Source: Ischnura elegans (taxonomy: Eukaryota > Arthropoda > Insecta > Odonata > Coenagrionidae). From it: a stretch of 64,000 nt of DNA. A program made the translations under genes and the position numbers. Positions 1 to 64,000 of this stretch are shown one piece after another. The DNA lies in assembly GCF_921293095.1 (NCBI RefSeq), contig NC_060251.1, positions 62,265,585 through 62,329,584 on the forward strand, given 5' to 3'. The notes beneath the pieces were generated by a model, which worked only from the letters and a program-made list of their open reading frames with translations, was not told the DNA's origin and did not search any database. Within the stretch, counting starts at the first letter, position 1; every line of letters starts with the position of its first letter.

Positions 1-97
1 TTAAAAGTTTGAACGATAGTTTTGTGGTTATCAGTGATAAATCTCAAGTGTTACACTTTGCACGTTTAAAAAATTCTGACAAATCTTTTTCTATTAA

Positions 98-2302
98 TAG
101 ATAGATAGAAATATTATTTATTATTCTAGGACTGATGTCCTCTCAGAACAAAACAATTCACAAAGCATATATACATACTTCAATATATTTGCTCAATTTC
201 TCATTGTGAGCAGTAATAGAGAAAAAAAAATATTATACAATATCCAATCAGTGATACAAGTTTTATACAATGTATACAACGGTAAGACATACAATTTAAA
301 ATCAAAATTACAGCGTGGCGGTAAGCAATAAGCTATAGACCTTTGACTTAAATAATTTCAGAGACCGAATTTCTTTCACACTTTTAGGCAACTCGTTCCA
401 GAAATTTGACCCAACAACCTGGAAAGATTTTTGGAAAGAAGTTGTGCGATGGGCGGGATAGTATATAAAATTTATATCTGATCTCGTGGTAATCGAAGTA
501 GTTTGTTGCTTAATTTTAAATAGCGTATATAAGTAATCGGGCTGTTCGTGACGAAACAGTGAGTAGAGAAAAGCTGCTAGGAGATATTTCCGGCGTTTTT
601 TAGTTTGAAGCCAACCAATATTTTTAAGGTAGGGTGAAATATGGGTATCTCCTCGGATGTTGAACACAAACCTTACGCAGGAGTTAAGAAGGCGTTGGAG
701 TTTTAAATCTAGATCATCTGGGATATTGTTGTAAACCAAACAGCAGTAATCGAAATGCGGGAAAACAATGGAGGATATTAATAGTTTCCTCGTTTCAATA
801 GGTAAGACTTCTTTATTTAATTTTAATAGATATAAAATTTGGTTTACTTTCTTAGAGATATCTTGAACATGATTTAACCAAGAGAGATTATTCGACATAG
901 CTACTCCGAGATTTTTAACAGCGTTTGAGAAGGGAACTTTAACATTACTCACTTTGACATTTGGGATTAAATCAAGGTCTATTTTATTTATAAGTTTTGT
1001 GGAGCCTAAGATAATATCTTTGGTTTTAGAACAGTTTAAAACTAGATAATTATTTACAACCCAGTTTGATATTGAGGCAATGTCCTCATTCACTTTTTCA
1101 ATAGTATTTTCAAGGTCATGAGGAAGACAATGTCGATAAATTTGCAAATCATCAGCATAAAGCATATATTTACAATACTTAAGGTTGTGAGGAAGATCAA
1201 GAAGATAAATGGAAAAAAGCAAAGGTCCCAATACAGATCCTTGAGGAACACCGCAAGTTACATCATTCCATTTGGATATATTCCCACTAGAGTCTTTGAC
1301 TGCTTGGCGGCGGCCAGTGAGGTAATCGTGGAACCAATTTAGTACTGAGCAGGAAAAATTCAGGCACTTCATTTTTTGTAGAAGCTTAGAGTGGTTGACC
1401 CGGTCAAAAGCTTTGCTAAGATCAAATAGCACTAAAACAGTGACCATTTTATTATCGATTGCACCTCGTACATCATCCGTGACTTTTAAAAGAGTGGATT
1501 GAGTACTGAAACCTTGACGAAAACCAGATTGAAATGGGTCAAATCTTTTATTCGCAGTCAGGTAATTTGTAGTTTGTTGATGCACAATTCGCTCGAGAAC
1601 CTTAGATAATGCGCATAAAATGGATATTGGACGGAAATCCGAAGGAGAAGTTGGTTTCTTAACTTTGTTGATCGGTCGAACTAAAGCAGTTTTCCAGCAT
1701 GAGGGATATTTAGAGGAAGAGAGTGAGTAATTAAAAATATCAAGAATGACAGGTATAGTTAATGGTAATGATTTTTTAATAACATCAATGGGAATACCAT
1801 CAGTACCTGTAGCATTGGATTTAGAAAAAGCAAGGAATTTCTGCAGAACTTCTTGGGTAACGTGTTCAAAGAAAAAGTTGGTGTCACTGAATGGAACATG
1901 TGGGTCAGTTACTGAGGCATTACCCGACAATAATGAAGAAGCAGAGGTAAAATAATCGTTTAGTTGGTCTAGTGAGAGGTTTAATGGCAATGAATGCTGC
2001 TTATTGGAGATAAGTCCAAGCTGGCGTAGCTGCTTCCATACTTGATTTGGCTCATTAACATGGGATAAACGAGAAGAATAATAGCAACGCTTTGCCTTTA
2101 CTATCAAAGTTTTAACTTTGTTCCTCATAGTTTTAAATTTATTTTGATAGTCAACATTCCCGGTGCGAAGAAAGGCTATCCTAAGACGATTTCTTTCCTT
2201 GATATTATTCCGAATATCGTTAGTAAACCATGGTGTAGGACGGGATTTGGGGTAGACGGTCTTTACAGTGGTTTGTGAATTTATGCTTGCCAGGAGGTTT
2301 AA
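98..2302 (-). mobile_element. 5'-truncated non-LTR (LINE) retrotransposon, Jockey/CR1-like
   Basis: The element reads right to left. Its coding part is an intact reverse transcriptase frame (308-2302). The 3' UTR lies at about 98-307 and ends in a short tetranucleotide run (TCTA units on the minus strand, about 98-111), with an AATAAA-type signal just before it. Such short repeat tails are common in CR1-like and related LINEs. No endonuclease domain is present, so the copy is 5'-truncated near 2302, where the frame hits a stop. Clade assignment is inferred from protein style only. No target duplication was identified. Confidence 0.85.
308..2302 (-). CDS. Reverse transcriptase of a LINE (ORF2 C-terminal part)
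   Basis: This frame is 664 codons long and open across its whole length. The first internal ATG is at 2128, but RT-linker sequence (PWFTNDIR) continues upstream of it, so that ATG is not a real start and the protein is truncated. Counted from that ATG, RT motif A is FDLSKAFD (about 235-242), motif B is GVPQGSVLGP (about 293-302), and the catalytic box is YADD (about 324-327), with aspartates at 236, 326 and 327. A LGV-type thumb motif and a C-terminal 'SLKLFKSKVYSLL' segment follow, typical of Jockey/CR1-group LINEs. It would copy its own RNA by target-primed reverse transcription. The lack of stops over 2 kb suggests a fairly young insertion. The endonuclease domain and ORF1 are missing, so it is unlikely to move by itself. 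Confidence 0.9.
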   Translation of the reverse strand, partial: LNLLASINSQTTVKTVYPKSRPTPWFTNDIRNNIKERNRLRIAFLRTGNVDYQNKFKTMRNKVKTLIVKAKRCYYSSRLSHVNEPNQVWKQLRQLGLISNKQHSLPLNLSLDQLNDYFTSASSLLSGNASVTDPHVPFSDTNFFFEHVTQEVLQKFLAFSKSNATGTDGIPIDVIKKSLPLTIPVILDIFNYSLSSSKYPSCWKTALVRPINKVKKPTSPSDFRPISILCALSKVLERIVHQQTTNYLTANKRFDPFQSGFRQGFSTQSTLLKVTDDVRGAIDNKMVTVLVLFDLSKAFDRVNHSKLLQKMKCLNFSCSVLNWFHDYLTGRRQAVKDSSGNISKWNDVTCGVPQGSVLGPLLFSIYLLDLPHNLKYCKYMLYADDLQIYRHCLPHDLENTIEKVNEDIASISNWVVNNYLVLNCSKTKDIILGSTKLINKIDLDLIPNVKVSNVKVPFSNAVKNLGVAMSNNLSWLNHVQDISKKVNQILYLLKLNKEVLPIETRKLLISSIVFPHFDYCCLVYNNIPDDLDLKLQRLLNSCVRFVFNIRGDTHISPYLKNIGWLQTKKRRKYLLAAFLYSLFRHEQPDYLYTLFKIKQQTTSITTRSDINFIYYPAHRTTSFQKSFQVVGSNFWNELPKSVKEIRSLKLFKSKVYSLLLTATL

Positions 2303-2395
2303 TTATGGAGGGAAATTATGGATTTATATGGAAATTTTATGGAATGGAAATTTTATGGAATTTATGGAAATTAGGGATTAATATGGAGGGAACTA
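2300..2395. repeat. Degenerate TTTATGGAA-type simple repeat
   Basis: Imperfect repeats of a TTATGGAAAT-like unit occupy about 90 bp at the truncated 5' end of the LINE. They are low complexity, with no coding meaning. Confidence 0.6.
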
Positions 2396-2490
2396 TTCCA
2401 CAGGTTGATTCTGTTAAGTCCCTTGGTGTACACGTTGACTCTCTGGGTACTTGGGATACTTATATTAGCACTCTAGCAAAATTCACTGTC
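2392..2490 (+). pseudogene. Fragment of LINE reverse-transcriptase thumb region
   Basis: A short plus-strand stretch translates to QVDSVKSLGVHVDSLGTW. This is the LGV-x(2)-D-x(2)-L-x-W signature found just after the catalytic core in Jockey/CR1-type reverse transcriptases. It lies beside but opposite to the larger minus-strand LINE, so it is a separate fragment. Only about 30 residues are recognisable and the ends are not defined. Confidence 0.4.
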
Positions 2491-2520
2491 CTGATATGTC
2501 ACTGTCGATATAATATGTGA

Positions 2521-2856
2521 TTCTTATAGCAATTTTCACCAGGAATCCATTTTCACCGATCAAACTTCTCTTAAACCATTGATTTTATCATTAAAATTCA
2601 TTTGAAACAGTGAAATCCGTCTGCAAACGCGAAGTTAGCTCTGATTGTTGATGACGTCATTTCTCCCTACGGTGTTTTCGTTTTGCATGCACGGCCGCAG
2701 AAGCTACGATGAAGCAGTCGTTGAGCAAGTGAATATTTCGGTATTTTTTTAATCCGTGTTTTCTCTGGGACATTTTATGACATTATTTAGTCACATCAAG
2801 TATATTTTATCCATTTTCTGTATTCTTAGGAAAAGAATATATCGAATATATGCGAA
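2521..2856. other. Non-coding stretch with CRE-like palindrome
   Basis: No gene is recognised. At about 2652-2667 there is TGACGTCATTTCTCCC, containing the 8-bp CRE palindrome TGACGTCA, inside a small GC-rich patch (2640-2740). The same 16-mer occurs inverted at about 5593-5608. The patch precedes coding-looking fragments and could be an old promoter or one end of a transposed unit; neither is proven. Confidence 0.3.
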
Positions 2857-2984
2857 ATGGAATACGGTTTCTTGAAAGGCTGTTGCGATAATTTCCCAAA
2901 GGTGGATTCCATGATGATGGCATAATATTTTTTAAGTAACCCGAACTTTTTGGCTGCAGAATTTAGAGAAGTGAAGGCTTCACG
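2857..2984 (+). pseudogene. Coding-like exon with internal stop; possible YqaJ/SWIM-family gene remnant
   Basis: From ATG 2857 the frame gives about 22 residues (MEYGFLKGCCDNFPKVDSMM), then an in-frame TAA at 2923-2925. It continues in the same frame with YFLSNPNFLAAEFREVKASR up to a good GTAAGT donor at 2985. The bias toward meaningful residues on both sides of the stop suggests a once-real exon in which CAA became TAA. The 'D...FF.SNPNF...E.R.VKA.R' pattern recalls the N-terminal part of dispersed insect proteins that carry a SWIM zinc finger and a YqaJ-type exonuclease domain. That likeness is from memory of the family and is tentative. No downstream YqaJ domain was found here. Confidence 0.35.
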
Positions 2985-3600
2985 GTAAGTTTTTCTAGTT
3001 TATTATGTCATTACTGGACCAGCATTTACGAATACAGAAGTAGCTACTTGGCCTCCGTTGAAAAATTCTGCATGAAATATTGATGCATCTAGTTAGGGAA
3101 AATATAGTTTATATGGCATGAGTTATGATTTTTTGCTTTCAGTATGATATCAGCTTTTTGATTCAGCATGTTGGGAAATACTTTCTGTGCGCCGATTTAA
3201 GGTAATTTTTCTGTACACATTATGCTCATTATATTACATTATAGTACAGTCTTAAGGTGTGTTCTGTGTGCATACTGTCTGAAAGGTGTACATGTTTTGA
3301 CAGGTTATGTGCTTTTGGAGCCGCTTTTATAATGGCTGTTTAATGATAAGAATAAGATAACACATCTTTTATAATTAGCTATGAAATTTTTATTAGATGC
3401 ATACAAAATAATTACGCTATTTAGCAAACTTAAGACAAAATTCAATCATTTATGTTAAATATTATTAGGTGCGCAATTAATCTCTCGCTGTTTTTTAAAT
3501 GAAAAATACAGCTTTATTTATAAAAAAATGGTTTCAAATTAATCATTCAAAGTATTTTCCGTCATTCAAAGTATTTTCCTACCTACAAAATTTTCCCATC
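2985..3600. other. AT-rich stretch, nothing recognised
   Basis: No RNA gene, transposon end or convincing exon was recognised between the two coding-like fragments. Confidence 0.4.
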
Positions 3601-3612
3601 ATTGATGCAGAG

Positions 3613-3795
3613 CCGGAATATCGTTATGGTGGAAGTGTTTGTCTTTTAAAGCTATCCTCTAATCCTGATTTTTTGCACCAAATGGTTATCAATGCAGCTG
3701 CATTCCTAGGAATGAAGGACAAGCAACTTATATTCTATGACCTTTCTTATAACTCTCTCTACATGGATCCTAAAGCTTTCTATTTGCTTAGTTAG
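3613..3795 (+). pseudogene. Unrecognised coding-like segment (possible terminal exon)
   Basis: After a plausible acceptor (TTGATGCAG, ending near 3612) the frame reads EPEYRYGGSVCLLKLSSNPD, then a roughly 40-residue hydrophobic and charged stretch, ending at TAG 3793-3795. The composition looks protein-like, unlike the neighbouring AT-rich sequence. The open frame starts upstream at 3499, but that part is lysine/phenylalanine-rich and looks non-coding. I do not recognise the family. It could be an exon of a mobile-element gene or a host pseudogene. Confidence 0.3.
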
Positions 3796-3892
3796 CTTAA
3801 CTTCATCTTTAGAGCTCTTTTAACTGTTGAAAACACTTGGTGGTCTAATTTACTCTCAAATTTTACCACTGAATGAGTGAGCAGTTATTTTG

Positions 3893-4054
3893 AACCCTCA
3901 TCTACCATTACTTCGCAGCCTTTTGGAATTTGCTGAAGAAATCCAGTCTATGAGAATGACACTATCTATTGCCCGGCCACCATTACCCCTCGAAATGAAA
4001 TTTTCTGAAGAAGAATCATATGATTTTTTTTTATTGAGTTTAGACAGAAGCATT
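3893..4054 (+). pseudogene. Unrecognised coding-like segment
   Basis: One frame reads LNPHLPLLRSLLEFAEEIQS and continues through a proline-rich turn (ARPPLPLEM) and an acidic EEES cluster to a stop near 4054. The residue pattern, with an amphipathic helix and acidic turn, is unlike random AT-rich translation. It follows the previous fragment by about 100 bp in the same direction and may belong to the same decayed gene. The family is not recognised. Confidence 0.25.
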
Positions 4055-4055
4055 T

Positions 4056-5950
4056 GAGAAATAAACAATTCATTAATTTACAGAAATGTTAAAAATGATT
4101 CCTTTTGAAAGAATTGCGTTTGAAAAACATTATTTCTATTTTTCTTCACTATCAGCAGTATAATGCTCTGATCACTGTAGAAAAAAAACGTATTTAGAGT
4201 GTCCTTTGCAATTCACTTTTTTACTTCATACCTATCGCAGCATAATAAAATTTGCACAATTTTATTTTCTAATCGCTGTAAAAAAACTGATCCCTACAAG
4301 AGAAAATGCGTTACATGTCACTGCAGTGAGTAATGATCTATTTTTTTATGCTCCCATTCAGGTTAAACTTTGCCAAATTGGGTCACCTGGATTTTCAATC
4401 AGGAAAGGGAATTAGCATATTAAGCAACATCTTATTTTTGTCAACCCAAAAAACTAGATTTTTCAAAAAACTAGCCACCGGAATAATGGAGGCAGAGAAA
4501 TATCGTGCTGCTGTCGATGGCGTGACATTGAGGTCTCCTGGGCTAAAATATTGAAGGATTCTTTGAGTATAAGTTTCCTTAACATAACCATAACAAGTAA
4601 CCCAGTCTTTCCTGATAGCAAATTACTAATAAAATAATTTTCACTGTCTACCCTTGAATACAACGCTGGATTTTTTCCATAAAAAATAAAGTATACTTGG
4701 CCCTTTGGCTACATATCTCCCTGTCTGATTCCATGTCAGAGCTGCTGCTGCTGCCGCCAAATCACTTATCACACTTTTTCAGTGGTTGAATTTCAACTCT
4801 CACTAGCTGCAATACCATCCAGCTTTTCTAGGCGGAAGAACTTCATAGGAGAAGTAGTAGCATTGGCGGAAACAGGTTCTTTTCAGAACACCAACAGTTT
4901 TTGATTCTGGTTTCAATTAGCAGGACTTTTCCTGACCTTGACTTTCAACCACTTCCTCAGGTTGTATTTCATCCTGTGGCTCTTGGTAAGTTGATTGGAG
5001 GAGGTAGTTATTATATACCAGTGAGTTTCTTACAAATTGTACACTCCTAGTTAGCAAATACGGTTTCCGGAGAGAGGGAGGATAGCCTACTGCATGTACC
5101 TTTTAAGTATTCTTATCATGATTAATAATTGATAAATTCAAAAAATACAATAATTATAAGACATCGAATACTACGAGGACCGTTTTTTTCAACCTGCGAT
5201 AGCTCAGCAAAAACAGCATGAAAGCGACAGGCGGGTACTGCGCGAACAGGGCAGCTACACATCCTCCGCACCACACGCTCAAGTCATTTCTCCGCATAAT
5301 TCTGTTGTAATTACTTAAGTTAAAGTGACCTTAACGAAAAAATCTCGTCGTTTTCGTCGACAGATCATTCTTCCTCTTCATCGCCTTGTTCTTTCTTCTC
5401 GCTTTATTATTCGGCATAAGGACGAATATTTTATTTGAATTTCGTGATGTGTTTGAACACATAGGCACCAAGCAATATTTATTATTCGAGATTATAAAAA
5501 GCACTTCACGTAGGTAAACATATCGTCTTCCTGGCGTACGTATACCGCAACAATCTCCTAGCTCCACGCCTCGGACGTTAGCAACTCTGTTTGGGGAGAA
5601 ATGACGTCACTTCTCTTGGACACACTACTTTCGCTCGCTCCCCCCACTCCTCCACTTTGACCTTTAATATCTTGAAAACTACCGCTAGTATTGAAATTTC
5701 CCCCGGTAGATATTCTTTCCTAGAGGTTTACTACATTTTGACAGAGTTTTCAAAAAATGTGAAAATTCCCCATTGCAATGCTTTGATATATGTGATTTAA
5801 TCTATATTCCTGATATTTTTCACTTAAAAACACTACATAAAGATGTATTTTAAATGACTATCCACTGAGATTTGTCTGGCTGGAATAAACTTAACAGAAT
5901 AGTTTTTGCTATCTAAGAAAAATAATGTAAGTTTTTTTTTATATTCTTGC
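4056..5950. other. Mostly unassigned stretch; inverted CRE 16-mer near 5593-5608
   Basis: No complete gene is visible. GGGAGAAATGACGTCA at about 5593-5608 is the exact inverse of the 16-mer at 2652-2667. It lies in a GC-richer patch (5180-5660) followed by pyrimidine-rich sequence. A minus-strand stretch near 4920-4990 (reading QEPQDEIQPEEVVESQGQEK) looks protein-like but is short. Confidence 0.3.
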
Positions 5951-5952
5951 AG

Positions 5953-6033
5953 ATAACAATTTAGAGCTTGATGATTTTACCGGAATGAGAGGTACTGCTA
6001 AAAGTGGTGTATTTCAAGCCATGAAGGGTTGAG
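5953..6033 (+). pseudogene. Possible terminal exon of an unknown gene
   Basis: After the polypyrimidine tract and acceptor TATTCTTGCAG the sequence reads NNLELDDFTGMRGTAKSGVF and then QAMKG before TGA. This is a plausible 26-residue last exon. There is no matching upstream exon that I can join with confidence, and the family is not recognised. Confidence 0.2.
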
Positions 6034-7201
6034 TTTATTGCTTTGGTGTTGCGGTTGAAAGAAAATCCTTTATTACTACTCACACAAATAAGTGTGTGTT
6101 TTCAATACTGTCATATTGAGAATCACATTTGAAGTTTGGATTTTGCCTATTGTATTTGCTGTCACACTTGTATTTTGTGAGCACAAAGAATGTTTCAAGT
6201 TTGTGTTTATATCATCTGAAGAATGGCAAAACAAAAAGGTGCACAAAATGGATTTAATTATGTCATTATTGTAGGTAAATGTTACCTTATTGTATTTTTG
6301 GCACTCAGTAATTCTACATAAAGAATTATTTGTTCATTCAATTTTTATGGAGTATACATACAAAATATTATTTATATATTTTTCCATTAGGCATATTTTT
6401 GGATGAGACCAAAAATATTATGCCTTATCTGACTGTGATAAATACAATGCACATAATTGTTTTGTAATAAATTTAATTCAAGGTTTATAGATGTTATATA
6501 TTTTTATAATGGTGACTACCAGTTGTGGAAATACCTTTTTTTATGAATAGATTGGATTTTTTAATAAATGAGTGCATAAAGATGGTTGGAAAATTGTAGT
6601 TATCTAGTCAACAAGAAATCTTTGTAAAATTTTACCTGAGATTGTTATTCAAGGTCATCTAGTCAAATAAGACATTTTTACATTAAGATATATTCATACA
6701 GTAAACTTGAATAGAGCAATAAATATATATTCAATACCATCCTTGCACTATGCACTGATTTTGTTGACTTAAGTTTTTAAAAAAAATTTTATGGTACACA
6801 TTTAAAAAAATGTTTTTGTTATTTCCTAATGCATTCATTAATTTGCTGAGTTATTGAGTTAAAAAAAATATGTATTATTTACGTGCAAATTAAGATTGCA
6901 CAGCTGTTATTCTGTTTAGTGTTGATGTGATCTCAAGTAATTGTTCTTGTCATACTGTTTCCATGATCTTTTTGAAGGTGCACTTTTGTAACTCTTTTAA
7001 TTAAATAAAACGTTCTCTAGCTTAATTCTTTTTTTTTCTGTGAGTGGTGAGGAGTGTAGACAGTCTTTGATTCTGGTGAAGCCCAAAGCAGAAACAGCAT
7101 CTACATGATCAATTTTGATTTTGCTGGCTGGAAGATTGATACATTGACTATGCTTGGAACTTTTCATCATATTTATTTATGATAAAGGTCAGTAATCCTC
7201 T
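6034..7201. other. AT-rich intergenic stretch, nothing recognised
   Basis: Very AT-rich with poly(T) and poly(A) runs. No coding, RNA or transposon signature was recognised. Confidence 0.4.
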
Positions 7202-7715
7202 TGTAACATAACATAAACAAGCCACCATATTGTTTTAATATAATTTAAACTGACAATAGTAGTGAGGGACGGGGGATTGTTGTGAAGGAAAAGGAGGGAG
7301 TCGTGTATGGAGAGAAGGAAGAGATAGACGTGTTGTAAGAGATTGGGAGATAAATTAAAGTACTGGTGTATTGAGAGACCGGAGGAAGAAATACGGAAGA
7401 ATTCAGGATCGGCAGAAAGAAGAAGAGGACGCAGACCAAAAGCAGGCGCCTACGAGAGAGAAAGAGACCGGAGGAAAAGGGATACGGCAGTACCACGGCC
7501 GTGGCAGTACTCAAGATCCCTGATCACTGGTGCAGTCCATGGCAGTGGTTCAGTGAGTGGCAGTACGGGTAGTACAAATGGGATTATAATAGTCATGGTG
7601 GCTTGTTGATGTTGTTTATGCTCACGAGTTTTAAATTGTAAAGTTTTTTTATAAAGTGTTATAAAAATCATTCGTTAAGTAAGAGAAGTGGAAATTAAAA
7701 AAATAAAACGTTACA
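7202..7715 (+). mobile_element. Long terminal repeat (5' LTR) of an LTR retrotransposon
   Basis: The segment begins TGTAAC and ends GTTACA. This is a 6-bp inverted terminal repeat with the canonical TG...CA ends, giving a 514-bp LTR. It is followed after four T residues by a primer-binding site (7720-7737), which fixes it as a 5' LTR on the plus strand. AAATAAAAC near the 3' end could serve as a poly(A) signal. A purine-rich block (7262-7480) fills the middle. No gag or pol frame follows and no second LTR copy was seen in the window, so this is a remnant or the edge of a broken element. Confidence 0.75.
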
Positions 7716-7719
7716 TTTT

Positions 7720-7737
7720 TGGCGCCCAACGTGGGGC
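7720..7737 (+). promoter_or_regulatory. Primer-binding site for tRNA-Lys(CTT)
   Basis: TGGCGCCCAACGTGGGGC is complementary to the 3' end of arthropod tRNA-Lys(CTT) including CCA. It lies four bases after the LTR, the position expected for the primer of minus-strand synthesis in LTR retrotransposons. Confidence 0.8.
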
Positions 7738-7942
7738 ACGAAAATGTAACGTTTCATTTTTAATCACTCTTTGTTTCACACGTCACTTACAATTATTTTA
7801 TTGCACTTTTAAATAATACAAACTCGGGAGCAAGGGAACACCCGTCCGCCATAACTATCACAATCCGACTCCCCTCTTTTCATCTCCTCCCGCGCCGTCA
7901 ACAATCCCAACAATTACCTCACTCCACCTCTGCTGCTTATTA
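7738..7942. other. Remnant of LTR-element leader, no coding
   Basis: Sequence after the primer-binding site includes a repeat of the LTR-end motif (ATGTAACGTTTCATT near 7743) and a C-rich stretch (7840-7930). No gag-like frame is open. Confidence 0.3.
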
Positions 7943-8640
7943 TTGCATGTATTACGTCACACCAAATACCAAAACAAACCACTCAAAATTAGGTGTTACA
8001 CTCTGATGGCTTTGAATTGGATGGATGATATTAAATTTTTGTACAACTGTGAAGAAAGATCTAAGGTTTTCCCGGCGTATGATGTCGTTAAAGTTTATTC
8101 GGGATTGCCACTGGATAAGGTTCTCCATCTCTGCCGACGTTTCGATGGCCGAGTCGTCCATCGTTATCAGGGCTTGTCTTTGCGTTGAGTGATCCCACAT
8201 ATATAGTATGGGCTCCAGGTCAGGTGACTCGTGATTGGTCCGCCTTTTCCCACCTTTTTTCCTGGGCTTCGCTGACGTATTTAAGCACCGGTTTCCAGGA
8301 ATTGCTTAGGGCGTAACCAGCATCACGGTTCATGGTGTTAGTCGTCGTCCGAATTAAAATAGCTTCCTAGGTCAGCCTTTCCCAGAATCTGTCCACACGG
8401 CACAGGACCTTCGTGTTCTCCCAGCAAATGGCATGGTCACGTGATATGCTGTGCTCAGCCACGGCAGATTTTTCGGGTTGGCTGAGCCTGAAATGCCGCT
8501 GGTGTTCCTTCATCCTGGTGGCGATAGTCCTTCCTGTCTCACCGACGTACACCTGGCCGCATTCGCATGGAATCTGGTAGACCCCTGGTGTCATGATTGT
8601 ACAACTATTTGCATGAATAGGATAATATTTTTCCATACTG
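7943..8640 (-). mobile_element. Penelope-like element (PLE) 3' portion: GIY-YIG domain and tail
   Basis: The minus strand carries the GIY-YIG endonuclease end of a Penelope-like element (8220-8636), followed by its non-coding tail (about 7943-8219). The tail contains the phrase CATCGAAACGTCGGC (about 8134-8148) typical of PLE ends. The RT domain that should lie at higher coordinates is absent, so the copy is 5'-truncated near 8640. The tail carries a CTGA-stem-GAAAC arrangement (about 8135-8172) resembling the hammerhead ribozyme motifs known from PLE terminal repeats. Confidence 0.75.
8220..8636 (-). pseudogene. GIY-YIG endonuclease domain of a Penelope-like element, one nonsense codon
   Basis: The frame reads PGVYQIPCECGQVYVGETGR, with the GIY equivalent GVY at residues 18-20 and the YIG equivalent YVG at 30-32. 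The catalytic Arg41 and His45 lie in TRMKEHQRH, and the conserved AVAEH is at 58-62. An in-frame TAG at 8367-8369 replaces an expected arginine codon (RLT*EAILIR). Beyond it the frame continues 48 residues (including MNRDAGYALSNSWKPVL) to TGA at 8220-8222. The order GIY-YIG then basic helix matches the C-terminus of Penelope-type proteins, where this domain nicks target DNA for retrotransposition. The Cys-x-Cys in the loop (CECG) is also usual. With no RT and one stop, the copy is dead. Confidence 0.8.
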
Positions 8641-9722
8641 AAACGCGGAGGAAAGAGTTTTAAAGAAATTTAGTTTTCCTTTATAGCCAGAAGAGAAGTC
8701 CTTAGCACTTGCAATACTCAAATGGGTGTATTAATGAATGTTATTTAATGGAAGGTATTCATCAGAAGGAGTTTATGTGACTCATTACTCCTTCCTCAGG
8801 CAAATATATGTTAGTAATTTTGGGACCGCTTCTGCAGCGTGTTTCTGTATTACAGTTGATCAAAAGATCTAAATTCAAAAATTTGTAGGAACAGCTGACC
8901 ATCACTAAAAATTCAAGTGTGCAATATGTCACTGACAAAGTAATACGCACATGTTCTATATTTAACAATGAATGGGATGATGTCCAAGTTCAGACATGAA
9001 CATTTGAAGATATTATGAAAGATACTTATAAGGTAATTTCTAAAGATACCTTTCAATGGAATTGAGAAGAACACATTTATTAAACCTTAGGAAACGATTT
9101 GAAAGTGATTAGTCACTGGAAATAAAAGAATTGAGATCATTATTCTCTAATGAGAAGATGGGCAAGCAATGGCATTGTTAAATCTACCACTGCTTGGTAG
9201 CAATGAACACATTTCAAATGTTAGTGTGAATTGTAGTTACCATTGGACAGAGTCTTAATTGCTGTGAAAAAAATTCTGGTTGGGGAATCTAATCTCAGAC
9301 CTAAATAGCAATTTCCCATATCGACTAATATGATATGTCACCAAGGCACTGCTAACACACCAGTTGAACATTAACGGCATAGCTGTGAAGTGTTTCCTGT
9401 TTTTTAGTCAGCTGAATATTTAAATTATGCAAGAATGTTAGGTGTCAGTATTTGGGTGTAAGAAGTAAAATTTATCTCAATAGAAGCCTTTTTAAACATA
9501 CATATCCGTAACTTATTTTTTAAATTTGATATTTTAAGACTATGACGACTAATTCCTCAAGTATGAAAAATTCCTTTGTCATGCTTTCATTGAATGTTAT
9601 AATAAGTACCGCACAATTGTATTTTATAAGAAATAACACACATTGATTATTAATTATTCTATGTACCAATGAAGAATTGCAATATTTTTATTTGCTCATA
9701 ATTCAAACATGGATTAAATGAT
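8641..9722. other. AT-rich stretch, no gene recognised
   Basis: No convincing frame. Near 8785-8810 the minus strand reads CCTGAGGAAGGAGTAATGAG, a phrase similar to Penelope-like tails, so an older fragment may lie here. The rest shows nothing recognisable. Confidence 0.3.
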
Positions 9723-10146
9723 CATCATCACTGGTTCCTAATGCTAGATTCCTCAACAATCCTAGGATTGGTTTGACGCAGCTCTCCTAACAGCTTATCT
9801 TTTCACACCTACGTATTTCTTCTCTTTCACTTGTTCCATATATTTTGTTCGGGGTCTTCCTTTTCCATTCTTGCCTTCCACTTGTCCTTCGACGATTGTC
9901 TTCATCAGGCCATCATGTCTCCAGATGTGGCCTATAAGGTTGTTCCGTCTTCTCATTAAGGTTTTCATGAGGCTTCTCTTCTCTCCTACCCTTCTTAGGA
10001 CTTCCTCGTTACTAACTCGGTCGATCCACTTGATTTTCATCATTCTTCTGTAGCACCACATTTCGAAGGACTCTATCCTCTCTTTCTCCGCTGCGGTCAT
10101 TGTCCATGCCTCACTTCCGTATAGGAGCATACTCCAGATGATTGTT
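9723..10146 (-). mobile_element. 5'-truncated LINE insertion with 11-bp target-site duplication
   Basis: The 424-bp insert is flanked by perfect GATTAAATGAT copies at 9712-9722 and 10147-10157. Inside, the minus strand encodes the C-terminal end of a LINE reverse transcriptase (9795-10130), starting LLYGSEAWTM and including MWCYRRMMKIKW and a GKGRPRTKYM segment typical of the region after the RT core. The 3' end at the low coordinate carries an ATGATG-type short repeat. The frame is interrupted downstream. Coding remnants plus a target duplication indicate target-primed retrotransposition with strong 5' truncation. Confidence 0.8.
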
Positions 10147-10157
10147 GATTAAATGAT

Positions 10158-10770
10158 AGTTGAATTTTATAAACACTAGCTAAAAATCTTGATGGAACAA
10201 TTTCCCTTGAAAAATGTGCATTTGATGCAGCAAGAGCCTATTGTTTGGATTAGAGGTTAGTTGATTTTATAAAATAAAGTCATCTCCATCATGCCTACAT
10301 CTAAATATGGAATATAACCACCTATCTACTTCCTATTCCAGAGGTCTGGGGTCACATCTGATCCTAGACATTAATTTCATTTCTGTACGACTCAAAATAG
10401 AAAACCAGCCTTGCTTTTCTGTACCCTCTGAAGACTGATCACTAGTTTGACTTCGCTACTTACTCTGCTTGCATATAAATTGCCAGTGCGCATAAAAGAA
10501 ATAACCCATGGTATACAGAAAATTTTCTTAAATAACCATCCAAAAGAATTTTTACTCGCAGCTTAGCTTTCTTTGAGACTCAAATTAAGAGTTGTCCATT
10601 TTTCGTATTCCCACAGCATTGATGGTCACAATTGTGCATTGGTTTTACCCATTTTTCTCCAAACATATTGTTCAAACTCTAAAAATGAATAGGGTGGGAA
10701 AAAAAGAAGAGAAAATACGAATGAAAAACATACCAATATAAATAGATTCCCAATTATAAAACTAAAATAA
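10158..10770. other. AT-rich intergenic stretch, nothing recognised
   Basis: No coding frame, RNA or repeat end was recognised between the LINE insertion and the 3' end of the ribosomal protein gene. Confidence 0.4.
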
Positions 10771-10793
10771 AGCAATGCTATAAAAAAGGAGAG

Positions 10794-10799
10794 TTTATT
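10794..10799 (-). terminator. Poly(A) signal AATAAA of the mS31 gene
   Basis: AATAAA on the minus strand lies 63 bases after the stop codon of the mS31 gene. Cleavage would be expected around 10770-10785. Confidence 0.6.
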
Positions 10800-10862
10800 A
10801 AATGTCTAAAGCATCATTTCATTTCTAACAACACTGTATAAATTGAATCAAAGATATGGATA

Positions 10863-13236
10863 CTATTGCATAAGAGCTCCTACTTCCTTAAGAACGTCTT
10901 TCTTTGCTTCAAAATAGTCGGCATACCACTTTATAGTGTCTTTTTTCTGTCCCACAGTCATATAAGGATTTTTGGAAAGTCCTACACACACCAACTCCAT
11001 GAAATGTCGAAGAGGCCCTTTTTTAGGACACCAAGGGTCTAAGTGACGCTCCAAAAACACATGCTCAGTAAAAAACACTTTCTTCTCTTCGTCCAAACCT
11101 AAAATTGAGAGAAAAATATCCAAATTACATGTTACAATTCAGTAATTTTTATCAGAGATCACCCTCTTAGAGCCTAGGAGGAGATGAGGGTTCACCTCAG
11201 CCATCCTTCTGGAATAAGATATTTTTCAAGTAGGACCGAAAGAACCTTTTATCAAAGCCAAATCTTAAGGAATCAAAGAGGGTATTCTGGCCCACTAAGG
11301 TAATCCATTTACTTTACAAGGATATGTGTATGCAGTGAAGTTTTCTCGGGTTTCACACCGGGTCAGGTCCTCCATTTCTCCTTCCTTGGAGGACCTGACC
11401 CGGTGTGAAACCCGAGAAAACTTCACTGCAATTGTTCGCCGGGAAAAAACCAAAAATTATATTAGGATATGTGTATTATAATAACCATAATAAACTAATT
11501 ATTCTTAAATCAGTTCAATGTCAGTGATGCATTTTTATTAACTCCATAATTGCATATTTATTTTTTATTTTTTTATTTTATTCTCATACCACCGGATACA
11601 GCTCTTATTGGCCATTTTACACCGGGGTGATTAACAAATGTAACATGTAAACGTACACAAACGACCATGCCCTGGACCGGGGAGACCTACCCAGGCAGGA
11701 CTCGAACCTACCTCTTGTTTGGCAGGCGAGAACATTACCTATATGGAGATATGGATATATCCTTTAAGTTACCTTGTTCATTATGAATAGGAAATTTCCA
11801 GAGTTTTCCTTGCTCAGTCCACAGAATCATTTGTTGAAAGTAATTTCTGGGAGGATGTGAGGTTGACAGCTTAATTTCTCTCGCTTCTTGACGATCCCAC
11901 ACTTCAAGAGCAGCAAGAGTAGAAACATCCTTAGCCACGATTTTCTCAAATATGCCCAACCTGGGGCCACCAAAAAGATCAATACGGGGCTGCTCCCTAC
12001 ATGAAATTACAATTTGAAAAAAAATTTAAAATCAACTAAATAATTCTAATCATAACTATAAAGAAAATCGGAACTGGAAAATGCACGGCAGATGCAGAGG
12101 GAAATCAAACATCAAAACTTGCCAGCTTCAGTAAAAATTTAAGGATCTTCACCACACGATTGAATGACTATAAACTAATTCAATTAAAGATACACACCCT
12201 TTGCTCCTCTCTTTTTTGCCCGCTAGTCGCATTGGCCGCCTTGTTTGGGCATCCTCTCGCCTTACTTGACTCCAATCTTTCGTCCTTCTCTGCTGAGATG
12301 TTGTCTCATCCCCACGATCTATTTTCATACCACCTATAACATCACTGGAAAGTAAAATTAATATAATTATAATCACCGAGAAGTGAGTGTAGAAGAGAAA
12401 CCTTAATGTTATTTGTTGTACGTTTTAATGGCAACAAACGCGTTCAGATGTTTGCTTTGATAATGAAGTGTAGGGTAATACACAATGATCTAGCCTAAGC
12501 AATAGGCTTACAATATGACTTTAATTTGTAACATCCACGTTTTTATTCAACCCTGAAAGTTACCTTAAATTTTCAGGGCTTTTAGAGGATAATAGTTTCT
12601 GTAACAGCTCTGCCTCTGTTTCCTTAACATCGCCGCCTAGGCTCGCAGCAACATCCTTAGTTGCTTCGGCGATCTTGCGATCTAAAGAAACACATAAAAT
12701 GATTACTGAAAATACCAACCGAAAACAAGCCGTAAAATCTGCATTGCTATCTGCAATCTACCTAGTTCTTCGGAAGATACTATCCCATCTTTGACAATTT
12801 TAGCAGGTTTGGGCTTCGTTATTTTCTTTGGCTTGGCTAATTGCAGGCCTTCTTTCGGAGTCACCGATGGCCCGTCCTATAAAAAGGTAACTTTAGAAAT
12901 GAAAATATTAGATACTCTCAAAGTAAATACACAAACATACCTTCATCATTAACTTCAGAAGGTCATTTAATTTCTCCTTCCCGTCCACTTTCTTGTCAGC
13001 TTTCGGTTTTTCGGAGACTTCTGGCTTCTTAATATCACTCCCTGAGTTTTGATCATCTTTGCCACAACTACGGCAAGCTATATTAAATTTTCGGAGAGCT
13101 ATGGCAAGAGCAGACGATTTCTCCCATGTGTTACTAAAATATGAATAAATGGTGAGTTTTTGGTACCAAATAATGAGGGGTAAAAAAAGAAAATAACTGA
13201 CCTTTGAAGCTGCCCTTTAAGTAAAACTCCAAACAT
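10863..13236 (-). CDS. mRpS31: Mitochondrial small-subunit ribosomal protein mS31, seven exons
   Basis: Exons in transcription order: 13202-13236, 12941-13133, 12762-12876, 12564-12681, 12198-12344, 11773-11996, 10863-11098. Every junction is GT-AG and the exons sum to 1068 nt, an in-frame 355 codons plus TAG. The C-terminal half matches MRPS31/mS31: LWKFPIHNE (268-276), HFMELVC (309-315) and LSKNPY (318-323), then a lysine-rich WYADYFEAKKDVLKE end. Mid-protein DVAASLGGD and GGMKIDRG segments also match the family style. The protein is a metazoan-specific component of the mitoribosome small subunit. The N-terminus (MFGVLLKGQLQ then ALAIALRKFN) is basic and amphipathic, as for a matrix-targeting presequence, with a CRSCG pair after it. 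Introns are 64-219 bp except the last (674 bp), which holds a SINE and a foldback insertion. ATG 13236 is chosen because it gives an in-frame, presequence-like N-terminus; an extra upstream exon is not excluded. Confidence 0.93.
11332..11463. mobile_element. Foldback insertion with 13-bp target duplication in the last mS31 intron
   Basis: Arms at 11331-11374 and 11387-11430 are perfect 44-bp inverse copies around a 12-base spacer. Perfect AGGATATGTGTAT repeats at 11319-11331 and 11464-11476 flank the insert, indicating integration with a 13-bp target duplication. The right arm includes ACCTGACCC...GTGAAACCCGAG and is followed by TTCGCCGGGAAAA, a phrase also seen in the Penelope-like tail near 8064. 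I infer a tail-to-tail Penelope-like terminus. It would form a very stable hairpin in the pre-mRNA. Confidence 0.7.
11550..11750 (-). mobile_element. tRNA-derived SINE
   Basis: The minus strand shows a tRNA-like head with CTCGCCTGCC and a clear pol III B box GGTTCGAGTCC (about 11704-11714). It ends in an AATAAA/AAAAAATAAA-type A-rich tail at 11550-11582. It lies in the last mS31 intron, same strand as the gene, about 25 bp from the exon 6 donor. Boundaries are approximate; no clean target duplication was identified. Confidence 0.65.
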
Positions 13237-14083
13237 GATTACATTCAGGATTAATAGCAAATCCTATTCAATCAACAACACCAAGAAAAACAGCCATGGG
13301 TAACTTTCGCCGCGCGCACCCAGTGGTTCATTTTTTTTAATATTTCGTATTTCAACTGCTTCATGACTGCTTTCCTGCTTTCGTTCGAAGTTGGTGCGCG
13401 GCCGCGTATAAATGGGCGTGAGGATGTGCTGCAGTAAAACTCCATCACAGGAGAGAAATCTGAAGTCGTTTCGGATAAATATCCAACCAATTTTACTAAT
13501 TTTCTAAGTTTTTTCATAATATTTATATTTTTAATTCGTCAGTGTGTATAGTGGCAATACATGTAAAAAGACCAGTGGCAATATAGAACGTTATTGAAGT
13601 TTCAATAATTTTATAGAAAATATGGCAGGAATTAGATTACTATCTGTGAGGCCGATTTTTCATGTAGTTCTCACATGATCTAATACTAAATTTTAATTAA
13701 AATAGTTTTGATGGAACGGAATGGAAAAAAATACTAATGGATGAACCTAATTAGAACAATGAGCATAGCTACTTATTTGCGTCCATGCATTCGCACGAAT
13801 GAGTTTAGAGTAGAATTTCGGTGTTTATTCTCACGGTCATGTATTCACCCATTGAATTTATTTTTGTAATACTAGGCTTCAATATTTTGAATTAATTTCT
13901 CTACCAAAAGCATCGTTTTTAATTTCAGAAAATGGTTCGGTGAGATAATCGGTTAACAACCATTAAAATTTCTTTAGTCACTATATTATTCTCTGGTGGA
14001 AGTCAATATCGTGAACCATTTATAGCGATATTCACGGTTCACCAGACCCATATTCCCGAGCTGACAAGCTCATACACAATCAA
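13237..14083. other. Upstream region of the mS31 gene
   Basis: Should contain the promoter and 5' UTR of the mS31 gene. A GC-rich patch with near-inverse GCGCGCACC / GGTGCGCGGCCGCG motifs lies at about 13310-13410. An open minus-strand frame at 13272-13517 shows no recognisable protein. The remainder is AT-rich. Confidence 0.35.
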
Positions 14084-14991
14084 ATAGGGTAGTTTCCTTC
14101 ATCAAAAAAAACGAAAGGCATTGATTGCGATTCTTTACCCACCATTAGTGTATTCATAATACATAAATTATTTGGTTTTATAATTCCCAGTTCAGACGAA
14201 TGGCAATGGTAAATTTTAACTGCATTTTAAAAAGGCCATATTGGCGCCCATGCGATGCCATTCCACGTGACGTCAGAAGGACCTAGTTTCTATACGAGTA
14301 GATAGGAGTTTTACATCGTCTGAGATTACCAATGCATGCATGAGGCACGGACTTCAGGGAAACTTATCTTAATAATCACCTATTAAAACTGCTTATGGTC
14401 GGAAAGTTTCCTTCGTTTGATAAGGTATTAATAATCATTATTTAGCCCTTTATAACCCGTAGCTGATGGAGAAATAAAAATTCAAGATTTTCCATTCTGA
14501 AAAGATGAAAATTTTGCACTCAATCATAATTACTGAGGCAGATAAGTATTTTGTCATCAAAATTTACACCACTAAATAATACGTAGTTCAGATATTTCCT
14601 AAATAGAGCTGAAAATTTATACATTTTTGATGTTGCTTTGAAGCAACATTGGGTTATAATGGGTTAAGCCAAGCGCTACCTGCCAGCAGGGTACTATGCT
14701 ACCAGCTAGCAGCCAGCATCGCAGCGGCGCACAGTATCCTCGCCCCAAGCTCACCTCACACGGCGAAAGCCAGTGAGGTGAGCTTGTTTGGTGCAAAGGT
14801 GGAGGTGCAAAGCCAGTTTCCCAGAACTCATACTTAGCCGTCGCGTTTTCGCGCGCTTGAAATTTTTCACTTTTCATTTAATCGCGAAAAATAGACATCG
14901 TCATTTAAAAATCTGATAGCGTGAACTGCGTACTCCAGGAGTAATAATATTTCGATTTAGGCAATAAAAAAATAATAGGAAACCACCCCAT
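14084..14991 (+). mobile_element. TIR element, copy 1 (interrupted)
   Basis: Starts TAGGGTAGTTTCC and ends GGAAACCACCCCA, an imperfect 13-bp terminal inverted repeat. It aligns end to end, apart from an insert at 14446-14663, with the inverse of 18236-18900. Shared landmarks include a GGCGCCCATGCGATGCCA block, CACGTGACGTCA, CGAGTAGATAGGAG and AAGCCAAGCGCTACCTG. No coding capacity is seen. It is a non-autonomous element of an unassigned superfamily; target duplication is unclear in this copy. Confidence 0.75.
14446..14663. mobile_element. Nested piggyBac-like MITE with TTAA target site
   Basis: The 218-bp insert begins CCCTTTATAACCC and ends GGGTTATAATGGG (12 of 13 bases inverse-complementary). 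It is flanked by TTAG on the left and TTAA on the right. The uninterrupted sister copy near 18540 has TATTTAAGCC at this point, so the empty site contains TTAA. The TTAA duplication with C-run ends is the hallmark of piggyBac-type transposition. There is no transposase frame. Confidence 0.75.
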
Positions 14992-15817
14992 TACCACAAT
15001 GAAAGGAGCAAAGTATCAAAAAGTTATCCACTTACCATGAAATTGCAAAAAATTATTGAAATATTCGTAAAATTGGTGAATATTATCTACTTTGCGTCAA
15101 GAACCAAACTTTTTTCGTCATTCCTGTGCCTAAATTGTTGCTTATTGACAGCAAAATTTCAAATGGAAACAAAAATAGATGTAAAATTTCTTTTTCAATG
15201 CATTTTGTAAAACTGGGCAAACATCCTCTCGGGGTTCCAACCGGGTTAATAAATTGAATTAATCGCCGTGAAAACATCAAATAATATTTTGTCAAACTGT
15301 TTACTTAAGGTGATACGAATATATTTTAGGATTAAATATTTGATGAAAATCATTTTTTAGATATTGCAACGATAGTTTCATGCCTCATTTCATATTCAGG
15401 TATATTGTGAATGTATGTGAAGTGTAGTGATAACGTTCATCGGCTTGTTCATCACTCACTCGTACCAATTGTAGTAGCGCATTCTTTTACCGGAGGAAAT
15501 ATCTTATTTGCGACATAGAAATTTCTTTTTGTAATCCCACCTCAGGTGTGAACGCAGTATTAAATTTGAAGGGGAATTTTTTGGGTAAAGTAGAGGGTAT
15601 CGGATATCTTGTAATTATGTATTAGTTAGCTTAAATACCCTCTAATTTTCTTTGGGGATGTTTTCTCATCTTTTCTCAAGTATCTCTCGAAAATTGGGTT
15701 GGAAACAAAATATTTGTATACTAGAACTTACTCAGTCATGGAAAAAGACTCAGTGATTCAGTGAATTCAATGATTCATCCTGAAGTTGGCTTAGATAAGT
15801 GAGGGTAGAGCTCACCT
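14992..15817. other. AT-rich spacer between TIR element and LINE remnant
   Basis: No gene or repeat end was recognised. The upstream end of the LINE remnant may extend a little into this stretch. Confidence 0.35.
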
Positions 15818-16972
15818 TTGAATTTATGTGAAATAAAAGCTTCCCAGAGTCTATACAGAGACACCAGACTTGTAATTGACACTGGGAAACAGATCACACA
15901 AGAAATTATCATTAACCAAGGAGTTAGACAGGGTTGCAGCCTATCCCAAACCTTTTTTAATCTATATATAGATGACGTTCAGAGAATATGGAAAGAGAAT
16001 AATGTATCACCAGGCATAGAATTGCAACCATCTCAATACTTAAATACATCTACATAATACCCCGCAAGCCGCCTAAAAGGCGTGTGGCAGGGGGTGTTAG
16101 GACACCAGCCGTTTACAGCTATTAAAAAAAAGGAAAACTCTAACGAGGTTGGGACAAGCGTTTATTAAAGTCCTTTATTGTTCGGGGGAAAAACGAATTC
16201 CCATATCTATCCGTTCGGCAAAAAATCTCTCTTAATTTATCGCTTCTGTCGGACCTTAATACATTGCTGTTTGCTGACGATCAGGTTATAATACAAGATA
16301 AAGAGGACAAACTCCACATGGCAGTACACAGACTACACCAGTTGAGCAAACTATACAACCTGAGAATTTCAAAAACCAAAACAAAGACTATGGCATTTTT
16401 TGGAAGCAACCCGATACGAACAAAAATTGTTATTGAGGATCAAGTCTTGGAGCAAGTGTCGCACTTCCAGTACTTAGGATGCGATATTACACATGACGAG
16501 GAAAAAGATATTATAAATAAGGTCAACAATTTCCAGAGAATATGTGGGACAATTAGAAGAACTCTAAAAAGCAAAACAAGAAAAGAAACACAAATAAAAT
16601 TTTACAAAGTGATGGCAGTCCCTACTGTACTCTACAGATCAGAATGTTGGGTACCAAAAAAGAATGAATTAAGGCAGATAGAATCATCGGAAATGAAATT
16701 TTTAAGATCAGTAAAACGCTGCACAAGATTGGATAAAATAAGAAACACCCAAATAAGAAATGAACTGGGTGTCCAGGCAGTCACTGACAAACTACAATAC
16801 TATAATAGATGGTAGGTACATTTACTTCGAATGCCAAATGAAAGAATTCCAAAACAAGCAATGGAATATCAACCATTTGGCAAGATAAGTATAGGAAGAC
16901 CAAGGAAAAGATGGTAATGTGGAGCCGGAACAGGCTTAGCAGCCTAATCCTGGAAGGAAGAAGAAGATTCAC
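15818..16972 (+). pseudogene. Dead LINE reverse transcriptase split by a short retroelement
   Basis: The left part (15818-16049) encodes SLYRDTRLVIDTGKQ and NQGVRQGCSLS (RT motif B). The right part (16255 onward) encodes LLFADDQVIIQD (catalytic FADD), a TKTKTMAF segment, HFQYLGCDI (thumb) and a C-terminal GTIRRTLKSKTRKETQIKFY. Removing the 205-bp insert and one target copy restores YLNT-LLFADD in frame, so the two halves are one gene. Stop codons (after YYNRW near 16814, and within RKRW* near 16914) plus 5' truncation show it is inactive. Domain style matches LINEs that are widespread in insects; the clade is not assigned. Confidence 0.85.
16050..16254 (+). mobile_element. Short retroelement (SINE-like) inside the LINE
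   Basis: The 205-bp insert begins CTACATAATACCCCGCAAGC and includes GGCGTGTGGCAGGGGGTG. It is flanked by CTTAAATACAT (16039-16049) and CTTAATACAT (16255-16264), an imperfect 10-11-bp duplication. A diverged relative lies at about 63025-63205. Pol III boxes are not obvious, so 'SINE' is provisional. Confidence 0.65.
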
Positions 16973-17710
16973 ACATGCCTGGTGCGAAGAGGTGGGCAGT
17001 TCCTTTTCCTGGGGTACCGCGCACTTTCGTGGATTTTGTTTGTGGGGTCCCTTGGGATTTGGACGGGCCACGGTGGTTACGAATGAACCACGGACTCTTC
17101 GATTTGCAATCAAAGCAAGCTACCACGCACCCGTACAGCTAAAAATTTGAATCAATTTCCATCAGCATGGAATACGCAATGCCACCTGCAGCCGTCAAGT
17201 TCAGGGCCGGATCAAAGGGGGACCCAAGCCCTAGGCCACCCACCAACCCAGGGCCACTCACCAAGCATGAGCCTTCCGCCAATATAGAGGTAAATCTCAC
17301 GGTATCGGAGTAACAGGAAAAACCATCATGTATGGGGGGAGTGCAAGTGAAGCTGGGTTGTTTTTTAGCTAACATGTTGTCGTCAACATTCACGTTAATA
17401 AATGTGTAACGCTGCTGATAAAAAAACACTTTTACCATTGGCATTGTAATTGTATCTTTGAAGTTAACCAGTGGATTGTATATATTGGAGTGGATAGTGG
17501 ATTGTGGACTGTAATTACGTTCCAAATTGCAACACCTTGAAACAGTGGGCCTCCTACCAAACAGCGAGATGGGACAAAATTTCAATGTATTTTTATGGAG
17601 CTAGGTCAGGAAGGTGTGATGGGAGTAGAGGAAAGGATACCCACTCTAATCGGTGAGTGAGGATAAAAAAATGCTTGATGAAACAAGAGGCAGAGAGTTT
17701 GGATGGAACT
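16973..17710. other. Unassigned stretch with TE-like fragments
   Basis: Contains AGGGCCGGATCAAAGGGGGA near 17203, similar to ends of hAT-like elements, but no partner end was found. An open minus-strand frame (17139-17585) shows no recognisable protein. Confidence 0.3.
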
Positions 17711-17718
17711 GTGTTTGC

Positions 17719-18028
17719 CAAGAGCGCAGCTAGGATTTAAGGCTGGGGGGGGGGGGCTAGGTGCAACTAATACCGGGGTGTGTGGGGGTATGGAATACCC
17801 ACCAGGATAAGCGGTAGGTGCAAGATTAATGAATTGCGGAATTTTAAGATAAATGGTTCAAAATGGTGAGTTTCACGGCTCTCTGAGGGATATTTTTTTA
17901 TTATTCCTTAGACTATTCTATTAGTAATAGCAATCCAATCAAGTAAAATGGATTAATCTTAAAAATTTATCTGAGCTCTGGGGGGATTTTATCACCCAAA
18001 CCCCCCCCCCCCCCTCGCTGCGCCACTG
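17719..18028. mobile_element. hAT-like MITE, family A copy 1
   Basis: The 310-bp element ends GCTGCGCCACTG and begins CAAGAGCGCAGC, imperfect inverted ends. Flanking 8-mers are GTGTTTGC and GTGTGGGC (6 of 8). It aligns over its full length, same orientation, with 45496-45798 (shared landmarks: GGTGCAACTAATAC, GGTTCAAAATGG, TCTGAGGGATATTT, AGTAAAATGGATTAA). A G run near the left end and a C run near the right end pair in the foldback. No coding sequence. Confidence 0.75.
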
Positions 18029-18235
18029 GTGTGGGCTGTCGACTGACGGACGGAGGAATACTGAAGATCAAGATAGAAGCGAGGTTGTTGGCGAAATTCA
18101 TTTGGAAACTGCGACCGCAAGCGTTTCACCAAACGAATTAATCGATCTCTAGGGTATTGAAGCCCGAAAAGATTAAACTATTTCTGCTACAACTGTACAT
18201 TGCTCTTAACAAACTCGGATCGGTAAACTGCCTTA

Positions 18236-18900
18236 ATAGGGTGGTTTCCTATTATTTTTTAATGCCTTAATCGAAAGATTATTACTCCTGGAGTATGCAT
18301 TTCACACTTTTAGATTTTTAAATGACGATACATATTTTTTGCGATCAAATATAAAGTGAACATTTTCAAGAGCGCGAAAACGTGACGGCTAAGTATGAAT
18401 GCTGGGAAAAACCCGTGTGACGTCATTCTGGTTCCCGCTGCCGCAAAGTGAGGTGACCTTGGGGCGAGGATGTGTGCGCTGCTGCGATGCAGGGTGCTAG
18501 CAGGTAGCAGAGTACCCTGATAGCAGGTAGCGCTTGGCTTAAATAAGGATTATTAATACCTTATCAAACGAAGGAAACTTTCCGACCTTAGCCAGTTTTA
18601 ATAGGTGATTATTGAGACATAATTCTCTGAGCTATGTGCCTCATTCATGCATTGTTAACCTCAGACGATGTTAAACTCCTATCTACTCGTATCGAAATTA
18701 GGTCCCTGTGACGTCACGTGGAGTGGCATCGCATGGGCGCCAATCTGGCCTTTTTAAAATGCAGTTAAAATTGACCATTGCCATTCGTCTAAACTGGGAT
18801 TTCTAAAACCAAATAATTTGTATATTATGAATACACAAATGGTGGGTAACGAATCGCAATCAATGCCTTTCGTTTTCTTTGATGAGGGAAACTAACCTAT
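18236..18900 (-). mobile_element. TIR element, copy 2 (uninterrupted, inverted relative to copy 1)
   Basis: Ends are ATAGGGTGGTTTCC and GGGAAACTAACCTAT, with TTA flanking each side as a possible target duplication. The copy is 665 bp and its inverse aligns with 14084-14991 minus the 218-bp nested MITE. It supplies the empty-site control for that nested insertion. Confidence 0.75.
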
Positions 18901-21900
18901 TTAGCGGCTGCTTCTTTTATCCGGTGCATTAAATATGCAGGGTACATGGACCTTTTAACTAAGGGCGATCTGGTATGATTGGGGGCCCTCGGCTGGGGTT
19001 CATGATGGGGCCCTCCTTATCTCCTCCGGATCCTCCCCCGGAATATTTTAGAAAATTGCATGCCCAGAAATGTATTCTGACGCTATTCCCTCTCTCAAAA
19101 ACTAGATAAAAGACAGTAAAAAGTAGCATTTTCGTAAGAGAAAATACTATGAAAAGTAGGAATTCCACCGCTTATAAAATTTAATGATGTATTATGGATC
19201 TATTCTCTATTTAGTGAATTTTTTCCTTGAAACTGCACTGAAATCTTAAAGACCTCTAAAATAACCTTTTTGATTAACCCTTTCAAAAAAGCATCAGGAT
19301 ATCTTTTATCTTCTGACAGCTTTATTTTTATTATTTTTTATTCAATATTTTTACACAAAGCTTTTTGTAAATAAAAAATAACGAAAACGTAGAATTTTAT
19401 AATAGCAAAAAAACTTGGTTTAAGGCATTTTTACACGGGATTAGATAGAATAGATTTCATCAATATCATGTGCCGGACAGGATTTTTGAACATTCATCCT
19501 ACTAAGGAAACTTGGAAGTTTTCACATTCTCTTGGGAATGTGCTGCCTCGGGTGGGTAACCTACGACGACGGGAAGGTTTTCGCAAATTCGATGTCCGTT
19601 ATATTTTTTACTCGTCCTAAAATCACCACATAATGGCGAATCGCACTCAAAAAAGTATGCGGTTGGATCGGAAGGATAGCCATTCTTTCCCACTACTGTT
19701 ATTGGTCTAAGAAAATTATATCGAATTCCCATCAAATTCTAAGTGCGTACTCACATGCGGTCTGGTAGTATTCTCATCACCATTGCTTGATATATAAGCA
19801 TACAAAGTTATCGAAGAGCGATGTGTCTCTCAAATTTTACCATAGCGTTGAATATTTATTCGTTGCAAATCACTGTGCCTGTACTTTTATATAGCTTTTG
19901 CAATTTAATCCCTTTTTCTGCACTCTCATATTCTGTGGATCACGAAAAAAACTTCCCCACATCTAAAAATTCATGGTCATGTTTCTTTGCAAATTTTCTA
20001 CCTCACGATGAACATAATTTTTATCGTGATTTTTTTATTGCTCATACTGCATTCATTCTGGGCTCTATTCACAACAAAATAAATATTTGGCAGGACCTGT
20101 TAAGTCTGTAATTTTTTTTAGACTATCAAAACTGACAGGTAATCAGGAACATCAATAAAAAATATTATTGTTACTAAGCTAACACACACACACACGTTCA
20201 CATTCACTATTTTACTTTGTATTTGGAGTAGGTAAATACAATGATGAAATAGTAACAATACGTCAGTCAAAAAATAATTTATATGAATGCGATGGAATTA
20301 TAGTTACGTGTGCTTTACAGGAATGACATCATAGCCATTTATCATGCATTTTATACAGAATAATGTTTTATTAAAACTACTGAAATGTTTTCAATTGTAT
20401 CACGATCGCAATACATAAATATTACGTTTACGCTCATTTTTGTCAAGCATTGCGTAGGCTGACAATATTAATAGGCGTCTACGTAGATTAATATTTACTG
20501 ATATTACAAAACTGCGACATTTGAAATTACACCTTCGTACAATTACACCTTACTATTAGTACCTATCTTTATTTTATATAGAAATAGGAGGAGTTATTAC
20601 ACGATATTCAATGGTGTTTAGCCCTTATACGGGACTGTAACGTGACGAACTATTACACTTTCAGGTATAAGCCTGAAGATTATATGGTTGAAATGCATAT
20701 TACTATTCCTTATGTTTCTCCATGCAAAGAGCGATGATTTTTGATGGCCCTATCTCACGAAATTTATCATTTTTGGCATCCTACGCCTCTCCCGCCTGGC
20801 TTCACGCAGCGGCGACTCCAGCTAAACAGAAAACGTCTTCATTGGAAGAATTCTCGGCGCAGCATGATTCATGTCCATCAAGAACATCAGAAATGTCCTT
20901 AAATTAACCCCAATTCTTAGTATTGTAAAATATTTTCTTCCACGATTCCTGAAATCTTTTCAACCAACGAAAAATTAACTACTGACCTTCCTTTGGGATT
21001 AGACTCCATTATCGTCATCCAAACACTAAATTCCAAAAATATATAGCTTTACTAAATCCATACACCCTCTTAATTATAACTGATGCTATTCCATGACTCT
21101 AACTTAGTTTTTAAATGCTTGTGATACCAACTCTTCCTGAAATACTCAGACTGCTGCAAAGCTGGGAACTTGAGTACCATAAAAATCCACGATATTCAGC
21201 GAAGCGTAGCGTATCATTTTTGGCAGGAAAATCGTTTTTATCTCGTTCTATCGAACTCGGAAGTATTCTGCTCTCTCAGTCTCCTTCCTTTCGTGACTCT
21301 ATCATGTAATTTCAGTCCAATCCGCACCGAATGCGAAGTTACCAAAATAAGTATAGCGTGCGGACTATTCTCGTAGTTAGCGTCCGTTGTGCGTCTGGTA
21401 TGCGATTGCACTTTAAAAGCTTAGTTAGCGAAGCTATAACGAATCGTAATTGTTTGATCGTAATTGAATTGTAATAGATGTTTAAATTGTCATCACGTAG
21501 CAACGATTAAATTTTCTACTTTGTGTGTTCGATTTCGAGAGGAGAAGAAAATGAGTACATTCTACATCGAAAATGAGGTTCATTAAAAAAATAATTGGTT
21601 ATTAAGACGGAGAGAGCATGCGTACGTAGCCTTTATTTAATGCTTTCTTCGGCGTTTTTCTTTTATTTAATTCTTTTTATTCGGTGATTAACATTTATTA
21701 ACGACGATTTTGGCATCGGTGACGATGAATTTTGTAAATACCTTCTCTTGACTGCTGAGCTATCTGAAAAATTCTTTCTTGCGCGGGCCTCCATTTGAGA
21801 TATTTTTGAAATGGCCGCCATAGTTTTTGTGTGCACGCTCCCTTCCTCCCTTCCCGTTTCCCTCCAACCTGCTGACTGCCCATCCTACTATTCCCTCCCT

Positions 21901-24900
21901 TCCACGGCTGCCCTCCCCTCTCGCGCCAACCCACGCAACCTGCTGGAGTGGCGGCAGGGCTTGAGCAGAGCACGAGTTGCCCTCAGAGAGTGTGCAGGTG
22001 TGTGTTGGTTTCTGTGTATGACTTTTGTTTATCGGCTTCCATTTGCCCTTTGTAAACAATCGAGTTGGACAAGTGACTCCTCACGGTGCCCCTCCACCCC
22101 TGTGCCCTCGTAGGGCATTTCATTGACTTACATCCCCCCCAACAATTTGACGCCGTTTCTGTGTTTTCCTAACGTGGTGGATATGTGGCTTTCTTCCGGA
22201 GTTGTTGCGGGAATGGACTCTCCTTCGCCGTGGCTGCCCTGCGGCGGAGTGACGGGATAATCACTTTCCAGAAAGGTTTGTGGAAATTTTTACATTGCAT
22301 TGTAATTATGTGATATTTTGCGGTGAGGTTTAACCTTCTCTTAGCGCGATTCCTGATACAATTCGTTGTTACTCCTATGCACAATGTAACCCACTACCAT
22401 GTAAACAACCTCATCAGATGGGCACCGGCACTTAGACTTTTAAAATTTCACAGAGAATGGTAGTGTTAATCTTTCTTCTAGAAGTTTGCTGAGTGCCTAA
22501 GTCTTGTTGCCATGGTAATATCTCTTCATTGTCATTAGCAACCGGTAGCACCTTGGAGAGGAACTGCTTTTACAAATGACTCAGTTCCATGGGAATCACA
22601 TGAATACGGTAGTCGATAACTTGGTAATAATTTTAGTCGGTCTTAGAAAAAAAATAGCTTTTGCTGCTTTTTTGGCTGCATGTCTTAATTTTGGTATTGT
22701 TTTCTACTCTTGCATCTTAGCGTAAATTGCTTGATGTACATTTCAATTCCTAGGTGGTTTCTCTTTTTCTTCCCTTCTTATTTTTATGAATTCATTCATA
22801 TCTCGTAATATACGATTATATTTGTACGTGCATGATTCTCACGACTGTGCACTACAGAGATTAGCGTTATTAATTCGAAATTAGTGCCATTTTATCGATA
22901 GTACAAAAGTATTCCATCCGCTCTCTGTAATCACCCCACATTGTCTTACCGTTATTTTCGGTGGATTTAAATAGTACTTAATATTCGAGTAGCAGTTTAT
23001 GCTTCATGTAATACCTCTTAAATGAATAATAATTCTTTAAATTGGTCCTTGGAAGTCTTATGACCTGTCGTTGTTTACGAGTCACATTTTGATTTGGTAT
23101 TTCAGTTTCTTCAGTGATCACATTATCAATTATTTTAAAATTTATTTTACTATCAATATTTTGACAGACTGTAGGTAAATTTATTTTTCATCCCATTAAT
23201 GGACAGTGTTAAGTGTCAGGAAATCTCTATCAGAGAATGTATAATGGGTGCATCTCCTCCACTAAGGGATAAAATGTAATTGAGAAAACAGCACGTAGAA
23301 TGCATGAATGACAATTTAATTTCATCTACGATTACTAACTATCCACTAAGTGCCATTTTAAAAATAATTTAAAATTTAAAAGACATCCAAGTAGCGAATA
23401 CAAATTTTATTATAATGGCTACCATTTAATTTATTATTGATGGCCGAAGTTGATATTTTAGGGCTGAATTCTTATAATAAATAGTGAGTTTTGCAATCAT
23501 CGTTTCAGGCATATTTCGATTTTAGTTATCGGTCATAGTATGTCACCTAATGAAATCCAACAGCTTAATTAGTGGACCAACACTTTCTAAAGGTTTGCAG
23601 GCATCTTCAAAAATTGATGTGAGTGACGGCAGGGACCGAACGTAAATTGAAAATATAATTAAATATCATCACTTAGTACGTGATGAATTCATTGCAAATA
23701 CATGAGGTGATAAACCTACGATTTCCTTTGTTTGTAACGAATGACGCCTATCCGGCTCAATCGAGTTAATTACTGTCCTCATGACAGCCATAAAATATGC
23801 GAATATAGAACAAAAAATAATTGTCAACATACCCTAAGTTTTGGATAGAAAGAAGCAATTATTGGTTACTTTCAAAAGTGTTTGAAAGGAGATTGTTCAA
23901 TTTGATTACGGTGAAGTGGATTCCTAATTCCGAATAAAATCTTACTCCATGAAGCACTTCATAGTTTTTTCTCCTACTTGCCGTTCAACTCACCTTCTAC
24001 GCCTTCTTCAGCACTCACCAACAGACGGCCTGTGATAGTCTTTATCTTAGTGATAATCATTGCAGCACCTGATTTCAGGCTGTGTGCACTATTTATCTTA
24101 AACTGTCGGTGGTTTCAATTTCATTTTTAGTTCCTAATGATGTGTTCACTAATTGATTTTACAATTTGATTGTTTTTAGCTTAAATATGTACTTAATAGA
24201 ATGAAATTTCTTTCATTTGAGAAAGCTGGTTCGTTTCTTAAATTTTCAGATAGCGGGAAAAGTAAGGCGATTCACTCATCTCAAGCATCTTATTTTTATT
24301 CGTTAACGTTGTTTATTCACACGTACTGCGATGCAGTGCCATACGGCTTGGCATTCCCTGAGACACGTTCACTCAGATTTTTTCTCTGGGGTAGGAGAGG
24401 CGAACCTAGGACACGAGGAGTTATTATTGTGCCTCGCATAACTGGAAGGCAATCCATATTCTGTCAGGGTTGGCACTCATTTACTTTTGTTTTCGAAAGT
24501 GAGAAAGAGCTGTCTTAACTACCATAATCCTCCATCTCGTCAAAATCAACCCCTTGGGTAATACAGAGATCCAAGCATACGAGGTCTAGGGTGCACGACC
24601 TGGCCATGTATGGTAAAAAATTGAGCCATCTAGATTATTTCAGATGTGAGTGTGTGTGAAATATTGCTGCAAATCAATGCGTTTGAAAGGGAACATTGAT
24701 GAACACATGATATTTTTAGTAATTAACATAAGATGGCGATCTTTCCATCCCTCATTTCTGAATTATTAAAATCAAATGAATACTGAAACGTTTTCACACA
24801 GAATTTGGATTTTATGATTTATTGTTATCATTAGGCGATTTCCAATTTTGCCAAATGTCCAAAAATTCTTCATCGTTTCCAAATGTCGACAGCAATAGCA

Positions 24901-25714
24901 ACCAAAGCTTTCCATCTGCCGAACGTTCTTAGATGAGCGCGGCGACATTTCCGCGGGTCGAAAATTCAAATGCACGCCCGCATGTGCGTTCAACGTGTGA
25001 GGATCAAGTTCCGCAGACGGCGATTGCCGTACCCTCGTACGCGCTTTCCTTTTTGCCGTGCGTAAACGGGCGTGCCCCGGCTTAAAGGGAAGAGGGGTGG
25101 GGTGGAGGAGGAGAAATCCTTCGCTTCTGCTCCAGCAACACGCCCCCGACTTCTTTCAACCTCTCTCTCCCTCCCTCTTGTTTTGACTATTGCCGAAGTC
25201 ACCATAATAATGCACGGGCGGGCGTGGTCGCTTTTATTTTCGTGCACGACGCCCGACCCAGACGCTGAGGGCGGTCTAGAGTCTTGAGGATGGGTTAAAG
25301 GTTGTGAGGTCGTGGATTAATAAGGGGGGATACAAAGCAAGAACCTGGCGCAGAAAACATTAAGGCAGTGATTAATTAAAAAAAAAATTAAATACCGGAA
25401 CCCATACAAACACATTTAATCCACACGATTTTCAATATTAAGCCCCGTTACTGAAACTTACGATTTTATGAAACTTGCATTAAAGTCGCAATGAAGAATC
25501 ATGTATTGCCAAATATGTAAAAAAAGACTGAACATTTTTGAAACGACCCAATTTTTTCCTGGTAGGTGCCAGAATGCCATTCCGGCCGAAATTAAGCACT
25601 GCATTAAATCACCCTGTCATTGAAGAGGTAACTTAAAAAGTTTTCTTTTTATCGCTTGTACACAAATTTGTGCGATGTGTACGTTGTTAGAGACAAGTGA
25701 AAAAATTGGCGATT
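18901..25714. other. Long AT-rich stretch with no assigned gene
   Basis: No complete gene is visible. Notable items: a minus-strand stretch at 19502-19735 reading RPITVVGKNGYPSDPTAYFF that looks protein-like but matches nothing I know; a short (CA)n tract at about 20184-20195; a CCTGAAGATTATATGGTTGA phrase at 20671-20690 resembling Penelope-like tails; a GC-rich island at 21790-22270; another at 24990-25290. Confidence 0.35.
21790..22270. other. GC-rich island, possible regulatory or 5' UTR sequence
   Basis: A GC- and pyrimidine-rich block in AT-rich surroundings, with overlapping open frames on both strands and no recognisable protein. Such blocks in arthropods can be promoters or untranslated first exons. 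No TATA/Inr pair was confidently placed. Confidence 0.3.
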
Positions 25715-25717
25715 TGC

Positions 25718-25905
25718 TGGCCTATGTTGCGGAGGTGTTAAGTCCTCGCCTGCCTTACCAAAGGTCCCGGGTTCGAGACTTTCGTGGAAAGTTTTCCCTT
25801 ATCCAGGACATACTTAGGTGTTCTTGCCCGTTTAATTGTTAGGTTGTTACAAAAGCCCCGACGTAAATGCCAACAGAGTGCTATTTTCGTCGGTATGGTA
25901 ATTAT
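25718..25905 (+). mobile_element. tRNA-derived SINE
   Basis: The sequence GTTAAGTCCTCGCCTGCC followed by CCCGGGTTCGAGACT supplies a tRNA-like head with a B box GGTTCGAGACT (about 25771-25781). The CTCGCCTGCC element is shared with the minus-strand SINE at 11550-11750, so the two are related. The tail and target duplication are not clear. Confidence 0.55.
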
Positions 25906-26393
25906 TCATTATAGATGGTCTTGATCGGTTGAATCAGATCTCCATAGCGATGGAAACTGTATGATCGAACCAGGATGTCTTGAGATGCCGAACGTGAATG
26001 AATTTTTTCTTTTATCATTAACTAACGCGTATCGCAACCTTTAAAAATCGCTTAAAAATTATTTTCTTCGAATATCATACCAGGCGTTGATGAACTCCAT
26101 GCTCGTTTCTTGTTAGAGGACTATTCCTTCTGTTAATCGTTGTTCAATACCCGTTTCTTGAATTAATTACTGTTACGTATAATCAGCGAGTATTATGCCT
26201 TAGGATATTCCGGACCGTCATAGCGTAGCGTCTTCTAGTTTTGATCTTGCCAGTATTCTTTTGCACCGTTAAGAACACGTTTGGCAAGTAGATGGCCTCG
26301 CGTTCACCTCATTCCTTAGGGAACTGAATCACTTTTTATGGGAGCATAAATGAAGCAGCTTTCATCAATGGAGACGTATAATCAACGTTTAAT
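25906..26393. other. Unassigned AT-rich stretch
   Basis: Nothing recognised. Confidence 0.4.
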
Positions 26394-26401
26394 GCGGTTT
26401 C

Positions 26402-26674
26402 CAGTGGAGTATCCAGGGATTTCGTTCGTGTAGGGGGGTGTGTCCAAAACCAGGGGGAGAAATTCTTGAAAAACAGGGTATCATTAAGTAGAGAGTTTTA
26501 AACTTATTTTAACACTTTTAATAATCGAAAAACTTCATTATTCAAATAAATATTTTGTAAATTCATGATTTTTCAATATTTTGTTTTCTTTCATGAAGCA
26601 AAGTAATAGTGTTTTTATATTTCGGGGTGAAGGGAAAGGTCCTTACCACGGTCCCCACCCTCGCTCTACCATTG
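26402..26674. mobile_element. Possible hAT-like MITE, family B
   Basis: Begins CAGTGGAGTATCCAGGGATT and ends CCCTCGCTCTACCATTG; the extreme CARTGG ends are inverse. Flanking 8-mers GCGGTTTC and ATGGTTAC agree at 5 of 8. G-rich near the left end and C-rich near the right, like the better-supported hAT-like MITEs in this window. Confidence 0.45.
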
Positions 26675-26682
26675 ATGGTTAC

Positions 26683-27739
26683 ATTGTATTGTATAAATTT
26701 TGAATAATTTTATTGCAACTTCGATGAATAGTCATGCCTCTTGGCATGCATCTTTTCTCACGCTGATACAGGTTCTTGGTGACATTGCTTTGACAAGGGG
26801 TAGGCAAAATCTGAGGTCGACGAGAGAAAATTGAAATAGGCAAAAATTTTAAAATATCTACGTGTCAGAAGTCTTCACTGAGTTTAGCGGTGGTGGATTT
26901 GTTTGGTTATACGTTGCCTTTGACCAGCGGAAATTACCAAAACATTTATTCTCTCTGAGTTTTTTTTTCATTTGAGATGTATTTTTATGACTGTGTCACT
27001 TAGTAGCGATATGGGTCCACTGGGTATGTATGCAGATTGCAGACTCGTGTATATTATTTAATGGTTGATGTAGCTAAAAATGTTGCGAAAAATTGGCGTT
27101 AATTCTTATCTCCCGAAAAAATAAACTTTTTTTAAATCACTGAACATTTTCCTCCTTGGTGCTGATTTTGCATGGCCTGCTAGAACGGCGAAAATTGAAA
27201 TATCTGCTGTGTCTGCTTTCTGATATTTACTTTTATACATTATCGCGGAGTCTAATTCAATTTATTGAATTGACTGGTCCATAATCACATTGGGGTTGCG
27301 AGTTAATTTGCATTTTCACACTTGTCGTGAGGTTGAGAACGTTTTTACTGGAGTAGTCGATGGGTCACCATTCACCATGGGTTTGGGGATGGTAACGTCT
27401 GTTTTACTCCAAAAACACCTCTTGGAAACCTCTCGAACTGTTATTTTAACCTCCTTGGGACGGTTACTAATGTTCATGTCCTGTTGAGTGCTTATGTACG
27501 GCTGTAAAAGGGCGAAAACTTATTCCTCCTGGGTTGTCGGTTTAATCCTTTAGGCTCTCCTCCATGACTGTCCCATTTATGGTATTTTGTTTCATCATAC
27601 GTAGTGCGTCCACACTCACCTGAAATTCGTGGGAACCGTTTACCAGGTAACCCTTATATTTTAGTCTTCATAACGAACGTTTTCTCTTGCAATACGTGCC
27701 TACCTGAAATAAACCTGAGACTAGTCCTCACAGTAAAAG
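26683..27739. other. Unassigned AT-rich stretch
   Basis: Nothing recognised; no splice-bounded coding frame stands out. Confidence 0.4.
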
Positions 27740-28850
27740 ATGACGTTCTCCCACTTGGACAGGTTGAACATCTTCGCCACGGTGGCCGCCGTCGGTGGGC
27801 CGCGCGTGACTATGTCGCATCCCCTTGGTCTTAAACTCCCAACCACCCAACTCTCACCCCGTTCCGAGAAGATCGACTATTATCCAATCCCGATGGGCCG
27901 CCTCCGTTTCCTCGAACCTTCGCGCGTGCTATAAACCTGACGCTTATGGAGTCGCATTTCGGTAGACTAGTGCCTCCCGCGAAATTGCCCTCCTCTCATT
28001 GTTTGGAAGCCAAGTATCCCGTGGCTTTAAATCCTCTCCACCATACTGGGAAAGAAAAACTGAAGTCGACGCCGCCCTTTTCTTCGATAGAACCCCACCG
28101 AAATTGGCCGTGGCGAATGGCATATCTAGGAGAAGAGGGCCGACCCCCCTCTTGGGCACAGGTGAAAATTGAGGGAGGGACGCGGAGGAAAGGTGGAAAA
28201 AATATAAGGAGTGCAGCAGGGCTGTGGCCACCCTATTGTGTTTCCCTTCCCCCCTAAGCTTTTCGAGCGGGTGTGTTTTTGTGAACCTGAAGCCTCCTCC
28301 TCCTCTCCTTCCTTACCTGTGAGCTCCTCCGGAGACCTCAGGTGGATGGCTGGGCACCGCCGCGTAAACTTGGCAACGCTGGTTGACCCTCCTCCTTCGC
28401 TGGAGAACCTCCTTCCAAGCGGTCGCCGTGTTCCTCCCGGCCAGGCTTCCTCCATGCTCTTCAAGCCGCCTCCCTCTACATCAAACTCTGTAGTACTCCC
28501 GAGACTCCCCTCCCCTCCCCTTCTCCTCGTCTTTCTTCGCTCGTACAGTCCGGTGGGACGACAACAACTCTTCCCTCTTCGCCCTGAACTCCCCGTCCCC
28601 CCTTCGCCAGACGCCGGAGTCGGGCCATCACCAGACGGGCCAGGTTTCCAAGATTTGTGTGTCCCTCACCCCTTTCACGCTGTGCTGTTTTGCGATAATG
28701 GGCGTTCACGGTGTATTGGCGCCTCTTTGGTGCAGCGTAATACGAAACCTTACAGGTCAAAACAAAGGTGATTGTCAGTAGGTTGGGACAAATCGACGTC
28801 TTCCATGGAGACCGAAGAGACGAATCCATCATTTTCTCCCGTGTCAATAT
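27740..28850. other. 1.1-kb GC-rich island with long pyrimidine tracts
   Basis: The largest GC-rich block in the window. Plus-strand CT-rich tracts (for example 28288-28312 and 28504-28540) give overlapping open frames on both strands, none with a recognisable domain. GA/CT-rich tracts can bind GAGA-type factors in insects. A promoter or untranslated first exon for the downstream USP gene (same strand, about 14 kb away) is possible but not shown. Confidence 0.35.
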
Positions 28851-31420
28851 CCCTCACAGTTAGTTTCCCAAGGGTGGGGGAATTTACTGAAATATCAGAA
28901 AATGGCACAATATTTTAATATTTTTACAAGAGAATAAATACGTATCTAAAAAAAGATAGCAGTTTGGAGAGAGGAATGGAGAGCTGCATCTAATCATTAT
29001 TGACTCATGATGTTGACGATTAAAATATATCGATAGTTAACTGTTGACTTTGGAACAATGGCGAATCTTACTTGTTAGACAAAATTTGTTATTTAGCGCT
29101 CGATAGCTAAAAATCAATGTTTTGTGCCCGATTAAAATATTATGGTAAAATGACTTTAGCAGAATTCCGGACAAACGCCGAACTAATTTTTCGGAGCTCT
29201 TTATGTTATAATAGAGAACTTTTAACCCAATATTTTTACTTGTGATAATTATTTCCGACATTTCTTTTTTTTACACATAAAATATCAGCGAGAAAATTTG
29301 TTCGCAGTTTTACTTCGGTATTTAATTTTGTATATAATAACTGTGTTTAATTTTAGCTCGGGAAACAGCTTCATGGGTTTATTTCCTTAACTCAGTGGCT
29401 ATCACATTTAGATTTGTCATTGGGTGATGTATTAACTGCTCAAAACTGGTGATAAAATTTTATTTTTCAAGTACACTGCACGCCTTTTTTGTGGATTTTT
29501 TTTAGCGATGTACTTCTTGTGGTGTCCCATTTATTGGGGGAATAAATTTTCTTGAGAATCGAATGACTCGATAAACGCGCTTTACATTTTTTTTCGAAAA
29601 ATATCGAGTATCACGTTGGGAGAAAATCTTTCGCCAGCAAAACATGATTTTTTCCTGACTATAAAATCCGATCTGTCCTACGTCTCCGGCCGCACTGTGG
29701 TTTTGCCTCTCCTCATTTTTCGAATATGGTAACGAGGCTGTGAGAGACTGAGACATAGTTTAATGCTAAGAGTACCCAGGTTTTACGGTATGTGTTAATA
29801 GTAACAACGTTAAGGCTTTCCTTGCCTGATTTAGAAACACCATTTTTTACAGAAGAAAAGTAAATAAAGAAGCGGATGAGATCCTAAAAACCTCCCTAAC
29901 TCAACTATTAATTATTCGTAATCACTTCTTAATTTTTTTGGCTGGATTACTGGTTAGGGACTTCGTGACCCTGATCGTGCCTGACACTTAAGTTGATATA
30001 TATTACCCTGGGAGCGTAAACAAAGAAAAAAAGATAACTAGTAAACAGCATAGATAAGACGTGACCCTGAAATGAAGTGAAAAATAATTTGAAAATGAAC
30101 GAAAAACAGAGTATATTAAACTATTGTTAGACCTAACAGAAACTTACACTTCTACGCAAGGACTAAAAGAAAAAAAGCTACTAATTTAGACAGTCGTATT
30201 GGTAGTGATGGCGTAACTTTGTTGTAACTTTGTAAACTATTCATTGCGGTTTTGGATAGGGCGGAGTTAATTTTTTTCCATTCTACCCTCTATGCAGAAT
30301 GGCTATTTTTTACATGTTAGGTGTGATATAGGTATATATTTAATTTTTTGTATCCATGAATAATCATGAAAATTTCCTGCGTAGGTACGTGAAAATTCGG
30401 CTTGCGTCTAGTCTCACATTCAAATCTAAGCCCGGCTACTTTTATATTCAGTTAGATTTTCATTGTTGAATTTGACCACATGGGCAAGGCGAGCTATTTT
30501 TTTATACGTTTCCTCTCAGCAACAATTCGAGTTGCACGATTGGTTGCTCGATTCTAGTGAATTTGAAAAGTGACAGGAAATGAGTGAGTGGTTCGGCCAA
30601 GTACCTCTTTTTTGCCATGCAGCTTCAACTTGCTTCAAGTAAAAGTGTTTCCTCTTCCATTCGAAGTTACATCATTTCCTCCATTAGTATTGATCAATTT
30701 ACTACCCCAGCGAAACTTCTTAGCCTAAGGCTTGTGTCCTTTTTTTTCTCTCCGGTTATATTTTATGGTATCAACTTTGGAAATTTGTTCCAATGTGTCT
30801 GACTCGTCATTTCACACTCAGCTCAAAATATTTATTTCGTTATTTTGAACGGGAGTGGCTTTTATTTGAGCTTGGACTTATTGTTAGGGAGTATCGTCCC
30901 CTATACCTATCCTCCATTGAAGATGCATTGATGCAAATGCATGCAGGAAATGCATTTTATGATTAGCTAGCTATCTGTTCTATTGTACATGAGGGAAGGT
31001 TGTATCGTTAGAAAATGTTTATCCATCCAAAACTTTCATAAGGAGGGCTAACGTTATACATCTATTCCCTTAGTTATGATTTTTTTGTGGAAAAACTGTG
31101 GGAATACTGTTATGGCAAGTACGGGAAGTAATAATCTATTTGTAAGTTTAAACTTCGAAAGACTAGCGTTTGATACTTCGTGGTTGAGTATCTTTCTAGA
31201 TTGAGTGTCAAGCGACTTAACTTATGAAAAAAAAAATAGTTTAGCTCCTAACAAAGTTCGGTGGTTAACAATAAATGGGAAGAAACAGTGAAAAGGAAAA
31301 TTTTGAAGAAACTCTGAAACATTTATGTCATTTTTATTTGCGAAGACGGTCGTGACCAAAGCGATGCCACTCCTGGCGATAGCTTAAACAATTCGGCTTA
31401 TGAGGCTGTCGGTTAATCAC
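28851..31420. other. Unassigned AT-rich stretch
   Basis: No gene, RNA or repeat end recognised. Confidence 0.4.
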
Positions 31421-31870
31421 TATAATAATACTCGCACGCTCCGCGCGCTCGTTAAGGGGCTCCGCCCCTTAAAAACCCCGGTTCCGGCTTCGCCGTCTAC
31501 ATTTGTGGTCGCTCGAAGACTTTTAAAGTTTGAATAATCTCGCCTCAGCTAGGGGCCGGCTTCGCCGGCCAGGGGGTAGGGAGGCGCCCCACTCATTCCT
31601 CGAAACGGCTTCGCCGTTCCTCGCTGGAGAGCGGCTTCGCCGCCCAGGGGTTGAGTGTGAGTTGAGATGGGTGGAGTCTAAAGCGGCTGCGCCGCTTGAA
31701 CATCGGGGCGGCTTCGCCGCCCGAGGGTTACTGAAGCTCCCCCTCTCCTACGCATGTCACTCCTCGGAACGGCTTAGCCGTTCCTCGTTGTGGGGCGGCT
31801 TCGCCGCCTTGGGGTCGAGGAGCCCCCCGCGGCTGCTTCGCTTAGTCCTCATTAATGCTCTTCTCCACCG
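31420..31870. repeat. Array of about ten GC-rich perfect hairpins
   Basis: Short palindromes on the theme GGCGGCTTCGCCGCC recur at about 31453 (AAGGGGCTCCGCCCCTT), 31485, 31557 (GGCCGGCTTCGCCGGCC), 31604, 31631, 31682, 31706, 31771, 31795 and 31828. Loops are TTCG, TGCG, TTAG or TCCG; arms vary while keeping complementarity (for example AACGGCTTCGCCGTT versus GGGCGGCTTCGCCGCCC). The open plus-strand frame 31530-32003 across it is arginine/proline/glycine-rich low complexity and is not considered a gene. Origin unknown. Confidence 0.7.
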
Positions 31871-31887
31871 AGAGGGGTGCCCAGGGG

Positions 31888-32700
31888 GATTCGGGGGTTT
31901 TAATGTTTTATGCATGCGGTCACTAATCGTCCACAGTGATCACGTAGCGATGATTGTAAAGGGTAGTGCAATGCGGAGTAATAGTGGCGACAAGTACCCA
32001 TAAAAGAAGACTTAATGGCAAGTTTTTCATTTTTTGCGGGGGTTCCAACGGATTACCGGGGGGTTTATACTTGTGTTAAACCAGTGGTCACAAATCGTTA
32101 TCATAAATTCCGTGCCGGTAAGTCTTAGGGGTCCGGAACATTGGTCTGACGATTCTTTTACCTGGAGAGGCGATTTATTAGAAATTTTTTGGGAGGTTTC
32201 ATGGGGTTATCGGGGGTTTTAATAAGTGGTTAGGGCAACGGTTAATTTGTGACGAAAACTACTCGTAGAAAAGTAGAAGAGTACCCAAATAGGAGACTAA
32301 ATGACCCATGTTACGTTTGGGAGGGATTTCAGGGGGATACCGGGGGTTTAAATGTGTGTACTCCTGGCGGTCACCATCCATTTACATAAATTCCGCGTGG
32401 ATGAGTCGTTGGGGGCGGTGGAATAGTCACGTAAAGTACCCAAAAAGTAGACTTATATGCAAAATTTAATTTTTTGGGGGGGTGTATGAGGGTTTACCGG
32501 GGGTTTATAGGTTTTTACTGCCAGCGGTCATCAATCGTCCACATCAATTCCGTAGCGATGAGTGGTAAGGATTGGAAAAGCGGCGGAATTGTGACGAAAA
32601 GTACCCGAAAAGGCTATTTATGTGCAAATTTTAATTTTTTAGGGGGTTTCGGGGGGTTTAAAGTTGACGATACTATATGTTCACATTCATTTACTGTCAT
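31888..32700 (+). repeat. Tandem repeat of about 130-165-bp units beginning CGGGGGTTT
   Basis: Units start near 31888, 32056, 32209, 32342, 32499 and 32654. Each starts with a G-run plus TTTA, then in most units CGGTCAC-x-AATCG, ATAAATTCCG, GATGAGT, GTGACGAAAAGTACCC, a GACTTA box and TTTTAATTTTTTGGGGG. Units are diverged, one (32209-32341) is shortened and the last is partial. It abuts the hairpin array and may be part of the same element. Confidence 0.7.
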
Positions 32701-33563
32701 TTCTAACAGAAGTGTGCCTTATGACATCCATATTTCGAGAGTAATACAGTAAAAAGCAAACCAGTCCCCGAAAAAAGTGAGTAGTGCCCGCCATTTTTAT
32801 TTTTTTCGGTTAAATATATTGAATCATTTATTAAACGTTCATGTTTTTTGAAAAACAATAAATAAGTGTTTGTAACTACAAAGTTTGAAAGAAATCGGTC
32901 AGGTTAAAATTGACATAATCTTCTATTAATCTTTTGGAAATCGTAATTTTCGGTGATTTTCGGAATATTTTAATTTTTTTCTGAATAACTAAGGACGACG
33001 AAAGACAATTGTTACCTATATGTCGTAGACGATGTTATAAGCATATATAATAATCATTTTCGTTATCCTATACCTTAAATTAAGTCGAAGGGAGCGGAAG
33101 TTATGAAATTTTAATAGAAAAACTAATTTTTGGACGCCATTTTGGCTGGAATTTTCTTTAAAATAAATTAACAACATTACGTAGTTACGTGCCCACGTTC
33201 ATCAGCTTTCAGGAAATGCATTAGCGATCCGTGTGGCACACACCATTCGCGCGCAGTAAAATAAAAACCGAAAGACTGTCCCCGAAAAAAGCCCGATTTC
33301 GGCCATTTTGTCGTCCTAGCGACGACACGTGGCGGAAACTTCCGGTTTTCGGATTTTTCCTCCGGATCATTTCCGGTTCCCCGCACGCGTGCCAAATTTC
33401 AGCTCTCCAGCACGTCTGGAAGTGGTCGGGAATTTGTATCCATGAGTGAGTCAGTTACCTCAAGGGCTGTATATAATAGAGACTCATAATTTTTAGAAAT
33501 ATTCATTTATGAAGACTGATTGATGATTTTGGCTTTATTACCTAGCTTCTTTAGCTTTAAGTC
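32701..33563. other. Flank of the hairpin/tandem-repeat element
   Basis: Includes two CCCCGAAAAAAG phrases (32766 and 33280) and a GC-rich patch (33230-33440) with a phrase starting GCCAAATTTCAGCTCTCCAG, reminiscent of dispersed arthropod repeats. It may be the far end of the same unit. No protein is recognised. Confidence 0.3.
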
Positions 33564-33635
33564 TCCCATGTTGTCTTGTGGCTAGGATACCTGGCTTTCA
33601 CCCAGAAGGCCCGGGTTCGATTCCCGGCATGGGAA
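33564..33635 (+). tRNA. tRNA-Glu(TTC)-like gene
   Basis: Seventy-two bases fold as tRNA-Glu. Acceptor TCCCATG pairs with CATGGGA, with discriminator A. The anticodon TTC (33597-33599) sits in loop CTTTCAC, and the T arm is CCGGGTTCGATTCCCGG with an intact B box. A T run (ATATTTTT) follows as a pol III terminator. Departures from usual insect tRNA-Glu: the D-arm start reads TGTCTTG where GGTCTAG is normal, so A14 is lost and the A box weakened, and there is a C-A mismatch at the base of the anticodon stem. About 70 bases later an AAAATAAAATAAAA run occurs, so a retroposed or SINE-head copy is possible. Confidence 0.75.
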
Positions 33636-36600
33636 TATTTTTGTATTTTTACCTGGCCACTATAAAATGCCAGCTGTATGCTGTATGTGGTTCTCTTTCT
33701 TTAAAATAAAATAAAAAGTTTCTTTCGAATGGATACTCAAATCGTGATTAGTATACGCCTGCAGAATATCAATCATTTCAAATTTTAATTTAATTCTTTT
33801 TTACTTTCTATGACTTCATCGAGCCTTTGCCCCTATAGGAATACCCCAGTCCACGTTCCTAGGGTATTATGCACCCACGCCTGACGCGTCCCTCCTTTCC
33901 CTTCTCAGGGTTTGGCTGGGGGCCGGTCATCGTCCCAAACGAACTGCCTCCGAGAAAAATACGCCGCAGCCATTCTCGTTCGTCCGACTTTAAACTGTAT
34001 TACCTGCGCATTGTCCCGTGGACTTCTCCGCCTTCTGGAAGGTTCAAAAACGATTCCCATCGAAGTTCTCAAGGTGCTTTTGCGTTGCCAGGGGGAGTGG
34101 GATTTTCGCAGCGAAAAGGGTCTGGGCAGGTGGGAGAAACCATCAGCCCAGAATGCTGCTCGCTTTTCAAGGTGATGGGAAAGAAGCATCCCGTTCGCGC
34201 GGCGATCCCATGGTTATGCAGGAGAGCCTGCGGCTTGTGGGCGTTTCTTTTTTTTCCATGAATATACGAGCGTGCACTCATCCTTTCCGTTTTTCAAATT
34301 TCGACTTTCTTTCCAATTTTTTGTCTGAGCCTTTGACCCATTGAGGAGACGTGATTTGAACCCTCTGTCGAGTTGACAGTGTGGACAGTTACATGGAAAA
34401 CACTTCGGGTTGTGGAAGACTTCCTTTGGACATTGCGATATTCAATAGCTACTCCTTGCAGAGGTTTTTTTCTGCCTTTTTTTCCCGACTAGACGCATGA
34501 GAAAAATGAAACAGGTCACTATTTTTTTACGAGCGCAGAAAATGGAGCAACATCGTGTGTTTTAAAACGATTTTTTTGGTGTGGAAACTGTAATTTTAAT
34601 GGATCATGTTTTTTTTATTAAATTCATTAATGTTGATATGCGTTGAGTATTCCCATGAGAATTTATTGTCCGTTCTGGACTACAATATGCTACGGACGAC
34701 ATACCTTGAATTAAGCCAACATTTCCGTAGAGATATCGTAGAACAGCATATCAAATGGCACAAAAGATATCGTACTGAATACCTAATGATGATTGCAAGC
34801 CAAACGAAACACGTGTAGTGGAGTTGTGAAATAAAATTGATTGGGCAGTACGGGATTTCCCTTAATATTTCGTTCACGTGCCTAAAAGCGATTTTAAGGG
34901 ACGGGCTGGGGCCTCCTCTGACGGCACGCTTTACTGAATCTGCGGTGATTTTTTTCCTGGTGGAGTTGAATGATCTTTCGTTTTAGACTCATCCGAATGA
35001 TCGATGCTCGGCGAATTGGATACAATGTGCAAAACGCTGTTTCGGACCACCCTCGCGGCGAAACTGACCCGAAATAGAAGTCGTGGGCGGGGAAGTGTTC
35101 GCTCCGACGGAAATAGCGCTCGTTCCTCACGCCGATCCGCGGCGCACGGCGCGGTAATTGATAATATTTTTAGGGTGGAGGAATGGACTAATCGCGCCAC
35201 ATTTCATGCCCTGCCATCCCTCTGCAGCTTGGACGGATCGGGAGCGTAGGGTTTTCCGGTGGCAACATCTCTTTGCAAGGATCTTGTCTTGGATATTCCT
35301 TGACCCCAAATAAATTCGCTTTTGTGTATCCCTGCGATGACTGACTTCAGTTATCATTTTGTAAGTATTTCCAAAAAGGCTTATATCGAAACCTTCATCT
35401 TCGAAACCGTTACACTGGCTGCTATCAAATATGTGGAATAATTGTTTTCCGCTTTTTTCGCAGCAAACGCAGTGTTCTACCTTTGCTAGCAATAGAGCAA
35501 AAATAGAAAAAATAGAATAGAACAAAAAATAGAAATGTGTATGTGAAGGAATATAAATAGGTATTAATACATGCATCATCTCTAGCTATATAAGAATAAA
35601 AAATACATTTAGCCATACATTTTTAAGTAAATTTAGCAATTTTTGGTAATCATGCTGGCCATCGTGGTATTTTATCGCCGCCAAAAATTACGAATGTATA
35701 TATCTCGTTCATTTTTGCGGAGGCTATGCGAAGTTTTCTATGGAAATAAAAATTTTGAGTGCCTGTGAGTGATATTGAACTTATTTTTTAGTTACTCATG
35801 AATCAAGCCTTAATTTGTTCTGTTCCTTAGTGCAGGCTTTATGGAATAATTTTGTCGTTTATGGCAAGTTTTCTCTCGTCCAGAATTTCGGCTGGAATTT
35901 AATTGATTGATTAACTTGCTTCAACGGTTGATTATACTTGTTAAAATGACAATAAAGATGGCTTGAATTTTTGGATCACATCTAGTAATCTTTTTCTCCA
36001 AGGTAATCAAACGGAAATGGATGAAACATGGGTGGACGCGCTCATGGATGAAGTTGAGGCATGAATCGTGTACTTGAAATGGATATTGTGATCGTTAGAT
36101 ATGGTCTACAGAGCGCAAACATCGATCGTATATCCCCTACATGATCACGGAGTTTCAAGAGACGTTAGCGAGACCACCGACTGGTTAAAATCAGGACTTT
36201 CTGCCAATAAACGAAGAAAATTTCATTTTAATCACCCTTCAAGTTAATTTTACTATGAGGGAACCATACCTCCACTTAAATTGACTGCACAATTGTACCA
36301 ACCCTAGTTATTTTTGTAAAAGTTGATCTAAATGTTAAATTAGGCGGTAAATGCTATATTTGAACGTATTAAACGGATATTTTATATCGAAAACCTGTCT
36401 ATACTGATGTATTCTATTATTTTCACATTTCCCGGTCAAAAAGACGCACTTTATTTACTCACAAATGTACCCTAAATCAGCCATCGTCTTCGTATTTAAC
36501 CAACATATGCTGTTTAGTCGAGAATATGGTTGTCTTCATTAGAATCATCGATAATAACTCTGATTTGAGCCGGTACAAAGCGTAGAGATCTAATATTTCC

Positions 36601-38026
36601 GTGACAGTAATTTCTTCACGAAATTATCCAGAAATCGTATTAAGGCTTCAAATACTCATATTTTTCATAAAATTTAACCTTAAGTGCGTTTCATGTGCCG
36701 ATGCTTCTAATAGGCCGGGAAATATGGTAATCAACATTGTTCGTATGCTTAGGTAAATATCTCCATAAGAGCTTGAGTAAAAATATGCATTTTCAGACGC
36801 TACCTCTGGTAAATAAAGAAGAGAAAACGTACTTTTGTCGCCATCACTCGATGACCTTTGACTGGAAGAGCATATTATGAAATTTTCATGAAAATACATA
36901 AAGGGGAACTTCGTTTCTCGGACCAAACTCCTTAATTAGAGGAAGAGAGACTGATCAGTCATCTCGCCGTTGGTATTCTTACGTTCATCAGAATCATTTT
37001 GTCTAGACGTTCAAGGTTCGCTGGCGGTGCGCTCGAGGGTTGAAAGGTTGAGGAACTATCAGCTACGGTGAGGGGTTTTGCCGATGAGTGGGGAAGGGTG
37101 GTAGCGGTGTGAATCAAAGGGGAGAGAGTGCGCTGGCGTCGCCTTTGACGCGAACGATAATTTTCCGAGCCGTGACCTCAACCCTCGAAATTTATTTACC
37201 GATGAAATTAAGTACCGTATTTTTAAAGTGTGGAGGTTTCCCGTTTCACCGTAATGCACAGCGCGCGAAGGATAGTCTTTGATATGACCCTAGTGCACCT
37301 GTCAAAGCATACGAAAAATATTAATGAGATGTAAATGTCGTGTTGGAAAAAAGCTGATATATTGTGTTATATTCGTCGTACCATAGGAGTCGTAAGAAAA
37401 TATAAAAATTCGACTCTTCACCCCCTTTGGTGAATTTATGTGGGGGTCAAGGGGGTCGTGACTCAATTTTATTTTTCACGTTTTCTGTGTTGTATGAAAT
37501 ATTAATATTTTATGATTATTTTAAAATTCAAGTCGTCTGTTAATTCCTTCTTCATTGCTTAACTTGTTTAATTTCTAAAATAGCTTAATTTCATCTGTTT
37601 AAAAAAATAAACTTTTAGGCTTCAAAATGCGTAAAAAATTGGTATTTAAAAAAAATACGAGCGAGAACGCCTTTTCCTACCGTATTCCGTGCCAGGGTAT
37701 TCCATACTCCGCGGACCTACGTCATTACCCAAATTTGACCCCCCAAATGTGGTACTGAATCTGCCCTCGTCACCCGAGTAATGTTTGCGTTATTAGTGAA
37801 TGAATGGTGTTGTTGATGTCAAATCACGTCAGTGACATTTAAATGGCTTAATAGTTGACTCAAATATCTGTATAGTGTGGAAACAAAGGGATGGATTATG
37901 CACATGATCTATACCCTTCTATCGCCTCGAGCCTAGATCGGATTTAAAATCATAATTAGTTATTTAATTTTGTTTTATTTTTTACCCTATGTATTTGAAC
38001 ATTATAGCCAAGAATAATTCATTTTT
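33636..38026. other. Unassigned stretch with two GC-rich islands
   Basis: GC-rich blocks lie at about 33860-34240 and 34890-35250, each with chance open frames on both strands and no recognisable domain. The remainder is AT-rich. No exon could be supported. Confidence 0.35.
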
Positions 38027-38143
38027 ATTATGATTAAAAACTTTTGGGCTATGTCGCCGCGTCAATTCTTTTTTGGTGGCCCCTTCCCAAGGCCACCCAA
38101 AGAATTGACGCGGCGACATAGCCCAAAAGTTTTTAATCATAAT
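38027..38143. mobile_element. Foldback element
   Basis: Arms 38027-38081 and 38091-38143 are inverse copies with one small A-run difference around a 9-base spacer. The right arm reads AATTGACGCGGCGACATAGCCC. This resembles the CTGACG...GAAA phrasing of Penelope-like tails with point changes. No clear target duplication. Grouping with the other foldbacks is inference. Confidence 0.65.
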
Positions 38144-39940
38144 GACGAGCACCCGCGAAAGTTTTAACGAAGAATTCGTTTTTAGTAGTATGAAAAAAAT
38201 ATTACATCGATATCTGAAATAGTAACTTCACATTGTGTTTTTTTTTCAAAATTATAAAATTAACGTAGGCACTATTCGCTTGTCCATGAAATATCGGTGG
38301 CACTAAGAGAGTTAGCCAACTGAGTTGCAGACTCGTCTCGCTTTACGGAGTCACCCTCTCCTGCGGCGTGGAGTCGGTGCCGTGGCGTATTTTGCAGCGG
38401 GGTGAAGAAGGCGGGTGTAATAGGGGGTGGAAGTTTAGGCGTCCATGGATTGATGACGGCCGATACACACGTTAAATCCAAGAGTGCTCTTTCTTTTTTG
38501 CTGGCAGGCTGCCCGCCCGCCCCCGTCCCCCCCCCCGTCCCCTTGTGTCTCTTATAATCCTCCCTCTCCCTCACTTCCCCCCTATCATCCACCCACGCAT
38601 CTTCTCCAGCCCCTGATGTGCGTGACTCGAACCCCCAAACAGAGCCCCTCCCCCAGGGGGCGTAGTACATGGCGTCTTCTCCTTCCACGGTTCAATCCAC
38701 TCGTATCGCGATGGATTTGGCGGTATCTTTCAGGGGAATGAAAATAGTTTTCTTATCCCACTCGCCCGAAAGATCTTAGCTAAAGCTTAAGTACTTCTTT
38801 TTAGCGAGTACCACAGAAGTATTTTTCCCTGTGGCGAGAGCTTCGAATTCACTTATTAATCACACAATACCATAATGTTCAAATGATTTTCACCAATTAC
38901 CTGAGTTTCGCTTTTCCTCTGAGTATATTTTTCTATTTTTCACATAAGTATCTGGTCATTGTTTAGCAACCTTATGATTGATATAGCATTTAAAAAACAA
39001 TCCACGGAAAAATAATAACAGGAGAAAGACCTGTTTATTCGAGAAAAAATTAATATTTACGTACTTTTAAGTGTGCAATGCATGCTCTGGCACTACTCCA
39101 AAAATACGAGAATGCTACTTACGTAATAGCAGTTTTTTGTGATACAAAAGTATTCATAAGCTTTTATCTAAAATACGTGACTCAGAACTGCCGATATCAT
39201 CCTAGGAAACATCCTTAGCATAAAAATCTTAGATGCTTTTATGATTAGGGGTCATGAGAAGATCTCTAAGAAGTACTCGGTATTCAGTGTTGAATGTCAG
39301 AAACTATGGCTGAAGCTACTGAACTCATGGGTTTATTCATATTTATTTCATAATTTTAAAGGAATGAGAAACTCGTTTTGGCGGAAAAGCTACATGTTAC
39401 ACGGAAACTCGCTTCCGAAATAATTCAGCACGTCTCGTAAAAAATGATTGTTTCTTGCTAACTGATTTTTATTGTTAGGAGAGAGTTGCTCCACACCTTT
39501 GGCCCTCCATGATTCATATGATTGGAAATCACCCCGCGCGTTGATTGATGGGTGTTTAGTTACCGCTTGCCCATCATGCTCCGATGGAAAAAAAATATTA
39601 GGGTGCTCCTTTACCCTTAACATCGGCCCCCAGAGCTCTGTGGGATAAACTGTATGTGTTTGATAGGAGATGAGTGTTTGTATTCTGAATGGCGTGATGA
39701 TGATTCAAAGATGTGTAATTAAGTGCTTGGTACGCCCCACCTGCCCTATATTTAATTGCCGGTTTCTCTAATCAAGCGAAGGGGAGACAAGAGGGCTATG
39801 ATCTGGGAGTACGAATACGCCCAGGTGACTGGGCTGCTGGCAAGTGTTGGCCACACTGTACTTTCCCACGGTGAAGATGAACACGCGGTAACACTCATAC
39901 GTGTCGAAAATTATTGCATGCAAATAATGCTAATACAATA
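38144..39940. other. Unassigned stretch with GC-rich island
   Basis: A GC- and C-rich block at 38290-38690 has open frames on both strands but no protein signature. At 39632-39680 a phrase beginning AGAGCTCTGTGGGATAAACT and running through TTTGATAGGAGATGAGTGTTTG recurs, diverged, at 41541-41588. Confidence 0.35.
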
Positions 39941-40105
39941 TTCTTTGGTTATAGTACTTGTGTTTCTTATACAACTTAATGCGTTGTATGTTTACTTTGT
40001 TTAATATCATAGTGGCCGAAAAATCATTTGAAATGTACTAGTTTGATGGTATGCAAGAAATTTTTTCTTAAATGAATTCCTAACGATTATAAAATTTTTC
40101 ATGCT
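39941..40105 (+). repeat. Local duplication, copy 1 (partner at 40370)
   Basis: Shares ATAGTACTTGTGTTTCT, CAACTTAATGCGTTGTATGT, AAATCATTTGAAAT and TTTGATGGTATGCAAGAA with 40370-40590 in the same order and direction. No coding content. Confidence 0.7.
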
Positions 40106-40369
40106 AAATTTTTTTAACTAAGGTATTATACCGGTTAGGGAGATTTACGTAGAGTATTTTCAGAGTTACTTCGGCCCGTTTTTCCTTCCTTTTTTTATTT
40201 ATTATTTTTTTTATTAATCCTATTTTTTTCTTTCCCCTACCTCGCTTACCGCATCCCTCAAACACGAATTTTGAGATCACCTTTCCGCTTAACATACCCG
40301 TTTCACATACTTACCAACGTAATATCAGTGTTATCCTAACTATTTCCACCTTCAAATACATGCCTTAAA

Positions 40370-40590
40370 AATATTCCTTGGAAATAGTACTTGTGTTTCT
40401 CACAGCAACTTAATGCGTTGTATGTTTACTAAAGTAAAAAGAACACATTTAAAAATCCATTCACATGGATGTTAAGGCTATGTTTAATATCATATGCCAA
40501 AAATCATTTGAAATATCCTTATTTGTTTGATGGTATGCAAGAACTTTTTTCTTCATTTAATTCCTAACGATAATAAAAAATTTCACGAAC
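40370..40590 (+). repeat. Local duplication, copy 2 (partner at 39941)
   Basis: Same order of motifs as copy 1, but with about 52 extra bases after GTATGTTTACT (40436-40488), an insertion here or a deletion in copy 1. Confidence 0.7.
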
Positions 40591-41435
40591 ACGGAAGGAT
40601 GTGCGGTCTTAAGGTCTATTTAAGAATATGTCTTCCGTATATGTAAATAAAATTTGATGTACACCTTTGCCTATTAAATCATGAAATTCCGTGAAAGAGA
40701 AAGTATTTCCGTGCAATATGAGCTTGAGATGAGATCCATAATTACAGCATCTCTTAAATTATTTATGCAATATATAATTGGCAATTTGATATGCTTTTAT
40801 AATTTTTCACATTAAAAGTCATTGCGACAATAAGTAATCGTTTCCTTAGACTTTTTCCTTTTTTGTTCACAGAAGTGCCTCGTAGTTACGCACAATGTTT
40901 TTTGCAAATATCAGGGTATTGCCATTTTAGTCATGTTTGACTCACCATAATAAATTGTCAATGTTTCATTACCTTATTTTTCCTTTGAAGTCACTTTTTT
41001 TTACTACGTTTTGAAGTTGTAACCTCGCTGCGTGGAAAAGATGCTTTTCCATGGAAGAGAGCGTTGACCCGTGCAGTACGTTTCTCAAGTCGGAAGACAA
41101 CGTTCCCTATAGAATCTGCTCTGCATCCTTTTCTCACTACTTCGGAGCGAACAATTAAGAGCGCTATTGGATCGTGGAGTTTGGACGTCTGTGTGAAAGG
41201 ACATCATTTCCTTCTCTCCCCCGCGCGCCATTGTTTGCTTGCCGATGGCTCCCGGGGATTTATCTGCAGCGGTTGCCTTTCCGCCCGGAACCGCAGCTAT
41301 TTTGATTTCTCATTTCAGAAAGAGAATGCTGTATTTATTAGGGCCAGTAGATTTGCCATTTATGGTACAGAGATTCGGTCAAAGTTCACTAACTCATTCT
41401 TAACTGTGTGGTATTCCGTTAAAAGGTATCTTGTC

Positions 41436-41699
41436 AGTTAACTTTTACTTATGCCGCTACTTTTTTTTTTCCTAAAGAGACCTGGGTTTCGATGAGTAAT
41501 CAGCATCATTAATCGAAAATTATTATCCGCTTGGATCCAAGAGCTCTGTGGAAAAACCTGTGTGTGTTTGATAGGAGGTGAGTGTTTGGGCATCATCAGG
41601 TATAAATAATAATAATTATTATTCCTCATGATGATGATTTCTCATCGAAACCCGGGTCTCTCTAAGTAAAAAAAATAGTGGCAGAAGTATAAGTTAACT
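41436..41699. mobile_element. Foldback/TIR element with about 60-bp arms
   Basis: Left arm 41436-41498 and right arm 41640-41699 are imperfect inverse copies containing CGAAACCCGGGTCTC and AGTTAAC at the outer ends. The middle shares GAGCTCTGTGG...TTTGATAGGAGGTGAG with 39632-39680. Just before the right arm lies ATGATGATGATTTCTCATCGAAAC, a stem-GAAAC arrangement like the other foldbacks. Confidence 0.6.
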
Positions 41700-42520
41700 A
41701 TTGGAAATAAAGGAATAAAACTTTGTAAGGTTCACTATTATTTTAATATGGGCACTTATTATTGTGCCTTGCCTTCCAGCGATATTGCATCTATGGTCTG
41801 AGATGGAACTTGTACATCTTTAGTCTGAATGTGGTATAAGAGAGATAATTCTGTAGGCGATTTAAATCATACCAAAATGTATCATTTTATTCAAAAGCTC
41901 TCGCTACTGGCTGATCGACGTAAGTTAGTTAGTTAATTGTCCTGGGAGTTCAGAGATGCAACCAGCTTGCCATGAAAGTATGCTGAGGTTATCTAATGAA
42001 CCGCTTCAGAAAATATATGCCATTGGCTTTTGTTATCGGGTCAAACTGAAGACCATTGTCGCTATACACACATAAATATTCACAAATACAAAGATCTTGT
42101 GCTCTTCAGTCCACCATTCGGACCGATCGATCATTTTCAATACTTTCGTGTTTTCTCTTAACAACTGTCCTTTGTTACGAATAGGTGTTAGGTATCATTT
42201 TAAAGAATAAATTATCCTTTTTTTGTTAATTTAAAGGTGATATTTAGAGGTTTGCCTCTTAGTTAAAAAATGGCAAAGTACGATTTTTCAAAAGACGGAT
42301 GGCGAAGTGGCGTAACCCTCGTAACAAAAATCGAATTTACGCCAATATCACGCTTACAAGTAAAATATGTAAGAAAAAAACATCCTTCCAACTGGATAGA
42401 CAGGTGTCTTCTTTTAAGTGGACGTTCTTGTAGCTCGCAGGCGAATGGGATACATTTGAACCGCAGCCGTGAAATCGACAGCCACCGTATTTTGACGGTC
42501 TTCCTCTCGTCTCTTTGCAG
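41700..42520. other. Sequence upstream of the USP exon, ending in a splice acceptor
   Basis: AT-rich until 42400. The last 30 bases (TCTTCCTCTCGTCTCTTTGCAG) form a strong polypyrimidine tract and AG acceptor at 42519-42520, implying at least one untranslated exon further upstream. Confidence 0.5.
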
Positions 42521-42548
42521 CTCGAGCGAAACGACAGCAGCCACCGCA

Positions 42549-42827
42549 ATGGCCCAATGCACCACGGAATCGGCGCCTGGTTCCCTCTTGAGACGCCCAA
42601 GGGACGAGGCGCCATGGGCCTCCTCGGACGTCGGCGGGGGCCACGCCATGCTCGGCGGGGGCGTCAACCGCCGTCCCCCGATGGAAGGGGGCACGGCGGC
42701 GGCGACGACCAACCCTGCCGGGACTTCTCCGGTGACCTCGGCGGCTACCACGCCGACCCCGTCCGGCGCCAAGGGTCTGCTCAACGCCCCCGGACAGAAC
42801 AATTGCTTCCTCAACAGTGCCGTACAG
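42549..42827 (+). CDS. ec: First coding exon of a USP53/USP54/Echinus-type ubiquitin protease
   Basis: The exon runs from the acceptor at 42520 to a GTGAGT donor at 42828. ATG 42549 (context CGCAATGG) opens 93 codons in phase 0. Residues 1-73 are low complexity (Gly/Ala/Thr/Pro, with repeated ATT and TP motifs) and are probably disordered. Residues 76-93 are GLLNAPGQNNCFLNSAVQ, the catalytic Cys box of the USP fold with Cys86 as nucleophile. The GLLN-x-PGQN-x-CFLNSAVQ wording is specific to USP53/USP54 and Drosophila Echinus. The family acts on ubiquitin chains; Echinus is known for roles in eye cell survival. The His box and the rest of the domain must lie beyond the window. An in-frame ATG at 42270 exists upstream, but the acceptor argues against its use. 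The symbol follows the Drosophila homologue. Confidence 0.85.
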
Positions 42828-43590
42828 GTGAGTGGGACGAAGTGGGATGAGGGTGCATAAATCAAGATTCTACCTGGCCGTGGTGTTGGGCGATTACAAT
42901 TTAAATTAATGGAAGAGTCCATTATTTTAGTTTTTTTAATCGAAATTTTGGTCCATGTTAATTAATGCCGAATTTGGGATTTTGATCGCGAATCGATCAT
43001 AACCATAAAAAATTATTTACCATGCCAAAGAATTTTTTTATGACGGAAGTTTTTTTCCTGAAATGAGGCTTGTGAGAACTGATCTGAGAAGCACATGTCA
43101 ATCTTTCGCAGTGTTGATTTAATTAAAAATTAGTTTCCTATAGACAATATTCTTCTTTTGCATATTTCTAACTTGAAGAATAAGTAAAGCGTTTGAGTAA
43201 CTGCAATTCTTAAGTACTGTTATAATAATCTAGTGTATTAAATGCTCTTAAATCATTCATATAAAATCAGCCTTGTTATTAATCGCATCTTCCTATGGGT
43301 CGCTGGGAAGTGAACTAAACGTATTATGATGTATTGAATTCCGGTGCTTACGGTGACATGACTCTTGGTTATCCGAGCCCTTGCTGCTTTCATTGTGCGG
43401 AACACTCGATCGATCATCACGTTTTGCGTCAACTCATTTCTTACTGGAAGTTAATTTCTCTTTTTTTCTTATGGGTGCTTTTTTTCTACCGGCCACTGCA
43501 TTTCCCCAATTTTGAAACTGTTATAATTTCATCGTATTTTAGGATTTTAATTTTGCATCCCAAGTCCTTTTTGTGAAATGCATAAAGTAC

Positions 43591-43754
43591 GTTAAAAATA
43601 AAAATACTTTGTTGTATTCCTTACTCTATTTAAATGGTACGACCCGGGTCCTGATGGTAGCATCATATGCAGAAACCCGGGTCGTACCATTTAAATAAAG
43701 AGTGGAATACAACAAATAAAGTGTGGAATATAACAAAGTAGTTTTATTTTTAAC
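43591..43754. mobile_element. Foldback element with CTGATG...GAAACCCGGGTC centre
   Basis: Left arm 43591-43649 and right arm 43675-43754 are inverse copies. The right arm also contains an internal duplication of about 22 bp (AAAGAGTGGAATACAACAAA followed by AAAGTGTGGAATATAACAAA). The spacer and inner arm read CCTGATGGTAGCATCATATG then CAGAAACCCGGG, placing CTGATG, a small GCAT/ATGC stem and GAAAC in hammerhead-like order. Confidence 0.65.
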
Positions 43755-44724
43755 ATGAAACAGTCCCACAAAGTAACTCCGGAGACTTTTTCGTTAGCCA
43801 AAACCTCAAATGATTTGTTAGATTGAAAGAAAAACTGTGAAACCAAGCGATTCTCTGACCCTTCTACGTTCAATTGCAAGGATAAAATATTAAATTCTTT
43901 ATCTTTCCGCAATGTGTTAAATCTTGCGTAAGTCTTTCATTAAATTTTAACGTTCCAGAATTGGCTAGTCATTAGGAGCTAGCGCACTGGGACAGTTTGC
44001 ATTATCCGAGCTTACTTCACCCATCGTATTTTCAGTCGATGTCTTTAAGGTTTTGTCAAATATATTTTGGTTCTTTCTAACCCCATTCTTCACCTCTGCC
44101 TGCTTTTGTTTGGGAGCCTTTATGGTAGGGCACGCGTCTGGTAGTCAGCCACGCCCCCGCCCTGTATTGGGAAACCAATCTTGCCTAATTGTTGTTTTCG
44201 TACCTTTTGTCTTTTCTTTTCTTTTTTGACCAGGCGCCAGTGCGTAATAAAAGGTAGTCGTCTACCTGCAGTCGGTCTTCAAGCGAAGTGGCGGTGGAAT
44301 GTTGAGCCCACGCTCTCCACGGTTTTAGTTCTGGTCGTATTTCATTTTGGAGGACTTACTGTTTGGGGCTGCAACGGTGGCATATTTGAGGACGAACACG
44401 TTGTAATTCATTTGGACGCATTGTGAATCCGTCTCGGAGAAGATTGTTTGAATTCGCTTTAATTGATGAGTTATAGGTAATCTTGTCTTGTATTGCACCA
44501 AATGGATAAAAAGGCAAATACATGAAACATGCGCACTACTGTGGTATTATATTTTTACCGCGTATCATTGTGGTCAACTGGACTTGAAAATGAACTTTTG
44601 TGATCTAGAGACATGCGTTGGCATAATTTTTTTTATTTATTTTTCAATTAAGGATTTTGAGATGTTCTCAAAAGGAAATTGGTATGGTATGGCATTTGGA
44701 GGAGGCTACCGACATCTGAGGTCA

Positions 44725-44990
44725 TTTGCGCGATGAGGGAAGGGTATGAAAGGAGGGCTGGAGAGAAACCTGGCGTCGGCATTAGCCCGTTATTAACGAA
44801 AAGCAGCAAGGGGACCACGGTTTAACGTCCCATCTGACGGACGGACGGATCTCATGTCCTCCACACAACACTCAAGCAGGGATCGGGCAGTCTCTGAAAA
44901 ATTCTCTGCCCCTGCCAGGAATTGAACGCTTGTCCACAGGGTGGGAAGCTATCACTGAAGCTACCACACCAACCCGATCCCTCTAAGAGA
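44725..44990 (-). mobile_element. tRNA-derived SINE
   Basis: On the minus strand a tRNA-like head (GGTTGGTGTGGTAGCTTCAG, A box; GCGTTCAATTCC, B box near 44922-44932) is followed by a body with GATGGGACGTTAAACCGTGG and TCCCCTTGCTGC. It ends with GCCGACGCCAGGTTTCTCTC near 44765-44785. The GGGACGTTAAACC phrase is typical of a tRNA-SINE type seen in arthropods. Ends are approximate. Confidence 0.7.
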
Positions 44991-45053
44991 AATACATATC
45001 CGCCTAATGCTTCTATTTCATTGAAATTTTTATTTATTATACCTATCTTTCCA

Positions 45054-45280
45054 TGAATTGGATGGATGAGGCAGATACTTTGTGGAGATCCATTATGAAA
45101 TATGAAGTAAAACACTTTGCACTTTCCACATAAAATATTTTTATTACACACGAGTCAACATGTTTCACTGCACTGCAGCATTTTCAAGACTTGAAAATGC
45201 TGCAGTGCAGTGAAACATGTTGACTCGTGTGTAATAAAAATATTTTATGTGGAAAGTGCAAAGTGTTTTACTTCATATTT
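45054..45280. mobile_element. Insertion containing a perfect 92-bp-arm palindrome, 13-bp target duplication
   Basis: Arms 45097-45188 and 45190-45281 are perfect inverse copies around a single base. Exact CTATCTTTCCATG repeats at 45041-45053 and 45281-45293 flank the insertion. The right arm reads CTTGAAAATGCTGCAGTGCA then GTGAAACATGTTGACTCG, the stem-GAAAC form seen at other foldbacks, and continues to an AATAAAA run. I infer two Penelope-like 3' tails joined tail to tail. Zero divergence between 92-bp arms implies recent formation or gene conversion. Confidence 0.75.
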
Positions 45281-45495
45281 CTATCTTTCCATGTTAACAC
45301 CGTATAAAGCTACCCGTTAATTTAAATATTTTTTAATGGTTTACTTAAAGCGGTGCAGGCATACCGGCACTTGGCGAGTATAGTGTAATTTTCATGTATT
45401 TAATCGTAAAATTTGTAAATTCATGATTTGGGTATGACTTTTAGCCTGATCGAGCCATTACTTGTGTATGGATGTCTCTCTTGGGTTCTCCTAAA

Positions 45496-45798
45496 CAGGG
45501 GCGCAGCTAGGAATTAAGGTTAGGGGGGGTTTAGGCGCAACTAATACTTACGGGTGCGGAGGTATTGCATACCTACCAGGGTAAGTAGGAGTTGCGGGGG
45601 TCCACCTCTAGAAAATTTTGAAGAAATGTGGTTCAAAATGGCGAGTTTTGCGGCTTTCTGAGGGATATTTGATAAATCCTAGCACTATTCTATAAGTAAT
45701 ACTGGTCCAAACAAGTAAAATGGATTAAAATTAAAAATTTTCTCTGAGAGCCGGGGGGAGGGTTTATCCCCCAAAAACCCCCCCTTGCTGCGCCACTG
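45496..45798. mobile_element. hAT-like MITE, family A copy 2
   Basis: Ends are CAGGGGCGCAGC and GCTGCGCCACTG. Flanking CTCCTAAA and CTTCTAAA (7 of 8) form an 8-bp target duplication, the length expected for hAT transposition. It is 303 bp, collinear with copy 1 at 17719-18028, with no coding sequence. Confidence 0.8.
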
Positions 45799-47097
45799 CT
45801 TCTAAAGGATTCGACACTGGTATGGTCTTCCTAATACCCATAGCAAAGATGCCGGAAATATCATCACCACCATATTTGGACTTCTTAGAGATTATGAAGT
45901 GCTTAGGACGCGTCGATAAGCATGTTGATCAATCCCAAATAGATTTTAAAATGTTCTCGTTTAAGTCGACCTGTTGGTGCGTGGGAATCTAGTCCTCTTA
46001 AATTGACTTTCGGAAAATATTGTTAAATTTTCTGGAGATCTCTTGTTGGCCTCATAAGATTAGTGACGCCTCCGCAAAATAAGAATACAATACGATCGAA
46101 CCTGTGAATTATAATCGCCTCGTTTCCATATTGATGGATCGTAAAATGGAGTAAGCTTCAACGTGGGTGTGTTTCCTTACTAGGCAACGTCAGCGGTCCG
46201 TTCGCATGAATACAATGTAGGGCCATACTTTTTGAAAATTACTGGTTCAGACTTCAGCGATATTTTCTCCATATAGTAAGTAGTCCGCGTGTTGCCCGTA
46301 AGAACTCCTGGAAGAATAATGACGTGAGCCTAGGCTATCAATTTTAATCTATTCTTCGAAATGTTTTTCGTAAAAAACGAGTTTTACTTATGGTATTTTT
46401 AATGTATCTTAACACGTGTAAAATTTACATTTATGACTAAATTTCAGGGCTTTTACTTGGGTTGCTTGCCCAAAAACACTGCTTTTATTTTTTGTGTGAA
46501 CAAGAATGAGTGCTTCTTTATTTACTTGAGTAACAACGCGGTAAAAACTACTCAGAATAAAATTTTTGATCAAGGGTGGTCTTGCAGACTTAGTGATTCT
46601 TGCATTTTTATGTATGAATGAAAAAGAGGCTTACTAAGTTGCGAGAAAAAGAGGATTTTATATTTGCCAGCTTTCAGAATCCAATCGCGAATGTACCAAA
46701 TATTTTGTTATCTAATGCATTATTTGAAACTTATTCGTTGGCTAGTCTTTTGCCACATTTTTCTCCCCTCTGATGTCGGCCTTATACTGAAATTAATTAA
46801 ATAATATCGAATCAGCCGAAATTAGATCGATCGCGAGCTTCCTTCTTGAAAAATTGGTGTAAAATTTAGCTTACCTGAGCTAACCCGTTTCCACTTCGCT
46901 CACGGGTAACCCCTTAAGTCGTCCAGACGCCAGGCTTTAGTCTTTGGAGAAACAAAGGATACTTGAAAGAAAAATAAAAAGGTCGAGGAGTAAAAAAAAT
47001 TGTCTCGCCTTATTCCACGGCGCTTAGTAAAGAGAGCGTGGGTAGTCACGGCGTCGACCGTGCAGTCGCTGTCCTTGGGAAGAAATGGAATGGGGGC

Positions 47098-47430
47098 TTT
47101 TTATATAAGGGAACGGGAGGCGTAGTCTCAACTTCTTTCCCCTTTCTTTTATTTTCCTTACCTTCCGCTTCTTCCACCCATTCGCTTGACTCACGAACCC
47201 GCCAAAACAGAGCAAGGGAATTGGTTGCCTCCCTTGGGTACGCTTGTTGTCTTCGCGAGGGCGCCAAAATTGTACATTCGCCAGAATCATTCGATACGAC
47301 TGATCGAAGACATAATTCGTGATTTTTGCACATCGAAGATGGTGACCCTAGGTTTAATTGTTGGATAACCGATTTTCGATGGTCAACCCAGTCGATAGGC
47401 AATGGAAAATTGATGGCCATTAGTAGAACA
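47098..47430 (+). repeat. Tandem duplication, unit 1
   Basis: GGAGGCGTAGTCT at 47116 recurs at 47431, a 315-bp period. Shared blocks include CAAAACAGAGCAAG, GAATTGGTTGC, CTTGGGTACGCT, GTTGTCTTCGCGAGGGCGCC and ACATTCGCCAGAAT. A TTTATATAAGG TATA-like motif (47099-47109) precedes unit 1 only. No protein recognised. Confidence 0.75.
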
Positions 47431-47720
47431 GGAGGCGTAGTCTTAACTTCTTTCCTTTTTCTCTTATTTTTCTTCCCTTACGCGTCTTCCACTGACTCAT
47501 GAACCCTCCAAAACAGAGCAAGAGAATTGGTTGCTTCCCTTGGGTACGCTGGTTGTCTTCGCGAGGGCGCCAAACTTCTACATTCGCCAGAATTGTTCGA
47601 TACCTTCGATAGATCGAAACCATAGTTGAAGATTTTTCACCATCGGCGATTCTACTGTCACCCTCGATTTTATTGTTGGATTGTTGACTGTGGATAGCCA
47701 ACCGATTCGATTGCCAATTG
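47431..47720 (+). repeat. Tandem duplication, unit 2
   Basis: Diverged second copy of the 315-bp unit. The 3' part (47600-47720) is less similar to unit 1 and contains short TTGTTGGATTGTTGACTG repeats. Confidence 0.75.
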
Positions 47721-50700
47721 GTTGTTGGTTGCCCTTAAAGAACTGTCTAACGTCAAGTTTGTTGACTTATATCTGTTAGCTTTCGGCTAATATTTACCTT
47801 ATTTACCTTATGTCCTTCTTGAAGCTACTAGTTACTCTCCACTTCTCCAAAATCAATGCAATGCATTATGACAAACGCTCACGTCGTAATTAGCCTATCA
47901 AACCCATCTCGCGACCTCAGATTTTTGCATCTTGTTCCCTTGTGCAGTAATTGATTATCTCTCTTGTATATTTACTCCGACAGTTTTTCTCATAAAACAC
48001 CCCTCTATGACTACGCCATCCTAATAGTCCAGAAGTATATCTAGAGAAGTCTGCTCTCCGTCCCCTTGAAGCTAGATTTTTTTCCTCTTCAAGCGCAATT
48101 TAATCTGTTTTCAAAAAAGTCCGCAGCGCGGCGATAGTGATCCGTTTATTCTCAATAATTACTGTGTGCTATTTACAATCGTGAGGACTGGTGTTGAAGT
48201 TTGTTATAATATATCATCACGATTATAAATTATAAAATATAAATAATAATAATAAAATATCTCTCAAAAGCCCAAATTATTGATAATATATCCGTGAAAT
48301 TCGAATCGCCTAGGCTGTCGAATGGCGACTTTTATATACCCATTTAAACGCGCTGTTGGTGACAAAATTTTTTTGGTTAATTGAAGAATCCTCTATGGCA
48401 ATATTCCTGCCAATAACAATCGTACTATACCAGACATGGACTTTGTAACCCCTCACTTATTTTTAGCCATCGAATCTTATGCCCAAAAGCTCGTATCGGG
48501 TAAAAGCCTAACAGTCGTAGCCAAATGATTCGTCACGTTAGAGTTGCATGCGCGCGAAATCGCAGTGAAACCGCATTGGTTGCCCTCAGTCGTCACGTGA
48601 CTGGGGGTTTTGCCCTGGTTCCCCTGCTCTTGCTCTTCACTCCTTCTTTTTCCTTCTGAGTCAGCGTGCTCTGTGTGTTGTGGCTCCAATGGACAGACTA
48701 TGAACTTATACGTCTGGTCACGATCTGCTCTCCCGCCCTCTATAGGAAACACCCCAATCTCAAAAAGACATTAGAGAGACATCACGAATTTCTCATGGGT
48801 TCAAGAAAAGTCATCCCTTCGATCTCCAGAGTTCAATATCGCGGTCCTTTCAAAGGATCCGTTGTGATCTCATCCGGTTCAGTATTCCTTTTGGGTTTCT
48901 TCGCTTTCAGCAAAATTGAAATTCTGCCTTTTTCTCGTACCGCTCTGAAGAGCATTACAGTTTCATCAGTGTTCAACCGTGACGGATTACTCGAATTTTG
49001 TCCTTGAGTCAGATTCTCCTCAGAAGGTAATGCGGATAATGTGATTCGGTAGGAATTTGACGTAAACTTGTAAGTAGCTTTGCTGTGGATAGAAGTTAAT
49101 TATTTATTGATAGCCTTCATTTACTCTTTGGAGCAGCTCGCGTAGTATTGTGTGATTAAATTGAATAATGAACTTGACGTGTTATTACTAATTAGACAGA
49201 GTACTCAAGAAAGCACTCATTTGATATCCTATATGGGCCATTCATTAAGCATGTACGTTTGAGGTCTATTTCCCTTAATAACAATTTATTCATTGAATTG
49301 TTCTTTTAATCTTTTGATTGCCTATTAATGGTTTTAAGGGATTTGATAGGCTTTTATTTGGGATTATAGCGCTAACTAGAATCGAGTTTGGTCACGTCTA
49401 TCTTCTGGTTGTGAAAACAGATTGTATTAAAATTATAATGGTTCGGCGGACACTGGTTTTACAGTGTGGCATAATCCCATTACGTTTAGTATAAGGCTGT
49501 CCCAATATATTCTGGTCTTTTTATCCGAAGCAAGTTTCTTTGCCGTGTGATTTGGTATTATTCTTTTATCGATTGCAAATACTGTATTAGCTCCTTCAAA
49601 CGAAAATTAAATGAAAGTTCTGCAGACATATGGAGAAATGTAGTAGTGATGTGTGTTCATTTTAGCCATTGAAATGAGGAAGTACGGCAAAGCTACAATG
49701 ATAACGGATGTAAATTTTCTCAATGCTTTAAAAAATCCTATTATTATATTTTACAAAGTCAATGGCTACGGAAAATCACTTTTATAGGTTAGTCTTTGTT
49801 GTCTTAAGAAAGAGGGAGAACCTAATTCCACTACCACTATGCGTGTTTCGCAAGTTCTTTGTGCTAGTTTCAAGCATCAGAATACTCCTCCTCCATTTCT
49901 TCGCAGTCTCAGTTTATCCGTAGGATTTATCCTTCTGCTCCTGCGTATCTTGGGTTGTCAGATGTGCCAATTGGTGGTTCTTTTTCATATTGCTCCACTT
50001 GAGGCTGGAGAAAGTCGAGCGGCAGGCGTCTGTCTGAGACCGAAGCAGAGAAACCGATGCATGTGCTTTGCTAATCGAACACTACGGGCGATATTTCACA
50101 TTTTCATAAACAGCGTGGAAGGTATTCCCGTCGTGTGTTAATTCATTCTGAAAGAGATAGTGGCTTTAAACGTTGTATAAGGTTCACGATAATGAAGTGT
50201 AACTAATCTAAGAAAATATCTCTTGCTTCCCATAAAGTGTGGCATTTCTGATAGATTGTAATCTTTAAACATTAAGTCTCTAGGTAAAAGTTTGCGAAAG
50301 CTAAAAGTAGTCAATTCCACTTTTTTTGCCTGTTCCGATCCCGGTTCGGTTCCTGACTATGGTTATTTCTCGGTTCCGGTTCTTAATTGTTATTGCTTAT
50401 TTTTCATGAGCTGAGAATGATTTTCGTTATCGTATTTTGAAAACATCCCGAACTAATGCATCATGTAATTTCATAAGTGATTGGATGTATTGCTTTATGT
50501 ACAATAAGTAACGTAGGTTGTGCGCAAGATACATTTTCTAAGTGGCCTTTGCTCCAATCATTTCGGTACCAGTTCCTATTGGTTTCATTACCGATAACGG
50601 ATCGAAGCGGATATAACCAACATAAGAACCAGACCGATCCATGCTAAGTTTAATTGAAGATTTCTGTGAACCTCCCATCTCATTTTTTCATAATATGAAA

Positions 50701-53700
50701 TAAGCAGTTAATTACAATTAACTATTTGAGATGTGTAGCTATTGGCTAAATTTCGCCTTGTTGTTGACAAATTTATTTCTTTTAATAATAAATAGCGTCA
50801 TCCTTTTTTTTGTAGAACAGACTTTAAAAATAGAGGAAAGGAAGGTGTAGATTAGGTATAAAAGAAATGATATTTTATATAATTTGGTGCTTTCTTTCGT
50901 GTTATCTACGCTTCGGAAATAAATATTTTATGATTTTTTTCCTACGGTCATAGGCGAATTCCCTTGACCCCATAGGTTCACACGCTCCCAGACTTTCATC
51001 TCAATTAAATGTGGGTTTGTGAATAAAAGATGAACCGCAAGAGCGTAATTCGTGGCTAACGCCGTGGAGTGGATGATTACCTTCGTCGCCCCGTGAGATA
51101 TGCGTGATATTCACATGGAAAGAAGATGATCCCGTCCCCGCTGTTCCCATAGCGCTCATCTTCCCGCTTACGTATGTATACGCGTTTCGGGCTAGCCTAA
51201 GGGGTATCTCGTTCTTTCTCTCACGCAACCGGCCCTTGCCTTCTAAAAAAAAACACCATCGCTCTGGGTGAAAGTGATCGAGTCGGCGCCTCGGACCTCG
51301 ATTGTTGTGCTCGTGCGAGTCTTACGAAAAAAAAAACGGGAACAAACTCAGGCGGTAGTAAATTGACGGCGGGACTAGTGGGAGGAGGGTTGTGGGGGCG
51401 TTTCTGTATTGCGCTGGCGACTTCAACGCAGTGAATATGCGACGCAGAACATTATGGCGAACGGAGTTCGAAGCTGGGAATGATTGGAGAGGTATTTTAA
51501 AAGCAAGCTTGATATTCTTGATAGTTTACTCTGAGAAATAAAGGTTAGTCTCATGACATGACACATTTTCTTTTAGAAAATTACTCCTTCTTATGATCAC
51601 TTCCGTATTTATTTAAGGCATTTTTCGCTTACAGCCGTGACTCGAATTTAAAGTGAAAATTTTATCAAAATTGAAAGAAGGACAAATACAATAGCAATAT
51701 ATAAGCTAACATTAGAATATACCAGAGGGGAAAGGAAGACCTTAATTTAGCTGGCAGATGGGAAATAGCTTTTACGGGAAAATGAATGAGAATGAGATAA
51801 ATAAATATAGGTGTCCATGCCGTTAATTACCGGCAGTAGAGCGAATTATGTTGTCAATTTAATCGTTAAAGGTATAATTTGCTTCAGAGAAATTTCTCTT
51901 GGCTCTAACGTCATTTTATCGACTGTAAAGCTTGTTTATAGTAATGTGACTTGACATAACTATCGGATTGAGAACGTTATAATGTGTCTTTTTGTTATCA
52001 AAATTCCAACTGGGTCTTTCCTCGTACTCCTTTTCATATGTTAAACTTGGAAGCTTCCATTCATTGTTGATGTGTTACTGCTGATGCGATTTTCTATGAG
52101 CATAATTGGCGGAAAAAATGTTCGAAATTCGTTGACGTTGACGCGGCTGATTAGGCATTGCTTCCGTGCCTCGGAATCAATTCCATCCTTTGGTGTATAG
52201 TAAGGGTTCATTGTACACATTTGTCGCGCGTCCGTCCGTGAGTGTTGGCGAGAAAAGAATTTTGGCACGCGATGAACTTTTCGCGTCCGTGGTAACAAAA
52301 CGACCGGACGGACGTTTGCGCGGATAGAATCTTAAAAAAAGAGCGTCTATCTGCGGCAGGCAGGTTGGTTCGGATAAACACGTCCGTAGGACGGAAAAAG
52401 ATTGAGAAGGAAAAATTCGCATTTTACCCCTGCGTTGTTCATCGATTCCCCGCCATTTCTTGTGGTTTCTCACCGATCCGAGTCAAATGCGCCGGGAGGA
52501 GTTGAATGCGCCGTGGGATGGGGTGTTGGAGTGGATCACTCACAATGCAGGCCATGTGCTCTGGCGCGCTCCTTGCAGACTGCCAAACAGAGACTCTTCG
52601 TCGGTAGTGTATTTATGGCTTCAGGATGTTTGCCCGAGGTATGAGGCGGGAGCGCGTGGTGTTTGTTCCGGCGGGAAGGAAGGAAGCAATGGAGAGTGAA
52701 TTCTTAGAGCGTTCTCGATGCCCCATTCAACAAAGATTCACGCTGGGACAACTTGTGATTGAGTAAGGGAGGAGATGAAAAGATTCTGTGTCATGTGTGA
52801 AGTCCAACTTTTTCTCGGAGAGAAAAAAAGATGGTGACTTCTCTTGAGTTGGTTTCCGGCTTTTATACTTTTTGTCAGTCCTTTCTGTAGCTTTGTATCG
52901 CGGGCTAATAATGGATATTTGCTTGCGAGTATTGTGCTCAACGATGCAATACTCTGAAGGTAGCAAACTGCGGTAGTTACTGTATTTTATGACGGAAAGG
53001 AAATATCCTTGCAACACAAGGATGTATTCTGTCCGTCATCAAATAGGTATTGTGTACAACCATGGGAACTTCCGCTGTGCCGCGTGTGACTCGAAATTGA
53101 ACTATAATGTTTTTTTGTGTGATGCAAGTTGTAAGGTTTTCGAATGAAGGTAAAAGCGCGACTGCCATAAATTACCGGGCCGTGGGAACTCCAATAAATA
53201 AAATTTTCTGATTTGACCTTAACAGAGAGCCATTAATCTCATGTGTCGGATGTGAAATGTTGAATGTATTCGCAAATGTCTTTTTTTAAGAGGATGCTGT
53301 AGCAGCTACATAGGGTTCTTCCACTAATAATTAGGTGAAAGCAATTGATTGTGTGGATATCTTAATGGAAGATAGCTCCTGCTGTTCTTGCATTATTTTG
53401 CATGGTGTTATGCTGCCTTCAGCGGTGCAATGCCCTGTTATATGATAGACAAAATTAAGAGCACTTTGATGGATAAAGTCTTCATTGCCTGCTCACGTTA
53501 TAGAAGACTTTACAAAACATTATACGACGTCAAATAATCGAAGAGCATCAGATATTTATGAACTTCTATTGGATTGTTAACATGATTTTTCCTAAAATAT
53601 TGTTCTCTTTATGGACGATGTCTCTTGTTTGGCCATTGTTAATCGTGTTTAGCATATTTGTAATAAATTGATATATTTTTACATTTTATAAAGGCGAGTT

Positions 53701-56357
53701 ATAGGTGGTGAATGTTATCAATCTCGCTATTAAACGTTCGACTGCTGTTGTCTCCTTATTTGGAATAGGACTTTTTGTAACCAATGACTCAATATTGTAG
53801 GTATAGAAGGATGGGTGTGGTAATCTACTTTTCCCCTTCGAAATAGTTCATGATCTATCATGATCTCTTCGTGGCATGATTTTCCCCATTATATCGCATG
53901 CGGTCACGTATTTAATGTAGCTATAATTTCTCTTGTGGTTTAAGTGCAAGAAAATTGAATTGGAGGGAAACCAAAATTAGGGAAAATACGTCACGTCTTA
54001 CGATCACGATGATATTCTTTGAACATTTTCACTTGATGAGCTGTTTCCGGAAAAATGCATTAGGGAAGATGTCTGAATGCAATGACTTAAGAATTTGAAG
54101 GAAGGGTGGATTGTTTCATGTTTGATAATAATAGTGATATTTGATAAAAGATAACGAGTATCGAAGAAATAGAGTTGTTTGAAATGGGGAAGTTATAGTG
54201 GAAGCAACGATAGAGAATACTTCAAATGGTTGTCTATTAATGATAAAGGTAACCATGCGAATTTTTTGTTTTCATTTTTTCGGAAAGAAAAAAATGATTT
54301 TTCAATTTCGTTGGATCAAACTTTATTTCAATTTCACGTACCGTTTAGAGAGTTAAAAATGCAGAGTTCATCGAAGGGCTTTCACGGTGTCATGGTTCAA
54401 TCTCGAAAAATATCCTCGAATTAATTTTTTCGATGAATGAAGTGTTATCTTTGTAATGGTACAATTACCTGCGCGAAGCCTATTAGAGAGGAACCGATTT
54501 TTAATTTCTTCAAATTTTCCATTCGACTTGGTGGGGTTATTTGCTTTCATTTTGGTCTTTGCTTTGTCTAAGGGATTGATTTAGTGTTCCAGAGCACGCA
54601 TGTCTCCCCCGCAAAAACGTTTACGGCCCACCCTTCCTTCCACTATCTCCTCGACCCCTTTTTACTGGGCAGGCGGAATCGAGGGAAGCCTCGCAAACGA
54701 TCAATTTACCACCCGTTGCCAGGCGTAGCCCACCCCCGCAATGTGTTCCCGGGGGAACGCGCGTCATCGCTTCCGATTGTGGTTTCGGTGAGTTTCGTTT
54801 GTCGTGTCGGACCGATGTCAGGGTACCATCTCACTGGGCCTTCGCGATGTATCGAAATATAGGAAAATGTCATGATATTTAAACTATCGGGAATCCGAAA
54901 TTGAGTTTTGAATATTGGTGATTTATGGTTGTCCTATAAAAATTGTATGTTTTCGCTTCTTCCCAAACTGAAACGTCTATATTTGCAACCCGCTGTTATT
55001 TATTTTCATCTTGATGATGCACTTATTTGATTATTGTTATCAGGATAAATTGATATTCGATATTCTACTTTTGCTGCAATGAATATTTTAGTTAAGCGGG
55101 GAAAGCGAAGAATGGTATTATAATTCATGGATAAAATGCTAGAAAATTGGCTGTGTTGTCGACTAATGAGAGAAGTTCGATGATGGAGGGATATTTCCGG
55201 ATTAATTAAAAAAAAGATCCGTTCAAACCTACCTTAAACAATAGTGTAACCTCGGAAATTGTCTCTTTCGGTTTCTTGCGATTTAAATGACGTCTTAACG
55301 ATAAGACCCGGGATTTTTATGACTTTTTTTTGTCCCTGGGACACCTTCTCTAATTTAGTCCAGGACCATTAGTTACCGTTTCATAAAATCACGAGACGGA
55401 GCAATCTTCGTGTCGTTTTGGGTCGCCCCACGTCTTCACGCTTACAGCGAGCGGATGGAAAGTATTTCTTTTAAAGGGAGAACACGGTTAAACTTTCACG
55501 GGATAGAAGATGAAATATTGATAACTCTGTGGGGGGATTTGGAGGAGGTTAAGTTGGTTGAGTGGGAAGGGGGAAAAGGTTTTACCTACGTCTTGGCGCC
55601 ATCTAGTCCCGTCTGCTCCCTTCCCCTCCCTTCCCCCTACCACTTCGCTTACCTTTCTTTCCTCCCCTACTCTACCTCCCCTCCCCTCTCGCGTAGTAGA
55701 TGGCTGCGATTGTGGACACGTGACCAGCGACCCAAGTCGATGGCCTTTCGCTTGCTCCATGGCGCGGCGTCGTCCCGCGGGGAGAAGAAAGATTTCCCGC
55801 CATGCACCTCTCTTTCTTCGATCCCCCTTGGTTCGTTTCTTCTCTTCCTTCAGTCACCGCCCCCTTTCCCCTCCTAATACGCATCGAGGATTGAAGATGG
55901 GGTTAAGAAAGAGAGTGATGCTGTTTGACGGCTGCGATGCATTCTGTAGCGCGCATATCGTGTTTACGTCGATTCTCCCGTAAAGCAAATTATTGCTCTT
56001 AGGTTTTGTGTTGTTTCGATTGCCAGTTTTTCGACTCGCTTTCATTAAAGAAAAATATTTTAGTGATGAAGTGTGCTATGCGAATAAGTCTCCATTTTAA
56101 AATTGTTGCAAGAATAGCGTGTTTTACTCGCTCATGCTACCAAAAAACTTCTCGTATAGTCCTATAAATGGCATTTGTAATTTACACAATTAATAAAATT
56201 AGTTTCTAGCTTTTATAATAGCAAAAATAAGGAATAGGAAAAGAATACATCGTTTAAGACGCTGAGGAAGTTTCTAAACCGATAAGCTGAGATGTATCGG
56301 ATTATCGGGATAAACCAAAAGATTTTCCTATCGGTAGAAACTCTACAAACAGGAAGA

Positions 56358-56545
56358 TTTCATATTACGACTATACAAGGCGTTGTTTATTTTTTTATAG
56401 TTAAAAAAAAAAGTATTTGTTTCCTTGAAAGAGCTTAGTCACGAATACCAATATCTATGACTGGCTAGGTATGCATTCTATACGAGATTCTATCGATATT
56501 TCTCGGTTAATAATCATTTCATAGCAATCTTGTTGCTACGCTTTG
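56358..56545 (+). repeat. Dispersed duplication, copy 1 (partner at 57165)
   Basis: Shares ATATTACGACTATA, GGCGTTGTTT, ATCTATGACTGGCT, GCATTCT, GATTCTATCGATA, CTCGGTTAATAA / CTCGATTATTAA and ATAGCAATC with 57165-57345 in the same order. Confidence 0.7.
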
Positions 56546-57164
56546 TTTTCGGAGGGAAATATGTTTTTTTACCGCATCGCTTTAAAGTTGTGGTAGGGTT
56601 TATTTACCATCTTCCTGTTTCCGTACTCTCTGCTCCGCGATGTATTGGTGGGTGACTGTGGCGTGGGGAAGGGTAGGGATGAACAGGAGGCGGGATTTAA
56701 GCAAGGAGTCGGGGATGGGGAATAGACAACCGAAGGAGTTAGGAGGCGCAGTATACGGGAGGTTAAAGCACGATCGTGATTCTCAGATGTAGCCTACTCC
56801 TGATGGGAGGTGGGGGAATAGTGTTCCGTATGGAAGACGGGAATGGGAAGGGTTGTCCCAGAATACAGGAGAGGAATAATGTCATGGTAGGAAAAAAATA
56901 CGCGGGGAGATCTTCAATTTTTTCGTGTATTTATTCATATTTTTATATGTCCCGTGGGGGAAACAATGGAAGGAGCATCATGCGACATTGGAGGAGGGAT
57001 AACTCATTGTTGTCCTTCCACCACAACAATGATACGTGTGTTACTTTCTTGATGTGGAAGAGTCGTGTGATTAAAGGGTAGAATAAATGACTAGGTACAA
57101 GAAAATCGCTTCCAGACTAAAAATGGGAAAATACCCGCTACCCGCCTTGACGTGGGTGGCAGGA

Positions 57165-57345
57165 AGAGATTATATTACGACTATAGATGGCGTTGTTTCT
57201 TCTTCTTTCAGTTTTTTTTAACATTTGTTTCCATGACGAAGTTTGCCTCGAATGCTACTATCTATGACTGGCTTGGTAAGCATTCTGTATGTGATTCTAT
57301 CGATACCTCTCGATTATTAACCATTCGATAGCAATCGTGTTGCCA
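57165..57345 (+). repeat. Dispersed duplication, copy 2 (partner at 56358)
   Basis: Collinear with copy 1 about 810 bp away, with small indels. No coding content. Confidence 0.7.
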
Positions 57346-58757
57346 CTCGAAGGGAAATGTGTTTTGTTAATATGATTGATCTGATGCTACCATTCAGTAC
57401 AAAAGTGAAACTTTGAAACTGTCGATATGCGTATTTGCAAATTTTACTTGAAAGATTTCGGCGATGCTTTGAAGTTTCTTTGGAAAAAGTATCCAGTAAA
57501 TTACCAAATCGACATTGAGCATCGAAGTATATGGTGATACGATGGATGTCGATCTTCACCGATCCTCGAAGTTCTATATTTGCCGTTTATTTTCTACACG
57601 TTGGATTTCTTGAAAATTTGTTACTGTTTGTTGATTTACCTCTTCACCCCTTCGATAATCGAAAATGAGTCATTCATTTTTGGCTATCGATGTTAATTGT
57701 CCTCATTGCATGACAGGAAACAATCGATGATCGTGAAGCGCGATCAAATCACTTTTCGTTCAGAAAAGCTAGTTGGATTTCTTTGCCTAATTGTAAGATG
57801 TGGTAATTTTGGGTTTTACTTTTATGGTTCCGATGTGTACATGCCGTACAAAATAAAGTTGATGTATATTTTTGGCATCGGTATGGTTAATTTTCGTTTA
57901 ACGTGCATATATGCGCATAACGTATTTTATAACACTAAATAGACGTACCAATATTAATTACTAGCTGTATTTATTCCACATGCGCAAGTGAGTGATAATG
58001 CTCACCCCCTAAGGAAGGAAATAATGAATGCAAATCAAATGTTTTTGTGACCTTCACTTCATGGTAATTTATTTTCCGTCGAGAGCAACCCGTGGGATGT
58101 TCTTAATGGGCGGCTCTTGATTATAACGTCTCTTTCCTACCACTGTCTTTACGGCTGTTAGGAGGGAGACGTTTAATTAGGAGAAAGGAAAAGCCTTGGG
58201 AATCGATTTCGGGAAGATTATTAAGAAGTGTATTTACCATTTATTTGCCATTTAAAATTCAACGTGGATATACTCATGTCTGCTAGAAGAGTGTAACCAT
58301 TTATCAGAAACTCCCAAGGATGAGATTTTTTCCGGCAAAATCTTCCAATTTTCGTATGGTTAATTTAAATCTTTTTTTACGTAAAAATTTCATTTTTATG
58401 TGGGAAGGAGTAATGTGGAATCTGCCGACGAGTTATAGTTTTTTTTTATTCAGGGCTGGTGAGATATTTTTCATTACATCCACGATTTTTAATAAGCGTT
58501 TCGTCAAAACGAATTGGTGCAAACCATTGGTAAAAAAAATCGATGAAGGTGTCGATAAAATGGATAGATATTTGGAATACTGAAGCTGTGGACTATAAAT
58601 TCTAACGTTTGGAACCCGTAAATATATTTAGTGTGGGCTTTTTGGGGAAAAATCGATTTTACAGTGGGAAAGGTGGGTGGGAAAATGCGTTGGAGTGAGC
58701 ACGATTTTTCTAGCTGGAGATAATTGATGATGGGAGGGGCAATTTTTTATTGTTATC

Positions 58758-58813
58758 ATATTTTGTTTATTTGGGGCTCAATGGGTTATTATTTAGATTT
58801 TTGCCATTAAAGG
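58758..58813 (+). repeat. 56-bp direct repeat, copy 1
   Basis: Matches 59261-59316 with one mismatch, beginning ATATTTTGTTTATTTGGGGC. Flanks differ. Confidence 0.85.
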
Positions 58814-59260
58814 GCACTGATTCTAAGAAATTGATGTGAAGTATCTTGAAACGTTAGAGTTTCTCGATGTATCGTGAGAAAGTTTTCGCATGGTGTACAT
58901 ATTACGGTAGATGTATTTAAGCAATACTCAACTAGTTGAAAAATTGTTTTGAAAAATAAAGATCTGTGAAAGACTTAATTTGTGATATTCAGCAGTAGGC
59001 ATTCCAATTCCGCAATCTAATACAGGGTGTTTTTAATCCGTAGTATTTTTTCTTTAACTTTTTCCTCTTTGAAGTTTTAAACTGTGCACCAGCGGGTTCA
59101 GAGTGGGAATTAATTTAAGTATTTTAGTTGATTAATTTATTTTCTATCAAAATATAGGGATATCACGTTTGAATTTATTTAGGTTGACGATTGTCATTCT
59201 GAAACCTAATGTAGCAATGATTTCTAAAACGGAATTAGTCCACTGGGTATGAATTTAAAA

Positions 59261-59316
59261 ATATTTTGTTTATTTGGGGCTCAATGGGTTATTATTTAGA
59301 TTTTTGCCGTTAAAGG
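59261..59316 (+). repeat. 56-bp direct repeat, copy 2
   Basis: One G-for-A difference from 58758-58813 over 56 bases (TTTTGCCGTTAAAGG versus TTTTGCCATTAAAGG). Confidence 0.85.
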
Positions 59317-59956
59317 TATTTCGTAGAGTAATAGATCTATTCGTGGGGAAAATAATTGTTAATGGCTTTTGTAGCTTAGAAAATGTGCAGAGGTAGTGGT
59401 TTGTTTCACAACTTTGATGCGTGGAATACTTTTTTAAAAGTGGATAAAAAACAAACTAATTTTTTTGTGGTTTTAACTCCAAATTTCGTCGATTGTGCAT
59501 GCATGCGTTGCCAACGGTGCTGTTAAATTTTCTGTAAGTGTAGAAATAATTAAAATGGCAGACTTTTCCTTGGAAAATATTATTCCGGCCAATTCTATCG
59601 CTGTTCTTTAGGATATTCATTATATTATTTCATTCGTTTATAGCATTGATTATAATGTCAATACGTAGAGAAGTTCTTCAAAAAATAGCTTGCAAAGGTG
59701 AGCTACCGTTTTCCCAGTGCCAACAGTCGTTACCTTTGTCATACATAGCCGGATAAAAAAGTGTTGTCGAAAGAATGAGTTTTAGATGATACTGAGAAAA
59801 CACAGAAATTTCATTTCCAGTTTTTCATCACAACCGCTGGGTTGTTACTCAGATACAATTCTTCAAACTCGTGTATTTCGACTTTTTGCAGTTCTGTTTT
59901 AGAAACAATGACTTCGATGAACTTCGTCAGCCGCTGTATCTCTGTGCACTTGCGGG

Positions 59957-60217
59957 CAGGCACGCCGACTTACAAAAAATATTGGGGGGGCCCAAACCGG
60001 GGATCCTTCCCCGGGAAAATTTATAAGTAGTGAATTGTAAGTCTTTTATGCATTTTATAAGAGTCATATGATCAAAGTTAGAACCCTGATAACTCTAATC
60101 TCGATATCTGGACACTCCAGGGAAAATCGACAAGCCTGCCACTTTTTTCCTCACACCCATAACGAATTATTGGGGGGGGCTCGGGCCCCCTCAAGCCCCA
60201 TGGAGTCGGCGCCACTG
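59957..60217. mobile_element. hAT-like MITE, family C
   Basis: Begins CAGGCACGCCGACT and ends AGTCGGCGCCACTG (inverse with few differences). Flanking CTTGCGGG and CGTGCGGG agree at 7 of 8, an 8-bp target duplication. G runs lie near both ends (TTGGGGGGGCC and TTGGGGGGGGCTCGGGCCCC). The element is 261 bp with no coding sequence. Confidence 0.75.
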
Positions 60218-61929
60218 CGTGCGGGTCACAGAACGATTCCTGCTTTTTAGTAACCACGCGTCCTGTCGTAAAGGGATGCTTCTTTACAACGAGTGGAAGG
60301 AAGGAAAAAAAACCGAGAGGTCTCTTCTAGCGCACGCGTCTTGTTTTCTTAACCGGGCACGCTAAGTTGTGCGTGCATTAAGATATGAATGGGTGGGAGA
60401 TAGAGAGACAGAAAAAAATCCTTCGTTGGAAGGGCAGGCAAATGGACGTTAAGGTGGGTGGGATGCCGGCGATTCCTTTTCTTTTTTCGCCTCACCGTTG
60501 TGTAAACACAAACATAGTGGACCACTTCCCTTTCGCTCGCGCGCGTGGGTTTTTTTTTCTTTTTCCTGCGAGGTGCGGGCAGGGTTTGTGTGGGTTATGG
60601 GGGCGCGGTGCTGCGTAGATGTGGAAAGGGAGGTCATATAAGTTGAGGTGCGATCGGGGGTGTTTGCGTAGAGGGCGGATGTTGAGGGTGAGATTTCGTC
60701 GGAGTCTGTTGTGGGTCATGCGTATTATACTTTTTTATATTTGACTTCTCCGAAACGCGTTGGCGCATGGCTTTCGGGAGTTACATAGATGGTCGCCATG
60801 GCAAATTTCGAAGGGCGAAGTCGCTCTAGCCGTTAAAATTTAGCGCAAGCAAACGAATTTCGGTGGAAGCTTCTTCTCATCTTCATTTTACTTTGAAATT
60901 ACGATATTTTTCTCATTTTGGAACGAGTATCGCTTGGAGCAATATTCTTCACAAATTTTCGTCTGATTGCGAATTGATGGTCTTCATTTCTGTAAGGTTT
61001 GGATTTCTGAAAGGAATATTATCATGTCTGCAAACGTATTTGTCCATGGGTCTACCGTCTGTGGGAAGTCAATTTTTCTGATTTGGTGTTGTTTACTTCC
61101 GTGAGGCAAATCCATCATCCATGCGCAGCAATACTCCCACTAAACCGCTGTTTTATTGCCATACGTAGTCATAGGCCTTAGGATTGAATCTTTAAGGCTT
61201 ATTTACGCATTTCAGTATTTTCAAATTCCCATAGTATTTACTCCGGGATGTGGGAATTTTCTTTGTTTGCCCATGTCCAATGGTTGAAGAGGTTTTTAAT
61301 TTGGCGGAATCTCCGCTGCTAAGGATATCTATTCTTACGAAGTATTTCTTTTTGTTCCATCACATATATGACCTCACGCTCATTTTCCATGTATCGAATT
61401 CATAATTATACTTTTCGGTCCCAGTTTTTATGAGTTTTTGTATGTTTTTTCCTATGCTGGTTTTGGTTATGATACAATCGAGGTACTGCCTTTTTTGGGT
61501 TCAATTTGATTCCACAGTGATTCAATATTATTGTCGGATTCGTAAGTATTCATTTTTCTCTTTTTTTAATGAAACCTCCGGATGTTTTCACCGGCTGTAC
61601 ACACAATTAGTGTTTCATCCTCGGTCACAGCTCAGAGACCAAATTTATTTTCCTTGGGGTTATCTCAGTTGGTAAGGCAATATACACGTACCTGCGCTGT
61701 TTTGGTTCGCGGACCATCACCTTTACGACGTCACGTGCAAACTCAAAGGCCAAGTCCAGCCGCGCGAAATATCGCCGTGGCAAAGACCTCAGACGTCGTG
61801 ACATCACGGTGCCCCGCGAAGACGGGGTTTGCGGTGGTTAGAGGAGTGAGGGGAGGTGGAGAGGGGAGTACGTTGCCTTTACTCCCCCACCCATTATTGC
61901 GCTCTCCCTCCTCACACCTGGGTTAGAAG

Positions 61930-62440
61930 CAGGGCTGGACAAAATACAGGCCGAAGAGTGTTTGAAATACAAAATACCGCTCCAAATGTATTTGAAATAC
62001 GAAATACCGCTCAACATGTATTTGAAATGCAATATACAAAATACCGTTGACTTGGGAATTTGAAAAACAAACTACAAAATAGTATTTGAAATACCTTTTA
62101 AAATACGAAATACATTTTTATGGGAACTAAGAAATCTCAAAAAAATATTTAACGTGCCTTATCACGTTGAGGATAGTGGCAAACATGAAGAAAACGATTC
62201 TAAAGAAAACGAAGTGATCTCTGAAGCATAATTTTACAGAAGTGTTACGAGAGCTACTTCAACAGAATTTTAAAAATGTATTTTTTATTTTGTAATAGGA
62301 AAATACCAAATAATTTGTATTTTTAAATACAAAATACAAGATATATTCAGGTCGTGTATTTGAAATGCCTAATACAAATTGCAAATGTATTTCAAATACG
62401 TCTTTTACGGTACTTTTATTTGAAATACGGCCCAGTCCTG
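61930..62440. mobile_element. hAT-like MITE, family D
   Basis: Begins CAGGGCTGGACAAAATAC and ends TATTTGAAATACGGCCCAGTCCTG. Flanking GTTAGAAG and GTTAGGAG agree at 7 of 8. Subterminal regions are packed with TATTTGAAATAC/GAAATAC repeats in both orientations, the kind of arrays bound by hAT transposases. It is 511 bp with no transposase. Confidence 0.8.
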
Positions 62441-63024
62441 GTTAGGAGGGGGTAGACGGTCGTATAGTGTCTTACCGCCCAAAAAGTGTGGTGATCTCTT
62501 CCCGCGCCACAGCACGATTTGAGGTAACTCGGGCAGGGTTGCCAGCGGGCCCCGCGTCGTGACGACTTCAGTGCCTTACTATAAGAGATCGCGGAGTTCG
62601 CGTAGGTTGAGTCAGTGAAGTAGTTGGCGCCATGGGACGGGAAATTAGAACTACCAAAAGTTTGATGGTTTCGACTGCTCAGTCTTATATCAACAAAAAT
62701 AATCGGCCGGAAGCGAGTTTTGCGCTATTATGGTCATATTCGATGTGATTTCACGATAATGAAGCAGACTCCTAGTAGGAAACTTCTATTCATAGAATTA
62801 ATTTGTTGATTTCTTGGCGTCAATTCATTAATTAATTCTTAATTTATTCGAGTAAATGTTTTCATGTTGGTCTACCTCTACTCTTCCACCCTTTAAAATC
62901 GGCCACGTTAGTAGAGGATTTAATAATTATTTCCTACCCAAGGTGTTATACGAGTTCCCATAATTTTTCTTCGTATTATCCTCCTCCCTAAGGATTGTAT
63001 CATATTTTTCAGTCTATGTTCATA

Positions 63025-63205
63025 TTACCCCGCAAACAGCCTTAATGGATATGTGGCGGTAAATTTTAAAGCACCTGCCATTAACCTGTACGAAAATACA
63101 AAAAAATCATGTAGACGTTAGAGATGTCTGCTTGAGTGCGACCTCTTTTTTCATTATAGCTCTTTATCGCTCGGAGTTAAAAGAAATTCGTTCAGCCGAT
63201 ACAGG
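63025..63205 (+). mobile_element. Diverged copy of the short retroelement found in the 16-kb LINE
   Basis: ATATTACCCCGCAAACAGCC and ATGTGGCGG correspond to ATAATACCCCGCAAGCCGCC and GTGTGGCAG at 16050-16254. Later TTTATCGCTCGGAGTTAAAA, GAATTC-like and GTTCAGCC blocks keep order. Strongly diverged; no target duplication seen. Confidence 0.5.
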
Positions 63206-64000
63206 CGTTGCTTATTATTTACACATTTATTATTATTCTAACTGACTAACTTAATAATAATAACTGTGGAAAAGTGCAACTACCTATCATTTAAATAAAA
63301 ACGAATTCGTACATCTAACCGTTTGTAAGAAAATAGCTTATCATTTGATGTGGATGAAGAACTAAGACACTCTTGCTTGCATCTTTGTGTGTTATTTGCG
63401 GTGAAACACCTGCTCTGTCGCCAGGAGCTGGGGACTTCTGGATTTTTATATCTCAGACCAGCGCAAAGTCTTAGGTAGTCTGATGGTGGAAGCATTGTCG
63501 TGAGGAGGAAACGTCCACAATCAAGCGAAAGAGGAAGGAGGGGGAAATAAGGCAAAAAAATAATATTCCGCGGAGCACGAAACAAAGGAGGGCAGATGAA
63601 GCGAAGGAGCGATCGTGTTTGCGGGCGGATCGTGGGAGGGGGAGTTGTGGGTGGATTGATGAGATCGGGGGACCACGGGGAGAATAGGGGGTCGCTGAAG
63701 GGGTTCTGTGGAAAGGGCGAGTGGTTCAAGGATAAGACACAATAAAGGATTTATAAGATAATGTTCTTTTAAATAGAGAAGGCAGGCTTAGACCAGATGA
63801 TTCATAGAAATATCGGAAATTATATCTATATTTTAATATGTAGGGAATCCTATGCTGAGGTTTGAAAAGAGGCGATGTATGGTTGTACAATAATATCGTG
63901 ATGAATCGCCCGATAGCAAAAATCAAAGTATTACGCCCAACAGAGTTATCTATGCCTTCAATATTCCTTCGTAAGAAATATATGGAGGAGTGCGGCCGGT

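Follow-up and report, generated by a model that had tools for sequence, protein, structure and literature searches.

A GC-rich hairpin array in Ischnura elegans as the probable 3' end region of a non-autonomous Helitron-like transposon

The GC-rich hairpin array in a 64,000-nucleotide stretch of Ischnura elegans DNA (the window; NC_060251.1, positions 62,265,585 to 62,329,584, forward strand) can with high confidence (probability about 0.9) be attributed to a non-autonomous rolling-circle transposon of Helitron-like type, which occupies 31431-33482 on the minus strand and of which the array forms the 3' (right) end region. Copies of this element have fixed ends, 5'-TC...CGAG-3', in unrelated flanks, occupy an A/T site, are dispersed through the genome, include near-identical pairs and are joined in base-perfect head-to-tail junctions. 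Against the attribution stand an end in CGAG instead of CTRR, a sub-terminal palindrome at 21 nt from the end and not at 10-15 nt, inner hairpins that vary without compensation, mixed evidence on the loops, and GAG in front of five of nine compared copies. The ends of the window copy were set by comparing genome copies, which gave the following features.

31431..33482, minus strand: whole copy of the non-autonomous Helitron-like transposon, 2052 bp
33465..33482, minus strand: 5' terminus TCTCTATTATATACAGCC; in locus L199 an identical 5' start, TCTCTATTATATACAGC, comes after a GCGAG junction
31431..31451, minus strand: 3' terminus CGAGCGCGCGGAGCGTGCGAG, ending in CGAG, not CTRR; this exact 21-mer was counted genome-wide
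31430..31430, minus strand: host base T adjoining the 3' end (plus strand: A), the A/T target being deduced from a nested insertion
31880..32662, minus strand: about six diverged tandem repeats within the element, spacing 130-164 bp, with six copies of a 26-nt word (family D2)

In minus-strand orientation the element begins with TC and its last bases are GCGCGCGGAGCGTGCGAG, after which comes T. The window copy has T at its 3' side and GAG at its 5' side. The feature is larger than the interval 31420-31870 assigned to it in the preliminary description, and reaches 33482. All 5' starts that follow GCGAG junctions in the fetched loci begin with TC, as canonical Helitrons do. The 3' boundary, CGAG/T, was placed by flank comparison and does not conform to CTRR, and we therefore name the element Helitron-like with a variant end and not a canonical Helitron. 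As to the palindrome expected 10-15 nt before a Helitron 3' end, the 21-bp palindrome here ends 21 nt and a 15-nt hairpin 3 nt before the terminus. Terminal inverted repeats are absent: between the first 80 and the last 150 bases of the element the longest common inverted word is 5 bp in the window copy and 7 bp in the unit at L177, against a shuffle mean of 6.4. Stop-to-stop frames are no longer than 158 codons (window copy) and 122 codons (L177 unit), and the longer pairs among the internal tandem repeats are 67-73% identical. About 80 bp beyond the 5' end, at 33564-33635 on the plus strand, lies a tRNA-Glu (TTC) gene or tRNA-derived repeat.

The array itself consists of nine GGCnnnGCC cores, all within 31420-31870, and an imperfect terminal hairpin, and extends over 31434-31808, in good agreement with the roughly ten palindromes first reported.

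31434..31448, minus strand: terminal hairpin GCGCGC-GGA-GCGTGC with one G-T pair (A.C mismatch on the plus strand), ending 3 nt before the element 3' end
31452..31472, minus strand: sub-terminal 21-bp palindrome TTAAGGGGC-GGA-GCCCCTTAA, ending 21 nt before the element 3' end
31485..31495, minus strand: short hairpin CGGC-GAA-GCCG
31554..31570, minus strand: palindrome GGCCGGC-GAA-GCCGGCC
31604..31618, minus strand: palindrome AACGGC-GAA-GCCGTT
31631..31643, minus strand: palindrome GCGGC-GAA-GCCGC
31681..31697, minus strand: palindrome AAGCGGC-GCA-GCCGCTT
31706..31722, minus strand: palindrome GGGCGGC-GAA-GCCGCCC
31766..31784, minus strand: palindrome GGAACGGC-TAA-GCCGTTCC, with loop TAA here and GAA in most aligned copies having this hairpin
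31794..31808, minus strand: palindrome GGCGGC-GAA-GCCGCC

The stem counts far exceed those of shuffled sequence. With a three-base loop and a perfect stem of at least 5 bp, eight palindromes are present in 31420-31870, whereas 1000 dinucleotide shuffles of this segment gave 0.66 on average and never more than 4; for stems of at least 6 bp there are seven (mean 0.17, maximum 3, 1000 dinucleotide shuffles). The whole 64-kb window contains 11 GC-rich perfect hairpins (stem at least 6 bp, loop 3-5), six of them in the array and five in the rest, and the GC content of the array segment is 63% (over 400 bp) versus 39% for the window. The terminal hairpin has a mismatch, and the core centred at 31490 pairs over just 4 bp. 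The loops comprise three bases, GGC-TTC-GCC on the plus strand with a C-G closing pair, as do all perfect hairpins with stems of at least 5 bp listed in 31300-32000. That interval has no TTCG tetraloops, and the proposal of TTCG-type loops forming very stable RNA hairpins was rejected. RNA folding found the array segment more stable than 100 shuffles (z = −2.7 for the plus and −3.7 for the minus strand); three other nearby segments of about 450 bp gave z between −0.3 and 0.5. A 157-aa ORF spans the array (31530-32003, plus strand); it has no Pfam family match and is taken as a by-product of the high GC content.

The family was followed through the genome (1.72 Gb, 110 contigs). The hairpin core CGGCTTCGCCG was found 9322 + 8678 = 18,000 times, against 135 + 130 = 265 for the reversed control. 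At 1.437 Mb on contig C1 the array sits in an 1832-bp unit present in three tandem copies of 99% identity, which the window matches piecewise from about 31421 to 33485. Ten copies, picked for carrying the end ACTCGCACGCTCC, have the same last base in unrelated flanks, and T is the next base for 32 of 32 3' termini in the fetched loci. Genome-wide the exact 3' 21-mer, counted with a pattern fixed to CGAG, is followed by T in 814 of 821 cases and by another base in seven, part of the 814 being head-to-tail junctions in which the T belongs to the next copy. The 5' word TCCYATCTATATACAGCC (pattern fixed to TCC) is preceded by A in 317, by C or T in 26 and by GAG in 485 of the 828 occurrences counted, a count that excludes G not preceded by GA. 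Since GAG is the end of the previous copy, which was observed in the fetched loci and is assumed for the other GAG/TC junctions, the 485 occurrences correspond to head-to-tail junctions with zero bases between the copies. Among the nine copies compared at this side, four have A and five, including the window copy, have GAG; before L211-L213 this GAG is the preceding copy's end, and L218 also has it. For listed ends, which cover C1 to C3:16.15 Mb, 28 of 42 5' ends with A in front are matched by an exact 3' end 1831-2968 bp downstream, mostly giving lengths near 1.83, 2.0 and 2.2 kb, one has it at 6950 bp, and for 13 none lies within 15 kb downstream.

Together with these flank counts, a nested insertion on contig C4 indicates that insertion takes place between A and T without target duplication, as for Helitrons. 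By comparison with the reference unit, the insert lies between A433 and T434 of a host copy, with no base duplicated or lost: the host occupies L220:4946-5382, the insert runs from L220:5383 to L219:3450, and the host resumes at L219:3451-4850. From their continuity, both halves probably belong to one host copy. The insert consists of a 1836-bp and a 2732-bp unit that are dissimilar, and the arrangement fits an A/T target without duplication or loss that received a two-unit block at one target. Copies on different chromosomes are up to 99.6% identical (C8 versus C5, 99.6%; C1 versus C2, 99.5%), which argues for recent movement; considered with the 84.6-86.0% identity of the window copy to eight other copies, this points to both old and recent subfamilies. 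A divergent subfamily at L178 and L179 (C1:1822500-1842300) has internally duplicated hairpin arrays, with duplication periods of 13 to 313 bp (including 26, 80, 117 and 226), and a last hairpin CGCGC-GCA-GCGCG.

A satellite or segmental repeat array whose transposon-like units are spread by recombination could account for the 485 head-to-tail junctions and for the spacing of adjacent listed 3' ends (100 ends), of which 26 of 99 neighbouring pairs are on the same strand and less than 3.2 kb apart; a higher-order repeat of about 44.3 kb is also suggested by coordinates on C4. The nested insertion, however, and solitary copies that have identical ends but unrelated flanks, argue for transposition and make this explanation very improbable. 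Recombination may have enlarged arrays afterwards, and it is a possible cause of the growth of single arrays. In the interval C4:98359189-98457671, where two RepHel frames of 1816 aa occur together with many head-to-tail junctions of the element, two pairs of features show a spacing of 44.29 kb. A separate tandem repeat with a palindromic core was seen at C1:9374601-9375605, where CGGCGACGCCG occurs eight times at a 142-bp period. An attribution to a Helentron or HINE with satellite-like central repeats and a 3' stem-loop has slightly more in its favour, in that the internal tandem repeats of about 155 bp are laid out like the central repeats described for an oyster HINE (PMC7492417) and insects carry DINE-1 and HINE elements (PMC4067079). 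We rejected it as unlikely on the basis of the target and the ends: TT is given as the preferred target of Helentrons, whereas the present site has A before and T after, and the 12-15 bp subterminal inverted repeats expected (PMC4067079) contrast with longest words of 5-7 bp here, as in shuffles.

The preliminary description also raised foreign DNA (bacterial, organellar or large-virus) or assembly contamination. Clusters of three GGCTTCGCC within about 100 bp are indeed seen in prokaryotes as well as in viral contigs (51 stretches, and at least 117 in a second scan), but an exact-pattern scan of viral contigs for the first hairpin with its neighbours gave none, and at blastn sensitivity the 601-bp segment matched neither phage nor plasmid records. 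The core occurs thousands of times in the genome, the best 40 matches of the 3' end fall on 15 of its contigs, and reverse-transcriptase ORFs and a tRNA gene share the window. A prokaryotic or viral origin was rejected in view of the missing phage and plasmid matches and the dispersal of the core, and foreign DNA in general is the least credible of the explanations weighed. Viral contig L005 carries, from 4154, nine different triloop palindromes (stem at least 5 bp, at least half G+C) within 400 bp. Pfam searches of four window ORFs gave RVT_1 in two, namely an open 606-aa frame at 308-2128 on the minus strand (E 1.6e-32) and a reverse-transcriptase ORF fragment at 16264-16815 on the plus strand (below the family cut-off), and no match for the other two; Rfam reported only the tRNA. 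An ORF at 42270-42860 on the plus strand, with the words GLLNAPGQNNCFLNSAVQ and without a Pfam match, is presumably similar to the beginning of USP53/54 (echinus). Identity to a catalogued transposon end had been named in the preliminary description as a refuting outcome, and comparison of genome copies does place the array at the end of a transposon. The repeated spread of a hairpin proposed there was borne out in outline: the array is copied within a transposable element, and its copies differ in the presence or absence of entire hairpins.

On the element strand, the loop is GNA in 118 of 134 unique GGCnnnGCC contexts (GAA 99, GCA 11, GGA 6, GTA 2). Mini-hairpins with GNA loops and at least two G-C pairs are described as extraordinarily stable, with a Tm of 78 °C for GCGAAGC (PMC4686876). 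CGGCnnnGCCG with loop GAA occurs 18,000 times genome-wide (265 in the reversed control), and variants with the middle, first or third base changed occur 2532 (713), 1714 (572) and 1296 (2035) times, in counts that span the whole genome beyond the element family and with controls that differ in composition. Among the variants, a changed middle base is commonest and a changed third base does not rise above control, in agreement with the GNA prediction; first-base variants exceed control, so that the leading G of the loop is not strictly kept. The counts thus lend moderate support to a GNA triloop. With DNA folding parameters the terminal hairpin has −5.3 kcal/mol on the element strand versus −2.7 on the other, and both strands are equal in energy for three of four hairpins tested.

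For comparison of the hairpins between copies, 62 array copies were reduced by similarity to 17 non-redundant ones, in rows chosen by terminal motif, which favours helix 12. Helix 10 was set on incorrect columns in this comparison, and its value of 20% is therefore an error that depresses the totals. Copies carry 8-11 palindromes near the 3' end (three copies counted), and all 17 aligned copies show pairing in both of the outermost hairpins. Covariation gave a mixed picture. Both sides change in 2 of 78 pairs, a value reached by 84 of 500 shuffles, and sliding the structure by −2 columns gave three two-sided pairs versus two in place; four cells are changed on both sides (1 of 500 shuffles reaches that) and the covariation score is 0.026 (0 of 500). 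The clear two-sided pair belongs to the sub-terminal hairpin (AU in 15 rows, GC in two), the two GC rows being neighbours in one subfamily (L178), and the other two-sided pair sits in a doubtful part of the alignment. In the L178 rows the sub-terminal hairpin changes from A-T to G-C and its loop from GGA to GTA, and the last hairpin from loop GGA to GCA and from a G-T to a G-C pair. Changes in the internal hairpins are mostly single and uncompensated, and the compensatory change suggested previously has weak and mixed support in the 17 copies, with that one clear pair in its favour. Whole hairpins are also missing: the one at alignment columns 271-289 is absent from L178:8208 and L213, where the break shows a short AAC match, and the one at columns 597-615 is absent from L213 exactly between CGAGGAA direct repeats. 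That all losses lie between CGAGGA repeats was rejected, as it is true for one of the two. The pairing of the outer hairpins in all 17 copies, the uncompensated change of the inner ones, the absent hairpins and the internal duplications suggest, from these few rows, that the outer hairpins are constrained and that the inner ones look like passengers multiplying by slippage.

For a non-autonomous Helitron-like element of this structure, a RepHel made elsewhere would nick at the 5' TC and the element strand would be displaced 5'-to-3' as single-stranded DNA, on which the GC-rich palindromes may form mini-hairpins with GNA triloops. One or two of these, the outermost, would then mark the place where the enzyme stops and the strand is rejoined. 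Head-to-tail arrays could arise from failed stopping, from circular templates or from repeated insertion at the left A/TC site; the dissimilar units of the C4 insert imply that arrays may also grow by the last route, beyond rolling-circle multimers. The inner hairpins are probably related to the terminator through duplication, and their gain and loss would come from slippage or from deletion between short repeats. More tentatively, the array might act as a bank of redundant GNA-triloop terminators in single-stranded DNA that pause or restart RepHel, suppress the capture of host flanks and favour base-perfect concatemers, a doubtful extension which, if true, would account for the 485 of 828 counted 5' ends directly after GAG. 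In the open-licence PMC literature, as judged by titles and the start of abstracts, a multi-hairpin, CGAG-ended Helitron was not found, nor by title and abstract a relevant paper on Odonata or damselfly Helitrons or on GC-rich hairpins in insects, and a term search of the main text of a damselfly genome paper (PMC10781644) gave no word beginning with helitron. Finders that require CTRR would be expected to miss CGAG-ended elements, and the share of Helitrons in this genome and in related ones may be underestimated.

Candidates for the autonomous partner are present. PF14214 has 119 matches genome-wide, 25 of them in open frames of 1481-1499 aa and others in frames of up to 1925 aa, and many of these frames also match PF05970. 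On C4, two 1816-aa RepHel copies lie among GAG/TC junctions of the same strand, and the PIF1 domain of the first ends 2.9 kb from a junction. Of the 16 PF14214 places on C1 to C3:16.15 Mb, three are neighbouring fragments of the same genes as others; among the 13 checked, none had the exact 3' terminus within 20 kb downstream, and an autonomous element with both termini was not seen. On C13 (L205) a distance of 95 nt separates the element from a following sequence that looks, by eye, like a canonical CTAG/TC Helitron junction, showing that nearness to RepHel can mean insertion, and this neighbour was rejected as proof of partnership. At L205 (around C13:16188775-16191962) canonical Helitrons appear, by eye, to stand in tandem, with ...GGGTCAGCTAG joined to TCTTATATATAAAAATGAATCG... 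Frame P0001, after the CTAG/TC junction, has no Pfam match above cut-off; we take it to resemble the N-terminus of a Helitron RepHel. The TC...CTAG ends of the L205 element have, by eye, no obvious sequence in common with the present element.

Among known systems, fungal and algal organelles show a likeness to the array, in that short GC-rich palindromes multiply there in AT-rich DNA. The present palindromes differ in lying on nuclear contigs, as part of a defined transposon. HINE and DINE-1 elements are likewise non-coding, with internal tandem repeats and a 3' stem-loop (PMC4067079, PMC7492417), but the present element is without their TT target and subterminal inverted repeats (PMC4067079). 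With canonical insect Helitrons (the Hel1A-like elements of PMC6544945 and that at L205) it shares the TC start, the 3' hairpin and an insect host; those described in PMC6544945 have a CTRR end and a single palindrome near it, compared to CGAG and many palindromes here. Adjacent head-to-tail Helitrons with a G/T junction were reported in maize and read there as two insertions (PMC2267711), and head-to-tail junctions and arrays are known in plants and bats (PMC5876387). The likeness to Helibat and Helraiser includes the 5'-TC, the A/T target without target site duplication, a palindrome near the 3' end, head-to-tail junctions and arrays, and high-copy non-autonomous families (PMC4778049, PMC5876387); the palindrome has ATT within its loop in Helraiser and a three-base loop here. 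Helraiser has TC and CTAG ends and an A/T target and forms circles; its 19-bp palindrome, 11 nt from the 3' end, acts as a terminator, the deletion of which lowered transposition without abolishing it, so that the hairpin is described as important and not essential (PMC4778049). In vitro, Helraiser junctions were made and cut on the top strand only (PMC5876387). The stop-signal experiments reported in PMC4778049 and PMC5876387 were made with a single reconstructed bat element; copies that vary naturally in hairpin number, solitary or arrayed, offer a way to ask how rolling-circle transposons stop. Compared with Helraiser, the damselfly element ends in CGAG instead of CTAG, and it carries two neighbouring hairpins at 3 and 21 nt from the end, with about 7-9 more upstream in the three copies counted.
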